Positions 1-64,000 of a stretch of 64,000 bases of DNA are shown here, one piece after another (position 1 is the stretch's first letter; each line of letters begins with the position of its first letter). Source of the stretch: Candidatus Latescibacterota bacterium. GTDB taxonomy: Bacteria; JAAXHH01. The stretch is from contig JAJEEG010000006.1 in the NCBI GenBank assembly GCA_022821085.1, positions 2,129,330-2,193,329 on the forward strand, written 5' to 3'. The position numbers were made by a program, and so were the translations under genes. Below the pieces are notes generated by a model. The model made no database searches and was not told the origin of the DNA. It saw nothing but the letters and a program-made list of their open reading frames with translations.

Positions 1-107
1 TCTTGCCATTGCCACCCTGATGAATGCCCGCTATATAAGATTAGTCGCCCGCAGTTTTCGCATTCTCGTGTCTTATTTCGTTTTAGTCACCTCGGAGGGA
101 TATCCAC

Positions 108-1202
108 ATGGGCGATCTGATCGTCGTTCATCCCGACTTCGACGGGGTATGGCCCTTTGCCGCCGGTCACTTCCATGCCCTATGGCCCGAAGCCGAACTC
201 ATACGCCCGGCGTACGGGGACGACCGCCCCCTGGGCGAGGTCCTGGAGGACGCGGGATCTGCGCGCACGGGACCTGCAAGCGGTGCAGACCACAGGAACG
301 CGGGACTTGCGGACCGCGCGCGGCCTGCGGACTTCGCGGGAAGCGTGACACGGATGGCCACCCTCGGCATACCGGTTACCGTCGAATGTCTAAGGAGGTT
401 CGATGCGCTGGAGGAAGCGACTTTCCAGGCCGCCTATGGCCGGGGGCTGGACGAGGAATGCGGCGCGTACCTGGCCGAAGCCGGCGTCGCCGTCTACGAC
501 CATCCGAGCGAGGGGTTCTGGTCGCAGTCCGTGGCGGAATTCGGACTGGCGCTGACGCTGTGCGGTTTGCGGCGGATCCCCCAGTTGCACCGGGAGATCA
601 TCGACGGACAGGCACCCTGGGACTACGAGCCGCCCGGCGGCCGGGGCCGCCCCGGGGCGCGGGGCCAGCAGTTCGGCGACGATCCCGCCTTTGCCAACGG
701 CACGCTGTCCGGCAAGCGGGTGCGGATCGTGGGGGCCGGCAACATCGCCAGCCGGTACGCGAGCTTCGCGAACATGCTGGGTGCCGACGTGGCGGCCTGG
801 GACCCCTACGCCACCGAACCGGGCTTTCACCGCGCCGGCGCGCGCCGGGTCTACCACCTGGATCAGCTGGTCTCGGACGCGGAGGTGTTCGCGCCCATGG
901 TGCCGCTCACCGAATCCACGCACGGCCTGGTAGGGACAGGACAGATCGACGCGCTGCCCCGCGGGTGCCTCGTGGTGCTCGCGACCCGGGCCCTGATCTG
1001 CGACATGGAAGCGGTCCGGCGACGGGTCCTGGCCGACGAACTGAGCCTGGCGGCGGACGTTTGGGACATAGAACCCCTGCCGCCCGGCGATCCGCTGCTC
1101 GGACGCCACAACGTCGTCCATACGCCGCACAACGCCGGTCGTACGATCGACGCGAACCGTGCCTGGGCCGAGAAGCTGGCCGCGCAGTTCAGGCCGCGAT
1201 AG
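108..1202 (+). CDS. D-isomer-specific 2-hydroxyacid dehydrogenase, NAD-binding
   Basis: The protein (364 aa) fits the D-2-hydroxyacid dehydrogenase family, which reversibly reduces 2-keto acids with NAD(P)H in the cytoplasm. A Rossmann dinucleotide motif (VRIVGAGNIA) lies near residues 205-214. The catalytic trio expected for the family is visible as Arg in LATRA (about 294), Glu in DIEPLPP (about 322) and His in HTPHNAG (about 338-341). A GGAGGG ribosome site sits about ten bases before the ATG. The N-terminal substrate half is divergent and contains Gly/Arg-rich low-complexity stretches (around 50-70 and 175-187), so the substrate cannot be named. It stands alone, with a long non-coding region after it. 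Confidence 0.85.
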   Translation: MGDLIVVHPDFDGVWPFAAGHFHALWPEAELIRPAYGDDRPLGEVLEDAGSARTGPASGADHRNAGLADRARPADFAGSVTRMATLGIPVTVECLRRFDALEEATFQAAYGRGLDEECGAYLAEAGVAVYDHPSEGFWSQSVAEFGLALTLCGLRRIPQLHREIIDGQAPWDYEPPGGRGRPGARGQQFGDDPAFANGTLSGKRVRIVGAGNIASRYASFANMLGADVAAWDPYATEPGFHRAGARRVYHLDQLVSDAEVFAPMVPLTESTHGLVGTGQIDALPRGCLVVLATRALICDMEAVRRRVLADELSLAADVWDIEPLPPGDPLLGRHNVVHTPHNAGRTIDANRAWAEKLAAQFRPR

Positions 1203-1229
1203 CAACTTGCCGCCAACTTGTGTACATCA

Positions 1230-1332
1230 TGTGGATAACTCACGGCAGGGAAAGTGAATCAGGTGTGGATAACGTGTGGATAACAAAGGTGGGAAAGGCG
1301 TACTTAACCGTTTCTGGCGGCGGTGCGGATAA
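1230..1332 (-). promoter_or_regulatory. Cluster of DnaA-box-like 9-mers
   Basis: Three perfect copies of the consensus DnaA box TTATCCACA, all read on the minus strand, lie at 1230-1238, 1264-1272 and 1275-1283. A one-mismatch copy is at 1324-1332. The second and third are 11 bp apart, about one helical turn. A strongly AT-rich tract follows from about 1640. This could be a chromosomal origin, a DnaA-titration site or a DnaA-regulated element. No dnaA, dnaN or gidA is visible nearby, so origin function is inference. Confidence 0.5.
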
Positions 1333-1364
1333 GGAGGTTATTTGCCGAGAATCCCTTTGCCGTT

Positions 1365-1511
1365 TCACTGCTCCATCCGGTCCACAGTGTCCATCAGCGC
1401 GCGGACGAAGAATGCCCCCAGGTCCTTCAACTTACATTCGATCTTGAGCAAGTGCGCCTGGATCGCATCCTGGTTCTTGTCCAGCGCGCGCATGGATTCA
1501 TCTTTGTTCAT
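1365..1511 (-). CDS. Possible 48-residue helical protein
   Basis: A short reading frame starts at an ATG and encodes MNKDESMRALDKNQ... ending VDRMEQ, with a heptad-like spacing of Leu/Ile/Ala that predicts an amphipathic helix. There is no convincing ribosome-binding site and no recognised family. It lies between the DnaA-box cluster and the AT-rich tract. It may be a real small protein or a chance frame; I lean slightly against it being real. Confidence 0.25.
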   Translation of the reverse strand: MNKDESMRALDKNQDAIQAHLLKIECKLKDLGAFFVRALMDTVDRMEQ

Positions 1512-2035
1512 TGGGAACCGGGGCTGCAAAATTGCTGACCTTACTGGCACGGCCGTCGGCCGTCTATGTGTCAAGTCAGAATACTTCAAAACTTCCGCCA
1601 TTAAACCAAACATCCTACTGTTACATGAAGTAAATCCCACGGATCATTGACCAATTTAATCGAGCTGTCAGTATTATTGCACAATTCACACACATTTTTT
1701 TAAAGATAACAAAAGACCAGTCAATAGTCGATAAACAGTCAATGTATGGTTGAAGTAAAATTTTCGAATTTAATGTTATTGATGACACAAGAGTATGACA
1801 TTAAATAGACTTTTGGGTACCAGATAACTGCTAAATTCACTTTTAGATTGCATTTGGTATCGATTTAAAGTCCGATAATGATATTTTCTAACACATAATA
1901 CTGATTTTAAAATTAACATTCATTTTGTTTAATATTTTTGTTTGGTATTGTTGGTTATTCTCCAGGTTTCCATATCCGGTGTGATTTTTCCATCACAAAC
2001 TCGCCCTGCCGATTTCACGTAATGCCTGATATTGC
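1512..2035. other. AT-rich non-coding tract
   Basis: About 500 bases with no supportable gene. From about 1640 to 1970 the composition drops sharply to AT-rich, unlike the GC-rich chromosome around it, and AGTCAAT-like words recur around 1720-1745. It could be a DNA-unwinding element partnered with the DnaA-box cluster upstream, or simply a long regulatory spacer ahead of the MarR gene. Confidence 0.4.
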
Positions 2036-2065
2036 TTGACAGAAGCACTGTTTGTTGCGTAGAAT
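2036..2065 (+). promoter_or_regulatory. Sigma70-type promoter for the MarR gene
   Basis: A perfect -35 hexamer TTGACA (2036-2041) and a -10 hexamer TAGAAT (2060-2065, five of six matches) are separated by 18 bases. Transcription would start near 2072 and leave a 5' leader of about 70 bases before the MarR start codon, room enough for autoregulation. Confidence 0.65.
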
Positions 2066-2140
2066 TGCGTATCGCGTTGATAGCGGATGACGTTCCCTGT
2101 TTCCTCGTATGAGCCGGTGATTTAATGAAGGTGAGAGATC

Positions 2141-2626
2141 GTGCAGATCAATAATCTGAGAGAACTTTCCGATCGCTACGTTTCCGTGGTGAGAAACCTG
2201 TGCCGCTTGACGTACATCGCAAGACTGGATGAGTGGCAGGGGCTGGACATGACCGTGCCCCAGGTCAAGACACTGATCCTCCTCGAGCACGCGGGGCCGC
2301 TCAGGATGGGCCAGTTGGCCGGCGCCCTGGGCAGCGGCCTTTCCACGACCACGACCATTGTGGACCGCCTGGTGAAAAAGCAGTTGGTTCAGCGGGATTC
2401 GGACCCGAACGACCGGAGAGTCGTAAAGTGTGAACTTACCAAGAACGGCCGGGTGGCGACCGATATGTTCTGGGAGCACATCAAAACCAGGGCCCTGAAG
2501 GCTTCCGACCTGTGGGACCTGGAACAGTTCGAAAAGGTGGTCCAGTCGCTGGAACTGATCTGGTGTACCGAAGAAGAACTTCGCACGAGCGACGACACCG
2601 CATCGTCTGCCGCCGCTTCCAGTTGA
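2141..2626 (+). CDS. MarR-family transcriptional regulator
   Basis: A 161-residue protein with the MarR winged-helix layout. It has an N-terminal dimerisation helix, a helix-turn-helix around residues 55-85 (MGQLAGALGSGLSTTTTIVDRL), the wing with the family's DPNDRR element (about 88-93) and C-terminal dimer helices. MarR proteins bind palindromic operators as dimers and release on binding small aromatic or oxidised ligands. The start is a GTG, with AAGGTGAG as a plausible ribosome site. No adjacent target gene is obvious; the preceding promoter suggests autoregulation. Confidence 0.85.
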   Translation: MQINNLRELSDRYVSVVRNLCRLTYIARLDEWQGLDMTVPQVKTLILLEHAGPLRMGQLAGALGSGLSTTTTIVDRLVKKQLVQRDSDPNDRRVVKCELTKNGRVATDMFWEHIKTRALKASDLWDLEQFEKVVQSLELIWCTEEELRTSDDTASSAAASS

Positions 2627-3099
2627 CATTAAGGCCACAGATCTACCTCGTATTACCCAATTCCTATTTTGTTTCCCCAGAATACTTCAGATCTACCCTT
2701 CCTGTAGCCTGTATCATCAATCCTGCATCTGCCCCACATCTGTCCTGCGATCAGGCTCGACTAGCCTGCGTTTAGCCTGACCACTCCGTCTACCCCCGAT
2801 TCGCTCCGGTCCATTGCGGAGCTATGCTCCGATCGTTTTCGTACGAGCTCGCGGTCCTTTCCCAAAGGTGGCCGTGCGGCCATCCGTGCGGTCGGCCGTG
2901 CGGAGGACCAGGCACCCCGGCCTCCTTCCACGGCGTCCTGCACGGCCCGGCCCACATTCTGCAAAAACCTATAAGTAACTACGAGATTACAGATCGTGAT
3001 GCCGACTAATGGATCTGGCAGGGAGGGATCATGACCAGGCGACGGCCCTTGAGATCCATTCCCATTACTGCTTTTCACTCTATCCAAAGAGGTGTCGAA
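2627..3099. other. Intergenic region with a 12-bp triple repeat
   Basis: No supportable gene. A 12-bp unit built on CCGTGCGG is repeated three times in tandem at 2870-2881, 2882-2893 and 2894-2905. Frames on either strand here lack family features and ribosome sites. Confidence 0.5.
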
Positions 3100-3360
3100 A
3101 TGAGATTCAGGTTAACGGTAAAGTGTGAACACGAAGGGGATGGGTTCAACATTCGATGTCCTGCGTTTCCTGATATACTCATTCGAAGCAAGACTATCGA
3201 AGAAGGAATGGAACAGGTCCCGGAAGCTATTCTGGTTGCCATGGACCATCTGTTCATGGAAGGGGTAACCCCTCCTTTTGGCGAGCACTTTGGTATAGAA
3301 GGTGACGAGGATGGTACGCCGCCCAATATACTTCCCTATGAATCGGAAGCACTGAACTAA
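3100..3360 (+). CDS. HicB-like antitoxin-fold protein, orphan
   Basis: An 86-residue protein with the HicB-type partial RNase H fold signature: an initial beta strand (MRFRLTVKCEHEGDGFNIRCPAFPD), then a helix with the TIEEGMEQVPEAI pattern typical of HicB. HicB proteins neutralise the HicA mRNA interferase. The ATG follows an AGAGGTG ribosome site, which decides this start over an upstream in-frame ATG at 3031. No HicA-sized gene is beside it and there is no appended DNA-binding domain, so it is an orphan or a HicB-fold protein with another job. Confidence 0.65.
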   Translation: MRFRLTVKCEHEGDGFNIRCPAFPDILIRSKTIEEGMEQVPEAILVAMDHLFMEGVTPPFGEHFGIEGDEDGTPPNILPYESEALN

Positions 3361-3741
3361 GCGGTCGTCTCGCGCTCAGCCTCACACCGACCCGGGTTCA
3401 TTGCATACACTCCGGACCGTCGCCTGTTTAAAACCTGCGCGAAGGCCGATCGTCGTCGCGAATGATCGTGTTTGCCTCTGCCGTAGGCTGTTTCCTGCAC
3501 ACTATCACGAAATCTCACGGAAAAATGCTCCAATTCTCACGTTTATATCACATAACGAATTATTTTCTCTGTATGTACAACAACCAATTAACTATTATGG
3601 GTGTTGCCGGTTTATATTGTCGATTTCTCAATGCGTGGGTCGGCGTGCGTCGGATTTACGAAAACCGGGTAACATCGGTGCTCCTGGTATTCGAAAACGC
3701 TGCGGGTTCCATTACAGTATGCACTATGGGGAGAAAAGTAG
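3361..3741. other. Intergenic region, no gene seen
   Basis: Roughly 380 bases of mixed composition with an AT-rich centre (about 3520-3600). Possible frames show no recognisable domain. It ends in the ribosome site of the small membrane protein that follows. Confidence 0.4.
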
Positions 3742-3897
3742 ATGAGCAGGGATCTCGAGCTTCCGGACACGGAACTGACTGTCCTGGAGAGCATCCGGAA
3801 TCTGCTGCGGGCCTGGTTCATCATCTGGCTCATTCTGACTTTACTGGGAACCATTGGCCTGATCGTTTTATGCGCCGAGATTTTGACGAGAGGATGA
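3742..3897 (+). CDS. Small single-span membrane protein (51 aa)
   Basis: A short frame begins MSRDLELPDTELTVLESIRN and continues into one hydrophobic helix (about residues 22-46, rich in Leu/Ile/Trp), ending LTRG. A GGGGAGA ribosome site lies about seven bases before the ATG, and the charged N-terminus followed by a hydrophobic span argues for a real product. No family is recognised. Another small membrane protein follows about 170 bases downstream on the same strand. Confidence 0.55.
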   Translation: MSRDLELPDTELTVLESIRNLLRAWFIIWLILTLLGTIGLIVLCAEILTRG

Positions 3898-4066
3898 CCG
3901 CCCTTGACTGGCCGGTAGTTCCACGGGAGACAGGCGCCGGACGGTTCGTTTCGTTAGCCTGTTTTGCCTTTCGCTGGCATCGAGACGTATGACGAAGAAG
4001 CCAGGTTTGCGGAATGGATGCAGCCTGGTGAAATGTGACGGATAAACATCGAGACAAGGTCAGGAT

Positions 4067-4309
4067 ATGAGCGAGAACACAGATAAATCATCGCGTGGCA
4101 AGCAGGGGAATCCCACAACGGAAATCAAGCGGTCCATCGATCGAATCGAAGGAGATCTGTACCACGGAGCCGAGAGCATATGGGTACGGCTGGGGAAGGT
4201 AGAGGAGAAGTTGAACCACGTCGCCACGAAGTCTTTTATCCTTACCGTGGTGCTGTCCGGTGTGGTTGTGTTCAGCGCCATCGTATTCGCCATCCTGCGG
4301 TATCTTTAA
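4067..4309 (+). CDS. Small tail-anchored membrane protein (80 aa)
   Basis: The first 55 residues are hydrophilic and helical (ending in VRLGKVEEKLNHVATK), followed by one strongly hydrophobic span (about 56-78) at the C-terminus. An AAGGTCAGG ribosome site precedes the ATG. The layout resembles small phage-derived XhlA-like or accessory membrane proteins, but no family can be named. It may form a unit with the 51-residue membrane protein upstream. Confidence 0.6.
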   Translation: MSENTDKSSRGKQGNPTTEIKRSIDRIEGDLYHGAESIWVRLGKVEEKLNHVATKSFILTVVLSGVVVFSAIVFAILRYL

Positions 4310-4463
4310 ACTGATTAATCAGGCATTCCTCGCACGAGTTTCCACACGACTTTCCTCGCATGGCTTTCCGCGCAGTTTCCGTACGGTCTTCGTACGATAT
4401 TCTTCACGTGCACCTGCCTGCCTGTTTGAAATGCTCATCGCATCGCCGGAAAGACCACCGCTC

Positions 4464-4510
4464 AAAATAAAAAAACCCCGAAAGGCCCTTCTTCTAAGGC
4501 TCTTCGGGGA
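4464..4510 (-). terminator. Rho-independent terminator of the tRNA unit
   Basis: Read on the minus strand, a GC-rich stem (CCCCGAA paired with TTCGGGG, with further pairing of the interior) is followed by TTTTTTTATTTT. It lies just downstream of the two minus-strand tRNA genes. Confidence 0.8.
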
Positions 4511-4553
4511 TAGTGCCGGTATTACCGGCGATCGACTGGGACTCAAGCCTGGA

Positions 4554-4625
4554 TAGCGGTACGGGGAATCGAACCCCGGTTTGATGGCTGAGAACCACCC
4601 GTCCTAACCACTAGACGATACCGCC
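4554..4625 (-). tRNA. tRNA-Glu (CTC)
   Basis: The minus strand folds as a complete cloverleaf. The acceptor stem starts GGCGGTA and pairs with TACCGCT, the anticodon loop is TTCTCAG giving anticodon CTC, and the T arm has a GGGG stem with loop TTCGATT. The 3' CCA is not encoded. Confidence 0.92.
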
Positions 4626-4781
4626 ACGTTGATTTAGCAAATATACGCCTTTCACCCCCAGGCGTCAAGCCATCGGGCCGTGATGCCGCCATGTAACGAA
4701 TCACCACACTGCAGATCTACCGCGCCGCAAGTCTGTCGCGCCGCCGGCGTCTTCATCCATCCTCTCCGGCGGGAATGCGCA

Positions 4782-4852
4782 CTGGGGGGCAGGGATTCGA
4801 ACCCCGATTCCATGGTCCAGAGCCATGTGTCCTACCCTTGAACGACCCCCCA
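4782..4852 (-). tRNA. tRNA-Gln (CTG)
   Basis: The minus strand gives a cloverleaf whose acceptor stem TGGGGGG pairs with CCCCCCA. The anticodon loop is CTCTGGA (anticodon CTG), the T loop is TTCGAAT and the discriminator is G. The U1-A72 end is typical of tRNA-Gln. It is probably cotranscribed with the tRNA-Glu downstream, ending at the terminator at 4464-4510. Confidence 0.92.
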
Positions 4853-4940
4853 ATCGGACCGGCGGCCGACCGGGTGAATTCCCCGATTGCCGCCGCGTTT
4901 AAGATAGCGATTCCACCCCGAAAATCAAGGAAAATCAGGG

Positions 4941-6092
4941 TCAGACGCGCTCGTAGGGATCGAAGAGGCGCTCGTATTCCCGCAGGGCGTAGCGGTCCGT
5001 CATCCCCGCGATGTAGTCGCAGACCCGGCGCTCGAGCGGTTCGTCCTCGCCGTGCGGAACGCCGGTCGGGGGAAGCTGGCGCTCATCGGCGGTGTACTCC
5101 TTGAAGAGGCTCTCGATGAACCGGGTCGCCTTGCGGGACATGCGGATCAGCCGGTAGTGCCGGTAGAAGTTCTCCATCAGGAATGCGCGGAGCTGCTGGT
5201 TCTTCCCGGACATGGACGGGCTGTAGTCCACCACGGGGACGTCGAGCGTGCGCACTTCGTCCGGCGACTTCACACCGTGGCGTTCCAGGTTCTCGTGGGT
5301 CGTCCGGACCACGTCCATGATCATCTGGTTGATCAGCGCGCGGATGATCCGGTACCGCTTGCGCGTGGGATCGAGGTCCCGGACCTTCTCCACCTCCTCG
5401 CGGATCGCCCCGTCCCATATCTCCAGGTCGGTGAGCTGGTCCAGGCTGAGTATGCCCGCGCTCACACCGTCGTCCAGGTCATGCGAGTTGTAGGCGATCT
5501 CGTCGGCGACGTTGGCGATCTGGGCCTCCACCGAGGCGAACTTTCCGGGCTGAAAGTCCTCCTCGTCGAATCCGTGCGGGGCGTTGTGCTTCGCGATGCC
5601 TTCGCGCGTCTCCCAGGTCAGGTTGAGACCCTGGAAGGACGGATAGCGCCATTCGAGCAGATCGATGATGCGCAGGCTCTGCCGGTTGTGCTGGAATCCC
5701 CCGCAATGCTTCATCAGGCCGTCGAGGGCGTCCTCGCCGCAATGGCCGAAGGGGGGATGGCCCAGGTCGTGGGCCAGGGCGATGGCGGCGGCCAGGTCCT
5801 GGTTGGCCCCGAGGTTCCGCGCGATCGTTTCGGAAACGCCCGCGGTCTCCATGGTGTGGGTGAGGCGCGTCCTGTAGTGATCGCCCTCGTGGTACACGAA
5901 GACCTGGGTCTTGTATTCGAGCCGTCGGAAGGACTTCGAATGCACGATCCGGTCGCGGTCCCGCTGGAAGGGCGTCCGCCACGGCGCCTCCTCCTCGGGA
6001 TGCCTGCGGCCCCGGCTCGCATTGCTCTTCACGGCATAGGGCGCGAGGGTGCGTTCCTCGATCTCTTCCAACCGGTTTCTGTCGACGATCAT
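4941..6092 (-). CDS. dgt: Deoxyguanosinetriphosphate triphosphohydrolase
   Basis: A 383-residue HD-domain enzyme of the dGTPase family, which cleaves dGTP (or other dNTPs) to the nucleoside and inorganic triphosphate and so helps balance dNTP pools. The metal site is visible: His79 (RLTHT), His108-Asp109 (AHDLGHPPFGH) and the later Asp in VADEIAY (about 217). The N-terminal RRLEYKTQVF segment is also characteristic. Length fits the shorter, non-enterobacterial class. The ATG follows a GGAGG site. It faces away from the sulfatase gene by only 64 bases on the same strand, so cotranscription is possible. Confidence 0.92.
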   Translation of the reverse strand: MIVDRNRLEEIEERTLAPYAVKSNASRGRRHPEEEAPWRTPFQRDRDRIVHSKSFRRLEYKTQVFVYHEGDHYRTRLTHTMETAGVSETIARNLGANQDLAAAIALAHDLGHPPFGHCGEDALDGLMKHCGGFQHNRQSLRIIDLLEWRYPSFQGLNLTWETREGIAKHNAPHGFDEEDFQPGKFASVEAQIANVADEIAYNSHDLDDGVSAGILSLDQLTDLEIWDGAIREEVEKVRDLDPTRKRYRIIRALINQMIMDVVRTTHENLERHGVKSPDEVRTLDVPVVDYSPSMSGKNQQLRAFLMENFYRHYRLIRMSRKATRFIESLFKEYTADERQLPPTGVPHGEDEPLERRVCDYIAGMTDRYALREYERLFDPYERV

Positions 6093-6156
6093 CCGGTGTC
6101 CTCCGGAGTAAGTCCATCTGGTGCGCGCGGCACGGCGCGGTATCCAGGCTCGGCAG

Positions 6157-7560
6157 TCATGTGCCGGCGATCAGAGGGCCGCCCGGGTCGATGTCCTGGA
6201 TCATGGTGGCATTGAATGCCTCCAGGGACAAATGGCCCCGTAAATCTGTATAGTCGTTATTGTCCCACAGGTTCTCGAACTCCCAGGGGTCCCTGTCCAG
6301 ATCGTAGAGCTCGCCCTTGCCGTGGCTGTGGTACAGCACCAGCTTGTACCTGTCGTTCCGGTACATGGTGGCATAGTCCTGCGTATCGTTGGAGACCGCG
6401 TCGAAATACTCGCTTCGGACGAAGGACCGGTTGTAGCCAGGGTCCACCGAGCCGTCCAGGATGGGCAGCAGGCTGCGGCCCTGGAAATCTCTGGGCACGG
6501 ATACGTCGGCGATATCCAGCATGGTCGCCGACATGTCGATCAGTTCGACCAGCGCGTCGCTCCTTAAGTCCGACACCATGTGACCGGGGTGGGAGAAGAT
6601 CAGGGGCACGCGCACCAGGCCTTCGTAGAACCGGCAGCCCTTCCACAGGAGCCCGTGGTCGCCCAGGCTTTCGCCGTGGTCGCTGGTGAAGATGATCACG
6701 GTGTTCTCCCGCTGCCCGGTGCGTTCGAGCTCGCCCAGGATACGGGCGAACTGGTCGTCGATCTGCTTGATCATGGCGTAGTAGAGGGCCTGCTGCTTCT
6801 TTCCGTCGAAGGTTTCCGGGTGCCGGGCCTCCGACTGGAAGAACACGTCCCGGAGCTCAGCCTGCTGGTCCAGGTCGCTCAGGCGGAAGTGCGGACCAGG
6901 CATTTCGGCCGGATCGAACTGGTCGGCGTAGACACGGGGTGGGATAAACGGCGGGTGGGGATCGTAGGGGTTGAGCGTAAGCATCCAGGGCTTGTCGGGC
7001 GCCCGGCGCTCGTTGATGAACTCCAGGGCGCACTCGGTGACCCAGGTCGTCTGGTGGAGCTCGGGGGGGACCCGGTCCTCGCTCGCCCGCAGTGCGTCGA
7101 GATCGCCGCCGCGCTCGCGCACCCAGTCGGCGTAGTCATGCCCTTCCGGCCAGTCGTCCCTCGGCGCGTGACTGAAGCGCCAGTACCGGTAGCCGTCGTC
7201 CATGCGGGGTTCCGTGCGCTTCCCCGCGCTCTGGAGGTGGAACTTGCCCACCAGGCCGCAGTCGTACCCGCTGTCCGCCAGCAGTTTGGAGATCAGGGGA
7301 GGCGGATTCTCGAAGACGCCGTTGCCGTTGCGGGTGTTGTGGATCCGGCCGGGATACATGCCCGTCATGAAGCTCGACCGGCTGGGCGTGCAGATCGGGC
7401 TCTGGCAATAGGCGTGCGTAAAGGCGACGCCATCCCGCACCAGCCTGTCCAGCGTCGGCGTGCTCACATGGGGATTGCCGAGCGCGCCGATGGTATCGAA
7501 TCGCTGCTGATCCGTGCAATACCAGAGAATGTTGGGGCGCAAGGGCATGTCGCTGTGCAC
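6157..7560 (-). CDS. Type I sulfatase (arylsulfatase/choline-sulfatase-like)
   Basis: A 467-residue alkaline-phosphatase-superfamily sulfatase that hydrolyses sulfate (or phosphonate) esters. The formylglycine signature CTPSR is at residues 57-61; Cys57 would be converted by a maturation enzyme not seen in this window. Metal ligands are visible in CTDQQRFD (N-terminus) and FTSDHGESLGDHG. No signal peptide is evident, so it is probably cytoplasmic, like choline sulfatases. The start is a GTG with AAGGGCGG upstream; an in-frame ATG four codons in is an alternative. It begins 16 bases after the lipoprotein gene and is likely cotranscribed with it. Confidence 0.88.
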   Translation of the reverse strand: MHSDMPLRPNILWYCTDQQRFDTIGALGNPHVSTPTLDRLVRDGVAFTHAYCQSPICTPSRSSFMTGMYPGRIHNTRNGNGVFENPPPLISKLLADSGYDCGLVGKFHLQSAGKRTEPRMDDGYRYWRFSHAPRDDWPEGHDYADWVRERGGDLDALRASEDRVPPELHQTTWVTECALEFINERRAPDKPWMLTLNPYDPHPPFIPPRVYADQFDPAEMPGPHFRLSDLDQQAELRDVFFQSEARHPETFDGKKQQALYYAMIKQIDDQFARILGELERTGQRENTVIIFTSDHGESLGDHGLLWKGCRFYEGLVRVPLIFSHPGHMVSDLRSDALVELIDMSATMLDIADVSVPRDFQGRSLLPILDGSVDPGYNRSFVRSEYFDAVSNDTQDYATMYRNDRYKLVLYHSHGKGELYDLDRDPWEFENLWDNNDYTDLRGHLSLEAFNATMIQDIDPGGPLIAGT

Positions 7561-7576
7561 GCGCCGCCCTTAGATC

Positions 7577-8158
7577 TTACTGGGCAGGCTGCGTGGTCGC
7601 TTCTTCCTCTCCGCCCATGGACGCATCCGAGTCGCCTTCTTCCATGCCCTCACTGTCCATGCCGCCTTCACCTTCATCCATCTCGCCTTCGCCCATCTCG
7701 CCTTCGCCCATTTCGCCTTCGCCCATCTCCGGGGCATCGGCGGCCATGACGTGGAGCATATCGCCCACCGCGGCACCGATGTCGGTCGCGGCGTTGCCGC
7801 CGTTAATGGCGATCTGGAGCGTGCCGGACTCCTCGTCGATCCGGGCAAGCCAGGCGCCTTCGGCCACGTCGCCGTAATCCGCGACCATGGGCATGACCAT
7901 GACCTGCTCGTTATGGTGCACTGAAATCCAGCCGTCCGCGGCGAAACCGGCTTCCATCAACTGATCGCTCGTGGCGTTCGTGTTGATATTGGCGAATTCC
8001 TCGCTGATGCTCGTGACCTCGACGTTGATCATGGCAACGTCCGCGGCCATCTCTTCCATGGCCGCATCTTCCGTGGCCGCATCTTCTGCCCCGCCACAGC
8101 CGTACAAGCCGAACGTCCCGACCATACAGGCCAACAGGTATGATGTATATCGCTTCAT
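7577..8158 (-). CDS. Lipoprotein with acidic GEGEM repeats
   Basis: A 193-residue secreted lipoprotein. MKRYTSYLLACMVGTFGLYG precedes a lipobox-like LYGC, so it is probably lipid-anchored at the Cys. An Ala/Glu/Met-rich segment follows. The middle (about 95-140) contains YGDVAEGAWLARIDEESGTL followed by an AINGGNAA element, which resembles the C-terminal beta domain of SAM hydrolases (SAM_HAT family); this likeness is my inference. The tail is a tandem acidic repeat (GEGEM units). The start was chosen at the ATG after AAAGGAAC, 10 codons inside the longest frame. It precedes the sulfatase gene by 16 bases. Confidence 0.7.
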   Translation of the reverse strand: MKRYTSYLLACMVGTFGLYGCGGAEDAATEDAAMEEMAADVAMINVEVTSISEEFANINTNATSDQLMEAGFAADGWISVHHNEQVMVMPMVADYGDVAEGAWLARIDEESGTLQIAINGGNAATDIGAAVGDMLHVMAADAPEMGEGEMGEGEMGEGEMDEGEGGMDSEGMEEGDSDASMGGEEEATTQPAQ

Positions 8159-8350
8159 GATCTTGTTCCTTTCACGTGGAAATCCCATCGTGGTGGAATG
8201 GAAAAAGTGACGCTATGAAATGTAGAGGATGATCCGTACCGCGCTGACTTCTTTGTCGTCGGCCATACGTACTATACTTATAGGGTAATTGACACAAATT
8301 CGCAACTATTAATCGCTTGAATTGCGGCCGGGACCGGCGGCCGGGGATCA

Positions 8351-8431
8351 CGCGCCAGGTCCGTTGGCGGCGGCGCCAGGTCCGGCGGTGGCCGGTTGCT
8401 ACAGTTCAGGCGCCAGGTCCGGCGGTGGCCG
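8351..8431. repeat. Duplicated 3' end of the PhyH gene
   Basis: A 23-bp sequence (GGCGCCAGGTCCGGCGGTGG plus CCG) occurs at 8372-8394 and again at 8409-8431. A shorter copy (CGCGCCAGGTCCG) lies at 8351-8363. The 8409-8431 copy encodes the last residues of the dioxygenase gene, whose stop codon is at 8406-8408, so the coding tail has been copied downstream. Confidence 0.8.
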
Positions 8432-9206
8432 CGAGTTCCGCCCACTGCCTGCGTCCCACCTCCTTGATCCGGCCGTCGTCCCACTTGCCCAGGGGCCGGT
8501 AGGACGGGTGTCCGGGACGGTCCTGGCACGGGTTGTGCCGGGTGTTGTAGCAGCAGATGAGGCTCCACCTCGGGTCGTCGCTCTCGTTCGGGTCCGATCG
8601 GTGCAGCACGTTCGCGTGGAAGAACAGCGCGGTGCCGGGCGACATTTCGCAGTACACGTGGTCCAGGTGTTCCAGTGCGAGTTCCACCCGCTTCGGGTCG
8701 GCCCCCACCTGGGTGCCGTACCGACCGTGTTCGATCCGGCCCAGGCGGTGCGATCCCCGGATGACCTGGAGGCAACCGTTCCCCCTGTGGGCCCGGTCCA
8801 CTGCGATGTAGCAACTGGCCATGTCGGGATAGAGCGCCTGGTTGTGGTACCAGTATCCGTAGTCCTGGTGCCACTCCCACGCGCCGCCGACGCGGGGTTC
8901 CTTGACCATCATCTTGTAGTGGTACAGATAGACCTCATCGCCCATGAGCCGCTCCAGCGTATCGACCATGCGCCGGCCGCGGCAGATGGCGTTGTAGATG
9001 TCCTCCCGGTCCGTGTCCGAGGTCAGCCACAGCTTGCTTTCGCGGCCCTCGGTGTCCTCGGCGGCACGGACGAGCAGGGCCTTCTCCCCGTCGAGACGGC
9101 CGACGTTGAGGAGGAGATCCATTTCCTCCTCGTCGTAAAGCCCCTCCACCATCAGGTAGCCGTCTTCCCGGAACCTGTTCTCGTGTTCTTCGGTGAGCCG
9201 GAACAT
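8406..9206 (-). CDS. Phytanoyl-CoA dioxygenase (PhyH) family protein
   Basis: A 266-residue Fe(II)/2-oxoglutarate-dependent oxygenase of the PhyH family, cytoplasmic, hydroxylating an unidentified substrate. The iron triad is visible as His113-x-Asp115 (WHQD) and distal His202 (VLHRSDPN), with Arg213 as a candidate 2-oxoglutarate ligand. The double-stranded beta-helix core spans about 90-230. A GGGGAG ribosome site precedes the ATG. It lies between the lipoprotein and aminotransferase genes on the same strand. Bacterial relatives act on small molecules such as ectoine or natural-product intermediates rather than phytanoyl-CoA, so the family name should not be read as the function. Confidence 0.85.
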   Translation of the reverse strand: MFRLTEEHENRFREDGYLMVEGLYDEEEMDLLLNVGRLDGEKALLVRAAEDTEGRESKLWLTSDTDREDIYNAICRGRRMVDTLERLMGDEVYLYHYKMMVKEPRVGGAWEWHQDYGYWYHNQALYPDMASCYIAVDRAHRGNGCLQVIRGSHRLGRIEHGRYGTQVGADPKRVELALEHLDHVYCEMSPGTALFFHANVLHRSDPNESDDPRWSLICCYNTRHNPCQDRPGHPSYRPLGKWDDGRIKEVGRRQWAELAATAGPGA

Positions 9207-9269
9207 GATTTTCTCCCCGGTGCGCCTGCCAGGCGGCGCGGCGGCTTCCCCGGTGCGCGGACGGCGCCT

Positions 9270-10502
9270 CTACACTCCGATGCGGTCGCGATGACGCCGT
9301 TCGACGTGGTGCGCGACCGAGCGGCACACCCGGGAGATCCCCTCGCCGATGAGCGACTGGTCGAGAAAGCTGTAACACAGGCGGAACTGGTTTGCACCGC
9401 GACCGTCGGTGTAGAACGAGGGGCCGGCCACGTAGGCCACCTTCTCATGCTCGACGGCCCAGGCCAGCATCGCCGTGGAGTCGATCCCTTCGGGCGCGGT
9501 CAACCACACGTAGAACCCGCCGTCCGGGCGGGTCCAGGTCAGGCCGGGCGGGGCGTGCTCCGCCAGCGCGTTCAGGGTGACGTCACGCTTAGCCTGGTAG
9601 AGCGCCCTGGACAGTACGATCTGGGAGTCCATCAGCCCCTGCCGGCCGTATTCATGGACGATGCGCTGCCCGAGGGTGCTCGAACACTGGTCGCTGCCCA
9701 GCTTCGCCTGGCACAACTGGGCGACGACGGGCGGCGGCGCGGCGATCCAGCCGAGGCGGATGCCCGGTCCGAAAATCTTGGAGAAGGTGCTGACGAACAG
9801 CACGCCGTCGGGATTCAGCGCCTTGAGCGAAGGCGGAGGCGCGTGTTCGAAGTACAGTTCCGCGTAGGCATGGTCCTCCAGGATGGGGATGTGGTACCGG
9901 TCGGCGAGTTCGACCAGTTTGCGCCGCCGTTCCAGAGGCATGGTCACGCCGCCCGGGTTCTGAAACGTCGGCATGGTGTAGATCAGCTTGGCCCGCTTGC
10001 CTCGGCGTTCCAGCTCCCTCAACTGATCTTCCAGGAGGTCCACGCGCATGCCTTCGTCATCGATATCCACCGCGACGAAATCCACGTCGTAGCACCGGAA
10101 GACCGAGAACGCGGTCAGGTACGTGGGCGCTTCCACGACGATGACGTCGCCGGGGTTGAGCAGCATCTTGGCGATGAGGTCCATGGCCTCTATGCCGCCC
10201 GTGGTGACGATAATGTCGTCCACGGTGGCGGTCACGCCCTCGACGGGCCCCATGCGGCTTGCGATCCACTCCCTCAGGGCCGTGTAGCCCGCCGTGGGAC
10301 TGTATTGCAGCGCCATGCTGCCGTGCGTTTCGAAAACCTGGACGGCGACTTCCTTCATCGCCTCCATGGGAAACGTGGCGTCGTCCGGCAGGCCGCCGGC
10401 AAAGGAAAGCACGTCCGGCCGTTCGGCCAGCTTGAGCAGCTCGATTACCGCGGTATCGCCAATGCGTTCCATGCGGTCCGCGTATACATCCCGCCATTCC
10501 AT
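9270..10502 (-). CDS. PLP-dependent aminotransferase, class I/II (2-aminoadipate-like)
   Basis: A 410-residue fold-type I aminotransferase. The Schiff-base lysine is Lys242 in STFSKIFGPGIRLG. The YSPTAGYTALRE, PTFQNPGG and ILEDHAYAEL motifs are those of the LysN/2-aminoadipate and aromatic aminotransferase branch. It would transfer amino groups between an amino acid and 2-oxoglutarate in the cytoplasm. The start was set at the ATG after a GGGGG site rather than 11 codons upstream. Its gene is 63 bases upstream of the PhyH gene on the same strand, suggesting a joint pathway. The exact substrate cannot be told. Confidence 0.87.
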   Translation of the reverse strand: MEWRDVYADRMERIGDTAVIELLKLAERPDVLSFAGGLPDDATFPMEAMKEVAVQVFETHGSMALQYSPTAGYTALREWIASRMGPVEGVTATVDDIIVTTGGIEAMDLIAKMLLNPGDVIVVEAPTYLTAFSVFRCYDVDFVAVDIDDEGMRVDLLEDQLRELERRGKRAKLIYTMPTFQNPGGVTMPLERRRKLVELADRYHIPILEDHAYAELYFEHAPPPSLKALNPDGVLFVSTFSKIFGPGIRLGWIAAPPPVVAQLCQAKLGSDQCSSTLGQRIVHEYGRQGLMDSQIVLSRALYQAKRDVTLNALAEHAPPGLTWTRPDGGFYVWLTAPEGIDSTAMLAWAVEHEKVAYVAGPSFYTDGRGANQFRLCYSFLDQSLIGEGISRVCRSVAHHVERRHRDRIGV

Positions 10503-10536
10503 CAAAAACCCCCAGCGTAAACCTACTGCATGCATT

Positions 10537-10564
10537 AAATCGTGATCGAAAAATCGTGATCGAA
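10537..10564. repeat. 14-bp perfect tandem duplication
   Basis: AAATCGTGATCGAA occurs twice head-to-tail (10537-10550 and 10551-10564), between the divergent aminotransferase and PC4-like genes. Each copy contains the near-palindrome TCGTGATCGA, so it could be a regulator site. Confidence 0.6.
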
Positions 10565-10650
10565 CTGAACCGCGCGGGCGTCCGTCGGGGGCCGCCAGGC
10601 GCGTGCATTATTTTAAGGTCCGGACGGCGGGAAAACAAGACCAAATTTGC

Positions 10651-10678
10651 TTGACACGGGCGGGGGGACATGTCTTAT
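10651..10678 (+). promoter_or_regulatory. Candidate promoter for the PC4-like gene
   Basis: A perfect TTGACA (10651-10656) is followed after 16 bases by TCTTAT (10673-10678, four of six matches). It faces the PC4-like gene about 150 bases downstream. Confidence 0.4.
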
Positions 10679-10728
10679 CATGGCCTGCCAATGGTGGTCA
10701 ATGTTGATCATCGTGACATGATATTCAT

Positions 10729-10779
10729 TGTATACACTGTGTCATGGTGTACATCGGGTAAACGGTGTATACTGTGTTC
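10729..10779. promoter_or_regulatory. Paired operator-like sites upstream of the PC4-like gene
   Basis: TGTATAC followed by a TGTGT word occurs twice, at 10729-10743 and 10766-10779, about 37 bases apart. Each contains the palindromic core GTATAC. The spacing and symmetry look like two binding sites for a dimeric regulator, possibly autoregulatory. No regulator is assigned. Confidence 0.35.
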
Positions 10780-10823
10780 ATCCTGTTACAGCACGCCCAT
10801 CTACCGCCTCGCGAGGTATATAC

Positions 10824-11081
10824 ATGGCCGAGGACAGCCAGGTCGTAGCCAGTTTCCAGAAGAACAGCCAGGAAGAGTTCCGCTTCACCATCACGTCTTT
10901 CCGCGGCAACGAGTACGCCGATATCCGGATCTATTACGAGGCCGACGGCGATTTCCGGCCCAGCAGGAAGGGGATCACCGTCTCTCCGGAGGCGTGGGGA
11001 TCTTTCCGGTCCTGTCTCGATGAGCTGGAGTCGGAACTCAGGGAGCGCAACCTGCTCAAGGACGAAGAAGGAGAAGGCTGA
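10824..11081 (+). CDS. PC4/YdbC-type ssDNA-binding protein
   Basis: An 85-residue protein with the transcriptional coactivator PC4 fold. It has strands FRFTITSFRGNEYADIRIYYE, the conserved RPSRKGITVS turn, and a following helix (EAWGSFRSCLDELESELRER). PC4-type proteins bind single-stranded DNA as dimers; bacterial members are implicated in nucleic-acid transactions and transcription. Start chosen at the ATG after GCGAGG, well inside a longer frame. The C-terminus is acidic (DEEGEG). It is monocistronic, facing the phosphatase/TagI fusion tail-to-tail. Confidence 0.75.
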   Translation: MAEDSQVVASFQKNSQEEFRFTITSFRGNEYADIRIYYEADGDFRPSRKGITVSPEAWGSFRSCLDELESELRERNLLKDEEGEG

Positions 11082-11154
11082 CCGGCGGCCGCCGGTCCGG
11101 CACACTGGCTGGCCCGGGCGGTCCCGGGTCCTCCGGGCACTTCGGGCGCACTGA

Positions 11155-12381
11155 CTAGCCCACCCGGTGCCCTTCCCCGGCGAGAAAGCACTCGGGGTCA
11201 TGGTGGATGGGAAGATACCCCGTGCTCATGAGGAACTCGCCGACGATCTCGGGGCCCATGAAGCGGAAGGTCTTCCTGAACACCGCCACCCATTCGTCCA
11301 GCGAAGTGCAGGTCTGGCCGTTCAGCCAGGCCGCGAAGGATCCGTGTTCCGCCCGGATCTCCCGGATGACCCGCGCGTTGTGGATGGCCGCGTCGATCTT
11401 GAGCCGGTTCCGGATGATGCCGGCGTCCCCGAGCAGGCGCGTTCGGTCTTCGTCGCCGTAGGCTGCCACACGGTCCACGTCGAACCCCTCGAAGGCCTCC
11501 CTCAGCGCCTTTCGTTTCTTCAGTACCGTCAGCCAGCTGAGCCCCGCCTGGTTGATCTCCAGTACCAGCCGCTCTAAGAAATCGTCGTCCCGGGTCAGGG
11601 GAAAACCGTACTCGTCGTCGTGGTAGGCGGCCAGTAACGGGTCCTTGAGCGTCCAGGCGCAACGCGGCCGTTCGCCGGCTTCTTCGACGAACTCACCCGT
11701 CCGGACCGGGTGGACGTCTACCCCCGTGATCCATGTCTCGGGCAGGTGGCGCACGCAGTTCATCAGGGCCAGGTGCGTATAGGTGGGCGTGATGATGAAC
11801 CGGGTGACAGAGGTGTTCGCGAACCAGTCGATCCGGTCGTGCCCCATGCCCGGGGTGTCCAGGATCACGCCCACGAGGAACCGCATGAACGCCCCGTGAC
11901 TTACCAGAACGACGCATTCCCCCGTGTGGCCGAACTCGTCTTGGATCCTCCGGGCGACGCGCTCCGCCCGGGCCTGGGCCGCATCGTAGTCCTCCCAGGG
12001 ACGGCACTTCCACCAGCCCTCCTCGTCGAACTCGCCGCCGAGGCGAACGCCCGGGAATCCACGCTCGATTTCCGAGCGCGTCATGCCGGGCCTGCCCTCG
12101 TAGTCCGCGTTGCCCACGCCGGCCTGGACCCCGCCCTGTTCGTGGAGATCGATCCATGCCTCGGCGGACTGTCCTGTCTCGCGGAGGTAGGGGGCGATGG
12201 TTTCCAGGGTGCGGAGGAACGGGCTGACGAAAACGCGGGTGGGGCGAAGGTGGCGGATGCGGTTTACGAGGTATTCGGCCTGCCGGTATCCGAGGGCGGA
12301 CAGGGAGGGATCGTCGGTGCGCTCTTCCTGCGGCCGGGCATTGTTCTCGGATTCCGCGTGGCGGATGATATAAAGTTCCAT
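11155..12381 (-). CDS. Histidine phosphatase fused to DNA-3-methyladenine glycosylase I
   Basis: A 408-residue two-domain protein. Residues 1-220 are a phosphoglycerate-mutase-like histidine phosphatase: RHAES at 7-11 (phospho-accepting His8), LVSHG with second His at about 162. Residues 238-400 are a TagI-type glycosylase that excises 3-methyladenine: zinc-snap residues Cys241 (PRCAW), His254 (AYHDDEYG), His393/His394 and Cys397 (HHDPEC), and the LEINQAGLSW helix carrying the catalytic-pocket Glu (about 275). Both halves look complete, and the frame is continuous. Start chosen at ATG 12381; an AGGAGA lies rather far upstream, and a longer N-terminus is possible. The fusion is unusual. Confidence 0.85.
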   Translation of the reverse strand: MELYIIRHAESENNARPQEERTDDPSLSALGYRQAEYLVNRIRHLRPTRVFVSPFLRTLETIAPYLRETGQSAEAWIDLHEQGGVQAGVGNADYEGRPGMTRSEIERGFPGVRLGGEFDEEGWWKCRPWEDYDAAQARAERVARRIQDEFGHTGECVVLVSHGAFMRFLVGVILDTPGMGHDRIDWFANTSVTRFIITPTYTHLALMNCVRHLPETWITGVDVHPVRTGEFVEEAGERPRCAWTLKDPLLAAYHDDEYGFPLTRDDDFLERLVLEINQAGLSWLTVLKKRKALREAFEGFDVDRVAAYGDEDRTRLLGDAGIIRNRLKIDAAIHNARVIREIRAEHGSFAAWLNGQTCTSLDEWVAVFRKTFRFMGPEIVGEFLMSTGYLPIHHDPECFLAGEGHRVG

Positions 12382-12524
12382 GGGGTCGGGCGTTCTTTCT
12401 CCTGGCCGGGGGCCGGTGGTTGCGGTTGACGGGTCGGTGGACCGGCCGGCGGGTGCGCCGTCCACGCCGTCCACTCGAATCAAAACAAGGTATATTCCCG
12501 GCCCCGCCGTTGAAAGGAAAAGGT

Positions 12525-12553
12525 TTGACAGGCTGGGCGATACGGGTTAAGGT
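12525..12553 (+). promoter_or_regulatory. Candidate promoter of the ABC transporter operon
   Basis: TTGACA (12525-12530), 17-base spacer, then TAAGGT (12548-12553), a weak -10. It lies about 50 bases before the first gene of the PotABCD-like operon. Confidence 0.45.
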
Positions 12554-12599
12554 TTCCACCTGATTCCGTATGGCTCATTCCCCCCTGGAGCGTGCCTAA

Positions 12600-13705
<1,106 letters not shown>

Positions 13706-13709
<4 letters not shown>

Positions 13710-14836
13710 ATCGAAAGGGTGGTATGGGAAGCATCCTGCTCCCGGGCCTGGCCGCGCTGGTCCCGGTGCTGGCCGCGGCCGCGCTGGTCCTCCTGTTTTG
13801 CGGGCGCGCCGCCGCACAGGAGCAGACGCTGACGCTGGTCAGCTGGGGCGGCGCATACGCCCGCGCCTGCGAAAAGGGATACATCGAACGGTTCGAGCGG
13901 GAAACGGGGATCGACGTTCGGATCGAAGACTACAACGGCGGCCTGGCGCAGATCCGGGCCCAGGTCGACGTGGGCAACGTGTACTGGGACGTCGTCGACA
14001 TGGAGCTTCCGGACATGGTTCGGGGCTGCGACGAAGGCCTCCTCGTACCCATCGACCCAGGCGAACTGGCTCCCGGCGCCGACGGGACCCCGGCGGCGGA
14101 CGATATACCCGAAGACGGCCTCACGGAATGCGGCCCGACCAACCTGTACTACTCGACGGTCGTCGTCTACAACGACGCGCGGATCGGGGCGTCGAAACCC
14201 TCTACCATCGCCGATTTCTTCGACCTGGAGAAGTTCCCGGGAAGACGGGGCATGCGCCGCTCCCCGCTGGTGAATCTGGAGTTCGCCCTGATGGCCGACG
14301 GCATCCCGCCGGACGAGGTCTACGCCACGCTGGACACGGAAGCAGGCGTGCGCCGGGCCTTCCGCAAACTGGATTCCATCAAGGACCGGATCGTCTGGTG
14401 GGAAGCCGGCGCCCAGCCGCCCCAGATGCTGGCCGACGGCGAAGTGGCGATGACCACGGCGTATAACGGACGGATCTTCAACGCCCAGGTCCTGGAGGGA
14501 CAGCCCTTCGTCATCGTGTGGGACGGGCAGCTCCTGGACACGGGAGGCCTCGTGATCGTGGAGGGCACGCGGAACCTGGAGGCGGCGAAGGAGTTCGTCC
14601 GCTTCGCCAATACGGCGCGGGCCATGGCGGACGTCAGCCGGTACATCTCTTACAGTCCCTCGCGCCGTTCGGCCCTGGACCTGATCTCGACCCACGCGGA
14701 AACCGGCATCGACATGAAACCGCACATGCCGACCAGCCCCGAAAACGTATCTCGCGCCCTGCACAACGACTGGGAATGGTGGAGCGACAACGGCGAGGAG
14801 ATGAACGAGCGCTTCAGCACGTGGCTGGCACGATGA
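13706..14836 (+). CDS. PotD-like extracellular solute-binding protein
   Basis: A 376-residue periplasmic binding protein. An N-terminal hydrophobic signal (about 10-37) ends in GRAAA before QEQTLTLVSWGG, so cleavage after residue 37 is likely. The mature part has the PotD/family 1 pattern (VSWGGAYARACEKGY, WDVVDME, YNGRIFNAQ). It overlaps the ATPase gene by four bases and the permease gene by four bases. A close paralogue without transporter genes sits at 51578-52666, and the two share a nearly identical C-terminal segment ending FSTWLAR. Confidence 0.9.
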
Positions 14837-16083
14837 GCGAGATCCCCGAGAAAGAGGCCGGCCGCCCTGGGTCTGGTCCCAGGCCCGGCCCCAGGCCCTG
14901 GTCCGGGCCTCGCCTGCGCGCGGCACTGCTGGTGCTGCCGCTTCTGGCCTTCGTCGGGGTGACCTTCCTCGCGCCCCTGGCCAACATGCTGGTCCGAAGC
15001 GTCTACGATCCGGTGGTCGCCGACGCCCTCCCCGAGACCCTCGAGCGGTTGCGTGCCTGGGACGGACAGGGCCTGCCGGACGAAGCGGTCTACGAAGCGC
15101 TGGCCGGCGAAGTGCTCGCGGCCCGCGAGGACCGCACCCTCGGCCAGGTGGCCACGCGCGTCAACCGGGTGCAAAGCGGACTGCGCAGCGCGCTGACGCG
15201 CACCGCCCGGCGGCTGCGAAACGTCGATGAAGGCCCCTGGTCCGACGCCATGATCGGCATCCACGCGGCCTGGGGAGAGACCGGGACCTGGCGCGCCCTG
15301 CGCGAGGCCGGCGACCGGTATACGGCGCGCCACTACCTGAACGCCCTCGATCTGCAACGCGATCCCGAAGGATCCATCGCCTTCCAGCCCGAGGACCGCC
15401 AGATCTACCTGTTCCTGCTCTGGCGCACTCTCCTCGTGAGCCTGGGGGTCACCACCCTGTGCCTGCTCATCGGCTATCCCGTCGCGCGGCTGATCGCTCA
15501 CGCCCCGCCCAGGCGCGCCAACCTGCTTCTGATCCTGGTCCTCGTGCCGTTCTGGACCTCGCTCCTCGTGCGTACGACCTCGTGGATCGTGCTCCTGCAG
15601 AACCAGGGCGTCCTCAACGACATGCTCGTCTACCTGGGCGTCATCGGGGACGACGGCCGGCTGGCCATGATCTACAACATGACCGGTACCTTCGTGGCCA
15701 TGACCCACGTGCTGCTTCCCTTCATGGTACTGCCGCTCTACTCGGTCATGAGCGCCATTCCCCGGGTGCAGACGAGCGCGGCGGAATCGCTGGGCGCGAC
15801 CCCGTGGCAGTCCTTCTGGCGCGTGTACTGGCCGCAGACCCTGCCCGGCGTGGGCGCCGGCTGCCTGCTCGTGTTCATCCTCGCCATCGGGTACTACATC
15901 ACGCCGGCCCTGGTGGGCGGCAGCACGGGACAGCTCATCTCCAACCTGATCGCCTTCCACATGCAGTCTTCGCTGAACTGGAGTCTCGCCGCGGCGCTGG
16001 GCGGCATCCTGCTGGTCTGCGTGGCGGGGCTCTACTTGCTCTACGACCGGCTCGTGGGCATCGAACGGATGAGGTTGGGCTGA
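14833..16083 (+). CDS. PotB-like ABC permease with enlarged first loop
   Basis: A 416-residue inner-membrane permease. The first span is at about 28-52 and the remaining five spans lie between about 190 and 405. The EAA-type loop is seen in AAESLGATPWQSFWRVYWPQ. Between spans 1 and 2 is a hydrophilic insert of roughly 130 residues (ADALPETLERL to EDRQIYLFL), so it is much longer than the usual 280-300 residue PotB; similar long PotB relatives occur in other bacteria. It overlaps both neighbours by ATGA-type junctions, so expression is coupled. Confidence 0.88.
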   Translation: MSEIPEKEAGRPGSGPRPGPRPWSGPRLRAALLVLPLLAFVGVTFLAPLANMLVRSVYDPVVADALPETLERLRAWDGQGLPDEAVYEALAGEVLAAREDRTLGQVATRVNRVQSGLRSALTRTARRLRNVDEGPWSDAMIGIHAAWGETGTWRALREAGDRYTARHYLNALDLQRDPEGSIAFQPEDRQIYLFLLWRTLLVSLGVTTLCLLIGYPVARLIAHAPPRRANLLLILVLVPFWTSLLVRTTSWIVLLQNQGVLNDMLVYLGVIGDDGRLAMIYNMTGTFVAMTHVLLPFMVLPLYSVMSAIPRVQTSAAESLGATPWQSFWRVYWPQTLPGVGAGCLLVFILAIGYYITPALVGGSTGQLISNLIAFHMQSSLNWSLAAALGGILLVCVAGLYLLYDRLVGIERMRLG

Positions 16084-16913
16084 TGACGACGATAACGACA
16101 ACGACCGCCGGCCACGGATTCTGGCACATCGCGTACCTTGGGTTCTGCGCGCTCGTCTTCGCCTTCCTGATCGCGCCGATCCTCGTGATCGTCCCATTGA
16201 GCTTCAATGCCGAACCCTACTTCACCTTTACCGAGGGCATGCTTCGCCTGGATGCCGACGCCTGGTCCCTGCGGTGGTATCGCCAGATCGTGGAGGACGA
16301 GGAGTGGTCGCGGGCGCTGGCGAACAGCCTGTTCATCGGGGTCTCCGCCACGGTGCTCGCCACGGCGCTCGGCACGCTCGCGGCGCTGGGCCTGTCCAAT
16401 CCGGCCATGCCGGCCCGCCGCTTCGCCACGGGATTGCTGATATCCCCCATGGTCACGCCCGTCATCATATCGGCCGCGGGGATGTTCTTCTTCTACTCGA
16501 ACCTCGGCCTGGCGCAGACCCACCTCGGACTGATCCTCGCCCACGCCGCCCTGGGTACGCCGTTCGTCGTGATCACGGTCACCGCCACGCTGGCCGGGTA
16601 CGACCAGAACCTCTCACGGGCGGCCGCGAGCATGGGCGCGGGTCCCTTGACCGTCTTCCGCCGCGTCCAGCTCCCGCTCATTGCGCCGGGGGTCGTCTCC
16701 GGGGGGATTTTCGCCTTTGCCGCGTCCTTCGACGAAGTCGTCGTAGTGCTCTTCATGGGCGGGATCGAGCAGCGGACCATACCGCGCCAGATGTGGTCGG
16801 GCATCCGCGAGGAGATCAGTCCCGCCATCCTGGCCGTGGCCGTCTTCCTCATCGTTTTCGCGGTGTTGTTCCTGTTGACCGTGGAGTGGCTCAGAAGGCG
16901 GAATGCGCGGTAG
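16083..16913 (+). CDS. PotC-like ABC permease
   Basis: A 276-residue inner-membrane permease with about six spans, beginning with a Thr-rich cytoplasmic leader and a first span at about 14-38. The coupling loop is AAASMGAGPLTVFRRVQLPL, and the C-terminal part includes FDEVVVVLFMGG, typical of PotC. The ATG shares its A with the stop codon of the preceding permease gene. It closes the four-gene operon and is followed, on the opposite strand, by the Rieske oxygenase gene. Confidence 0.9.
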   Translation: MTTITTTTAGHGFWHIAYLGFCALVFAFLIAPILVIVPLSFNAEPYFTFTEGMLRLDADAWSLRWYRQIVEDEEWSRALANSLFIGVSATVLATALGTLAALGLSNPAMPARRFATGLLISPMVTPVIISAAGMFFFYSNLGLAQTHLGLILAHAALGTPFVVITVTATLAGYDQNLSRAAASMGAGPLTVFRRVQLPLIAPGVVSGGIFAFAASFDEVVVVLFMGGIEQRTIPRQMWSGIREEISPAILAVAVFLIVFAVLFLLTVEWLRRRNAR

Positions 16914-16952
16914 GAGACCTGGCGGACGAACCGGGCCGCGCGGGCCTGGCGG

Positions 16953-18044
16953 TCAGCCCGCTTCCGCGCCGTTCATGTACTCGTTCATCAGCGAATGGAA
17001 GTGGTGCACGCCGTTCTCCCGCTTGACGGAGAACCGGCCCTGGTTGTAGGACGCGGACCGCAGCCCGCGCTGCACGTGCTCGCAGATGAAGATGTCCTCT
17101 TCCTGGATCTCGTCGCCGAAGTCCACCAGGTTGTCCACGTCCTGTTCCATGTCGGGCGACAGGTACCATTCGAAGATGGTCAGACAGCGGTCGTGGCCCA
17201 GCGGAACGATCAGGTTGGTCTGCATCTGGCCCAGGTAGATGTTGAGCATGAGCGTTGGGAAGACCCAATAGTACTGCGTGTCGCCCTGGTCCTGCTCCGT
17301 CGGCAGGTAGCGGCGCGGTCCCTTGTACCCCTTCTTCTCCGGGCCGAAGATCGGGGCGTGCTGGATGGAGTAATAGCGGAAGGGCTCCACGCGGTAGGCG
17401 TCGTAGTCGATCTCGCGGTACAGTCCCGGATGCACGACCGGCAGGTGATAGCCTTCCAGGTAATTGTCCACGTACACCTTCCAGTTGCAGTCCATCTCGT
17501 AGTCGCGGCGTTTGGCCCATTTCATCTCGGCGATGTTGTGGGCGGCGGCGCGCTTTCCGATATCGCCCAAGAAGGCCTCCAGGGGTGGGGCGGCCGGGTC
17601 CAGGTTGACGAAGAGCAGGGGCCCCCACTGGCTGACGCGCACCGGTTCGAGCGCCATGGCGCAGCGGTCCAGGGCCTGCACCTCCTCGAACTCCGGCGCG
17701 TGGCGCAGCGAGCCGTCCAGGTTGTAGGTCCACCCGTGGTAGTAGCAGACGAAGGTCCGCCGGTTGCCCTGCTCCAGGGCCACGGGGCCGGCCCGGTGCT
17801 TGCAGACGTTGAAGAACGCGCGGACCACGTCGTCGGCCCCCCGGGCGATGACCACCGGCTCTCCCGCCACGTCCACCGTGAAGTAGTCCCCGACGCGGGC
17901 CACCTGGTCCGCTCGTCCCACGAGCTGCCACGTCCTGCGGAATATGTCCTTGTATTCCCGCTGCAGGAATTCCGGATCGGTGTACCAGGAAGACGGAATC
18001 GTCCAGGCGGTCTCGATGTTATCGTCGAAGGGGTGGTCCTTCAT
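16953..18044 (-). CDS. Rieske non-haem iron oxygenase alpha subunit (choline/betaine monooxygenase-like)
   Basis: A 363-residue oxygenase. The Rieske [2Fe-2S] ligands are Cys81-x-His83 (CKH) and Cys100-x2-His103 (CYYHGW). The mononuclear iron ligands are His200 and His205 (EGYHLPVVHPG), preceded by the bridging acidic residue Glu197. The family includes choline, glycine-betaine and carnitine monooxygenases, which cleave or oxidise quaternary ammonium compounds with an external reductase. The start is set at the ATG after GAGGAG, 80 codons inside the longest frame. It is convergent with the PotABCD-like operon, which may import its substrate. No reductase gene is nearby. Confidence 0.87.
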   Translation of the reverse strand: MKDHPFDDNIETAWTIPSSWYTDPEFLQREYKDIFRRTWQLVGRADQVARVGDYFTVDVAGEPVVIARGADDVVRAFFNVCKHRAGPVALEQGNRRTFVCYYHGWTYNLDGSLRHAPEFEEVQALDRCAMALEPVRVSQWGPLLFVNLDPAAPPLEAFLGDIGKRAAAHNIAEMKWAKRRDYEMDCNWKVYVDNYLEGYHLPVVHPGLYREIDYDAYRVEPFRYYSIQHAPIFGPEKKGYKGPRRYLPTEQDQGDTQYYWVFPTLMLNIYLGQMQTNLIVPLGHDRCLTIFEWYLSPDMEQDVDNLVDFGDEIQEEDIFICEHVQRGLRSASYNQGRFSVKRENGVHHFHSLMNEYMNGAEAG

Positions 18045-18150
18045 GCTGTCGATCTCCTCACCGCGTGCCGGGTGGTAAGCGGGGCCGGCGCTTAATCGGG
18101 CCTGCGTTACAATATCCCGATATTCGGAACGCCGCGCCAGCGATTCCTGG

Positions 18151-20982
18151 CTACAGCGCGTCCGGATCCGCGGCCTCAGGCACCTCCGACGAGGCCGGCG
18201 ACCGGGCGGCCGGCTGCGCCTCGGGATCCAGCACTTCCGGAATGGGAAGGCCCCGGTCGGCCAGCTGGGTCTCGATGCCGGCACGGTCCCCCACGAGCAG
18301 GTAGCCCGCGCGCCGGGCGTCGAGGTATTTGCGGGCGGTGTACCGCACCTCCTCCAGGCTGACTGACCGCAGGTTCTCCACCGCGTCCCGCATGTCCGTC
18401 ATGGGCCGCTCCGAACTCCACAGGGCGCCGATGCTGCCCGCGATGCGTCTCAGGGATTCGAACCGCTGCGCGTAACCGCGGATCCGTCCGGTGCGCGCTT
18501 CCTCGAGTTCGTCTTCGCTCACCGGCCGGTCACCGCCCAGTCCGGCCATTTCGGCCATCAGTTCCTTCACGACCTCGCCGGTCTTGTCCGCCTGTATCGA
18601 CGTCTGTACCTTCCAGTACCCTGAGACCCCGAGCAGGCCCAGCGACGTGGATACGCCGTAGGTATAGCCCTTTTCCTCCCGCAGGTTCTGGTTGAGGCGG
18701 GACTGGAATCCGCCGCCCCAGATCGCGTCCACGAGCCGGAGGGCGTGGTAGTCGGGCGTATCGCGGTTCGGTGCTTCGATGAACTGGCAGACCACGGTCT
18801 GCGGCGCGCCGGGACGGTCCACCAGGTAAACACGGTTCGATCTCCGGTCTGGGGAGGGATCCGGCACCTCCTTCGCGGGCCGGACGTCGACGCTCCACGA
18901 GCCGAAACGCTGGTCCGCCAGCTTCATCGCCTGGTCACGGGTAATGTCGCCCACGAACACCAGGGCGGACTGGTCCGGCCGCCAGTTCTCCTCGTAGGCC
19001 CGGGCGATCTCGTACCGCGACATTTCGGCGACGGAAGACGCGTAGCCCTGCACCGGCCGGCCATAGGGATGATCCTCGCCAAACACCAGCCCGGGGCACA
19101 ACCGCTGGGCGAGGGACTGGGGATGGGAGGCCTGTTGCTTGAGGTGGTCCAGGTGGCGGTGGCGTTCCCGCTCCAGCTCCTCTTCGGGAAACAGGGGATT
19201 GCGCGCGACGTCGGCGAAAAGAGACATGGCCGCGGAGAGCTTGTCGGTCAACACGTCCAGTCCGATCCGGGCCGATTCGAGATACATGGATTTGCCGATG
19301 ACCGTGCCCAGCCGGCTCAGGGCCTCGTCGAGGTCCAGCGCACCGTAGCCGCGCGTACCCTTGTCCATGGTCTGCAACATGAGCTGGGCCATCCCGCACC
19401 GGTCGGGCGGATCGTGTACGCCGCCGGACTTCACGTTCAGCGAAACCGCGACCTTAGGCAAATCGTGGTGCTCGACGACCAGCACCTCCAGGCCGTTGTC
19501 CAGCCTGTCCTCGTGCACCTCCGGCGTCTGAAAGGGCGTGTCCGACCCGAGCGCCGGGACCAGGGACCGGTCGAGGACGCCATCCGAGTCAGGCTGCGCC
19601 GGCCCGTCCCCTGCCGCCTGCGCGGACGCCGGTCCATCGCCTGCCGCCTGCGCCGCTGCCGGGCCTGACCCGGCCGCCGCCTTCGGCAGCGTATCGGGGA
19701 AGTACCGGAGCGTCAGGCCATGGCGGGATACCAGCCACCGCTTGACCGTTTCGGCGATCTTCGAACCGGTCAGGTTCCGGAACCGGTCGTGCTCGACGTG
19801 GAAGTACCCCGGGTCGTTTTTGTAGGTATTCGATTCGTTCAGCCGGTCGGCCTTGCCGCCGAATCCGCCGATACGCTCCAGGCTGGAGACGTACTGGTAC
19901 TCCCACACCGTGCGGGCGCGCTCCACTTCGTCCCGGGTCGGGCCGCCGGACGCCAGTCTCGCGATCTGGCCGTTCACCAGGTCTTCTACCTCCCGGGCGT
20001 CGCAGCCCGGCCGGACGGTCGCGATGACGCCGAAGAGACCGGCGATCTCCCTGGCGTAGTTGAAAACGCTGACCTCGGTGCACAGTCTCCGGTCGTAGAC
20101 CAGCAGCTTTTCGAGGCGGGAAGAGAGGCCGTCGCCCAGCACGGCCGCGGCCGCGTCGAGGGCCGTTTCCTCGGGTTCGAACCGTTGCGGCGCCGGCCAG
20201 ATCATGTGGACCCGGGCCTGGGGCACGCGGTCTGTGACCTCCACGATCTTCCCCTCGGCCAGGGCAGGCACCCAGCGGCGCTGCCGCTCGAGGAGCGGGC
20301 CCGGTTCAAGCCCGCCGTAGTAGTGGGTTATGCGGTCCCGGGCGAAGTCTTTGTCGAAATCGCCGGCGATGACCAGCGACAGGTTGTTCGGCGTGTAGTA
20401 GGTCCGGAAGAACTCGGCCACCTCGTCGACCCCGGCCGCTTCCAGGTCCTCGTGCCGGCCGATGACGGGCCAGGAATAGGGATGTCCGGCGGGGTAGAGG
20501 TGCTCGTTGACCAGCTCGTACCAGCGGCCGTAGGGCTGGTTCTCCGTGGTCTGCCGGCGTTCGTTGCGGACGACCTCGCGCTGGTTCTCGAAGTTCTCCC
20601 GCGTGAGCGCGTCCGCCAGCGTGGCGACACGGTCCGACTCCAGCCAGAGCACATATTCGAGGTTGCCCGAGGGCACGGTGGCGAAGTAGTTGGTGCGGTC
20701 GTTGCTCGTGGTGCCGTTGACGCCGCCTTCCCGCAGGTTGCCGCCCGCCTGTTCGATGTATTTGAAATACCCGTCCGGCGCGTTCTGCGACCCTTCGAAC
20801 ATCAGGTGTTCGAAGAGGTGGGCGAACCCGGTCCGACCGGGCCGTTCCACCTTGGAGCCCACGTGAAACCAGTGGTTGACATGCACCACGGGCAGCTTGC
20901 GGTCCACGTGCAGGATGACCTGCAACCCGTTGGGCAGGATGAACTTCTCGAAGGATACCCGAGGAAGATCCGATTGGGCCAT
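18151..20982 (-). CDS. M16-family zinc metallopeptidase, two-repeat form
   Basis: A 943-residue pitrilysin-type peptidase made of two M16 halves. The N-terminal half (about 10-430) carries the inverted zinc motif HLFEH at 55-59 and the downstream Glu in the ENQREVVRNERRQ helix. The C-terminal half (about 500-900) lacks HxxEH but keeps the R/Y-type substrate-closing region (GGGFQSRLNQNLREEKGYTYG). The halves are joined by a low-complexity linker with an AAGDGPA repeat, and the tail is Ala/Pro/Glu-rich. No clear signal peptide is seen. Such enzymes degrade peptides within a closed chamber. Confidence 0.9.
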   Translation of the reverse strand: MAQSDLPRVSFEKFILPNGLQVILHVDRKLPVVHVNHWFHVGSKVERPGRTGFAHLFEHLMFEGSQNAPDGYFKYIEQAGGNLREGGVNGTTSNDRTNYFATVPSGNLEYVLWLESDRVATLADALTRENFENQREVVRNERRQTTENQPYGRWYELVNEHLYPAGHPYSWPVIGRHEDLEAAGVDEVAEFFRTYYTPNNLSLVIAGDFDKDFARDRITHYYGGLEPGPLLERQRRWVPALAEGKIVEVTDRVPQARVHMIWPAPQRFEPEETALDAAAAVLGDGLSSRLEKLLVYDRRLCTEVSVFNYAREIAGLFGVIATVRPGCDAREVEDLVNGQIARLASGGPTRDEVERARTVWEYQYVSSLERIGGFGGKADRLNESNTYKNDPGYFHVEHDRFRNLTGSKIAETVKRWLVSRHGLTLRYFPDTLPKAAAGSGPAAAQAAGDGPASAQAAGDGPAQPDSDGVLDRSLVPALGSDTPFQTPEVHEDRLDNGLEVLVVEHHDLPKVAVSLNVKSGGVHDPPDRCGMAQLMLQTMDKGTRGYGALDLDEALSRLGTVIGKSMYLESARIGLDVLTDKLSAAMSLFADVARNPLFPEEELERERHRHLDHLKQQASHPQSLAQRLCPGLVFGEDHPYGRPVQGYASSVAEMSRYEIARAYEENWRPDQSALVFVGDITRDQAMKLADQRFGSWSVDVRPAKEVPDPSPDRRSNRVYLVDRPGAPQTVVCQFIEAPNRDTPDYHALRLVDAIWGGGFQSRLNQNLREEKGYTYGVSTSLGLLGVSGYWKVQTSIQADKTGEVVKELMAEMAGLGGDRPVSEDELEEARTGRIRGYAQRFESLRRIAGSIGALWSSERPMTDMRDAVENLRSVSLEEVRYTARKYLDARRAGYLLVGDRAGIETQLADRGLPIPEVLDPEAQPAARSPASSEVPEAADPDAL

Positions 20983-21083
20983 AACTCATCCCGGTAAAAG
21001 GAACGCAAGGATAGATTGACGAAGAACAAGTGTGCGGCGGCGCGGCGGCGGCGCGGCGGCGGACGTGCTAAGTTCGACCGTCG

Positions 21084-21149
21084 GTCAAACGCGTTCCAGG
21101 ACGCCCCGTTCACGGGCCGCTCCCGGAGTCATACGCGTTCCAGGACGCC
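21084..21149. repeat. Copied 3' end of the Gfo/Idh gene
   Basis: A 22-bp sequence ending ACGCGTTCCAGGACGCC occurs at 21128-21149, where it encodes the last residues (GVLERV) and stop of the oxidoreductase. It recurs with one mismatch at 21084-21105, just downstream of the gene. A GCG-rich microsatellite lies nearby at about 21035-21062. Confidence 0.75.
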
Positions 21150-22193
21150 GGACTTCGCCGACCGGTAGGCGGCGTCCAGGATCATGACCGAACGCATGGC
21201 CGCATAACCGGGCGTATAGTTTTCCACGTCCCGTCCGAGCACCAGGTCGACGAAGTTCTCCGGCGGTCCCTCGCAGCTGTAGGCGCCCGCGTCGGGGGCC
21301 ACGTCGTGGACCTGGTCCTGCCCGTCGTGCCGGTGGATCGCGAGGCGGGCGCGTTCGACGTCGAGCAGCAACATGCCCTCCGAGCCGAAGATCCGGATGT
21401 CGAGCTGGAACATCTGCCCCTCCGGGATATCGCCCGAGCCCGACAGCGCTCCGATTACGCCGTCCTCGAAACGCACCGTCACGGCGTCGTACATCTCCAC
21501 CCTGGATTCCGCCTCGGTCATCATGGCGAAGACTTCGCGGGGCATCAGGCCCGTGAGCCAGGACATGAGGCCCAGGCTGTGGGACATCTGCGCGTGCCCG
21601 TAGCCTCCGTCGGCCACCACGGGATCGGCCCAGGTGGCCGGATCGGGCGCGAAGAGCCCCCCGCCGTTGGCCTCGTGGTCGAAGTCCAGTCCCTGGAGCA
21701 GCCCCCGGATGGGCGAGGCCATGTGACAGAGCACGGACTCGATGTTTCCGACGACCCCGGCATCGAGTTGCCGCTTGGCTTCCTGGATGTACGGCTTGTG
21801 GTGCCACCCGTAGGGAACGAGCAGGTGAAGCCCACGCTCATCCGCCAGCCGGACCAGTTCCCTGGCGTCGGCGCTCTTCGTGCACATGGGCTTTTCGACC
21901 ATGACGTGCAACCCGCGCTCCAGGGCCGCGGCGGCGTGCTCGAAGTGCAGCGTGTGGGGACTGGACACCACCACGCCGTCGAGCTCGACCTCGTCCAGCA
22001 TCCGGAGGTAGTCTTCCGTCCCGTAGGGCACGCCGAAGGCCTCCTGCACCTGGCGCAGTTCGTCCTGCCCGAGCCGGCAGACCGCCGTCAGTTCCACATC
22101 CCCGGCCTCGTCTGCCCGTTCGCGTAGCACTGGCAGGTGATTGGCCGTCGCCCACCACCCGGTGCCGATGAATCCTATGCGTGCCTTTTCCAT
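21129..22193 (-). CDS. Gfo/Idh/MocA-family oxidoreductase
   Basis: A 354-residue NAD(P)-dependent sugar or cyclitol dehydrogenase-like protein. The N-terminal Rossmann motif is IGFIGTGWWA (6-15), and the conserved EKP motif (VEKPMCTKSADA) lies near residue 100. A C-terminal alpha/beta substrate domain follows. Substrate unknown. A CAGGAAC site precedes the ATG. It lies 36 bases downstream of the beta-propeller gene on the same strand, so the two may be cotranscribed. Confidence 0.88.
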   Translation of the reverse strand: MEKARIGFIGTGWWATANHLPVLRERADEAGDVELTAVCRLGQDELRQVQEAFGVPYGTEDYLRMLDEVELDGVVVSSPHTLHFEHAAAALERGLHVMVEKPMCTKSADARELVRLADERGLHLLVPYGWHHKPYIQEAKRQLDAGVVGNIESVLCHMASPIRGLLQGLDFDHEANGGGLFAPDPATWADPVVADGGYGHAQMSHSLGLMSWLTGLMPREVFAMMTEAESRVEMYDAVTVRFEDGVIGALSGSGDIPEGQMFQLDIRIFGSEGMLLLDVERARLAIHRHDGQDQVHDVAPDAGAYSCEGPPENFVDLVLGRDVENYTPGYAAMRSVMILDAAYRSAKSGVLERV

Positions 22194-22229
22194 GATGGGT
22201 TCCTGTTGTTTTCGGTCCGTGCCGTGTTT

Positions 22230-22859
22230 TTATGAACGCGTGCCGCGAAACACGCCGCCCGTCGTGGCGTCCACGATCCAGACTTCATTCTGCCAGAGCG
22301 TGAACCCGTGCGGTTCCGGTCCCTCCACGTCCAGCCGGTCCAGCTGCTCGCCCGTATCGGGGTCGTACAAAAAAATGGCGCGATGGTTGGTCTCCACGCA
22401 CCAGAGCCTGCCGTTATCCCACGCGATGCCGTGAGGCCGGTCGCCCGGTGCGGGGAAGGACTGCAGCACGGTCCATGTATCGGGGTCCATGCGGTAGATG
22501 GTGGCGTCCGGGGGCGACGACATCCACAATTCCCCGTCCCGCCACTCCAGGCCGTGGGCGCCGGTATCCTTCGCGCCCGGCGTGGCGAAGCGCTCCAGCG
22601 TTCGGCCGGAGCCGGGATCGATCTTCAGGGTCTCGCAACTGTAGGTGGACGACACCCAGAGGTGGACGCCGCTGTGGGTGATCCCGCTGCCCCGGTCGGA
22701 GTCGCTGTCGAAGATCCGCAACGTCCTGCCGTCCCGGTAATCGTGCAGGCTGATCCGGTTGTCGCCCTGGTCCAGTATCCAGAGGCCTTCGGTAGTGGCC
22801 TGCAGCCCGTTGGGATGGGGACCGGGCGCGTCGAAGGCGTGGCTGAGGGTGAGTTTCAT
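22230..22859 (-). CDS. Vgb/SMP-30-like beta-propeller protein
   Basis: A 209-residue protein made of about five blade-like repeats with the pattern G-L-W-x-D/V...I-x-x-x-D-P (TEGLWILDQGDN, HLWVSST, ELWMSSPPDATIYRMDP, RLWCVETNHRAIFLYDP). It resembles streptogramin-lyase/SMP-30-type six-bladed propellers, often lactonases or sensor-like proteins. No signal peptide is present with the chosen start, the ATG after AAGGAAGGG. The catalytic function is not determined. The gene is divergent from arsR. Confidence 0.65.
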   Translation of the reverse strand: MKLTLSHAFDAPGPHPNGLQATTEGLWILDQGDNRISLHDYRDGRTLRIFDSDSDRGSGITHSGVHLWVSSTYSCETLKIDPGSGRTLERFATPGAKDTGAHGLEWRDGELWMSSPPDATIYRMDPDTWTVLQSFPAPGDRPHGIAWDNGRLWCVETNHRAIFLYDPDTGEQLDRLDVEGPEPHGFTLWQNEVWIVDATTGGVFRGTRS

Positions 22860-23023
22860 GCTACAGCCCTTCCTTGAACTGGCACTGCTGTACAGGGAAA
22901 CCGGAGTGGAACACCATTTCAAAAAATGCAGCCGCGCCACCGGGCTGTCAAGGTTCAAAGGAGGCATCTGAACAGGATGTGCCGCCCGTCCATCGGGCGT
23001 CGGCAGCGGCATGAAAAAAGAAT

Positions 23024-23060
23024 TGACGGGCGGATGCCATTACAATATTTTTAGAAATAT
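23024..23060 (+). promoter_or_regulatory. Promoter and operator of arsR
   Basis: TTGACG (23024-23029), 16-base spacer, TATTTT (23046-23051). Overlapping the -10 and running into the start codon is a perfect inverted repeat ATATTT-TTAG-AAATAT (23045-23060), a fitting site for autorepression by ArsR. Transcription would begin about at the ATG at 23059, implying a leaderless or nearly leaderless message. Confidence 0.5.
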
Positions 23061-23373
23061 GGAAATGATCAACGCGGAATTCGCCCCTGCCTCTCTCGAG
23101 GCCGAACAGCAACACGCCGAAGCGTTCAAGGCGCTGAGCCACGGGACACGGCTGGCGATCTTCTACCATCTTGTCCGCCAGGGCGAAGGGGGCGATACCG
23201 TCGGGAACCTGCAGGAGGCGCTCGGCGTCCCCTGGGCTACCCTCTCCCACCACCTGGACGTCCTGCGCCGCGCCGGCCTGCTGGCGTCCCGACGCGAGGA
23301 ACGGTATATCTACTACCGCGTGCGGCCCGAACGGGTAAGCGACCTGGTGCGCCTGCTTACCGCCTGCTGTTGA
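23059..23373 (+). CDS. arsR: ArsR-family metalloregulator
   Basis: A winged-helix repressor of 104 residues (an upstream ATG at 23011 would give 120, but the promoter lies between them). The core is FKALSHGTRLAIFYHLV, then the recognition helix VPWATLSHHLDVLRRAGLL and the wing REERYIYYRV. No CVC motif is present in the DNA-recognition region; a C-terminal Cys-Cys pair (TACC) may bind As(III). ArsR proteins repress until metalloid binds. The arsI-like gene follows 79 bases downstream, so it is the expected target together with arsR itself. Confidence 0.85.
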   Translation: MEMINAEFAPASLEAEQQHAEAFKALSHGTRLAIFYHLVRQGEGGDTVGNLQEALGVPWATLSHHLDVLRRAGLLASRREERYIYYRVRPERVSDLVRLLTACC

Positions 23374-23452
23374 ATCACCGGTCGTTGAACGAGGAACCGG
23401 TTCATCTGGAAGGACGCTGTCGCTTATGCCGATACCCATTCAGGAGGAAGAC

Positions 23453-23977
23453 ATGTCGGTTTATCCCAAGATCCATCTGTCGTTTCCCGTCCGCGACCTG
23501 GACCGGAGCATCGCATTCTACAAGAAGTTCTTCGGCGAGGATCCCGTGAAGACCCATCCCGGGTACGTGAAGTTCCTGCCGTCCATCGCCCCCCTGAACC
23601 TGGCCCTGCACGCGGATGGGAAGGCCGCGGGCGACGGAGCGAACCATTTCGGCATCGAGGTCCGGGACCACGAGACGGTCCTGCGGCACCTGCAGCGGAT
23701 CAGGGTATCCGGACTGGAACCCCGGGAAGAGATGGACTGCGACTGCTGTTACGCCAACCAGGACAAGTTCTGGGTGGAGGATCCGGACGGCCGCGAATGG
23801 GAGATCTACGTGCTGAACCGGGACCTGGACGAACCCGGCGGGCGGGGCCTGGATGTATCCGGTGGGAACGATGCATCCGGCGGGCGTGGCGAAGCAGCCT
23901 GTTGCGCGAAACTTGAACCGGGCGGCCCTACCGAGCAGGTGCGATCGTCCGATGCGACGAGCTGCTGCGGCGGTTAG
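23453..23977 (+). CDS. arsI: ArsI/CadI-type VOC dioxygenase (C-As lyase)
   Basis: A 174-residue vicinal-oxygen-chelate enzyme. Candidate Fe(II) ligands are His8, His65 (NHFGIEV) and Glu117 (DGREWEIYV). A vicinal Cys98-Cys99 pair (CDCCYANQDKFWV) matches the organoarsenical-binding site of ArsI, which breaks the C-As bond of trivalent methyl- or aryl-arsenicals. The tail adds Cys pairs (AACC, SCCGG) that may bind metalloid. The start follows AGGAGGAAG. It sits right behind arsR, making a two-gene arsenical-response unit. A CadI-type cadmium-induced relative is the alternative. Confidence 0.82.
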   Translation: MSVYPKIHLSFPVRDLDRSIAFYKKFFGEDPVKTHPGYVKFLPSIAPLNLALHADGKAAGDGANHFGIEVRDHETVLRHLQRIRVSGLEPREEMDCDCCYANQDKFWVEDPDGREWEIYVLNRDLDEPGGRGLDVSGGNDASGGRGEAACCAKLEPGGPTEQVRSSDATSCCGG

Positions 23978-24095
23978 ACAAGATCCGGCCTGGCGCGGAT
24001 AACGCACGCTGGCCGGGCGAGTTGGACCGATGTACCGGCCTGCCGCGGGCAGCAAGCCGGACCGATCACCAGTTGTTACCGAACGGGAGCAGACC

Positions 24096-25214
24096 ATGAA
24101 ACCGGACACGCTGCTGGTCCACGCGGGAGGAGGATTGGAGCCGGGCTCGGGAGCCATCGCGCCTGCCATTCACCTCTCGACCACCTTCGAGCACACGCCG
24201 GACGGCGAGGCGACGAACGACCACGTCTACATCCGGATGGGCAACCCGACCCAGGACCGGCTGGAAGAGGCCCTGTCGGCCATCGAGGACGGCGCGGCTT
24301 CGCTCGTCTGGGCATCGGGCATGGCGGCGGTTACGGGCTGTGTGCAGACGCTTGAGCCAGGTGCCCACGTGCTGATGCACCGGGACGTGTACAGCGTCAC
24401 CCGCGCGGTCGGCAAGGAACTCCTGCCGAACTGGAACATCGAGGTGAGCGACGTGGACATGACCGACCTGGACGCAGTCGGGCGCGCAGTGCGGCCCAAA
24501 ACGGCGCTGCTCTGGGCAGAGACTCCGTCGAATCCCGCCATGGACGTCATCGACATCGGCGCGGTGGCCGGCATCGCCCACGCCGCCGGCGCCCTGCTGG
24601 CCGTGGACAACACCTTCGCCACACCGGTGATGCAGCGGCCCCTGCAGCACGGCGCTGACATCGTCATGCATTCCATGACCAAGTACCTGGGCGGCCACAG
24701 CGATGTGCAGGGCGGCGCGCTCGTGTTCAAGGACGGCGGAGACCGGGTCGAACGGGCTCGTCGCGTGCGCACGATCACCGGCGGCGTGCTCTCGCCCTTC
24801 AACGCCTGGCTGGTCCTGCGGGGATTGCGATCACTGGGCTGCCGCATGGCGCGCCACGTGGCCAACGCGGAGGCCATTTCCGCGGCGATGGCCGGTCATC
24901 CGGGGATCGAGGGCGTCGACTATCCCGGCCTGCCCGATCACCCGGGTCACGCCGTCGCGACGCGGCAGATGGATGGGTACGGCGGCATGCTGTCCCTGCG
25001 GATCAGGGGCACGCGGGAGGACGCGCTGCGGGTTGCAGGCAAGGTCCGGCTGATGCGGAACGCCACGAGCCTGGGCGGGGTGGAAAGCCTGATCGAGCAC
25101 CGGCAGTCCATCGAGGGGCCCGGTTCGGTAACGGCGCCCAACCTGCTCCGGCTGTCTCCCGGACTGGAAGCGGCCGAGGACCTGATCGACGACCTGGTTC
25201 AGGCGCTGGAGTGA
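24096..25214 (+). CDS. Cys/Met-metabolism PLP enzyme (cystathionine gamma-synthase/lyase-like)
   Basis: A 372-residue fold-type I PLP enzyme. The cofactor lysine is Lys196 in SMTKYLGGHSD; PLP-contact Asp171 is in VDNTFATP. The GNPTQDRLEEALSAIE and ETPSNP motifs are family hallmarks. It could be a cystathionine gamma-synthase, gamma-lyase or methionine gamma-lyase; sequence alone does not decide. The start is at the ATG after CGGGAG. It is about 120 bases after arsI on the same strand, possibly supplying thiols, though that link is inference. Confidence 0.88.
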   Translation: MKPDTLLVHAGGGLEPGSGAIAPAIHLSTTFEHTPDGEATNDHVYIRMGNPTQDRLEEALSAIEDGAASLVWASGMAAVTGCVQTLEPGAHVLMHRDVYSVTRAVGKELLPNWNIEVSDVDMTDLDAVGRAVRPKTALLWAETPSNPAMDVIDIGAVAGIAHAAGALLAVDNTFATPVMQRPLQHGADIVMHSMTKYLGGHSDVQGGALVFKDGGDRVERARRVRTITGGVLSPFNAWLVLRGLRSLGCRMARHVANAEAISAAMAGHPGIEGVDYPGLPDHPGHAVATRQMDGYGGMLSLRIRGTREDALRVAGKVRLMRNATSLGGVESLIEHRQSIEGPGSVTAPNLLRLSPGLEAAEDLIDDLVQALE

Positions 25215-25225
25215 GGTCGGCGGGT

Positions 25226-25305
25226 CGCACTGGTTGCAGCGGGACCGATGGGATATGAGGCCGGGCCGCACTGGTTGCAGCGGGACCGATGGGATATGAG
25301 GCCGG
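25226..25305. repeat. Tandem 41-bp duplication after the PLP enzyme gene
   Basis: A 39-bp identical sequence beginning CGCACTGGTTGCAGCGGGAC is present at 25226-25264 and 25267-25305 (period 41), starting 12 bases after the stop codon of the upstream gene. Confidence 0.9.
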
Positions 25306-25319
25306 CGGTCTCGCCGTGT

Positions 25320-25628
25320 TTATGCTGCGGGCTGGCAGCTTCCGCAGGGGGCGTATTCTTCCGCCGCCTTGTCGAGGGCGATGGCCCGGGCATTGCCGTT
25401 CAGGAAGTGGCAGTCGGACCGGTGGTACTTCGAGCCCCCATCGGTGACGTAGACGATCGGTACGTCCAGATCCTCCGCTGACTTCGAAGGCCAGAACCGG
25501 TTGTTGACGGTCAGTTCGATACCCTTTTCGAGCAGTTCTTCCGCCATCGCCCGGATCAGTCTGCGTTTGTGCCACGTGAGGGCGGTAAGCGCCGCCGTAG
25601 CGGCCACGGCAATGATCAGTCTAATCAT
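25320..25628 (-). CDS. Membrane-anchored protein with a YHR-C-PC-C metal-site-like motif
   Basis: A 102-residue protein. An N-terminal hydrophobic anchor (about 1-18) is followed by a basic segment (HKRRLIR). A compact domain then reads VYVTDGGSKYHRSDCHFL, then EEYAPCGSCQP. The YHR-x2-C...PCxxC pattern recurs at the ends of many secreted nuclease-like or SH3-associated bacterial proteins and looks like a structural metal site. No enzymatic function can be assigned. AGGAAACC precedes the ATG. Confidence 0.6.
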   Translation of the reverse strand: MIRLIIAVAATAALTALTWHKRRLIRAMAEELLEKGIELTVNNRFWPSKSAEDLDVPIVYVTDGGSKYHRSDCHFLNGNARAIALDKAAEEYAPCGSCQPAA

Positions 25629-25980
25629 GGTTTCCTAATCCTTTTCTTCATGGTCTTCAGCTTCTTGCACGGCCCGGCCGGTGAAACGCGTCGATCATGG
25701 TAAAGCCCGGCCGGCGAGACGCGTCGCTCATCATAAGGTCCGGCCGGCGAGACGCGTCGCCGGCGCCGGAAAAGCCCGCGAAGGCCCGTTGATGGCACCG
25801 GGATTCGGATAACAGTCCAATATAACGAATACGACCTCGATAAACAAGCGGAGAATACGCCGGGAAGGCGGGTTTTCGCCGTCTCCGGGGCCTTGACAGC
25901 ACGCGATCCGAACCCTATTATAAGTCGTTCTGACTGACCCGCTATTTGGTACGTATTACCTAAGACAAACTGGAGTAATC
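25629..25980. repeat. Intergenic region with 33-bp triple repeat
   Basis: A GC-rich unit built on CCGGCCGGCGAGACGCGTCG is repeated at 25672-25703, 25705-25736 and (partly) 25738-25760, with period 33. The rest of the region carries the promoter for the next gene. A minus-strand frame runs through the repeat but has no ribosome site or family features. Confidence 0.75.
25893..25921 (+). promoter_or_regulatory. Strong sigma70-type promoter
   Basis: TTGACA (25893-25898), exactly 17 bases, then TATTAT (25916-25921, five of six matches). It drives the Gfo/Idh and sugar-isomerase pair and gives a leader of about 50 bases. Confidence 0.75.
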
Positions 25981-27249
25981 ATGTCAAAGATCAGACTGGG
26001 ACTGGTGGGTTGCGGAGGCATGGGGCACCGGCACCTTTACGGGCTGGCCGAACTGCACCGTACCGGCCTCTGCCGGTTCGAACCCGTGGTGGCCTGCGAC
26101 CCCCGCAGGGAGAACGCCGAATCCCTGGCCGGACACGTTGAGGACCATTTCGGCATCCGTCCCGCGGTGGTCGCGAGTCTGGACGAAGTGGACGCCGGCG
26201 ACCTGCAGGCCGTCGACATCTGTACCGATCCGCGCCACCATCACACGGTGTGCGCCGATGCGGCGTCCCGGGGATGGGACGTGATGACGGAGAAGCCCAT
26301 GGGGCTCACGATCCGCGCCTGCCGCCTCATGCGCGAGGCAACGGACGGCGCCGGACGCATCCTGTCGGTGGCGGAGAACTACCGCCGGGATCCGGTTAAC
26401 CGGCTCGCCAAGGCCCTGCTGGACGCCGGCGTGATCGGGACGCCCCGCTACATGGTCCACAACACGGCCGGCGGCAGCAACAAGATGCTGATCACCGTGT
26501 GGCGGCACCTGAAGAACGTCAGCGGACTGCTGCTCGACGTGGGCGTTCATTTCGCGGACATCCTGGAGTACTTCATGGGTCCGGTGTCGGATATCTACGC
26601 CCAGACGCGCCTTCACGAGAAAATCCGCTACAACGACATGGCGGGCAAAGATCCGGCGACGGCCTCCCGCAACTCGCCGGCCGGGGTCTACGAGCACTGG
26701 CAGGCGGAGATGCCCGCGGAATTCGAGGTGACCGCCGAAGACGCGGCCTATGCCACGCTGACCTTCCAGAGCGGCGCGGTCTGCCAGTACCTGGAAGAGC
26801 ATGCGACCTTCGGCAAGGGATTCTGGCACCGGGGCATCTATGGTTCATCCGGGTCGATGGAACTGCCCGGCGACCGTTCCGGCCAGCCGTTCTCCATTGC
26901 CCTGGAAGGCAAGACCATCGAGGGCGACGCGCTCCTGGACCTCGTGCCGGACTTCGCCCTGGACGAGGCGACCGCGGCGCTGTTCGGCGGCGACAGCATG
27001 TGGAAATACAGTTTCCCCTTCCCGGAAACGGACCGCAAGATCATCGCCATCGAGTACGCCGATTTCGCGGAAGCCATCGATGAAGGCCGACAGCCCGAGG
27101 TCGACGGCTACATGGGCATGCGCTCGGTCGCCGTCTCCTACGGCATCATGGAATCGGGCCAGGCGGGCAGGGCCGTCACCATGGACGAGATCATGGCGGA
27201 CGAGACCAACGGCTACCAGCAGGAAATCAACGAAAGCCTGGGTATCTGA
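25981..27249 (+). CDS. Gfo/Idh/MocA-family oxidoreductase
   Basis: A 422-residue NAD(P)-dependent oxidoreductase. The Rossmann motif is LVGCGGMGHRHLYG (8-21) and the EKP motif (TEKPMGLTIRACR) is near 105. A long C-terminal substrate domain includes NYRRDPVNRL and GVHFADILEYF. A GGAG site precedes the ATG. It is followed 11 bases later by a TIM-barrel sugar isomerase, the classic pairing in inositol- or sugar-oxidation pathways, but the substrate is not identifiable. Confidence 0.9.
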   Translation: MSKIRLGLVGCGGMGHRHLYGLAELHRTGLCRFEPVVACDPRRENAESLAGHVEDHFGIRPAVVASLDEVDAGDLQAVDICTDPRHHHTVCADAASRGWDVMTEKPMGLTIRACRLMREATDGAGRILSVAENYRRDPVNRLAKALLDAGVIGTPRYMVHNTAGGSNKMLITVWRHLKNVSGLLLDVGVHFADILEYFMGPVSDIYAQTRLHEKIRYNDMAGKDPATASRNSPAGVYEHWQAEMPAEFEVTAEDAAYATLTFQSGAVCQYLEEHATFGKGFWHRGIYGSSGSMELPGDRSGQPFSIALEGKTIEGDALLDLVPDFALDEATAALFGGDSMWKYSFPFPETDRKIIAIEYADFAEAIDEGRQPEVDGYMGMRSVAVSYGIMESGQAGRAVTMDEIMADETNGYQQEINESLGI

Positions 27250-27260
27250 GGCGATCGCTC

Positions 27261-28103
27261 ATGAAACTCGGCTATTCCACCTGGGGCATGCCGACCGTCG
27301 AGATGGACGAGGCGGTGCCTCACCTGGCGTCCCTGGGCTACGACGGCATCGAAATCACCGTCATCCCGGGCTATACGACGGAACTGGGCACGCTCGACGT
27401 CGAGGAGCGGCGCCGGATCCGCGGCCTCTTCGCGAAGCACGGCGTGGAGATGCCCGCCATCGCCGGGCACACCAGCCTCCTCGAACCGGATGTGCGACTG
27501 CACGCCGCCAACATGAAACGGCTCAAGGATACCGTGGATCTCTGCGCGGACCTGACCATGGACCATCTCGTGCCCTGCCTGGATACCACGCCCGGCGGCC
27601 GGCCGGAAGATTGGACCGCCGTACGGGACCGGCTGCTCAACGAGACGGGCGATCTGGTGGATTACGGCGCCCGCCACGGCGTGGTCATCGCCATGGAACC
27701 CCACATCGGCTGCTGCCTGTGCGACGTGGAGCGGACCCTGTGGCTGCTCGAACAGATCGATTCCGAGTACCTGAAGCTCAACTACGACATCAGCCACTTC
27801 GACGTGGCCGGCGTGCCCACGGCGGAAAGCGTGGCGGCCCTGGCGCCTCACACGATACATACCCACGTGAAGGACCAGCGGGGCACGGCGCCGGACTTCG
27901 AGTTTCTGATCCCCGGCGAGGGCGATTTCGACTACGTGCAATACCTGGACGCCATGCTGGCGGCGGGATACGACGACTACATCACCGTGGAAGTCAGCAT
28001 GATGGTGCAGCAGCGGGAAGATTACGATCCCTTAGGCGCGGCCGGCCTGGCCTACCGGACCCTGGACGCGGCCTTCGGGGCGTCGCAGGCGGAGCGGACT
28101 TAG
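27261..28103 (+). CDS. Sugar phosphate isomerase/epimerase (xylose isomerase-like TIM barrel)
   Basis: A 280-residue AP-endonuclease-2-type TIM barrel of the IolE/IolI/hydroxypyruvate-isomerase superfamily. Metal-binding candidates are in ITVIPGY, AMEPHIGC (Glu), NYDISHFDVAG (Asp/His), HVKDQRG (His) and VEVSMM (Glu). Such enzymes isomerise or epimerise ketoses using a divalent metal. It is only 11 bases behind the oxidoreductase and shares its promoter. A run of 22-bp repeats begins just after its stop codon. Confidence 0.85.
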   Translation: MKLGYSTWGMPTVEMDEAVPHLASLGYDGIEITVIPGYTTELGTLDVEERRRIRGLFAKHGVEMPAIAGHTSLLEPDVRLHAANMKRLKDTVDLCADLTMDHLVPCLDTTPGGRPEDWTAVRDRLLNETGDLVDYGARHGVVIAMEPHIGCCLCDVERTLWLLEQIDSEYLKLNYDISHFDVAGVPTAESVAALAPHTIHTHVKDQRGTAPDFEFLIPGEGDFDYVQYLDAMLAAGYDDYITVEVSMMVQQREDYDPLGAAGLAYRTLDAAFGASQAERT

Positions 28104-28108
28104 GAAAC

Positions 28109-28174
28109 CGTCCGGAGGGACGCCGCGGGTCGCCCGGAGGGACGCCAAGGATCGCCCGGAGGGACGCCGTGCGA
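28109..28174. repeat. 22-bp tandem triple repeat after the isomerase gene
   Basis: Three units sharing CCGGAGGGACGCC at 28109-28130, 28131-28152 and 28153-28174 start six bases after the stop codon. Confidence 0.85.
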
Positions 28175-28221
28175 AAGTCAACGTTGCAAAGTAAATTGAA
28201 GTGAATCGTAGTTCGTGCAGG

Positions 28222-28227
28222 TATAAT
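28222..28227 (+). promoter_or_regulatory. Consensus -10 element for the bacilliredoxin gene
   Basis: A perfect TATAAT at 28222-28227. A TTGAAG at 28196-28201 is 20 bases away, too far for a standard -35, so the upstream element is uncertain. Confidence 0.45.
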
Positions 28228-28284
28228 ATACGATGATCGCTTGAGTGCACGAGACGTTCATCAAACCAGAGGAGGCATCACAGC

Positions 28285-28698
28285 ATGTACGATCCCGTAC
28301 TCGTTGAACCCATGCGCCGGGAGCTGACGGACCTGGGCGTGGAAGAGTTGAAGACCGCCGACGAGGTGGACGCGCTGTTGGAGGAGCACGAAGGTACGGC
28401 GCTGGTCGTGGTCAACTCCGTCTGCGGCTGCGCGGCGGCCAATGCCCGGCCGGGCGTGGCCATGGCCCTGCAGAACAGGAAAAAGCCGGACCGGATCACC
28501 ACGGTCTTCGCCGGCATGGACCTGGAAGCCACGAGCAAGGCGCGGGATTACTTCAAGGGGTATTTCCCGTCATCGCCGCAGATCGCGCTGATGAAGGACG
28601 GCCAGGTGGCTTTCATGCTGGAACGTCATGACATCGAGGGCCGCACGGCGCTCGACGTGGCCCAGCGGCTGATGCTGGCGTTCAACGAACACTGCTGA
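28285..28698 (+). CDS. brxB: BrxA/BrxB-family bacilliredoxin
   Basis: A 137-residue thioredoxin-fold protein of the YphP/YqiW (DUF1094) family. The characteristic CGC redox motif is Cys47-Gly-Cys49 in VVNSVCGCAAANARPG. Bacilliredoxins remove bacillithiol from S-bacillithiolated proteins. AGGAGG precedes the ATG. The partner reductase family YpdA is encoded at 43794-44786 in this window, supporting a bacillithiol-based thiol system in this organism. brxA versus brxB cannot be separated with certainty here. Confidence 0.88.
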   Translation: MYDPVLVEPMRRELTDLGVEELKTADEVDALLEEHEGTALVVVNSVCGCAAANARPGVAMALQNRKKPDRITTVFAGMDLEATSKARDYFKGYFPSSPQIALMKDGQVAFMLERHDIEGRTALDVAQRLMLAFNEHC

Positions 28699-28751
28699 AA
28701 AACGGCTGAAGCTACTGCATCCCGTAAGGGCCCGGTCTTCCGCGCGAGGAC

Positions 28752-29150
28752 CTATTCCTTCTCGTACTCCGCCGTGCAGGTCGTGTGGATGCCGCCCCGG
28801 ATCCGGTAGTCGGTGCTTACCGTCATGCGGACCGGCCGTACGGCGGCGACAAGGTCGTCGAGGATCCGGCGGGTGACATGCTCCTGCACCATGCCGACGT
28901 TCCGGTAGGAGAGCAGGTAGTACTTGTAGGACCGCAGTTCGAGGACTTTCTCGTCCGGCACGTAGGACACGATGATCTCGCCGAAATCGGGCAGTCCCGT
29001 CCAGGGGCAGACCGCCGTAAACTCGTCCGTATCGATATCCACGTCGAGGGGATCGCCCTGGGCCTCGTAGGGGAAGGTCTCCAGGACCTCCGGCCTGATG
29101 GCCTCGGGGCCGTCGAAGTCGAACTGCTTCTGTCGGGGTTCGATGTTCAT
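28752..29150 (-). CDS. queF: 7-cyano-7-deazaguanine (preQ0) reductase
   Basis: A 132-residue QueF of the short class, which reduces preQ0 to preQ1 with NADPH in queuosine synthesis. The covalent Cys48 (TAVCPWTGLPDFG), Asp55, and the ELRSYKYYLLSYRNVGMVQE segment with substrate Glu90 are intact. CAGGAACC precedes the ATG. It is the last gene of a minus-strand run after ino1 and an uncharacterised gene. Other queuosine genes are not in the window. Confidence 0.93.
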   Translation of the reverse strand: MNIEPRQKQFDFDGPEAIRPEVLETFPYEAQGDPLDVDIDTDEFTAVCPWTGLPDFGEIIVSYVPDEKVLELRSYKYYLLSYRNVGMVQEHVTRRILDDLVAAVRPVRMTVSTDYRIRGGIHTTCTAEYEKE

Positions 29151-29170
29151 GGGTTCCTGTTCCCTCGGAT

Positions 29171-29218
29171 GCTTCTTCCCTCAAACGCTACTTCCCTCAA
29201 ACGCTTCTTCCCTCACAC
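29171..29218. repeat. 16-bp tandem triple repeat spanning a stop codon
   Basis: Units of the type GCTTCTTCCCTCAAAC lie at 29171-29186, 29187-29202 and 29203-29218. The last contains the stop codon (29213-29215) of the uncharacterised gene upstream of queF. Confidence 0.85.
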
Positions 29219-30409
29219 CCTGCCCGTTATGTCCGGTGCTTCCGGATCGACGCTGCCGCCCTCCGGCTGAGTGGCGACGGGCCTGCAGGGCGTTTTCGTA
29301 TAGGATTTATACGCGACGTCCAGCCACGGGGTTTCGATTCGGCGGTGGCCTTCGTACCGGCTGTTCATCACGGCGTCGACGATGCCCGTGACCAGCAGGG
29401 TCCGTTCGGGCGGATACGGCGCGGCGCCGGTCAGGAAGAACTGCTGTATATTGGCGCACAGGTAGCCGAAGTGGGCGTGGTTGCCCTCGCGGACCAGGTT
29501 GAAGACCGCCCCGTGTACGCGGCCGTCGACCCGGGCGGCGTAGGCCCAGGTCTCGATGTAGCCGCCGAGCATGAGGGTCGTCGTCCGCAGCCCGTCGCGC
29601 CGATCCACCAGGAAGGCCGCCGGTTCCTTCGCGTGTTCCCGCGCCGAACCGCCCGGCTTGCCGGGTATGGCGTCGAGGGCCGCATCCATCAGGTCCCGCG
29701 ACCACCGTCCCTCGTCGCAGGCCCGCCACATTTCATCGCCTTCCAGGCACTGCACCGAAGCCACGCCCGTCTCTCCGCCGCAGCGCCGCTCGACCATGCA
29801 CTGCAGCGCCTCCAGGGTGTGGTAGCCGTAGGATTCGATCCCGCCGAACCCCACTGTGAGCGCCTCCTCGACGTTGGTCTCCAGGTCGTACTCGATCCAC
29901 GGATCGCGCCAGGCAAGGGGCAGGGAGGAGCCGGCCATCAGGGGGATGTCCAGTTCCTCCGCCCGGTTCCACATCCACTGGGCGTCCCGGTAATCGTAGG
30001 CGAGGTGCTTGTCGCTGAACACGGGTACGGAGCGCCCGCTCTCGGCGAAGACGCCGGCGATCTGCTCGAAGAAGTACCGCCGCGGATACATGTGGCGGCC
30101 CCGTTCGTTCCACGGGTAATCGCCATGCTCGCCGATGAGCAGCACCGCGTCCACCCCCAGGCTGTCGCCGCCCGCGTGCAGCGCGCGGCGGATGCTCGGG
30201 TAGACGGGCACGCCGAACTTCTCGGCCAGCTGCAGGCCGATGTCGTTCTCGAGGACATGGTCGATGTAGAGGGATACGACGTCCACTTCGGGCGCGAAGT
30301 ACCCCTCGTCGATCGACCAGCCCTTCAGGAACTTGGAGACGATGACGTCCGCGTGGGCGCCGGGGAAGTAGATCGTGCAGATGGCGGCGACGCGAAGGCG
30401 TTTGGCCAT
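29213..30409 (-). CDS. Uncharacterised conserved-looking protein, 398 aa
   Basis: I do not recognise the family. The N-terminus has a beta-strand/turn pattern (RLRVAAICTIYFPGAHADVIVSKFL), and Asp/His/Glu-rich stretches recur (LLIGEHGDYPWNERG, VFSDKHLAYDYRDA). Conserved-looking Cys and Trp residues and the segment VREGNHAHFGYL suggest an alpha/beta enzyme. It has no signal peptide or membrane span. It starts 16 bases after ino1 and precedes queF on the same strand, so it is probably translated from the ino1 message. A role around inositol or sugar oxidation is only a guess from context. Confidence 0.7.
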   Translation of the reverse strand: MAKRLRVAAICTIYFPGAHADVIVSKFLKGWSIDEGYFAPEVDVVSLYIDHVLENDIGLQLAEKFGVPVYPSIRRALHAGGDSLGVDAVLLIGEHGDYPWNERGRHMYPRRYFFEQIAGVFAESGRSVPVFSDKHLAYDYRDAQWMWNRAEELDIPLMAGSSLPLAWRDPWIEYDLETNVEEALTVGFGGIESYGYHTLEALQCMVERRCGGETGVASVQCLEGDEMWRACDEGRWSRDLMDAALDAIPGKPGGSAREHAKEPAAFLVDRRDGLRTTTLMLGGYIETWAYAARVDGRVHGAVFNLVREGNHAHFGYLCANIQQFFLTGAAPYPPERTLLVTGIVDAVMNSRYEGHRRIETPWLDVAYKSYTKTPCRPVATQPEGGSVDPEAPDITGRV

Positions 30410-30425
30410 GAGACTCTGTGCTCCG

Positions 30426-31580
30426 TCAGCTGCCGAGCACGGGTTCTTCGACCGGCACTTCCGCGGGGGCTGCTGCGGGCACTTCCGCGGGACGGTCCGT
30501 CTGCTTGCCGTATTCCTCGATGAACTCCTCCACCAGGCGCCGGCACACGTCGTCGGCGTACTGCTCGGGCGGGGATTTCATGAAGTAGGAGGAAGGACCG
30601 AGCTGGGGGCCGCTGAGGCCGTTGTCCAGGGCCAGCTTGCAGCACCGCACCGCGTCGATGACCACGCCGGCCGAGTTGGGCGAATCCCAGACTTCCAGTT
30701 TCAGCTCGAGGTTCAGTGGCACGCCGCCGAAGGTCTCGCCTTCCATGCGGATGTGGCACCACTTGCGGTCTTCGAGCCACGGCACGTGATCGCTGGGACC
30801 GACGTGGATGTTGTCCTCGCCCATGTCGTAGCTGAGCTGGGACGTCACCGCGTTGGTCTTGCTGATCTTCTTCGATTCGAGCCGCGAGCGCTCCAGCATG
30901 TTGTAGAAATCGGTGTTGCCGCCGAAGTTGAGCTGGTAGGAGCGCAGGACCTTCACGCCGCGGTCCGCGAACAGGCGCGTCAGCACGCGGTGGGTAATGG
31001 TGGCGCCCACCTGGGACTTGATGTCGTCGCCGATGATGGGCAGGCCGTGCTTGCGGAACCGCTCCGGCCAGTGGCCCGTGCTGGCGATGAAGACCGGGAC
31101 GCAGTTCACGAAGCCGCAGCCCGCCTGCAGGATCTGCTCCACGTACCACTTCGTGGCTTCCTCGCTGCCCACGGGCAGGTAGCTCACCACCACGTCCGTC
31201 TTCGTTTCTTTCAGCACCTCGACCACGTCGACGGTGTCGCCCGCGTCCTTCTCGATGACTTCACTGAGGTACTTGCCGAGACCGTCGTGGGTCATGCCCC
31301 GCTGCACCGGCACGCCCAGGTTCGGCACGTCGGCGAACTTCACCGTGTTGTTCGGATGGGCGAAAATGGCCTCGCTGAGGTCCTTGCCCACCTTGTCCGC
31401 GCCCACGTCGAAGGCGGCGGAGAACTCGACGTCGCTGATGTGGTAGCCGCCCAGGTTGGCGTGCATCAGGCCGGGTATGAACTCGTCCTGCGCGGCGCTG
31501 CGGTAGTACTCCACGCCCTGCACCAGGGAGGAGGCGCAGTTGCCCACGCCGACGATGGCCACTCTGACTTTGCTGCTCAT
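30426..31580 (-). CDS. ino1: Inositol-3-phosphate synthase
   Basis: A 384-residue enzyme converting glucose-6-phosphate to myo-inositol-3-phosphate with NAD. The Rossmann motif is [12 protein letters not shown] (7-18). The hallmark segments [26 protein letters not shown] and the [19 protein letters not shown] region are those of the compact prokaryotic class. The C-terminal Pro/Ala/Val-rich tail is unusual. Start chosen at the ATG after GCGGGGAA, 13 codons inside the longest frame. It heads the ino1-unknown-queF run. The product could feed phosphatidylinositol or inositol-phosphate solutes. Confidence 0.92.
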
Positions 31581-31614
31581 GTTTTCCCCGCTTTCCTTCC
31601 GTCGCCGGGCCCGC

Positions 31615-31653
31615 GTCACGCGCGCCTGTCACGCGCGCCTGTCACGCACACCC
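31615..31653. repeat. 13-bp tandem triple repeat upstream of ino1
   Basis: GTCACGCGCGCCT at 31615-31627 and 31628-31640, and a variant at 31641-31653, lie in the divergent ino1/lysR interval. Confidence 0.8.
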
Positions 31654-31755
31654 GGAGTATCGAAAATGAATGAATTGCTCAATGGGACCTCGGTAACATC
31701 TATCGCAATAAGAAACCTCGATTTTCATATAACTCAAATAAATAATTGTTATATT

Positions 31756-31778
31756 ATCTATAGACGCTATCTATAGAT
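31756..31778. promoter_or_regulatory. Operator-like repeat before the LysR gene
   Basis: ATCTATAG occurs at 31756-31763 and again at 31769-31776, the second within the palindrome ATCTATAGAT (31769-31778). The position, about 30 bases before the start codon, suits LysR autoregulation. Confidence 0.4.
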
Positions 31779-31806
31779 GAAATCCAAAGTTTGAGGAGCA
31801 GACGCC

Positions 31807-32733
31807 ATGAACCTGTACTACCTGCAGTATTTCCTGGCCGTCGCGCGGCGCGAGAGTTTCTCCCGGGCGGCCCGGGACATGCACGTGACGCAGCCCACGG
31901 TGAGCAACGGCGTGCGTGAACTGGAAGAGACACTGGGCGTGAAGCTGTTCAACCGGGGAAGCCGCCACGTTTCATTGACCATGGAAGGCCGGGCGCTGGT
32001 CGACTACGCCGTGCGCATCCAGGACCTCGCCGAGGAGGCGGAGAACCGCCTGGCCAGCGGGGACGTGCTGCCGGGCGAGGGATTCACTTTCGGCGCCACC
32101 GACGCCGCAGTGACCTACCTGCTCACCGACATCCTCAGGCGCTACGTGGAAAGATACCCGGAACTGGAACTGTCCGTGCACGTCTCGCCCTCCCAGTACC
32201 TTGTGGAGGAGCTCCTGGCCAACCGGTCCGAGTTCGCCCTGATCACGCTGCCGTACGCCCATCCCCGGATCGAGACCATGTCCATTTACCACGACGACAT
32301 GCCGCTGGTGGTCGGCGGCGGCCATCCCTTCGCCGGCCGGAAGTCGGTTGCGCTGATGGAGGTGGCGGAACAGCCGTTGATCCTCTTTCACGAGGATTCC
32401 GTGTCCCGCCGGATCGTGGACGAACGATTCACCGAGGTGGGCGTGTCGCCGCGCGTCGTCATGGAGATGCGCAGTCCGGAGGCCATGCGTAAACTCGTCG
32501 AGGCGGGGGTGGGGATTTCCTTCCTGCCTTCACTGACGGTTCAGGAGTCCATCGCGGCCGGCACGCTTCGAATGGTTGCCGTCGAAGGCGTCGCCTTCAG
32601 CCGGGATATCGGCGTGGCCTGGCGGCGCGGCCGGTACTTCAGCCCCGCGCTGGAAGTGCTGTTGAAGGATATCTTTGAAAGTTACGGCGAAGGTGAGGTC
32701 TGGGCGGAGCGACAGAAACGGGATCAATCGTAG
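31807..32733 (+). CDS. LysR-family transcriptional regulator
   Basis: A 308-residue regulator. The N-terminal helix-turn-helix (residues about 16-38, SFSRAARDMHVTQPTVSNGV) and linker helix precede a two-lobed ligand-binding domain (about 90-300) containing the family's GVGISFLPSL element. These proteins act as tetramers and usually control a divergent gene. Here the divergent neighbour is ino1, a plausible but unproven target. GAGGAG precedes the ATG. Its 3' end overlaps the convergent ccmH-like gene by ten bases. Confidence 0.9.
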   Translation: MNLYYLQYFLAVARRESFSRAARDMHVTQPTVSNGVRELEETLGVKLFNRGSRHVSLTMEGRALVDYAVRIQDLAEEAENRLASGDVLPGEGFTFGATDAAVTYLLTDILRRYVERYPELELSVHVSPSQYLVEELLANRSEFALITLPYAHPRIETMSIYHDDMPLVVGGGHPFAGRKSVALMEVAEQPLILFHEDSVSRRIVDERFTEVGVSPRVVMEMRSPEAMRKLVEAGVGISFLPSLTVQESIAAGTLRMVAVEGVAFSRDIGVAWRRGRYFSPALEVLLKDIFESYGEGEVWAERQKRDQS

Positions 32734-33218
32734 GCGTTCAGTTCCGCGTCGATGCGGTCTCTGTGACGGGGATCGGTGCCCGGATCCGCGGTGCCTGACG
32801 CGTCGCTTCGGCTGAGCCGGCCGGTCCGCCAACGGCGCAGGGTGATGAAGATCATGATGCCGCCGACGAGGAACATGAGCGGCGTAAAGAGATAGGCCAT
32901 CCGGTTGAAACCGGCGTTGGGCGGTGAGGAAAGGATACGTTCTCCGTACATGGCCTTGTAATGATCAAGGATCTCCTCTTGCGTCTTTCCATTGGCAAGC
33001 ATTTGCCGAAGATCCTCTTTCATCCTTTCGGCGGTACCCGAGTAGTGCTGGCTCAATGGGGCGCGCCAGCAGCACGGCGCGATCAACAACTCCTCGACTG
33101 ACGCGGCGACCAGTTCCCGGCCTTCGTCAACGACCGCGTCTGCCTGTGAAACGGCCGTGCCGGGGGTTGCCAGAAACACAAGTACCGGAAGTATGAAGAA
33201 GAATATGGTGCGTCGCAT
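32724..33218 (-). CDS. CcmH-like cytochrome c biogenesis protein lacking CxxC
   Basis: A 164-residue protein with a signal/anchor (MRRTIFFFILPVLVFLATPG), a periplasmic helical domain and a C-terminal membrane span (about 108-128). The fold signature is LIAPCCWRAPLSQHYS, then MKEDLRQMLANGKTQEEILDHYKAMYGERILSSPP. Classical CcmH has an LRCxxC pair that reduces apocytochrome c; here the site is an adjacent Cys-Cys (PCCW), so the chemistry may differ or match a variant subfamily. Start chosen at the second Met, before a better signal sequence. No other ccm genes are in the window. Confidence 0.75.
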   Translation of the reverse strand: MRRTIFFFILPVLVFLATPGTAVSQADAVVDEGRELVAASVEELLIAPCCWRAPLSQHYSGTAERMKEDLRQMLANGKTQEEILDHYKAMYGERILSSPPNAGFNRMAYLFTPLMFLVGGIMIFITLRRWRTGRLSRSDASGTADPGTDPRHRDRIDAELNAYD

Positions 33219-33336
33219 GGATCCCGTCGGGCTGGCTGTGGGTTGAGGCCGCAATTCCTTACTAATAATAATGTACGCCATTCGGCTCGGTTGTCAATTT
33301 GATTTGAAAACCAGTTGGCGGTATCGGCTTACGGCA

Positions 33337-34029
33337 TCAGCCAACAGAGACCCGGCCTGATCTGGAAGCCGTTCTGTCCTGTTTCAACTCGTTGACATCC
33401 GCGCTTAGCCCCTCTATTGTTGCGTCCATTCTCTCGATTTTCGCGTCCATTCTCTCGATTTTAACGTCCATTCCTCGGATTCTGCCGTCCATTCCCTCGA
33501 TTTTGGCGTCCATCTCATCCACCCGTCCATCCAGGGCCGTCATCCTTTCGTCCAATCTGCCCTGTTGAATTTCGACGGAGTTCATTCTTTCGTCCAGCCG
33601 ATCAAACCGCCGGTCAACAGCATCGAACCGTTTGTCAACTTCGGCAAACTGCCTGCCAACTTCATCAAACCGATCGTTCATAGTTGCAAATTGGGCGTCG
33701 AATCGCTCGTTTTGGGTTGCAAATTGGGCGTCGAATCGCTTGTTTTGGGCTGCAAATTGGGCGTCGAACCGATCATTCATTGCTGCAAATTGCGCGTCGA
33801 ATCTCTCGTTTGTGGCGTCAAATTGCACGTTGATCATATTGAATTTCTCGTCGAATCGCTCGTCTTTTGCTTCCAGTTTCACGTCCATCCGTTTGAGCAT
33901 CCTGGACTCCATTTCAAGCAGTTCAGCCTTGATTTCCCGCCTGCTCCCCTTGGCCTCCCGCCAGAAGAAGATGAAGGCCGTCACCAGTACGGCCGGCTGG
34001 ATCCAGATCGATATGGTTTCCACTTCCAT
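33337..34029 (-). CDS. Membrane-anchored coiled-coil protein with 11-residue repeats
   Basis: A 230-residue protein. An N-terminal hydrophobic span (about 6-22) is followed by a continuous coiled coil. Residues about 68-125 are a hendecad array (RFDAQFATQNE units), matched at DNA level by 33-bp repeats at 33688-33819. Residues about 125-215 change to heptad-type repeats (DAKIERM, DGRIRGM). It is likely an extended trimer or dimer reaching away from the membrane. No enzyme domain is present and the role is unknown. AAAGGAG precedes the ATG. Confidence 0.75.
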   Translation of the reverse strand: MEVETISIWIQPAVLVTAFIFFWREAKGSRREIKAELLEMESRMLKRMDVKLEAKDERFDEKFNMINVQFDATNERFDAQFAAMNDRFDAQFAAQNKRFDAQFATQNERFDAQFATMNDRFDEVGRQFAEVDKRFDAVDRRFDRLDERMNSVEIQQGRLDERMTALDGRVDEMDAKIEGMDGRIRGMDVKIERMDAKIERMDATIEGLSADVNELKQDRTASRSGRVSVG

Positions 34030-34318
34030 GCTCCTTTCAAATGATCCGATACTATTATGATTATAAACGGATTAGTGGAAATGCAAGCCACGATTCTTGT
34101 TTTTTCTTTTATATTCTTGACGTAACCGGTACGGCGCTCCTATTCTGTGGCGCATTTTGCGGGACCAAGGAGCATGGACGGCGCGCAATTCGCGGGACGC
34201 CCGACTGATGACCGACCAATCTGTTTGTCGCGTAACTGCGTGACCGCCGAACCGATTTGTAGATCGCGGCCGAAACTGAGAGACCACGAGTACGGACAGA
34301 CCAACGGAGCAACCCAGC

Positions 34319-36592
34319 ATGCTTTCACGAGGCGAAGTCAACCGAACCCTCCGGTCGTTCATATTCGCCAGCGGTCTATCGGGCGCCTGGGGACAAATGG
34401 TCGGCATGGGCACGGCCGTCTTCACCGGCTTCGTCCTTTCGCTGGGTGCGGACGCCTCCGATATCGCTTTCTATTCGGCCATTGCGTCGATCCTCGCTCC
34501 CGTCCAGATACTTTCCTCCCTCTTCAGCAGATCCATCGAAAATAAAAAACGCTGGGTCGTGTGGAACGGCATCCTGGAGACGCTGTTCCGCGGGTTGTTG
34601 ATCACCATTCCCTTCCTGTTTGTCGAATCGCTGCACGAACAGATGCTGCTCATCTTCCTCATCGCAGGCCTGGTATCGGGTTATGTCTATTCCCCCTTCT
34701 TTTCGACCTGGGTCGCCGGCACGGTCCCCGAAAACATCCGGGCGCGGTTCACGAGCCGGCAGACCATGGTCAGCAGTCTCGCGGGGATGGCGGTAGGTAT
34801 CATCACGGGACGGTTCGTCGACTGGTTCCCGGACGAAGAGAAGCTGACGGCCTTTGTCGTAGTTTTCGCGGTTGGCACGGTGGTCGGCATATCGGGATAC
34901 CTGGTCATCAGCCGCGCCCCTCATCCTTCACACGCGACCGAGTCGGAAAACCGGAACCCGATCCGGTACCTGACGCAGCCCTTCAAGGATCGCCGGTTCC
35001 GGCAACTGGTCCTCTATTACTCGTCCTGGCAGTTCGCCGTGGGACTTTCCGGTCCGCTCTTCGGCGTGTTCATGCTCGATCGCCTGGGATTCGGGTACAC
35101 CGCCATATCCATGCTGAGCGCCCTGGGGACCCTGGCCACCATCGCGGGATACCGCGCCTGGAGTGTACTCATCGACCGGTTCGGGGGTAAACCCGTGGCA
35201 ATGATCCTCATCGTGCCAGGCGCCCTGAACGCCTTCTTCTGGGGTTTCTGCCAACCGGGAAACCATCTCATGGTCGCCGGCGCCATGGCCGTATCGGGCC
35301 TGATCATGGGCGGAATCGGCCTTTCGGTCACGCCGCTTCTATACGCATTGCTGCCTAAGGGAAACACGGACGAGCGGGTGGCCTACCTTGCATCCTGGTC
35401 CACCTCCATCAACCTCTTATACGCCGGAGGGCCTCTCCTCGGCGGTGTCCTGGTCGCTTCACTCGCCGGCGTTCAGTTCACGGTGGGCGGTTTCCTTATC
35501 CAGGATATCAACCTGATGTTCTTTCTAAGCGGTGTCGCGCGGTTGGTACCGCTGTTCCTCCTTCGTCCCGTTAAGGACTCCCGGTCCATTTCCTCGCAGC
35601 AGCTTCTGACGAACATGTTCCGTGGCAATCTCCTGAGCTACGCCGTAAACTACATCGTGTTCAACGTGGCCACCGCCGAAGACCGACGAGCGAGGGCGGC
35701 CTTCCGGCTGGGCCGTTCGCGCAATCCCATGGCCATCGACCATCTGGTCCACGCCCTTTCCGATGCCAGCGGCAAGGTGCGGCGGCAGGCCGCGCGGGCA
35801 CTGGGGGAAACCGGTTCGGAAGTGGCGGTCGACACACTCATCCGGGAACTCGAGAGTTCTTCCTCGGACATCCGCAGCGAAGCGGCTGAAGCGCTGGGTC
35901 GATTGAAGCACGCCCGGGCGGTGGACCCGCTGGTCGAGGCCCTGGAGGACGAGGACCCCCGCGTGCGGATCAGTGCCATTTCTGGGTTGGGGCAGATCGA
36001 AGGCGACGACGTGCGGGAACTGTTGTTCTGGCATTTCTCGAATAACGTCGACCCGCTGACCTTCCCGACGCTGGTCGAGGCCCTGAGCCACCGCGAGGAC
36101 TACCGCATCATCAAACCGACCTTCGACCGGCTCGGATCCTTCACCTCGCCCGCGGTACGCCTGCAACTGCTCAACAACATCTGCTACACACTGGGCGCCG
36201 GAGACCGTTTCTACAAGCTGCTGTCCATGGAGGAGAACGAGCGTTATGGCGAACTGGAAGGCATGATCAAGCGTACCGTCACCCAGTTCAAGGAATCGAA
36301 GGCCGTTCCCGAAGACACGCGGCGCGGTGTCGAGAGCCTGTTCACCCTTTTCGTACACGCCTACGAGCGCAACGACGTGGAAACCATGATGGAACAGGCC
36401 CGGATGCTGGCCGCGCTGATCCGCGACAGCCACCCCGTTGTCGAGCAGAGCCCGGTTGACACGCTGTCGGTGTACCTTATCATCATGACGATGAACCACT
36501 TCATCGAGAGCGACGCGCACCGGGACCTGCCGGGCGCCCAGGAGATCTTCCTGGCCGTATGCATGCGCCGTATCGCCGCGCTGGTGAGTTGA
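34319..36592 (+). CDS. MFS transporter fused to HEAT repeats
   Basis: A 757-residue protein. Residues about 10-425 form a 12-span major-facilitator-like transporter (for example the SRPHPSHATES-type central loop near 200, and LIDRFGGKPVAMI). Residues about 450-560 are HEAT-like repeats (DHLVHALSDASGKVRRQAARALGETGSEVAV, then SSDIRSEAAEALGRLKHARAV). A further helical region runs to the end. HEAT repeats commonly bind proteins or ligands, so the tail may regulate transport. The following Gfo/Idh gene starts one base after its stop, implying a shared operon and perhaps a shared substrate. Confidence 0.82.
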   Translation: MLSRGEVNRTLRSFIFASGLSGAWGQMVGMGTAVFTGFVLSLGADASDIAFYSAIASILAPVQILSSLFSRSIENKKRWVVWNGILETLFRGLLITIPFLFVESLHEQMLLIFLIAGLVSGYVYSPFFSTWVAGTVPENIRARFTSRQTMVSSLAGMAVGIITGRFVDWFPDEEKLTAFVVVFAVGTVVGISGYLVISRAPHPSHATESENRNPIRYLTQPFKDRRFRQLVLYYSSWQFAVGLSGPLFGVFMLDRLGFGYTAISMLSALGTLATIAGYRAWSVLIDRFGGKPVAMILIVPGALNAFFWGFCQPGNHLMVAGAMAVSGLIMGGIGLSVTPLLYALLPKGNTDERVAYLASWSTSINLLYAGGPLLGGVLVASLAGVQFTVGGFLIQDINLMFFLSGVARLVPLFLLRPVKDSRSISSQQLLTNMFRGNLLSYAVNYIVFNVATAEDRRARAAFRLGRSRNPMAIDHLVHALSDASGKVRRQAARALGETGSEVAVDTLIRELESSSSDIRSEAAEALGRLKHARAVDPLVEALEDEDPRVRISAISGLGQIEGDDVRELLFWHFSNNVDPLTFPTLVEALSHREDYRIIKPTFDRLGSFTSPAVRLQLLNNICYTLGAGDRFYKLLSMEENERYGELEGMIKRTVTQFKESKAVPEDTRRGVESLFTLFVHAYERNDVETMMEQARMLAALIRDSHPVVEQSPVDTLSVYLIIMTMNHFIESDAHRDLPGAQEIFLAVCMRRIAALVS

Positions 36593-36593
36593 C

Positions 36594-37739
36594 ATGAACA
36601 ACACCCGAGAAAAGTTCCACCTGGCCATCGCCGGGGCATGCGGCCGGGGCAAGAGCTTCCGCGCCGCCTGCGACGCCCTGCCGCGGGTCCGCGTCCACGC
36701 CGTGTGCGACGTCGACGCCGGCGCGCTGCCCGCCACCGCGCAGCTGCTGGGCGCCTCCGAACAGTACACCGACTACAATGAAATGCTCGAGCGGTCCGAC
36801 CTCGACGGCGTGATCATCGCCACGCCCATGCCGCTCCACGCGCCGCAGGCCATCGCCGCGCTGGACCGGGGGCTGCACGTATTCAGCGAGGTCCCGGCGG
36901 CGGTTTCGGTCGAGGAGTGCCGGGGTATCGTCCGGGCGGCCCGGGCGGCCCGGGCCTCCGGCCGCGTATACATGATGGGCGAGAACTACACCTACATCCG
37001 GGAGAACGTGCTGGTGAAGGCCCTCGTGAAGGCGGGACATTTCGGCACGCCCTACTACGCCGAGGGGGAATACCTCCATGAGCTCAAAGGGTACGACGAG
37101 CATCGCCTGGCGGCCCGGGGACTGCCGCCCGAGCAGGTCTGGCGCCGCCACTGGCAATCCGGCATCGACGGCATCACCTACGGCACCCACAGCCTGGGCC
37201 CCATCCTCCAGTGGTTCGACGACCGCGTGGCGTACGTGACCTGTCACGGCAGCGGCCACCACTATCTCGACGCGGACGGCAAACCCTACGCCCAGGACAC
37301 GAGCGTCATGCTCTGCAAGATGGCGGGCGGCGGCCTGGCCAAGATCCGCATGGACCTCACCTCCGACCGGCCCCATGCCTTGACCAACTACCAGCTCCAG
37401 GGGACCGACGGCTGCTACGAGTCGGCCCGGGGCCGGGGACAGCCCTACCGCGTCTGGCTCAGGTCCCGTTGCGCGGACGAAAACACGTGGATGGATCTGC
37501 ACGAGCTGGAGTCAGCATTCCTGCCGGACTGGATGCGGGCGGCGGCCGCGAAAGGCGCCGGACACGGCGGGAGCGACTATCACGAACTGGTCGAATTCAT
37601 CGAAGCCGCGGAAGGCCGGCGCAAACCGTCCATCGGCCTGCACGAGGCCATGGACATGACCCTGCCCGGCCTCGTCAGCCAGCAGTCCATCGTCGAGAAC
37701 GGCAGTTCGTTGCCTGTGCCGGATTCGAGGGAGTGGTAG
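36594..37739 (+). CDS. Gfo/Idh/MocA-family oxidoreductase
   Basis: A 381-residue oxidoreductase with an N-terminal nucleotide-binding segment (HLAIAGACGRGKSFRAACDAL), which is a variant of the usual GxGxxG, and a VFSEVPAAVSVEECRG stretch in the place of the EKP motif. The Lys is replaced by Val, so catalysis may be altered. The C-terminal domain holds GENYTYIRENVLVK and YGTHSLGPILQWF. It is translationally adjacent to the MFS-HEAT gene, one base apart. Confidence 0.82.
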   Translation: MNNTREKFHLAIAGACGRGKSFRAACDALPRVRVHAVCDVDAGALPATAQLLGASEQYTDYNEMLERSDLDGVIIATPMPLHAPQAIAALDRGLHVFSEVPAAVSVEECRGIVRAARAARASGRVYMMGENYTYIRENVLVKALVKAGHFGTPYYAEGEYLHELKGYDEHRLAARGLPPEQVWRRHWQSGIDGITYGTHSLGPILQWFDDRVAYVTCHGSGHHYLDADGKPYAQDTSVMLCKMAGGGLAKIRMDLTSDRPHALTNYQLQGTDGCYESARGRGQPYRVWLRSRCADENTWMDLHELESAFLPDWMRAAAAKGAGHGGSDYHELVEFIEAAEGRRKPSIGLHEAMDMTLPGLVSQQSIVENGSSLPVPDSREW

Positions 37740-37770
37740 GTTTTTGAGATTCGCAGGTAGATTACGTTGT

Positions 37771-37885
37771 ACCTCGCCGTCCCGTCGGCTATACATTGAC
37801 GATACGCTAAACCTCGCCGATCCGTCGGCTATACATTGACTATACGCTAAGCTGTGCGCACGTCTATACATTGACCATACGCGAA
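37771..37885. repeat. 40-bp tandem repeats upstream of the first D-TA-like gene
   Basis: Two 40-bp units differing at only a few positions (37771-37810, 37811-37850) and a diverged third (37851-37885). Each contains CTATACATTGAC followed by ATACGC. They lie 40-150 bases before the start codon, so they could be iterated regulator sites. Confidence 0.85.
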
Positions 37886-37922
37886 CCAGCTCGCGTCTAT
37901 CGAGTATTCTGGAGTTTGCCTC

Positions 37923-39011
37923 ATGGCCCGTCCCGGCAGTCCGATCGAAGACATCGACACCCCGGCCCTGGTGATCGACCTGGATCGGATGGAAGGCAAC
38001 ATCGCCCGCATGGCGGCGTTCTTCGCCGACAAGGACGCCTACCTGCGACCCCACACCAAGACGCACAAGACGCCGGTCCTGGCCCACCGGCAGATCGAGG
38101 CCGGCGCCCGGGGCGTCACCTGCGCCAAGCTGGGCGAGGCCGAGGTCATGGCGGCGGCGGGCATACGCGACATCCTCGTGGCCAACCAGGTCGTCGGACG
38201 CGTCAAGATCGACCGCCTGGTCGCCCTCGCGCGCCATTCGGACGTCATCGTCGCCTCGGACCACGAAGAGAACGTACGGGAGATCTCCGAAGCGGCGCTG
38301 ACCGCCGGCACGCGCGTGAACATGATCATCGAGGTCGACGTGGGCATGGAGCGCTGCGGCGTGCCGCCCGGCGAACCCGCATGGCAACTCGCCCAGGCCA
38401 TCGACCGGCATCCCGGCGTCGTCTTCCGCGGGGTGATGGGCTACGAGGGCCACATCATCGGCAACCCGAACGACGAGGAGCGCTACGCCGGCTGCCGGGC
38501 GTCCATGACCATGCTGACCCAGACGGCCGATTACATCCGCGAGCGGGGCCTTCCCGTGGACCTGGTCAGCGGCGGAGGCACGGGGACGTACAAGGTCACC
38601 GGCACGTTTCCGGGCGTGAACGAAGTGCAGGCGGGGTCCTACATCCTGATGGACGGCACCTACCAGAAGCGCATTCCCGAATTCGACTGCGCGCTCACCA
38701 TCTACGCCACCATCGTCAGCCGACCCGGCGACGAACTCGCCGTCGCCGACGCGGGCCTGAAGACCATGACGAACGACATGGGGCTGCAGACCGTCCGCGG
38801 CGTGGAAGGCGCGTCCATCCTGCGCCAGTCCGAGGAACACGTCAAGATCGAGCTGCCCGGCGCGTCCTGTACCTTGCGGCCGGGCGACAAGTTCCACATC
38901 GTCCCGAGCCACTGCTGCACGACCATCAACCTCCACGACCGGTTCTACGGCGTGCGCAACGGAACGGTCGAATCCGTCTGGGACATCGCGGCGCGCGGGA
39001 AGTTACAGTAA
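37923..39011 (+). CDS. D-threonine aldolase/DSD1-type PLP enzyme
   Basis: A 362-residue alanine-racemase-fold PLP enzyme. The N-terminal strand DIDTPALVIDLDRMEGNI and the LRPHTKTHK motif place the cofactor lysine at Lys46. The C-terminal metal pair typical of D-serine dehydratase/D-threonine aldolase is seen as His-x-Cys in PSHCCTT. Members cleave D-threonine-like beta-hydroxy amino acids or deaminate D-serine. A second family member follows ten bases downstream, so the two are cotranscribed. The 40-bp repeat array is directly upstream. Confidence 0.88.
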   Translation: MARPGSPIEDIDTPALVIDLDRMEGNIARMAAFFADKDAYLRPHTKTHKTPVLAHRQIEAGARGVTCAKLGEAEVMAAAGIRDILVANQVVGRVKIDRLVALARHSDVIVASDHEENVREISEAALTAGTRVNMIIEVDVGMERCGVPPGEPAWQLAQAIDRHPGVVFRGVMGYEGHIIGNPNDEERYAGCRASMTMLTQTADYIRERGLPVDLVSGGGTGTYKVTGTFPGVNEVQAGSYILMDGTYQKRIPEFDCALTIYATIVSRPGDELAVADAGLKTMTNDMGLQTVRGVEGASILRQSEEHVKIELPGASCTLRPGDKFHIVPSHCCTTINLHDRFYGVRNGTVESVWDIAARGKLQ

Positions 39012-39020
39012 GGAGCACCC

Positions 39021-40121
39021 ATGGATCCCCGATACTTCGTAGCCAACGTCGATGAAATCCCCAGTCCGTCCATGCTGGTCTACCGCGAGCGACTCAGGGA
39101 GAACATCGACCGGACCCTGGCGATCGCGGGCGGTCCGGAACGCCTGCGTCCCCACATTAAGACCCACAAGATGCGGGCCGTCATCGAGATGCAGCGCGAG
39201 GTCGGGATCGACAAGTTCAAGTGCGCCACGATCTACGAGGCGCGGATGCTGGCGGAAATGGGCGTGGAGGACGTTTTCATCGCCTACCAGATGATCGGGC
39301 CCAACATCCGACGCCTGGTCGAGCTCGCCGGCCGTTTTCCCGGGACGGCCTTCCGCTGCATGGTGGACGATGCGGGCGCGGCCGAGGCGCTGTCGGCGGC
39401 AGCCGCCGGCGCGGGCGTGACCATCGACGTCCTGCTGGACTTCGACGTGGGCCAGCACCGCACGGGGATCGCCGCCGGTCCGGAAGCGCTCGAGCTCTAT
39501 GCGCTGCTCGACCGCCTGCCCGGGGTCACGGCGGGCGGCCTGCACGGCTACGACGGCCACAACCACCAGGAAGACATCGAAGAACGCCGGCAGGCCTGCG
39601 GCGGCGCGCTGGACCAGGTACGGTCGTTCCAGGCCAGGCTGGAGTCCCGCGGCCTGCCCGTGCCGCGCCGCGTCATGGGCGGTTCCATATCCTTCCCGTG
39701 CTATGCCCCGGCCGAAGACGTGGAGCCCTCGCCCGGTACCTCGGTGTTCTGGGACTGGGGATACGCCAGCCGCTTTCCCGACCTGCCCTTCGAAGCCGCG
39801 GCCCTGCTCCTCAGCCGCATCATCAGCATTCCCACGCCGACGCGCGTGACCCTCGACCTGGGCAACAAGGCCATCGCCTCGGATCCGGCCGGGCAGCGCG
39901 GCCTCGCCTGGAACCTTCCCGGCGCCGAACCAGGCCAGCACAACGAGGAACACTGGATCATGGACTGCCCGGACAGCTCCGGCCTGTCGGTCGGCGATCC
40001 CATATACGTCTTCCCCACCCACGTGTGCCCCTGCACCGCGCTGCATCGACAGGTCTACGTGATCGACGGCGACGGCCGCTGCCGGGAGCAGTGGACGGTC
40101 GACGCGCGGGACCGGGAATAG
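39021..40121 (+). CDS. D-threonine aldolase/DSD1-type PLP enzyme, second copy
   Basis: A 366-residue relative of the preceding gene. Its cofactor lysine is Lys47 in LRPHIKTHK and the metal pair is His-x-Cys in PTHVCPC. The two differ widely elsewhere, so this is an old divergence rather than a fresh duplication; they may act on different D-beta-hydroxy amino acids or form a heteromer. AGGAG precedes the ATG. Confidence 0.86.
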   Translation: MDPRYFVANVDEIPSPSMLVYRERLRENIDRTLAIAGGPERLRPHIKTHKMRAVIEMQREVGIDKFKCATIYEARMLAEMGVEDVFIAYQMIGPNIRRLVELAGRFPGTAFRCMVDDAGAAEALSAAAAGAGVTIDVLLDFDVGQHRTGIAAGPEALELYALLDRLPGVTAGGLHGYDGHNHQEDIEERRQACGGALDQVRSFQARLESRGLPVPRRVMGGSISFPCYAPAEDVEPSPGTSVFWDWGYASRFPDLPFEAAALLLSRIISIPTPTRVTLDLGNKAIASDPAGQRGLAWNLPGAEPGQHNEEHWIMDCPDSSGLSVGDPIYVFPTHVCPCTALHRQVYVIDGDGRCREQWTVDARDRE

Positions 40122-40223
40122 GGTTCAGCCAAGCACGATTCCGGTCCGCCGCCACGCGCGAAACCTCCTCCGAAGTCCCCTCTCAGTTATGTGACAAACG
40201 TGTTACGATTTTTCACTTTCCTA

Positions 40224-40252
40224 TTGACGAAGTGACGTAAATACATTATCTT
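40224..40252 (+). promoter_or_regulatory. Promoter of the crotonase gene
   Basis: TTGACG (40224-40229), 17-base spacer, TATCTT (40247-40252). The leader would be about 90 bases. Confidence 0.6.
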
Positions 40253-40347
40253 AAACTGTTCGCGCTTTTTGCGAAAACCGGGTCGCGTTCCATAGGAATC
40301 GTCCCGGTGGATTGGGTTGTTTCCGGACACGTCGACAAGGCGCTTGC

Positions 40348-41127
40348 ATGTCGTTTGAGCAGATCCTCATCACGCGGGACGGCGGGGTGGCCACGATCAC
40401 GATTAACCACCCTCCCTTGAACGTGCTCAGCGCCCAGGTCGGACGAGAGCTCGGTGAAGCGCTCGACCGGATTGACGACGACCCGGACGCTTCCGTGGTG
40501 ATACTCACGGGGAGCGGCGACCGGGCCTTTGCCGCCGGGGCCGACATCCGGGAACTTCAGCGGCTGTCGGGTTCGGACGCCGAGGAAATGACCCATCGCT
40601 GGCATCGTCTCTTCCGGCGGATCGAAGGATTCAGGCTGCCGGTCATTGCCGCCGTGAACGGGGTGGCGCTCGGAGGCGGATGCGAACTGGCCATGGCGTG
40701 CGACATTCGTTACGCCTCGGAGAAAGCCCGGTTCGGCCAGCCGGAAATCAACCTTGGCCTGGTCCCGGGATGGGGCGGCACGCAGCGGTTGCCGCGGCTC
40801 ATCGGCCGGGGACGGGCCCTCGAGTTGATGTTGACGGGCGATATGTTCGATGCCGCCGAGGCCCATCGCCTCGGGCTCGTCAATCGCGTTACGGCGCCGG
40901 AAGACCTGATGGAGACGGTCGGGGAACTGGCCGGGCGCATGGCCGCCAAGGGCGGGGTGGCGCTGGCTTCCATCAAGACCTGCGTCAACGAAGGGCTGGA
41001 CCAGGGGCTGGACGAAGCCCTGGCGCTGGAAGCCCGAGAATTCGGAGCGGTGAGCTCCACAGAGGACAAGGCGGAAGGCATCGCGGCGTTTCTCGAGAAA
41101 CGTCCCGCGGCATTCCGGGGTCGCTGA
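40348..41127 (+). CDS. Enoyl-CoA hydratase/isomerase (crotonase family)
   Basis: A 259-residue crotonase. The oxyanion-hole segment AAGADIRELQ (about 62-71) and both catalytic glutamates, Glu113 (GGGCELAM) and Glu133 (QPEINLGLVPGWGG), are present at the usual 20-residue spacing. It therefore should hydrate 2-enoyl-CoA, most likely in fatty-acid or amino-acid degradation. Start at the ATG after ACAAGGCG, 12 codons inside the longest frame. Confidence 0.92.
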   Translation: MSFEQILITRDGGVATITINHPPLNVLSAQVGRELGEALDRIDDDPDASVVILTGSGDRAFAAGADIRELQRLSGSDAEEMTHRWHRLFRRIEGFRLPVIAAVNGVALGGGCELAMACDIRYASEKARFGQPEINLGLVPGWGGTQRLPRLIGRGRALELMLTGDMFDAAEAHRLGLVNRVTAPEDLMETVGELAGRMAAKGGVALASIKTCVNEGLDQGLDEALALEAREFGAVSSTEDKAEGIAAFLEKRPAAFRGR

Positions 41128-41204
41128 GTCGAGGCGTGCGCACTCAATAATCGACCTGGATTTCATCGGTAACCATGGGCACGCGGCAGGAAGAGAGCGA
41201 TCGT

Positions 41205-41525
41205 ATGCAGCTACTGGGACCCACCGAGGGCGAATACATTCAGGTAACAGGCGAATTCGAAAAGCGTGAAGCCATCGAGTTCTGCGTTCAGGATCTGAAC
41301 AGCAAGAACATGGAATTCGGCGTCTGCGAGCAGGACGGCAAGTTCTTCGTGGCCCGGGTCATCGTGCCGGACGAAGAGATCGATACCCGCTCCAAGATCG
41401 TCACGGTGCGCAGCGACCGGGTGGACATACACGGGAATCCGCGCGGGATCATCCGCAAGGGTGTATACAACTTCGTGGAATGGTACGAGGGCGGAGAAGT
41501 CACCGCCCAGGAAGCCGCCGTTTAA
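41205..41525 (+). CDS. Uncharacterised small protein, 106 aa
   Basis: Begins MQLLGPTEGEYIQVTGEFEK and is predicted alpha/beta, with two strands (EFGVCEQDGKFFVARVIVPDE and KIVTVRSDRVDIHGN) around a short helix. No signal peptide or membrane span. A GGAAGAG site decides the start over an in-frame ATG ten codons upstream. It lies about 80 bases after the crotonase gene and before a terminator, so it may be the end of that transcript. No family is recognised. Confidence 0.6.
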   Translation: MQLLGPTEGEYIQVTGEFEKREAIEFCVQDLNSKNMEFGVCEQDGKFFVARVIVPDEEIDTRSKIVTVRSDRVDIHGNPRGIIRKGVYNFVEWYEGGEVTAQEAAV

Positions 41526-41697
41526 ATCACGGGCCGGTCTGATCCGACCCGGTGTGACCCCTTCACTTTGCAGGGGCCGCTCCGGCGAGTCAGCATCCGT
41601 ACAAAGACCTACCCGGCCCGGATAAGCCTGGACAGGCCTGTGCCTGACCGGATCTCACGTATACAAAATGCCCGACTGAGTGCATCCCACTCGGCGA

Positions 41698-41735
41698 AAC
41701 CATGGAAGCTATCGGCCAGCCTTCCATGGTTTTTT
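41698..41735 (+). terminator. Rho-independent terminator
   Basis: An 11-bp stem (AACCATGGAAG paired with CTTCCATGGTT) encloses a 12-base loop and is followed by a run of T. It ends the crotonase/106-residue-protein unit. The flanking intergenic DNA (41526-41833) holds nothing else I can support. Confidence 0.85.
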
Positions 41736-41833
41736 AGTAATATCCGGGTTTGTTTCGCGGACGCGACCTCCGTGAACACGACTCCGCGCGCATACCTTCG
41801 GCGACCACGATCTCCATAAACACGACTTGACCC

Positions 41834-43780
41834 ATGCCGCTCCTATCCTTCCATAAGGTCACGAAATACTACGGCGCGCAGTGTGTCCTGCAGGGCATCA
41901 GCTGGGGCATCGACCCCGGCCAGCACGTGGGCCTGATCGGTTCAAACGGGACCGGCAAGACGACCATGCTGCAGCTCATCACCGGCGACCTGTCGCCGGA
42001 CGAGGGCGAGATCTCCCGCCGGCGGGACCTCCGGACCGGCTACCTGACCCAGGACGCGCACCTGACCGCGACCAACTCGGTTCTGGACGAGGCGCTGAGC
42101 AGCTTCGAGCGCATTCACGCGCTGGAAAAGCAGCTGCGCGAGGCCGAAGCCGCGCTGGAAAAGGCGAAGGGCGATGCGGAGGAAACCGAGCGCCGGCTCG
42201 GGCAGTACGGCCGGCTGACGGAAGCCTTCGAGCAGGCCGGCGGTTACACCTACGCGCACCGCGCAAAGACCGTGCTCCACGGCCTGGGTTTCAAGGAGGA
42301 AGACCTGCCCCTTCCGGTCAACGTGCTGAGCGGCGGCCAGAAGACGCGCCTTCGCCTGGGCAAGCTGCTGCTGGGGGACGCGGACCTGCTGCTGCTGGAC
42401 GAGCCTGAAAGCCACCTGGACGTGGCCGCGACGGAGTGGCTGGAGGAGTACATCACCGACCACCCGGCGGCGATCCTGCTCGTTTCCCACGACCGCTACT
42501 TCCTCGACCGGACCGTGAACCGGATCGCCGAGTTGGAAGACCTGGGGCTGCAGAACTTCCCCGGCAACTACACCCGGGCCATGGAGGTCAAGGCCGAACG
42601 CCTCAAATCGCAGCAGCGGGCGTACGACCAGCAGCAGGCCTTCATCAAGGAGCGCGAAGAGTTCATCCGCCGGACCATCGAGGGCGTCAAGACCAAGCAG
42701 GCCCAGGGGCGCCGCAGCCACCTGGCGCGACTGAATCGCCTCGAGAAGCCGCGGACGAAGCACCGGTCGGCCTCCCTGAACTTCGGGGCGATGAGGCGCA
42801 GCGGCCGGGATGTCCTCGCACTCGATAACGTATCTAAGAGCTACGGCACGCGGACGCTGTTCTCGGAGCTGCACTTCACCCAGCACCTGGGCGACCGCGT
42901 AGGCCTGATCGGGTACAACGGCGCGGGCAAGACCACGCTGCTCCGCATGATCGTGGGCCAGGAGACGCCTTCGTCCGGGACCATCCGCCTGGGCACGGGC
43001 GTGGACATCGGCTACTACGACCAGGAACGGGCCAGCCTGACGGGCGAGCGGTCCGTGCTGAACGAACTCTGGTCGGTCAGGCCGGGCATGAACGAGGGTA
43101 CCGTCCGCAACCTCCTCGGCCGGTTCCTCTTCCGGGGAGACGATGTCTTCAAGCAGGTGAACCTGCTGAGCGGCGGGGAGCAGGGACGCCTGGCGCTGGC
43201 CAAGCTGATCCTGGAGGAACCGAACTTCCTTGTACTGGACGAGCCGACCAACCACCTCGACATCCTCTCCCGGCAGGCCCTCGAACAGGCCCTGGCCGAC
43301 TACCCCGGCACGCTCATGGTGGCGTCCCACGACCGGTACTTCCTCGACCAGATGGTCAGCGCGCTGCTGATCTTCGAACAGGACGGCGTCCGCCACTGGG
43401 AAGGCACCTACTCGGAATACCGGGCCTTCAATGAGGAGCAGCGCCTCGCCGCCGTCAGGGCGAAGGAGAAGAAACCGCGCCGCAGGGCCGGGGCGGCTGG
43501 CGATGGTGCCGGAACGGCTGGCGGGAGCGCTGCCGGGACGGCCTACGATCCCCGGAAGAAGGAACGCAGGGAGCAACGGATGATGGCCGAGGCGCTGGAG
43601 GCGGCCATCCGGAAGAAGGAGGCGGAGATCGCCCGCCTCGAGGGCGACCTGGGCGAGGAAGGGACCTTCTCCGACCGCGAGCAGGTCGAACGGGTCGGCA
43701 GCGCCTACATGCGCGCCCGCCAGGAACTGGAGGACCTCTACCTGGAGTGGGAGGTCGTCGCCATGGAACTGGAAGATTAG
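41834..43780 (+). CDS. ABC-F family ATPase
   Basis: A 648-residue soluble protein with two ABC domains and no membrane spans, the architecture of ABC-F translation factors that act at the ribosomal E site. Walker A sequences are GSNGTGKTT (about 36-44) and GYNGAGKTT (about 358-366). Signatures are LSGGQ and LSGGEQ, with Walker B/D-loops LLDEPESHLD and VLDEPTNHLD. The interdomain linker (FIKEREEFIRRTIEG) is helical, and the C-terminal region is a basic, Ala/Gly-rich then coiled-coil arm. It is followed by ypdA, 13 bases after its stop. Sub-type (Uup, EttA-like or other) is not assigned. Confidence 0.9.
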   Translation: MPLLSFHKVTKYYGAQCVLQGISWGIDPGQHVGLIGSNGTGKTTMLQLITGDLSPDEGEISRRRDLRTGYLTQDAHLTATNSVLDEALSSFERIHALEKQLREAEAALEKAKGDAEETERRLGQYGRLTEAFEQAGGYTYAHRAKTVLHGLGFKEEDLPLPVNVLSGGQKTRLRLGKLLLGDADLLLLDEPESHLDVAATEWLEEYITDHPAAILLVSHDRYFLDRTVNRIAELEDLGLQNFPGNYTRAMEVKAERLKSQQRAYDQQQAFIKEREEFIRRTIEGVKTKQAQGRRSHLARLNRLEKPRTKHRSASLNFGAMRRSGRDVLALDNVSKSYGTRTLFSELHFTQHLGDRVGLIGYNGAGKTTLLRMIVGQETPSSGTIRLGTGVDIGYYDQERASLTGERSVLNELWSVRPGMNEGTVRNLLGRFLFRGDDVFKQVNLLSGGEQGRLALAKLILEEPNFLVLDEPTNHLDILSRQALEQALADYPGTLMVASHDRYFLDQMVSALLIFEQDGVRHWEGTYSEYRAFNEEQRLAAVRAKEKKPRRRAGAAGDGAGTAGGSAAGTAYDPRKKERREQRMMAEALEAAIRKKEAEIARLEGDLGEEGTFSDREQVERVGSAYMRARQELEDLYLEWEVVAMELED

Positions 43781-43793
43781 GATCGGAGGAATC

Positions 43794-44786
43794 TTGTACG
43801 ACGCCGTCATCATCGGGGCCGGGCCGGCCGGACTCGCCGCGGCCTACGCCGCCAAGCAGGCAGGCCTGAACTACGTGGTCGTGGAGCGCCAGTGCATCGT
43901 CCACACCATCTACCAGTTCCCCACGGGCCTGGTCTTCTATTCGACGCCTGAGCTCATCTCGCTGGGCGACGTGCCCATGATCGTCCAGGGGCTCAAGCCC
44001 ACCCGGGAAGAGGCGCTGAACTACTACCTGAAATTCGTCGAGTCCCAGGGGCTCAGGGTGAACACCTACGAGGAGGTCACCCGCATCTCGGGTCAGGACG
44101 GTGACTTCGAGATTGAATCGGTATCGCAGCGGGAGGGCGAGCGGAGCTACCGGACGCGGAAGGTCATCCTGGCCACCGGCGCCTTCGACAGCGCCAACCG
44201 GGTCGGCGTGCCCGGCGAGGAACTGCCCAAGGTCTTCCACTATTTCAAGGAGGGCCACCCCTACTTCGACCGGGACGTCCTCGTCGTGGGCGGCAAGAGC
44301 TCGGCCGTGGAGACGGCCCTTACCCTGTACCGCGCCGGTGCCCGCGTGACCATGTCCTACCGTCGCGGCGCCTTCCGGGGCATTAAGTACTGGGTCCTGC
44401 CCGACCTGGAGAACCGCATCGCCGAGGGATCCATCACGGCCATCATGGATTCCACGCTGAAGGAGATCCGGCAGACCGAGGTGGTCCTGGAGGTGGGGGA
44501 CGAGGACGCGGCGGACAGGGAGCGCGTGATCCCGAACGACTTCGTCTTCTGCATGACGGGCCACACCCCTGACGTGCCCTTCTTGAACGGCACGGGCGTT
44601 GAAGTCCAGCCCGAAAACACCATCCCGGTACACGACCCCGATACCTTCGAATCCAACGTGCCCGGTATCTACATCATCGGCGTCATCACCGCCGGCAACG
44701 TGAGCAGCGACATCTTCATCGAAAATAGCCGCTTGCATGGACCGAAGGTGGTGGAGCATATTCTGGGGCAGGACGGGGATAAGTAG
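43794..44786 (+). CDS. ypdA: YpdA-type bacillithiol disulfide reductase
   Basis: A 330-residue FAD/NADPH-dependent oxidoreductase. The FAD motif is VIIGAGPAGLAAAYAA (5-20) and the second nucleotide motif is VVGGKSSAVETAL. The FPTGLVFYSTPELISLGDVP stretch and IYIIGVITAGN are those of YpdA, proposed to reduce bacillithiol disulfide. It starts at a TTG preceded by GGAGG. It shares its last base with the next gene. With the BrxB gene at 28285, it argues for bacillithiol usage. Confidence 0.87.
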   Translation: MYDAVIIGAGPAGLAAAYAAKQAGLNYVVVERQCIVHTIYQFPTGLVFYSTPELISLGDVPMIVQGLKPTREEALNYYLKFVESQGLRVNTYEEVTRISGQDGDFEIESVSQREGERSYRTRKVILATGAFDSANRVGVPGEELPKVFHYFKEGHPYFDRDVLVVGGKSSAVETALTLYRAGARVTMSYRRGAFRGIKYWVLPDLENRIAEGSITAIMDSTLKEIRQTEVVLEVGDEDAADRERVIPNDFVFCMTGHTPDVPFLNGTGVEVQPENTIPVHDPDTFESNVPGIYIIGVITAGNVSSDIFIENSRLHGPKVVEHILGQDGDK

Positions 44787-45100
44787 TGAGTATACGCCTG
44801 TATTACAACGCAAACTGTCCCGACTGCGCGCGGCAGGCGGCGCGCACGGGTCGCATGGACTGGCTGGACCGGGTCGAGCCGCGGACAGACCGGTCGCCAA
44901 TCGGAGAGGTCCCCGCAGGCGAAATCGTCGTGGTCGAAAACAGAACGAACCGGATATACACCGGGATCTTTGCGACACGAAAAGTGTGCTTGCAAGTTCC
45001 CCTGTTGATTCCCTTCGGTCTGCTACTGTTCCTGCCACCCGTCCTGAAGATCGCGGGACGAAGAAAATTGGGATGCAACGGTGACGCATGCGAGATCTGA
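44786..45100 (+). CDS. DCC/DUF393-type thiol-disulfide protein
   Basis: A 104-residue protein with CPDC at residues 11-14 just after an initial strand (RLYYNAN), typical of the thioredoxin-like DCC (DUF393) family, and a hydrophobic stretch near 73-92. It starts with a GTG whose first base is the last base of the ypdA stop, so it is translationally coupled and likely a partner in thiol redox. Confidence 0.7.
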   Translation: MSIRLYYNANCPDCARQAARTGRMDWLDRVEPRTDRSPIGEVPAGEIVVVENRTNRIYTGIFATRKVCLQVPLLIPFGLLLFLPPVLKIAGRRKLGCNGDACEI

Positions 45101-45223
45101 AACGATTGGTTTTGTTCACGGCGTGCTTTCCCGTACGTGTCGTGCCTTTCCGTTCGTGACGACCTTCCATTCGGTCGCTCAGGTTATCCGCGCCAATGCT
45201 CAAGCCGTTGAAGAGGTATATTC

Positions 45224-45727
45224 ATGAATGAAAACCAACCTTCTACCGATCCCCTCGTCGGCGTGGTCATGGGCAGCAAGTCCGATTGGGACACCATGCG
45301 GAACGTCCAGGAGGTGCTCGAGCAGTTCGGCGTGCCCCACGAATGCCGGATCGTCTCAGCCCACCGCACGCCCCTCTGGCTGGCCGAATACGCGGCCGAG
45401 GCCGAGGGTCGGGGACTCGAAGTCATCATCGCAGGCGCCGGCGGCGCGGCCCACCTGCCCGGCATGATGGCGGCCCAGACCCTGCTGCCCGTCCTCGGCG
45501 TGCCCGTGGAAAGCAAGGCGCTCAAGGGCATGGACTCCCTGCTCTCCATCGTCCAGATGCCCCGCGGCATCCCCGTGGGTACCCTGGCCATCGGCCAGTC
45601 CGGCGCCGTGAACGCGGGCTTGCTCGCCGTCGCCATCCTCGCCAACTCGCGTCCGGACCTGCGAGAGAAGCTCAGGCAGTACCGGGAGGATCAGACCGGG
45701 AAGGTCATGGGGGACGAGCTGACGTGA
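45224..45727 (+). CDS. purE: N5-carboxyaminoimidazole ribonucleotide mutase
   Basis: A 167-residue class I PurE that moves the carboxyl of N5-CAIR to give CAIR in purine synthesis. Motifs GSKSDWDTM (17-25), SAHRTP (45-50), [11 protein letters not shown] and [10 protein letters not shown] are intact, including the catalytic His47. A GAGG-containing leader precedes the ATG. purK follows 67 bases later, the standard pair. Confidence 0.95.
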
Positions 45728-45794
45728 ACGGAACACACGACTCGATCGGCGCTAGCGTTATGAACCGTGCGACCGAAACCAAAAGCGCCGCGAC

Positions 45795-46934
45795 ATGACC
45801 AGCCCCGTTCTCCCCGGTTCGATCATCGGCATCCTCGGCAGCGGACAGCTCGGCCGCATGATCGCCATCGCCGCCCGGCGCATGGGGTACCGCATCCACA
45901 CCCTCTCGCCTGAATCCGACTCGCCAACCGGTCACGTCGCCGACCGCGAAGTCGTGGCCGCCTATGACGACATAGAGGCCGTGAAGCGCTTCGCCGAAGA
46001 CGTGGACATTATCACACTGGAGTTCGAGAACATATCGGCCGACTGCGTTGACGCTGCATTGCTCATCACACCGGTTCGTCCAAAGGGCAGCGTCCTCCAC
46101 ACGACGCAGAACCGCCTGAGAGAGAAGACTTTTTTGGCGGAGCATGGGTTTCCGGTCGCGCCATTTCGCCATGTCAAGTCAAGTGAAGAACTGGCAGCGG
46201 CCGTCGAGGAAATCAGCACACCAGCGGTGCTCAAGACGGCTGGATTCGGATATGACGGCAAGGGTCAGGTTAAGATTGAAACGGCCGACGACGTGGCTGA
46301 TGCATGGGCGTCCATGGCGGGACAGGAAGCGGTGCTCGAAGCGTTCATCGACTTCGAACTGGAACTGTCCGTTGTCGCCGTACGAGGATTGGACGGTGAT
46401 TTCGTGCACTACGGCACCGTCGAGAATCAGCACAGCCGCCACATACTCGATATCACGACCGCTCCTGCCGACGTGTCCGGCGCGGTAAACGTAACCGCCG
46501 TGAACCTCACGCGTAAGGTCTTCGAAGCGCTCGACGTCGTCGGGGTTGCCTGCGTCGAGTACTTCCTGGATCGCGAAGAGAACCTCATCATCAACGAGAT
46601 CGCCCCCCGCGTCCACAATTCGGGCCACTTCACCTTCGACGCCTGCGTCACCAGCCAGTTCGAACAGCAGGTCAGGGCCGTGTGCGGACTGCCCCTGGGG
46701 TCGACCGATCAGCCCCGGCCCGCAGCCATGGCCAACCTGCTGGGAGACCTGTGGGAGAATGGCGAACCGGACTGGGCAACGGCCCTGGCCATTCCGGAAG
46801 TCAAGCTGCATCTATACGGAAAACAAGAAGCCCGGCCCGGACGTAAGATGGGGCATTTGACAGCTATGGCGGATACAAGAGAACAGGCGGTGGAAAGGGT
46901 GGTGGAAGCGAGGCGGGGGTTGGTTAAGAGGTAG
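45795..46934 (+). CDS. purK: N5-carboxyaminoimidazole ribonucleotide synthase
   Basis: A 379-residue ATP-grasp enzyme making N5-CAIR from AIR, ATP and bicarbonate. N-terminal GSGQLGRMIAIAA motif, ATP-grasp strands (KTAGFGYDGKGQ, EAFIDFELELSV), and the metal-binding INEIAPRVHNSGHFT segment are all present. It completes the purEK unit and is followed by an AT-rich gene of different composition. Confidence 0.95.
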   Translation: MTSPVLPGSIIGILGSGQLGRMIAIAARRMGYRIHTLSPESDSPTGHVADREVVAAYDDIEAVKRFAEDVDIITLEFENISADCVDAALLITPVRPKGSVLHTTQNRLREKTFLAEHGFPVAPFRHVKSSEELAAAVEEISTPAVLKTAGFGYDGKGQVKIETADDVADAWASMAGQEAVLEAFIDFELELSVVAVRGLDGDFVHYGTVENQHSRHILDITTAPADVSGAVNVTAVNLTRKVFEALDVVGVACVEYFLDREENLIINEIAPRVHNSGHFTFDACVTSQFEQQVRAVCGLPLGSTDQPRPAAMANLLGDLWENGEPDWATALAIPEVKLHLYGKQEARPGRKMGHLTAMADTREQAVERVVEARRGLVKR

Positions 46935-47011
46935 TAATCAACAAGCCATAGATTTCTGGTTATAGATAACAGTCTTATACACTTTGATAAACTAATTGTA
47001 GAGGTATATCC

Positions 47012-47848
47012 GTGTTAACTCCTACACTAAGATCAATAAGAGATCTGATTAAAAAGTTGGACCGAGAAAGTCGTCGCGCATACCAAGCACATAATGACAC
47101 CGAAAAAGCTGATCACTTCTACAATTTTTGTGTAACAGCACATTCCATGAAGGACTTTTTCTTCGAAGAAATGGGAATAATATCAGAGGCAGATAAGCAA
47201 CCATTCCGTACCATGTGGAATGAAGATAGTCTACTAGTTGCCGCTTCTGAAATTGCGAATGCATCAAAACACCTCGTGTTAAGAAAAGGAACTCATAAAG
47301 ACATACAGAAACCAAAGACAAAGAGTGTGATGCACGGTGAAGGAGATTTTGTCAGACTGTATGATACAAATGGTGGCACTAAAGAAGAACTTGTCTCATT
47401 ACCAGAGCTTTTTGTTGATCTTGAGGATGGGCAGATCCCTCTTTACGAATTTGTCTGGCATGTCGAACACTATTGGTACGTGTTTATCGAGACTTATGAT
47501 CTGATAAGTGATGACGGTGAGATACTATGTAGACTAGGTAGCATGTACCATAATGGAGGTGGTGTTCAGAAGAACATAGGTAAAGCCTTGGATTACCTAT
47601 GCCGTTCTGCCGAATTGCACAACAAAGATGCACTAAACGAACTCGGAGGGATATTCTTGTTGGGTCAGGACGTTCCGCAGAATATAGTCCTTGCGCTAAC
47701 GTTATATAATCTTGTCGAGACTCAAAAGAAAATCGATGTACTTCCAAACTTTGTAGATTCGTCACACATTGCTTCTGCGCAAAATCGAGCACGAGAATGG
47801 AATCAGTCAAATTGGGAGGAACTGAGACGTAATATCCTTCCTAGCTAG
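47012..47848 (+). CDS. AT-rich protein with HEPN-like N-terminus and Sel1-type repeats
   Basis: A 278-residue protein much more AT-rich than its neighbours, suggesting transfer. The N-terminal half (about 15-95) has the helical pattern DHFYNFCVTAHSMKDFFFEE...ASEIANASKHLVL seen in HEPN-like proteins of mobile DNA. The C-terminal part has two Sel1-like repeats (LGSMYHNGGGVQKNIGKALD and LGGIFLLGQDVPQNIVLALT). It starts at a GTG after AGAGG. Function unknown; a role in toxin or stress response is a guess from the fold. Confidence 0.55.
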   Translation: MLTPTLRSIRDLIKKLDRESRRAYQAHNDTEKADHFYNFCVTAHSMKDFFFEEMGIISEADKQPFRTMWNEDSLLVAASEIANASKHLVLRKGTHKDIQKPKTKSVMHGEGDFVRLYDTNGGTKEELVSLPELFVDLEDGQIPLYEFVWHVEHYWYVFIETYDLISDDGEILCRLGSMYHNGGGVQKNIGKALDYLCRSAELHNKDALNELGGIFLLGQDVPQNIVLALTLYNLVETQKKIDVLPNFVDSSHIASAQNRAREWNQSNWEELRRNILPS

Positions 47849-47884
47849 TGCTAATACTGCCATCCAAGTAAGTGGTCTGTATAA

Positions 47885-48931
47885 TCAAAGCATCTCCTTC
47901 AACGCCCCAACCGCCTCGTCCAGGTACTCATCCCGGGTCAGATCACCTTCAATAAGGTCCGGTCTGTGACCACCCCACTCCGTTGCCAGCACCAGCGTCT
48001 CGCCGATATCCCATAGCGTCCAGGCGTTTGCGAAAACCGGCAGGCAGTCCAGCTCCGCCTGCGTCAGTGGGCGTACCTGGTTATATCCTTCCAGGAAACA
48101 GCGCCAGATCTCGTCCGTCAGGTGGTCAGGTACCGTCTCGACAATGTTGTACTTGAAGGTGGCCACGTCGTACGCCCGCCATCCCATCGCACACTGGTCG
48201 AAATCCAGGATGCAGTATCCGTTGTCGGGATGGTACAGGATGTTTCCTACGTGCAGGTCGGCGTGGATGAGACCGTAGATTTCCTTATCCTTGCCAAGCC
48301 CGTCAATTTGCCGGCGCATTTTGTCGGCGTAATTCCTGAAGAAAGACAGGTCCTCGCCGCGCCGCTCCTTCAGGATGGATTCCAGGGTTTGCAACGGGCC
48401 GTCCAGCAGGTATTGCAGATCGAAATGATGACGACAGTAGGGTTTTGGAAACCGGTCCGCCCGTTGGTGTATTTCTGCGACCGCAGCACCGAAGGAGATC
48501 ACGACCGTTTCCTTCACCTCGGGATACCAGGTAACGTGCTCCTCGCCCTCGAAGAAGCGGAAGAGCGCACCGCATCGAGCGTCCTCACGCCACGGTCCGG
48601 TAGAAGCATCCGAAACACCCAGAAAATGGCCATCCAGCCGCTTGACCGGTTCGGGTACTGCCAACTTGTATTCGCGAAGGTACTCCAGCAGGTCGAGTTC
48701 GTACCTGTAAGCCTCTGGATTGCGAATATAGAAATCGTGGTCCGTATAGTTCCTGAAGACGTACCGCTGATCCCGTGAGGAAACGAGGTAGTTCCTGTTG
48801 GCCCCGGGCTCCAGTTCGCGCACATCGACGGGTGGTGTGAGACCGTAATGCTCCACCAGGTACGCAGCGACGACAGAGCAGGACTGCTCCGAAGATCCGG
48901 CAGATGGGGAAGAGTCGGAGGTTTGATCCAT
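47885..48931 (-). CDS. APH/choline-kinase-family phosphotransferase
   Basis: A 348-residue kinase-like protein. The catalytic loop HADLHVGN is at 223-230 and the metal-binding DFD at 243-245, both intact. The N-lobe has a FRNYTD ATP-site strand. Relatives phosphorylate homoserine, choline, aminoglycosides or protein Ser/Thr (SrkA/YihE). The substrate cannot be told. The ATG at 48931 is preferred to an upstream TTG, though no strong ribosome site is seen. It is divergent from the second sulfatase gene. Confidence 0.82.
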   Translation of the reverse strand: MDQTSDSSPSAGSSEQSCSVVAAYLVEHYGLTPPVDVRELEPGANRNYLVSSRDQRYVFRNYTDHDFYIRNPEAYRYELDLLEYLREYKLAVPEPVKRLDGHFLGVSDASTGPWREDARCGALFRFFEGEEHVTWYPEVKETVVISFGAAVAEIHQRADRFPKPYCRHHFDLQYLLDGPLQTLESILKERRGEDLSFFRNYADKMRRQIDGLGKDKEIYGLIHADLHVGNILYHPDNGYCILDFDQCAMGWRAYDVATFKYNIVETVPDHLTDEIWRCFLEGYNQVRPLTQAELDCLPVFANAWTLWDIGETLVLATEWGGHRPDLIEGDLTRDEYLDEAVGALKEML

Positions 48932-49135
48932 AATGGTACCCAATATGAGGGAGTATCCTTGACCGTGACAACAGGTTTAAGTTCATTGCTTGAAATGCGT
49001 AAATTGGAGCACTGATTGCGACAGTGTACAAGCGCCATCCGCCTTCGTCGAATGGTCCCGCATGCCTATGTCTAGTGGGCGACCACTTCCTTCGTCTAGG
49101 ATAAAACCAACCACCGCCGCAGAGAGGAGCCCAGT

Positions 49136-50596
49136 TTGCCCAGGCAACCCAATATCGTCGTCCTGATGTCCGACCAGCAGCGGCTAGACACGGTGAGTTG
49201 CTACGGGATGAACGAGGTGTGCCGGACGCCGCACATCGACGCCCTGGCCGCGCGGGGCGTGCGCTTCGACTGGGCGTTCACGCCGACGGCGATCTGCTCG
49301 CCGGCCCGCGCCTCCTTCTACACGGGCCTCTATCCGCACCATCACGGGGTGACGGCCAACGGCCTGTGCCTGCGCGAGGGCGTGCGCGGCATAAACCACT
49401 ACCTTTCGGATGCAGGTTACCTTTGCGGGTACGCCGGAAAGTGGCACGTGGACCAGGAGACCGGTCCGACGGGCTACGGGTTCACCGGCAAGGACTTCAT
49501 GGGCTACGGCTTCCCCGGGGGGAATCTGCTGCCCGGCCTGCAGTTCGGCGGCAGCCTGAGCAGCCACAACCATTATGCCGACTATCTAAAGGAGCAAGGT
49601 TTCGACCCGCCGCCCACGGTCTCGCACCGCTACGTCGGCACCAATCCCGCGAACCAGCGGCAGGAAATGTTCGCCCTGCACGACGGGCCGGTCGAGTCGT
49701 GCATCGAGTATTATGTGGCCGAGGAAGCCATCCGCGTGCTCGACGAGGTCGCCGGCGGCGAGGAGCCCTTCTACCTGTGGGCCAATTTCTGGGGTCCGCA
49801 CAGCCCTTCGCTGGTCCCGGAGCCGTACTTCTCCATGTACGATCCGAAGACTATCCCCGAACACCCCGGGTACGCCGAGACCTTCGAGAACAAGCCCTAC
49901 CGCCAGCAACTGATCGAACACATGTGGGGGCTGGGCGACTATGGTTGGGAGGGATTCCAGGAGATCGCGGCGCGCTACTTCGGCCACTGCACGCTCATCG
50001 ATGACATGGTGGGGCGCGTCGTGGCGCACCTGAAGAAACTGGGCGTGCTCGACGACACCATCATCGTATATACGTCCGATCACGGAGACTGTCTCGGCGC
50101 GCACAAGCTGATCGAGAAGGGCGAGTTCATGTACGACGAGATCTACCGCATTCCCCTCGTCATCGCCCATTCCGACTGCCAGGCTCCCGGCACGTCCTGC
50201 GACGAGTTCGTCTATCTCCACGAAATCATGCAGTCGTCCCTCGACGCCGCGGGTCTCGAAGTGCCCGCGGATCTCGACGGCCATTCCTTCCTCCCTGCCA
50301 TCGAGGGCCGCCCGTTCTCGAACGGGCGCGAAGAAGTCTATTGCGTATTCGACCGACATTTCACGGTCGCCAACCAGCGCATGGTCCGCACCCGCACCCA
50401 CCAGTTCACCTTCAATTCGACCGATCCCGGCGAACTGTATGATCTGCAGCGCGACCCCTACCAGCTCGACAACGTGTACGGCGACCCGGCCTACGACGCC
50501 GTGCGCCAGGATTTGAAGGGGCGAATGGAACGCTATATGGAGGAGTTGGGAGACCCGTTGCGCGGGTGGTATGGGAAGGTCAAGGGGGCGTATTAG
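49136..50596 (+). CDS. Type I sulfatase
   Basis: A 486-residue sulfatase with the formylglycine signature CSPAR at 54-58 (Cys54). Metal ligands are in MSDQQRLD and YTSDHGDCLGAH, followed by the LIEKG segment typical of the family. No signal peptide. It starts at TTG preceded by GAGGAG. It is clearly distinct from the 6157-7560 sulfatase, and neither anSME nor SUMF1-type maturase is nearby. Its downstream neighbour on the opposite strand is a PhyH dioxygenase. Confidence 0.88.
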   Translation: MPRQPNIVVLMSDQQRLDTVSCYGMNEVCRTPHIDALAARGVRFDWAFTPTAICSPARASFYTGLYPHHHGVTANGLCLREGVRGINHYLSDAGYLCGYAGKWHVDQETGPTGYGFTGKDFMGYGFPGGNLLPGLQFGGSLSSHNHYADYLKEQGFDPPPTVSHRYVGTNPANQRQEMFALHDGPVESCIEYYVAEEAIRVLDEVAGGEEPFYLWANFWGPHSPSLVPEPYFSMYDPKTIPEHPGYAETFENKPYRQQLIEHMWGLGDYGWEGFQEIAARYFGHCTLIDDMVGRVVAHLKKLGVLDDTIIVYTSDHGDCLGAHKLIEKGEFMYDEIYRIPLVIAHSDCQAPGTSCDEFVYLHEIMQSSLDAAGLEVPADLDGHSFLPAIEGRPFSNGREEVYCVFDRHFTVANQRMVRTRTHQFTFNSTDPGELYDLQRDPYQLDNVYGDPAYDAVRQDLKGRMERYMEELGDPLRGWYGKVKGAY

Positions 50597-50652
50597 CCGG
50601 CGCCAAGTCGCTCAGCCCGGCTCCCGCGCCAGCGCCCATTCGCGGAGTGGAA

Positions 50653-51567
50653 CTAACCTCCGGCGGTTTTCTCGGCCCATTCGCGCAGGGGAACGTCGTC
50701 CGGATTCTCCGACATCCAGTGCCGAGACGCGGGATGGTAATCCGGGTCCGGACCCATGGGGTCGCCTTCTGGGGACAGGGCGCCCAGCAGCTGCCGCCGG
50801 ACGGGCGAGCTTCTTTCGATGAGCCCGGGATCCTGCACGAAGTAATCGGTCGGCCGGAGCCAGCGGTAGTGGTATCCCACGTGCATGATCTTGCGCGTCT
50901 TCCGCGAGAGGTTGGGGCCCACGCAGTGCCACACCGCGGTGCGCCACAACACGGCCGAGCCGATGGGCAGCCTGAGCTCGAGCGCCCCTTCCGGATCCGT
51001 CCCGTTTCCCCGTTCCCGCAGTTCGGCAGGCCTGCGCCGGTGACTGCCCGGGACCAGCCACAGGTTGCCGCAGTCAGACTCGGTCATGTCGTAGAGCACG
51101 TAGAATACCTTTATCTCCATGAACGGGAGACGTCCATCGAGGGAAGGCGCCAGGAACAGGTCGTCGCTCGCCAGGTCGGGATGCCAGCCGACGTTGCGGT
51201 ATCCCGCCTGGTGGTCTTCGCCCTTGCCGACGCCCGTAATGCGGTCCTTCAGGTCCTCCGGATACGGAGGCCGAACGTCCAGGTGCGTGGTGCGGATCTG
51301 GATATTCCAGCCGATCGCGTCCACCACAAGGGGCAACACGCGCGGATGGTCGATGAGGTCGAGGAAGGCCTCGTGATGCGCCAGTGCATTGCGTACGGCA
51401 AAGGGGTCATCGGGTCCGAGGTTTTTCTCAGTGCGAATCAGGTCGCCAACCTCGTCGATGGCCGCAAGCAGCCTGTCGAGTTCAGACTGATCGAAGAACT
51501 CCTCGAGGACAATGAACCCCTGCTCTTCGAAGTCTTTGGCTTGCTGAGGCGTCATTGCGAGGGGCAT
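50653..51567 (-). CDS. Phytanoyl-CoA dioxygenase (PhyH) family protein
   Basis: A 304-residue Fe(II)/2-oxoglutarate oxygenase. Iron ligands are His129-x-Asp131 (WHPDLASDD) and His214 (VWHCVGPN). It is longer than the other PhyH and shares little outside the core, so substrates probably differ. GAGGACC precedes the ATG. It begins ten bases after the stop of the orphan binding-protein gene, so the two are very likely one operon and the bound ligand may be its substrate. Confidence 0.86.
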   Translation of the reverse strand: MPLAMTPQQAKDFEEQGFIVLEEFFDQSELDRLLAAIDEVGDLIRTEKNLGPDDPFAVRNALAHHEAFLDLIDHPRVLPLVVDAIGWNIQIRTTHLDVRPPYPEDLKDRITGVGKGEDHQAGYRNVGWHPDLASDDLFLAPSLDGRLPFMEIKVFYVLYDMTESDCGNLWLVPGSHRRRPAELRERGNGTDPEGALELRLPIGSAVLWRTAVWHCVGPNLSRKTRKIMHVGYHYRWLRPTDYFVQDPGLIERSSPVRRQLLGALSPEGDPMGPDPDYHPASRHWMSENPDDVPLREWAEKTAGG

Positions 51568-51577
51568 GGGGTGGTCC

Positions 51578-52666
51578 TCACCGCGCCAGCCACGTGCTGA
51601 AGCGCTCGTTCATCTCTTCGCCGTTGTCGCTCCACCACTCCCAGTCGTTGTGCAGCGCCCGGACCGCGTTCTCCGGCGTGGTGGGCATGTGCGGTCTCAT
51701 GTCCACCCCCGTCTCGGCGTGGGTCGAGATCAGGGGCATGGCGGAACGGCGCGTCGGGCTGTAGGCGATGTACCGGGCGAGGCCGGCCATGGACTCCGCC
51801 GTGGCGGCGAAGTCGAAGAACCGGAGCGCGGATTCAAGGTTACGCGTGCCTTCGACGATGCCGAACCCGCTCGTATCCAGGACCTGGCCGTCCCAGACGA
51901 TGACGAAAGGCTGATCCTCCAGCACCTGGGCGTTGAAGATGCGCCCGTTGTAGGCCGTGGTCATCACGACCTCGCCGTCGGCCAGCAACTGCGGCGGATG
52001 GGCCCCGGTCTCCCACCATATGATGTGTTCCTTGATGGTATCCAGTTTGCGGAAGGCCCGGGCGATGCCCTCCTCGGTGTCCAGCGTGGCATACACCTCG
52101 TCCAGCGGCACACCGTCCGCCATCAGAGCGAATTCGAGATTGACCCGCGGTACGCGACGCATGCCCCGGCGGCCCGGGAACTTTTCCAGGTCGAAGAAGT
52201 CGCCCACAGTGGCGGGCTTCACGTCGCCTATGCGTTCGTCGTTGTACGCGATTACCGTCGAAAAGAAAAGGGTCGTCACGCCGCATTCCGAGATCGTGCC
52301 CTCAACGAAGTCGTCCACGGCCGGCGTGCCATCAGCGCCCGGAGAAAAAGCGTCGATGCTGATTGGAACGAGCAGCCCTTCATCGCAACCCCGGACGAGT
52401 TCGGCCACATTCAGATCAACTACATCCCAGTATACATTTCCCACGTCCGCCTGTGCGCGGATCTGCGCCAGCCCGCCGTTGTAGTCCTCGAAGTTGATCT
52501 TGATGCCCGTTTCCGCTTCGAACCGCTCGTGGTAGCCCTTCTCACAGGCGCGGGAGTAGGAGCCCCCGAAGCTGACGACGGTGATCGTCTGGGCGGCGAC
52601 GTGTCCACTGTTTAGCAAAACCAGTGTGAGTCCTGTTATCAAGTATGTTGTATATCGGTCTAACAT
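51578..52666 (-). CDS. PotD-like solute-binding protein, orphan paralogue
   Basis: A 362-residue secreted binding protein with a signal sequence (about 1-25, ending HVAAQ) and the same family pattern as the 13706-14836 protein. It shares several long near-identical stretches, for example YNGGLAQIRAQ and a C-terminus ending NERFSTWLAR. No ATPase or permease genes accompany it; the adjacent gene is a PhyH dioxygenase. It probably feeds the PotABC-like transporter at 12600-16913, widening its ligand range. AGGTGGG precedes the ATG. Confidence 0.88.
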   Translation of the reverse strand: MLDRYTTYLITGLTLVLLNSGHVAAQTITVVSFGGSYSRACEKGYHERFEAETGIKINFEDYNGGLAQIRAQADVGNVYWDVVDLNVAELVRGCDEGLLVPISIDAFSPGADGTPAVDDFVEGTISECGVTTLFFSTVIAYNDERIGDVKPATVGDFFDLEKFPGRRGMRRVPRVNLEFALMADGVPLDEVYATLDTEEGIARAFRKLDTIKEHIIWWETGAHPPQLLADGEVVMTTAYNGRIFNAQVLEDQPFVIVWDGQVLDTSGFGIVEGTRNLESALRFFDFAATAESMAGLARYIAYSPTRRSAMPLISTHAETGVDMRPHMPTTPENAVRALHNDWEWWSDNGEEMNERFSTWLAR

Positions 52667-52955
52667 GATGTTCCCACCTGTGTATTCCTGTGCATCTAAC
52701 TAATGGATTTGACAAACATAGTTGTTTAATAACCAAGATTTACTCGAGTACCAATTAATCGTTTTGCGTTATAACATTGATGATGAAAATGAAAACTATA
52801 CGAGAAAGGTCTTCACAATTTACGTCTTGATTGACATACTTCAAATCAAGGAATAACTACTACAACCCAAATCAACTTTAATCTGAATTTGGAGAGTATA
52901 CTATCAAGTAGAGCATAATGACTATAACCAATGTAGAAGTGGATCAGAGACAACA
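52667..52955. promoter_or_regulatory. AT-rich divergent intergenic region heading the island operon
   Basis: About 290 bases, clearly AT-rich. A perfect -35 TTGACA is at 52831-52836, but the -10 at the right spacing (TAACTA) is poor; another -10-like TATACT is at 52897-52902. One of these probably starts the five-gene operon. The composition change marks the left edge of the accessory island. Confidence 0.4.
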
Positions 52956-53786
52956 ATGAACCTGAAAGTAAATATAGCCTGTGAAGATAATCTTGTTTTT
53001 ATGAACAAACTTCAGGACAGTTCCGTTGATCTGATCGTAACTTCGCCTCCTTACAACATCGAGAAGGAATACGAAGAGCGCAGATCTCAAGATGTCTATA
53101 TTGAAGAGCAGGCAGCATGTATTTCTGAAGCAGTAAGACTTCTTTCACCTACCGGTTCAATTTGTTGGCAGGTTGGTAATCACGTAGATTCTGCAGAAGT
53201 TTTCCCTCTTGATATTCTGTTGTATCCCCTTTTTAAATCACACGGCCTACAGTTGCGAAACAGAATAGTATGGACATTTGGTCATGGATTACATTGCCAA
53301 AAAAGATTCTCAGGACGCCACGAATCGATATTGTGGTTCACGAAGTCAGACCAATTTACATTTAATCTGGATGCTGTACGTATTCCCTCCAAATACCCAA
53401 ACAAAAAACACTTCAAAGGACCGAATAAAGGGAAGTTATCCGGCAACCCTTTAGGCAAGAACCCATCGGATGTTTGGGATATACCTAACGTTAAGTCCAA
53501 TCATGTTGAAAAGACTGAACATCCTTGCCAATTTCCAGTTGGTTTAGTTGAACGGTTGGTTCTCGCACTAACAAATCCAGGTGACAGTGTACTGGATCCT
53601 TACCTCGGGGTCGGATCAACTATGATTGCGGCACTAAAGCATGACCGAAATGCCATTGGCTGTGACATCAATAAACGCTACTACGATATCGCCTGTGAAC
53701 GTATTCGGATGCTTCATGCAGGCAAATTGCGCACTCGGCCAATGAATAAGCCAGTTTACAGCCCTAAGGCGAAAGGCAAGTCATGA
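52956..53786 (+). CDS. DNA methyltransferase, beta-class, TSPPY type
   Basis: A 276-residue SAM-dependent DNA amino-methyltransferase. Motif IV TSPPY (29-33) comes first and the SAM motif I DPYLGVGST (214-222) last, the beta-class order. A target-recognition stretch lies between (about 110-180). SPPY is common in N4-cytosine methylases but also occurs in N6-adenine ones. It is a soluble cytoplasmic enzyme that would mark host DNA. It is the first gene of a five-gene operon and overlaps the next gene by four bases (ATGA). Confidence 0.88.
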   Translation: MNLKVNIACEDNLVFMNKLQDSSVDLIVTSPPYNIEKEYEERRSQDVYIEEQAACISEAVRLLSPTGSICWQVGNHVDSAEVFPLDILLYPLFKSHGLQLRNRIVWTFGHGLHCQKRFSGRHESILWFTKSDQFTFNLDAVRIPSKYPNKKHFKGPNKGKLSGNPLGKNPSDVWDIPNVKSNHVEKTEHPCQFPVGLVERLVLALTNPGDSVLDPYLGVGSTMIAALKHDRNAIGCDINKRYYDIACERIRMLHAGKLRTRPMNKPVYSPKAKGKS

Positions 53787-54247
53787 AACTTGCTTTCACT
53801 GATGAAACTCATCATAACGCTGGAATTGAATGGAAAAACCGCATGTTAATAAAGTGGATCAAAGGGGTTTTTGACGCTCCGATGATCAGAATCGAAAGAC
53901 AGTGTTCGTCGAAAATACGACAACATGTAGAGACTAGACTCATCAATGATGGCTGGGCACTTAATGTTGATGTAGTTCAGCACCATCGCTTGAAGATATT
54001 CGCACAGAAGGATGACATAGCCTTCCAACTACAGACAGGTAACATGAGTAGAGCACCATACGATCTGCTCAAACTTCAGTACCTCTTTCAAAAAGAAAGA
54101 ATAAACGTTGCTGCAATTGGGTTGCCGACACTAAACGCCTCTAAATTGATAGGCGATAATATAGCAAACGCAGATCGAATAGTACGAGAGTTAAAACTCT
54201 TTAACCAGGTGATTACGGTACCCATCCTTGTCCTAGCCTTCGATTAA
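53783..54247 (+). CDS. Small BglII/BstYI-like restriction endonuclease candidate
   Basis: A 154-residue protein coupled to the methylase gene by a four-base overlap. The stretch KDDIAFQLQTGNMSRAPYDL matches the BglII/BamHI-like PD-(D/E)xK family, where BglII uses Asp84, Glu93 and Gln95 (E-x-Q). Here the equivalent pair is Gln82-Leu-Gln84, so the Glu is replaced by Gln. That might mean a weak, altered or inactive nuclease, or that my alignment is off. The following NVAAIGLPT fits the family's next strand. Recognising it as a nuclease is inference. Confidence 0.5.
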   Translation: MKLAFTDETHHNAGIEWKNRMLIKWIKGVFDAPMIRIERQCSSKIRQHVETRLINDGWALNVDVVQHHRLKIFAQKDDIAFQLQTGNMSRAPYDLLKLQYLFQKERINVAAIGLPTLNASKLIGDNIANADRIVRELKLFNQVITVPILVLAFD

Positions 54248-54261
54248 GTAGGAGGTACAAC

Positions 54262-55596
54262 GTGAGTTTCAGTATTGAGGTAAAATCACGATCTGAGCGC
54301 AAAGCACTTATTGAACAGCGTACCGTAAACTCAAGCGATTACAGCGAGATCATATACGATTTTAGAGGCGACTCGAAAGCTCTTCCTGTGATCTCACTTC
54401 CGATCGAAGTTCCAGTATATCGAATGGAGAATTGCCGAGCATTCAGTGCCCAGCAGACAGAAATCGCAACAAAAAACTTAGAATCCGATTTTTTTTCCAA
54501 GGGTCAGGAACTATCTGAGACTAACCAAATACAACACCGCATACTGTTTAAGCTTGCTGATGAAGAAAGAGCTTCAGTCGCATCCATTTTAAAAGTGTTG
54601 AAGAGTGAAGGTCAACGAGAACCACTACTAGTCACAAATACCGGAGTAGTGGTCAATGGGAATCGTCGATTAGCAGCTATGCGAGAATTGTTCCGAGAAA
54701 GTGATGGCTCAGTTGATGAACGATTTCGTTATGTAAAGTGTTCAGTATTACCGCCTGATACAACACCAGATGAGATAGATGACATTGAAGCAGATCTCCA
54801 GGCGAGACCTCAAACTAAACTAGAATATGACTGGATTGGAGATGCTCGTCTTATTCGACGGCAAATAAATAAAGGAAGATCAGCCAAAGAAGTTGCAGAC
54901 AGACTTCGCAGAAGTAAATCTGATATCGAAAATACCTTACAGGCGCTTGATGAAGCAGACCTCTATTTAAGTGAGTGGGCTGGGCGCCCTGGAAACTACG
55001 ATCTCGTAAGTGCTGATGGTCAGCAGATTTTCAGTGACATTCCTAAAAACATAAAGAACAAGAATACAGTGTTGCAGAATGCTAGTCGTGCAATAGCATG
55101 GTCGCTTTTCGACAACCGAGCTAAAATATCCGGTCGAGTTTATAGGTTAAATGCCGCCTTCGGGAAATTAGCACCAAAGGTTCTAGACATGTTGGCAGAA
55201 CAACTTGAAGTCCAAAATAAACCAATAAATGGCGAAATCAGCGGTGATGGATTCGATATTGACATAGATACTGATGAGCAAGATGATGATTACACGCCTA
55301 TCATTGAAGCATTGCGCAATGAAGAATCAAAAAATGAAGCTGTCGAAACTCTCATAGAGGTGTGTGAGACAGCGATAGAGCTTGATAAAGAGCAAACCAA
55401 TGAGAAAGCAGCGTTAAAAGCACTGTCTCAGGCAAACGCAAAGCTGTCTAGCATAAACGTAGATTCTGCTGGAATAGACACATTGTCAGCGATGCTCAAT
55501 CAGACTGCGACCATTCGAAACGTAGTATCTAAAATCGAGGACGGTATCAAGAAGAGACAAACTTGCGAAGTTGATACTGATGGTTCAATAAACTGA
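54262..55596 (+). CDS. ParB/Srx-fold domain protein
   Basis: A 444-residue protein. A ParB-like nuclease/CTPase-fold segment is at about 95-145: GQREPLLVTN (117-126), then NGNRRLAAMREL (132-143). A helix-turn-helix-like stretch follows (SAKEVADRLRRSKSDIENTL, about 211-230). An acidic patch (DGFDIDIDTDEQDDD, about 330-345) and a C-terminal helical, possibly coiled, region complete it. It lacks an obvious ParA partner. It starts with a GTG after GGAGG, 14 bases after the previous gene. In this operon it may be the DNA-scanning or loading subunit. Confidence 0.72.
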   Translation: MSFSIEVKSRSERKALIEQRTVNSSDYSEIIYDFRGDSKALPVISLPIEVPVYRMENCRAFSAQQTEIATKNLESDFFSKGQELSETNQIQHRILFKLADEERASVASILKVLKSEGQREPLLVTNTGVVVNGNRRLAAMRELFRESDGSVDERFRYVKCSVLPPDTTPDEIDDIEADLQARPQTKLEYDWIGDARLIRRQINKGRSAKEVADRLRRSKSDIENTLQALDEADLYLSEWAGRPGNYDLVSADGQQIFSDIPKNIKNKNTVLQNASRAIAWSLFDNRAKISGRVYRLNAAFGKLAPKVLDMLAEQLEVQNKPINGEISGDGFDIDIDTDEQDDDYTPIIEALRNEESKNEAVETLIEVCETAIELDKEQTNEKAALKALSQANAKLSSINVDSAGIDTLSAMLNQTATIRNVVSKIEDGIKKRQTCEVDTDGSIN

Positions 55597-55613
55597 AAGG
55601 TGAAGTAGTCTTC

Positions 55614-57512
55614 ATGACAACACCGGTAGAAATCCATTATAGTCCAGAAAACACTGGGTGTTTTGTTGTGCCAGTTGAATGTTTAAACTCATCGATATGG
55701 GCCCGACTGAAACTTGCAATAAGGACGAAAAGTCTCGAGCATAAGATATCAGATGGGCGCATAGTTCTGTCGTGGCCCGACACATTAGGGGTTGTTAGGG
55801 AACTTGGCAGTCGCCAGATGCAGAAGTCGCTGGATTTCAGATTCCATCCTAAAGGTGAAGCAGTACCTAAAATACAGGACTTTGTAATTCAATTAAAAAA
55901 AGCGAGACAACAACGTAAAGAGATAACACTAACGTTAACAGAAGATGAAATAGACAGTCGTCTCATTGAACTAGGATTCACAAAGCGTCGACTCAAACCC
56001 TTTCAACGCCGCGATCTTATACATTTGTTGTCATTGGCAAATGGTGCGAATTTTTCCGTACCTGGGGCAGGGAAGACAACGGTGACATTTGCCCTGCATA
56101 TCCTTACTCGAAAACCAGGTCAGCACCTACTTATTGTTGCCCCAAAAGCAGCAACTCAAGTGTGGTTGGATATCGTCACAGATTGTATGGAAGAACATGC
56201 TCCGAATAATGGAAATGAGTCTTTCACGGTTCTTGCCGGTACAGAAAGAGAAACATCCGAAACACTAAGATCAGGTGCAACTCGCTTTATCATCTCATAT
56301 GACCTTATGGTTCGACAACAGGACGTGATTACTTCGCATATTTCTTCAACCCTTACACATCTGATTCTAGATGAGTCACATAGGATGAAAGCAGGCTGGC
56401 AGTCTCAAAGAGGATCGGTTTTGCTCAACATTGCTTCCTTACCTGAGCGAAGAGACATCCTTACAGGTACACCAATGCCTCAGGATGCTCGAGACATCGA
56501 ATCTCAGCTCGATTTCCTATGGCCAGGGCATGGTCTCGGACTAGAGATATTGCATGGCAACTCGCCTCGTGCAGTATTAGGTAATCTATATGTACGCACA
56601 ACAAAATCAGAACTTGGTTTGCCATCGGTAAGAAAACACTTCATCGACATAGACATGCAACCTGGACAGTTGGCACTATATTCGATTGTGCGTAATGAGT
56701 TTCTTCGGGACTATTCAAGAAAGCTCAGTAAGGGATTGGCAAGTGCACAGTTCCTACGTGCACGTCGGTCAGTTATGCGGCTGCTTCAGTTGTCCGTTGA
56801 TCCCATTCTCGCTCTTAATGCTATGGCAAGTGAAGACTTTGAAGTGGAATCCTCAATAGTTGATCAGGTCTTAGAAGAGGGAAACTCGGCTAAGATGATC
56901 GCAATAGCCGATCAAGTACGGGAACTTGCACATAAGGGAGAGAAGTCTGTAATCTGGACGATATTCACTAACACAATACATAATTTTGTGGCTACACTAG
57001 CAGATCTTAATCCAGTCTACATTCATGGTGGAGTTCCAGTAGGCGATGTAAATGATCTAGATACTCGAGAAGCCCAATTACGGAGATTTCATAGCGATAG
57101 CGAGTGCTACGTTTTGGTGGCAAATCCCGCAACAGCAGGCGAAGGGATAAGCCTTCACACTGTTTGTCATAATGCTCTCTATGCGGATAGAAGTTATGTG
57201 TCGACTCATTATCTCCAGTCAATCGATAGAATCCATCGGCTGGGACTAGAACCCAATCAGGACACTAATGTATATGTCTATCGATCAAAGGCTCCGCCAG
57301 TTATTGGCAGTATTGATCTATCGGTTAGTAGACGTCTTATAGAGAAGATACATAACATGCAGCGATTGCTGAACGATCCGGATTTACACGAAATTGCATT
57401 TGATGAAGAGCAAGCAGATGATCCCATCAACTATGATGTTGAACTGAATGACATCATTGACCTAATATCGGAACTTGAAGGCAGAGGGGGTGAGGTTCCT
57501 CCTGAGGAATAA
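55614..57512 (+). CDS. SNF2-family DNA helicase/translocase
   Basis: A 632-residue SF2 ATPase. Q-like motif LKPFQRRDL (128-136), Walker A GAGKTT (151-156), Walker B DESH (253-256), motif III LTGTP (about 287) and motif VI QSIDRIHRLG (near 545) are all intact, so it should translocate on duplex DNA. The N-terminal 120 residues are a divergent accessory domain. The Walker A context ANFSVPGAGKT is distinctive. The next gene begins directly after its stop codon with no gap. It is not the DrmD SNF2 of DISARM by context, as DUF1998 and PLD genes are absent. Confidence 0.85.
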   Translation: MTTPVEIHYSPENTGCFVVPVECLNSSIWARLKLAIRTKSLEHKISDGRIVLSWPDTLGVVRELGSRQMQKSLDFRFHPKGEAVPKIQDFVIQLKKARQQRKEITLTLTEDEIDSRLIELGFTKRRLKPFQRRDLIHLLSLANGANFSVPGAGKTTVTFALHILTRKPGQHLLIVAPKAATQVWLDIVTDCMEEHAPNNGNESFTVLAGTERETSETLRSGATRFIISYDLMVRQQDVITSHISSTLTHLILDESHRMKAGWQSQRGSVLLNIASLPERRDILTGTPMPQDARDIESQLDFLWPGHGLGLEILHGNSPRAVLGNLYVRTTKSELGLPSVRKHFIDIDMQPGQLALYSIVRNEFLRDYSRKLSKGLASAQFLRARRSVMRLLQLSVDPILALNAMASEDFEVESSIVDQVLEEGNSAKMIAIADQVRELAHKGEKSVIWTIFTNTIHNFVATLADLNPVYIHGGVPVGDVNDLDTREAQLRRFHSDSECYVLVANPATAGEGISLHTVCHNALYADRSYVSTHYLQSIDRIHRLGLEPNQDTNVYVYRSKAPPVIGSIDLSVSRRLIEKIHNMQRLLNDPDLHEIAFDEEQADDPINYDVELNDIIDLISELEGRGGEVPPEE

Positions 57513-58358
57513 ATGAGTACCATTACTTCTACGGAACGCTTGTTTAACCTATCGTGCTTTGAAGGACTGCGTTTGCTACGTAGTTATCATTCACAGTATC
57601 CTGAGCGCAGTACGTCGGAACTTATTCCAATAATCGAGAATATAGAAGCTGACGGCAGAAGTCTAGACTTGGACGCGTCAGCTTATCTCGGTTCTATTGT
57701 TGGGTCTAACTGTCCAAGCGATGGAATTCAATTCTATCAAGCATGCATTAAAGCAGTAATTGTAAGACACCAACCGATCTGGTCTAAATCTATTAAACAA
57801 GGACGTACAAGGTTTATAGGATCTCTTAATCCTAATGAAAAAGATGTATTTGCTGCAGCCGGACTGTTAAATGATCCCCCATCTAGGGAGGTGGTTTTTT
57901 GGTGGGATGACTTATCAGGCCATGCACGACTACTCCAAAGTCAGGAAAAAATGGAACAAGCCCGTGCTGCTGAATTGCTAACTCTCAATCTTGAAACAAA
58001 TCGTCTTAACAAACTTGGAATTGACAAGCAACCTGAATGGCCAGGTCTAGACAACAATTATGCAGGTTACGATGTATTGTCGTACGATTTGGTTAATCAA
58101 TACGTGATAGTAAATCGTTTGATAGAAGTAAAATCCACGAGTGTATCACCACTCCGTTTTATTGTTACACGTCATGAATGGAGGCAAGCGCAAAGGTCAG
58201 GTGATGCATACTGTTTTCATGTGTGGGATATGACAAAAGATACACCATTTCTACATGTGCGATCAGTGCATGATGTTGCACAACATATACCAACTGACAA
58301 CGGAAAAGGTGAATGGAGAGAGGCTGAAATCCCCGTAAGCACGCCGTCAGCGACTTAA
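57513..58358 (+). CDS. DUF3883 (PD-(D/E)xK-like) protein
   Basis: A 281-residue protein. The C-terminal half (about 180-265) has the DUF3883/NO VEIN-type nuclease-like signature: GYDVLSYD (Asp187), then RLIEVKST (Glu205, Lys207) and PLRFIVTRHEWRQAQRSGDAYCFHVWD. This D...E-x-K spacing fits a restriction-nuclease fold. The N-terminal half is helical with no known match. It abuts the SNF2 gene with zero gap and ends the operon. It is the second nuclease candidate in the operon and the more convincing one. Confidence 0.75.
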   Translation: MSTITSTERLFNLSCFEGLRLLRSYHSQYPERSTSELIPIIENIEADGRSLDLDASAYLGSIVGSNCPSDGIQFYQACIKAVIVRHQPIWSKSIKQGRTRFIGSLNPNEKDVFAAAGLLNDPPSREVVFWWDDLSGHARLLQSQEKMEQARAAELLTLNLETNRLNKLGIDKQPEWPGLDNNYAGYDVLSYDLVNQYVIVNRLIEVKSTSVSPLRFIVTRHEWRQAQRSGDAYCFHVWDMTKDTPFLHVRSVHDVAQHIPTDNGKGEWREAEIPVSTPSAT

Positions 58359-58382
58359 TAGACAGATATACCCTTGGTTTCG

Positions 58383-58943
58383 ATGGCATTATCCCAATAT
58401 AGGGATGCCCAGGTGTCGCGCCCGACAGTGACCGGTTATCTTGAAATCCTCGAGGAAACGCTGCTGTGCTTTTGATTGCCGGCCTACGAAGCGAAACTTC
58501 GCGTACGTGAAAGGAAGCTGCCCAAGTGGTACTGGTGCGATCCGGGCATCGTGCGCGCGATTAAAAACTAGAAGGGACCGCCTGCCCCGGAGGAACGTGG
58601 CGAGGTGTTTGAAGGATTTGTCGCGCAGTTGAACCGTGTATACATGGACTACCGGGACCTATGCGACAAATGGTACTACTGGGCGACGGTCGCACGGAAC
58701 CGGATAGAAGTGGATATCCTGCTTGCACGTGGGGGAGCGTTTATCGCTATCGAAGTCAAATCCGGCGGTACGTTTTCAAAAACCTGGTGCACTGGATTGA
58801 GAGCCGTTGCCGACCTGGATGGCCTGCGTCGGAAAATCATAGTCTACCCCGACGGACCGGAACTGCGCACCGAGGACAACATCGAAATCCTGCCATTTCA
58901 AAGTTTCTCCAATCTACTGGCTAACGTCGACCTGTGGCCCTGA
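58383..58943 (+). pseudogene. Remnant of an AAA/DUF4143 ATPase gene
   Basis: One frame from 58383 to the stop at 58943 encodes a typical DUF4143 C-terminus: SQYRDAQVSRPTVTGYLEIL, LPAYEAKLRVRERKLPKWYW, FEGFVAQLNR, then ARGGAFIAIEVKSGG near the end. It is broken by an in-frame TGA just before LPAYEAK (homologues have Trp) and a TAG before the FEGF part. The AAA domain that should precede is missing. The composition is less AT-rich than the operon upstream. The 5' truncation point lies right after the DUF3883 gene. Confidence 0.8.
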
Positions 58944-58954
58944 CGCAAAACATG

Positions 58955-59272
58955 TTACAGACTCAGAAACACGCCTCTCGCCTTCAACTGTCCGTCCTCT
59001 GTAATGTCCGTCGTTCGAACAAATCGCACCCCAGTAGGTGAGTTGGAATTGGCGGTTGTATTTGCACCATAAAGTGCATACCGGAAGCATATTGATTTCA
59101 GCCGTCTTACCCCCCAGTGCACCAGGACTTTTCCTAGCCACTCGACGCCTGTTTCTTTACTCCCGAAATAGAATTTCAGGCCTTGTATTACAATTCTGCC
59201 ACCTTTTTGAACTTTCAGATATACCAATCCCCTTCGGTATACATTCGAATTAGGTTTCTTGATCAGGTCCAT
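58955..59272 (-). pseudogene. Remnant of a type I restriction S subunit (hsdS)
   Basis: The minus strand encodes TGVEWLGKVLVHWGVRRLKSI, the start typical of HsdS target-recognition subunits, then YGANTTANSNSPTGVRFVRT and TDITEDG, the first TRD. It stops after about 105 codons, where a full HsdS has about 400. The cut lies next to the DUF4143 remnant (58943), suggesting a recombination scar. Confidence 0.75.
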
Positions 59273-60026
59273 GTTGTGAACTGCGTACTTGATGATAAAG
59301 TTGCTTCATTTCTGGATTAGCTCTTATACGCGCAGGTGGTGCATCGATATTCGATTGAACCAGCTTGTCTCCAAGAGAATGTTGATCCAGCAGCCCCTTG
59401 ACAACATCCATCATCCATTGTTCTTCAGTAGCTCGCATGTATATCTGCTCAATGATATCATTAAGGTCTACAACCGGATCACTTTCGGTGTCTTCAAAAC
59501 TGAAACGTAGTGCCCGAATTTCCCTTTCGAATTCAAACTCGATCCGCTTATGAAAACCTGGGTAAAGGATATTCCCGGAGGGAAAATGTTCACGATCATA
59601 GTCCAAGTACTTTACCATTGCCACGTAGTACTCATTTGGTAGTGCCGTCACTAACTTCTCGTACGTTGACTGGACTGCCACTGATCCTGGGCTAGTCCCA
59701 TATAGACGCCACATAGCAGCGCTTTCCTTTTGGTTCCCGCTCCAACAGTTGACGTATGTGTTCTCCCGCACGTATGATGTTAGATGATCAACTAGGTCCC
59801 CTCCCTGTTCTTGGGGCATCTGCAGATCAGTAATTAACTGGGTAATCGTGGGAAACGTCCCTTCGAAGAGGTCATCATGCAATACGCCTAACTTGGTGAA
59901 GTGTAGAAACCGTTTCTGTAGAAGAGAAACTAAATTCGGCAGTTTGAGGTACCTCCAAATCTTCATTTGTGCAGGATGTTCCGGTTGCTTGTCGCGTACT
60001 GCCGGATGCTCTGTATTTGCTGGCAT
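59250..60026 (-). CDS. DUF2971 protein
   Basis: A 258-residue protein with the DUF2971 layout: WRYLKLPNLVSLLQKRFLHFTKLGVLHDDLFEG near the N-terminus and NCWSGNQKESAAMWRLYG in the middle, then a charged alpha-helical tail. The family is common near restriction and other defence genes; its biochemical activity is not established. The ATG follows AGGAGC. It overlaps the hsdS remnant by 23 bases and looks intact. AT-rich. Confidence 0.75.
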   Translation of the reverse strand: MPANTEHPAVRDKQPEHPAQMKIWRYLKLPNLVSLLQKRFLHFTKLGVLHDDLFEGTFPTITQLITDLQMPQEQGGDLVDHLTSYVRENTYVNCWSGNQKESAAMWRLYGTSPGSVAVQSTYEKLVTALPNEYYVAMVKYLDYDREHFPSGNILYPGFHKRIEFEFEREIRALRFSFEDTESDPVVDLNDIIEQIYMRATEEQWMMDVVKGLLDQHSLGDKLVQSNIDAPPARIRANPEMKQLYHQVRSSQHGPDQET

Positions 60027-60287
60027 TGTGATTAGCTCCTAGCTCTCCATACCTAGGATATTTGCCTCTTTTTCGGCTCTATCCGGATTCTTCAATGTAG
60101 GTACGTAAGCAAATAACAGGGTCAAAGGCCGATTATATGCTTATTGATCTCCACATCAAGTACTCCTAATCGCAGCCTTCGCTTGGGTTGTAACTAAAGA
60201 GGTCTTGATTCCAACGCATGTCCGTTGCATTTTGCCATGCAGAACGGCGCGTTCTCCCTCTTACTGTACCATCCGTCTTGAGAGCGG
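60027..60287. other. Intergenic region, no gene seen
   Basis: About 260 bases between two minus-strand genes of the island. No domain, repeat or promoter is clear enough to call. Confidence 0.3.
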
Positions 60288-61094
60288 TCATTGAGGGTCA
60301 CTCCTACGCGTTAAAACACAATCGTCAAGCTTGCGGTGGAGTAGTGAGATTAGTGACAAGTAATCTGCCGCATCATCTTCTCCCTGCCAGAGGATTTTAG
60401 GTTCGTGTGCCAATGGATTTCGAACCGCTCCGAAACAGCCCTTAAGCAGGGCCGCGAATCCCTTGTGTTCAGACTTCTCAGTTTCGGTTTGTAGCGTATT
60501 CATCGCGAGTACCGGCCGCTCGACTGAGAACACGAGGTCGACCAAAGCGGTTCCATCCCTTTGAATTCCTGCCATATCACGGACTCTCTGTGCCAATCCT
60601 TTGGTAGCCTCGAATACAGCATGGAAATAGTTTTCTTGCATTAGTTCTGCTTTGCAATACTTGAAAACTTCTGGGTGTAAACGTCGGTCTTGAAACTTAA
60701 CACGAATCGTCTTAACACGTTGCTCAGCTTCATCAAGTGTCCGTGCGATACTTCGTCGTCTATACTGGCCGTCTGCGCCGAATTCCAAACCCGAAAATGC
60801 AAGAATAGCGTTCAGTTCGCTTCGCCCCTGTTCGAATATATCTTGGCGCCCAACGAAACGGGCCGGCGTCAAAAAAGATCGAATGAAATCTAGAACCCGA
60901 TTAGCGCATCTGTCTCGACTTTGCAAATCAAGAAACACCCAATAAAGCCGCTTCCACTTGGTTGACTCCTTCGAATTGTCACTGAGTGCATGACTATTTA
61001 GAACTCGCGTTATATCTGTACCCGATCCACACTCTCCCAGCACTTTGGCAAGTCCCTCAATCTGTCCCTCCGGAAGGCTATCGATCTTACTCAA
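60288..61094 (-). CDS. TIGR02391-family (HEPN-like) protein
   Basis: A 268-residue protein. The C-terminal domain (about 135-262) has the TIGR02391 pattern: HPEVFKYCKAELMQENYFHAVFEATKGL, then NTLQTETEKSEHKGF and RNPLAHEPKI. The Rx4H residues (about Arg225 and His230) are those of HEPN ribonuclease-type folds, which suits an abortive-infection role. Start taken at a TTG right after AGGAGG and immediately past the hsdM stop. It is probably a passenger gene of the former type I restriction locus. Confidence 0.75.
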   Translation of the reverse strand: MSKIDSLPEGQIEGLAKVLGECGSGTDITRVLNSHALSDNSKESTKWKRLYWVFLDLQSRDRCANRVLDFIRSFLTPARFVGRQDIFEQGRSELNAILAFSGLEFGADGQYRRRSIARTLDEAEQRVKTIRVKFQDRRLHPEVFKYCKAELMQENYFHAVFEATKGLAQRVRDMAGIQRDGTALVDLVFSVERPVLAMNTLQTETEKSEHKGFAALLKGCFGAVRNPLAHEPKILWQGEDDAADYLSLISLLHRKLDDCVLTRRSDPQ

Positions 61095-61096
61095 TT

Positions 61097-62278
61097 CTAG
61101 GTTCCTCCTGTTATTTCCTCCAACAACCACTCCGACTCATTCTCCGCTGCCAAGATGTCTGCCCTGATCTCATCCAACGTACGCATAGGCTTTGGTTTAT
61201 AGGAGTACCGTGTGAAACTAACTTCATACCCATCTTTTGCATTATCAGGCCGATACCACGCATCTGTTGAATACGACAAGACCTCTCTCATTAAGAACGC
61301 TTCAATTCCGCACTGTTCCTGAAGTGGGAGCTATTCAGTGTCGTGCAGATCGATATCCGGCTCGTATTCCATGACAGGCGGTTTGCCATCCATTTCGATT
61401 TCAAACAGGCCTCGTATTGGATCAGGTGTGATACCCTTCTTGTGAATCTTTCGAATCACCGGTGTCCCGTCTTCGCTTCGCTCACTTTCTTCTTACATCT
61501 TCTTGATCTCAGCAGCCCAGGAGGCCCGGTTAGGATCGGCACCATTGATACGGAGGGGGCGGTCCACGGTCAGCATGCCGCCCGTCCCACAGGCACCGTC
61601 GTAGAGCAGATAAGTAGACGACTGTATCTGGTCCGCGATGGGAAGGAAGACCAGCCTGGCCATCAGCTTCACGGCGTCCCGTGGCGTCCAGTGTTCCCTG
61701 GCCTCCTCGTTGTTCTCCTCGTTGAAGCGCCGGATCAGTTCCTCGAAGATCGTACCCATACCGTGGTTGTCCAGGCCGGGATGACGGACCGTGCCGTCGG
61801 TGTTCTTCACAAGGTCGGGACTCAGGTTGATCTCTGACGCGGTGAGCTTCTCGATCAATGTGCCGAGGGCGTCGGCGCGGGAGAGCCGAGAGATCTGGTT
61901 GCGGAACTCGAAGTTCTCCAGGATTTCTTGCACGTTGGGCGAGAACCCGTCAAGGTAAGCCGTAAAGTCGGCCGTCAACTGCTGACGATTGGCTCGGGCG
62001 CACAGGTCGCGCAAGGTGAACTTCGAGGTATTGTAGAATTCCTGCCCGGCAGCCTGGCGAAGGGCAAAATCCTGATCGATGATGCCCTGTTCGTCGAGCA
62101 GTTCCCTGGTTTCGAGGACTTCCTTTTTCGTGTCCTCCAACACCGCATCCAGCCGGCGGAGCACCGTCATGGGAAGGATGACGTCGCGATACTTACCCCG
62201 GACGTAGAGGTCGCGAAGGACGTCGTCGGCGATGCCCCAGATGTAGTTGGTGATCCAGTTGAGGTCGGTACTTGCCAT
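61097..62278 (-). pseudogene. hsdM: Decayed type I restriction methylase (hsdM)
   Basis: One minus-strand frame carries an HsdM N-terminal helical domain, the SAM motif LLYDGACGTGGML (about 225-236), and jumps straight to DRPLRINGAD, which belongs some 250 residues later; the methylase core is deleted in frame. It then stops (TAA at 61493). Same-frame downstream sequence still reads VIRKIHKKGITPDPIRG and ends in EIRADILAAENESEWLLEE, the true C-terminus. A second stop (TAG) interrupts it after DIDLHDTE. It cannot encode a working methylase. Confidence 0.88.
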
Positions 62279-62298
62279 GGAGTTTGTAATCGAAGATC

Positions 62299-62430
62299 CT
62301 AAGTTACTACACGACCCTTGATTCCTTGGATTCTAGGTCCAACAAATGAGTTGAGTGACATCAAAACATCATCAAATTGGTAGATGCCGACCGATTTACG
62401 CAAAATCTCAATATCATTTGGCGTTATCAC
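62299..62430 (-). CDS. Small coupled protein, 43 aa
   Basis: A GTG start overlaps the stop of the PIN-GNAT gene (GTGA). The product begins VITPNDIEILRKSVGIYQFD and ends GIKGRVVT. The overlap is the usual sign of translational coupling. It ends about 20 bases before the hsdM start. No family is recognised; it could be a small antitoxin or a chance extension. Confidence 0.45.
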   Translation of the reverse strand: MITPNDIEILRKSVGIYQFDDVLMSLNSFVGPRIQGIKGRVVT

Positions 62431-63938
62431 TTATATAGCCAATCCTTCAATTTACGGTAACGGCCTTCCGGAATCTGTGTAATGGATTGCGGAGGACCTT
62501 CTAATATCCCGTTCGCTTTGAGCGTATGGAGGTCTATTGGTTTATTCAGATGTAGAGTAAGAAGGAAATCGATGACCTTCAATGGTTTTTCGCCGAAGTT
62601 CACCAGTTCCTCCAATTGTTTACGAGTATAGGCGGAGCGCCTCGTCGTCAACAACATGAGCTCGTCCAATGTCGACGCCTCTGTAATCCTTTCGACGACA
62701 CCAACTGTACAGATAGATTGAGCATGCAATCGTCGCTCATCCTTTGTGACGTAGAACAGGATAATGGAACCGGGTTCAAGTTTTGTGGTAGGCGCACGAC
62801 AAATGTAGATTTTCCGAATCGTATTGCCCGGTGTACGATTCATGTCGGTCAAAGAACCTTCGAGTAGCGACAATTGGCCGTCATGAAAAGCTTCAGGAAA
62901 CAGTATACGGTAAAACCTGGGAAGTATCGGAACCACGAACTTCTTAGATTCCGGTCCATCATAGTACGCCGGATAGATCTGACGAATAAATGATACCGGG
63001 TCCTGCTGACGGTACATATCCGACTGAACATCCTTTTTCAGTTCCTTCTCGAGGACCCATTGACCGTCATCGAGCGTTCGTGTCATTTGGAAACCATACG
63101 TTTCCAGCAAGCCGATCAACACTTGCTGTTTTTCAAACGTGGTCAGATAGACAACTTCGATGTCGTTAGATCTGGACCACCACAGTACTTGCTTGAGCAG
63201 TTGCTCACCGAGTTTCTCCCCCTGAAACTCAGAGGATAATTTGAAGGTGGACACTTTCAGTATTTTATCGGCCCTCGCCGCACAGTCGGCCTCTTCCTGA
63301 CTTTCAGGTTTTCGAATCACCAGACCTGCAAGCTTGCCATCGAATCTGATTATCCAGCAAGGCCGATGGTGGCTGACGCACTTCTCCTCGAACCACTCGT
63401 TGAAACCAGGATAGTCTTCTCTGAGGCTGTCGAAGAACTCATCGTCAATATCGATCTGATAGGCAGGCACTTCCTCTATGTGTGGTAGCTCGACAGAATG
63501 GGATTCGTAAGTTCGACGAATGAAATCGACCGCGTCGGCGATGCTTAAGACTTTTCCTCCCAGGTGTCCTCGTTCAGCGCGACGTATCAGTCCCATATCT
63601 TCTGAGAGCAGAAGGTCGACGGCTTTCTTATCTAATATTCCAAGAAGTTGCACGTCGCATCTGTCATTATCATTCCTGATCGGACCAAATCTGCAGATCA
63701 AGTCGGGTTCGGAGTCGAGTGCTACCTCACGAAGACGAACATACTTCTCCAGTTTGCTCTGCGTTAACCGACGTCGCGCACTATCCCTGTCCCGATTAAC
63801 ATCTGCGTAGTTGGGATCAGCCACGTAGAGCGTCAGGTTGTGTTTCTGGCACAGCTGTGCTAGAAGTGCCGCCTGGGGGTCAACCGGTTTGGGATCTTCC
63901 AGTTTGATGGCGACGTTCGTATCGAGAAGGATTTTCAA
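62427..63938 (-). CDS. PIN-GNAT-ASCH-like multi-domain protein
   Basis: A 503-residue protein. An N-terminal PIN nuclease domain (about 1-150) shows Asp6 in MKILLDTNVA and later acidic residues (DRCDVQLLG, SEDMGLIRRA). A GNAT acetyltransferase-like domain (about 155-300) has KLSSEFQGEKLGEQLLKQVL and VVYLTTFEKQQ. The C-terminal region (about 310-430) has an ASCH/EVE-like strand pattern (PGSIILFYVTKDERR). Such fusions occur in toxin-like modules near restriction loci. The start is TTG. The message probably continues into the 43-residue frame and hsdM. Confidence 0.72.
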   Translation of the reverse strand: MKILLDTNVAIKLEDPKPVDPQAALLAQLCQKHNLTLYVADPNYADVNRDRDSARRRLTQSKLEKYVRLREVALDSEPDLICRFGPIRNDNDRCDVQLLGILDKKAVDLLLSEDMGLIRRAERGHLGGKVLSIADAVDFIRRTYESHSVELPHIEEVPAYQIDIDDEFFDSLREDYPGFNEWFEEKCVSHHRPCWIIRFDGKLAGLVIRKPESQEEADCAARADKILKVSTFKLSSEFQGEKLGEQLLKQVLWWSRSNDIEVVYLTTFEKQQVLIGLLETYGFQMTRTLDDGQWVLEKELKKDVQSDMYRQQDPVSFIRQIYPAYYDGPESKKFVVPILPRFYRILFPEAFHDGQLSLLEGSLTDMNRTPGNTIRKIYICRAPTTKLEPGSIILFYVTKDERRLHAQSICTVGVVERITEASTLDELMLLTTRRSAYTRKQLEELVNFGEKPLKVIDFLLTLHLNKPIDLHTLKANGILEGPPQSITQIPEGRYRKLKDWLYK

Positions 63939-64000
63939 GGAGTACTTTCTTAAAAAGAGATGAGATATCTTCGTTCACGTACCTGTATGATTGGGGAATG

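Follow-up and report, generated by a model that had tools for sequence, protein, structure and literature searches.

Mycobacterial MutT1 combines a Nudix domain with an RHG histidine phosphatase domain that is not known to be active by itself (PMC11784022), and NCBIfam holds a bifunctional RNase H/acid phosphatase (NF005567). In the 3-methyladenine DNA glycosylase I (Tag), the zinc snap is formed by two cysteine and two histidine residues (PMC9266487). Here, we analyzed a gene in a window of Candidatus Latescibacterota DNA (the whole stretch under analysis, 64,000 nucleotides) in which a histidine phosphatase (HP) and a Tag domain are joined, a combination of two known families that is new within the genome collections and literature searched; no paper combining the elements of this fusion was found in the latter. 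The features of the locus, in window positions, are the following:

11155..12381, minus strand: hp-tag fusion gene, 408 codons, ATG at 12381 and TAG at 11155-11157, kept in 12/12 genomes of the genus
11716..12381, minus strand: histidine phosphatase branch-1 domain, residues 1-222 (PF00300, E 6e-28; R7, H8, R57, E81 and H162; fold matches)
11668..11715, minus strand: linker, residues 223-238, predicted disordered, spanning what would be the former gene end, the intergenic region and the tag 5' end
11158..11667, minus strand: short-form Tag domain, residues 239-408 (PF03352, E 3e-39; Foldseek 2ofk/2ofi, E ~1e-13; conserved residues)

The single frame claimed in the first-pass annotation was confirmed: the minus strand of 11155-12381 is open from ATG to TAG, and both Pfam domains (His_Phos_1 and Adenine_glyco) were found within the single 408-amino-acid protein that it encodes. 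The ATG at 12381 is likely to be the true start, because the HP homologues start with the same MELYIIRH; a 442-amino-acid version from a TTG start was rejected as a mechanical extension.

Each of the 12 genomes of the genus, that of the window among them, was found to carry the frame at exactly 408 amino acids, without stop or indel; the 11 other copies share 86-96% identity with the one in the window and originate from assemblies of different samples. Seven copies also occur as MAG records labelled Latescibacterota or Gemmatimonadetes, several of which are the same contigs as those already counted, so that the genome count stays at 12. These results bear on the possibility, raised in the first-pass annotation, that a sequencing or assembly indel had joined two adjacent frames: split genes do exist in a related genome (G013, see below), but the same intact frame recurs in independent assemblies throughout the genus, leaving such an artefact a negligible chance. 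The histidine phosphatase-glycosylase fusion is real and confirmed at the genus level in Latescibacterota. Among the fused copies, purifying selection acts on both halves (dN/dS of 0.106 for HP and 0.138 for Tag; invariant positions 167/222 and 120/162, respectively) and the linker is looser (dN/dS 0.284). The gene order around the fusion was kept in the copies compared, with a PC4-like gene, an aminotransferase, a PhyH dioxygenase and an ABC transporter ATPase. In the window, the PC4-like gene (10728-11081, plus strand; PF02229, E 7e-16), which encodes a single-strand DNA-binding protein, is convergent to the fusion, and it was retained beside the fusion in the genus copies compared.

The Pfam match of the phosphatase half covers residues 3-209 and reaches 98 bits against a gathering score of 21.7. 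Residues R7, H8, R57, E81 and H162 are invariant in 32/32 HP sequences, comprising the fused genus and standalone relatives. Foldseek matched this half to the tau55 HP domain, phosphoserine phosphatase and PhoE/YhfR (E 1e-9 to 1e-11). For none of the NCBIfam equivalogs (PspA, CobC, GpmB, SixA, MutT1) did the score reach the cut-off (best 39.5 bits versus 350), and therefore no substrate can be assigned. Standalone members of its subfamily (MELYIIRH...HExGG...PGxTRxEI...GWW) were found in Anaerolineae, Spirochaetes, Gemmatimonadota and others. In Paenibacillus thalictri, two histidine phosphatase genes of this subfamily lie in tandem (L095:4001-5252). The closest match by fold, the HP domain of tau55 (transcription factor TFIIIC), and the C-terminal HP domain of MutT1, which supports its partner domain and does not use its RHG histidine to do so (PMC11784022), could both point to an HP half without catalysis or with a scaffolding role, by which the glycosylase would be stabilised or localised. 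However, the invariance of the five HP catalytic residues in both the fused genus and the standalone relatives suggests that activity has been kept, and we regard a purely structural role as improbable.

The glycosylase half matches Adenine_glyco over residues 243-355 (135 bits versus a cut-off of 25). Its zinc ligands C241, H254, H394 and C398, together with E275 and W283, are invariant in 28/28 Tag sequences; we take the ligands to be the equivalents of Cys4, His17, His175 and Cys179 of the E. coli zinc snap, and E275 and W283 are the equivalents of the active-site residues Glu38 and Trp46. Foldseek matched this C-terminal half to E. coli-type Tag both with and without DNA (2ofk, 2ofi). The fusion misses the TIGR00624 cut-off (130 versus 232.5 bits). 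Since the three standalone relatives scanned (L014, L039, L042) likewise fall below it, the shortfall is attributed to membership in a short-form Tag subfamily and not to damage that the joining had caused. This subfamily (L014:968-1471, L039, L041-L054), with the sequence FRFTGGEIVGEFLMSTGYLPGAHxxxC, was found in Billgrantia/Aidingimonas, Rhodospirillales, Balneolaceae and others, and its substrate range may differ from that of E. coli Tag. The fusion contains the sole Tag of the genome; given that an AlkA-like HhH protein (L116) is also encoded, we do not claim it as the genome's only alkyl-adenine glycosylase. Elsewhere, two same-strand tandem Tag homologues, 55% and 42% identical to the query, were observed (G125:C2:557552-558529).

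The first-pass annotation had also reported that catalytic or zinc residues are kept in both domains, and this was borne out for the five HP and the six Tag residues. Because these residues are invariant, both phosphatase and glycosylase are expected to be active, and the fusion protein is probably bifunctional.

AlphaFold2, run with 48 related sequences, predicted two confident domains separated by a stretch of pLDDT <50 (residues 223-236), with a pTM of 0.55; the pTM and the disordered linker fit two domains without fixed relative orientation. Near the junction, Tag has no start of its own, since codons 211-300 of the window copy hold no in-frame ATG, GTG or TTG, and Tag is most likely produced solely within the joined protein. 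Three distant copies, L010, L011 and L013, carry an in-frame GTG at codon 232, from which a short internal Tag product is possible.

A split counterpart was found in sister genus g3 (genome G013, locus L014), in which HP and tag are adjacent but separate genes: the TGA of HP is followed by 17 nt with a Shine-Dalgarno-like GAGGAG and by the ATG of tag in another frame. Aligned to this locus, the fused copies are shorter at the junction by a net 11 nt, in gaps of 7 and 4, whereby the HP stop is gone and the HP and tag frames are joined. Where the former ribosome-binding site would lie, several fused copies have GAAGAG or GAGGAG, read as Glu-Glu, and the start of the separate Tag (Met-Asp-Asn-Arg-Lys-Arg) aligns with Thr-Asp-Asp-Arg-Lys-Arg in L004 and L008. 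In the Tag tree, the G013 sequence and the fused Tags form sister branches (support 0.93) within the short-form clade, and the canonical Latescibacterota Tags L112 and L024 group in another part. On the basis of the split pair, the junction alignment and the tree, adjacency followed by fusion is the simplest history. We infer the direction to be fusion rather than fission, a polarity that rests on one split genome, G013. It is possible that the G013 genes arose by fission of an older fusion, but this is less parsimonious, as standalone phosphatases and Tags occur elsewhere. Two separate genes in a related genome had been proposed as grounds for rejecting the fusion; such a genome exists, but since the fusion is present in every one of the 12 genomes from the genus of the window, it reads as the likely ancestral state and not as a refutation.

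Because the sister genus keeps the two genes as neighbours, the fusion, though real, is recent and local, being limited to a single Latescibacterota genus. Outside the genus, no fusion was found in the contigs examined around the gene loci. Two long frames considered as fusions were rejected: the 387-amino-acid open frame holding the Tag of G014 (L024), in which the additional part lies across a PhyH-like dioxygenase gene that is read in a different frame, and a 413-amino-acid frame (L124:821-2055), in which a short-form Tag directly follows a TenA-like gene in a different frame and no phosphatase is present.

The first-pass annotation had left open whether the fusion ties nucleotide clean-up to alkylation repair or is a fixed read-through of neighbouring genes. 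A functional coupling, with the phosphatase acting in the glycosylase's pathway (e.g. by dephosphorylating a repair intermediate or damaged/alkylated nucleotides) and with selection having favoured the fusion for this link, would agree with the retention of both catalytic centres at low dN/dS and with the adjacency of HP and tag in the unfused sister genus, and has precedents in MutT1 and in the bifunctional RNase H/acid phosphatase. However, no Tag was found in the examined flanks of HP relatives from Anaerolineae, Spirochaetes and others. In sister genus g2 (G012), HP is followed by an unrelated SDR oxidoreductase gene instead of an adjoining Tag, and the single Tag found is canonical and located elsewhere in the genome. 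Neither fusion nor adjacency of HP and Tag occurs among the matches listed for 384 genomes (~255 families). Moreover, mutation of the histidine in the MutT1 RHG domain left pNPP and phospho-NDK hydrolysis unchanged (PMC11784022), and the low pTM gives no hint of a fixed domain interface. A coupling of this kind is accordingly judged unlikely, and it is somewhat more doubtful still that the protein is a bifunctional alkylation-repair enzyme selected as a unit, in which HP would clean alkylated nucleotides or DNA-end phosphates and the tethered Tag would excise 3-methyladenine. The fixed read-through of neighbours, for which the split genes and the net 11-nt loss speak, is the part of the earlier interpretation that is strongly supported.

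Taken together, the observed architecture, conservation, selection and split relative are best explained, with a probability of roughly 0.8, by a fixed fusion of neighbouring genes yielding one tethered 408-amino-acid protein whose two domains are most likely independent. These results suggest a model in which a histidine phosphatase gene and a short-form tag gene would have lain side by side in an ancestor, probably in one transcription unit; deletions of ~11 nt in total at the junction would then have eliminated the stop codon of the phosphatase gene and placed tag in its reading frame, after which the joined gene would have become fixed in the ancestor of the Latescibacterota genus. In the resulting protein, the N-terminal phosphatase would form a phospho-enzyme via His8, with Glu81 as proton donor, and would be tethered by a flexible linker of ~15 residues to the C-terminal 3-methyladenine DNA glycosylase, in which Glu275/Trp283 would recognise the base and Cys241/His254/His394/Cys398 would make up the zinc snap. 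Each domain most likely folds and works on its own, and the fusion would impose 1:1 co-expression and co-localisation, with no catalytic hand-off being needed. A new repair mechanism is not established by this sequence-based analysis. The case does provide a clean example of two adjoining bacterial genes merging into one protein, in which the unfused relative, the junction scar and the fixation are all visible, and it gives a testable hint on an uncharacterised histidine phosphatase subfamily.

Overall, in comparison with known systems, the glycosylase half shares with the Tag family (PF03352, TIGR00624; 2ofk, 2ofi, 4aia) the common fold, 38% identity to 2ofk, the four zinc-snap positions and the Glu38 and Trp46 equivalents. 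The fusion differs from known Tag proteins by its extra N-terminal phosphatase domain and by a shorter Tag part, in which only Pfam profile positions 1-113 of 177 are matched and the stretch ahead of the C-terminal zinc ligands is shortened; relative to E. coli Tag, Tyr13 is replaced by Leu and Trp21 by Tyr. The phosphatase half has the RHG-type motif, second Arg, Glu donor and second His in common with the branch 1 superfamily (PF00300; PhoE/YhfR, PspA-type, tau55 HP domain), and is set apart from its known members by falling in the MELYIIRH-type subfamily described above. As in MutT1 (PMC11784022), a histidine phosphatase domain stands in one chain with a genome-maintenance enzyme, but the partner in MutT1 is a Nudix hydrolase and its HP domain is C-terminal, in contrast to the N-terminal position in the fusion. 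The bifunctional RNase H/acid phosphatase likewise joins an HP domain to a nucleic-acid enzyme, but with another partner and with HP at the C-terminus, and the HP of the fusion scores 22.7 bits in this model against a cut-off of 326.
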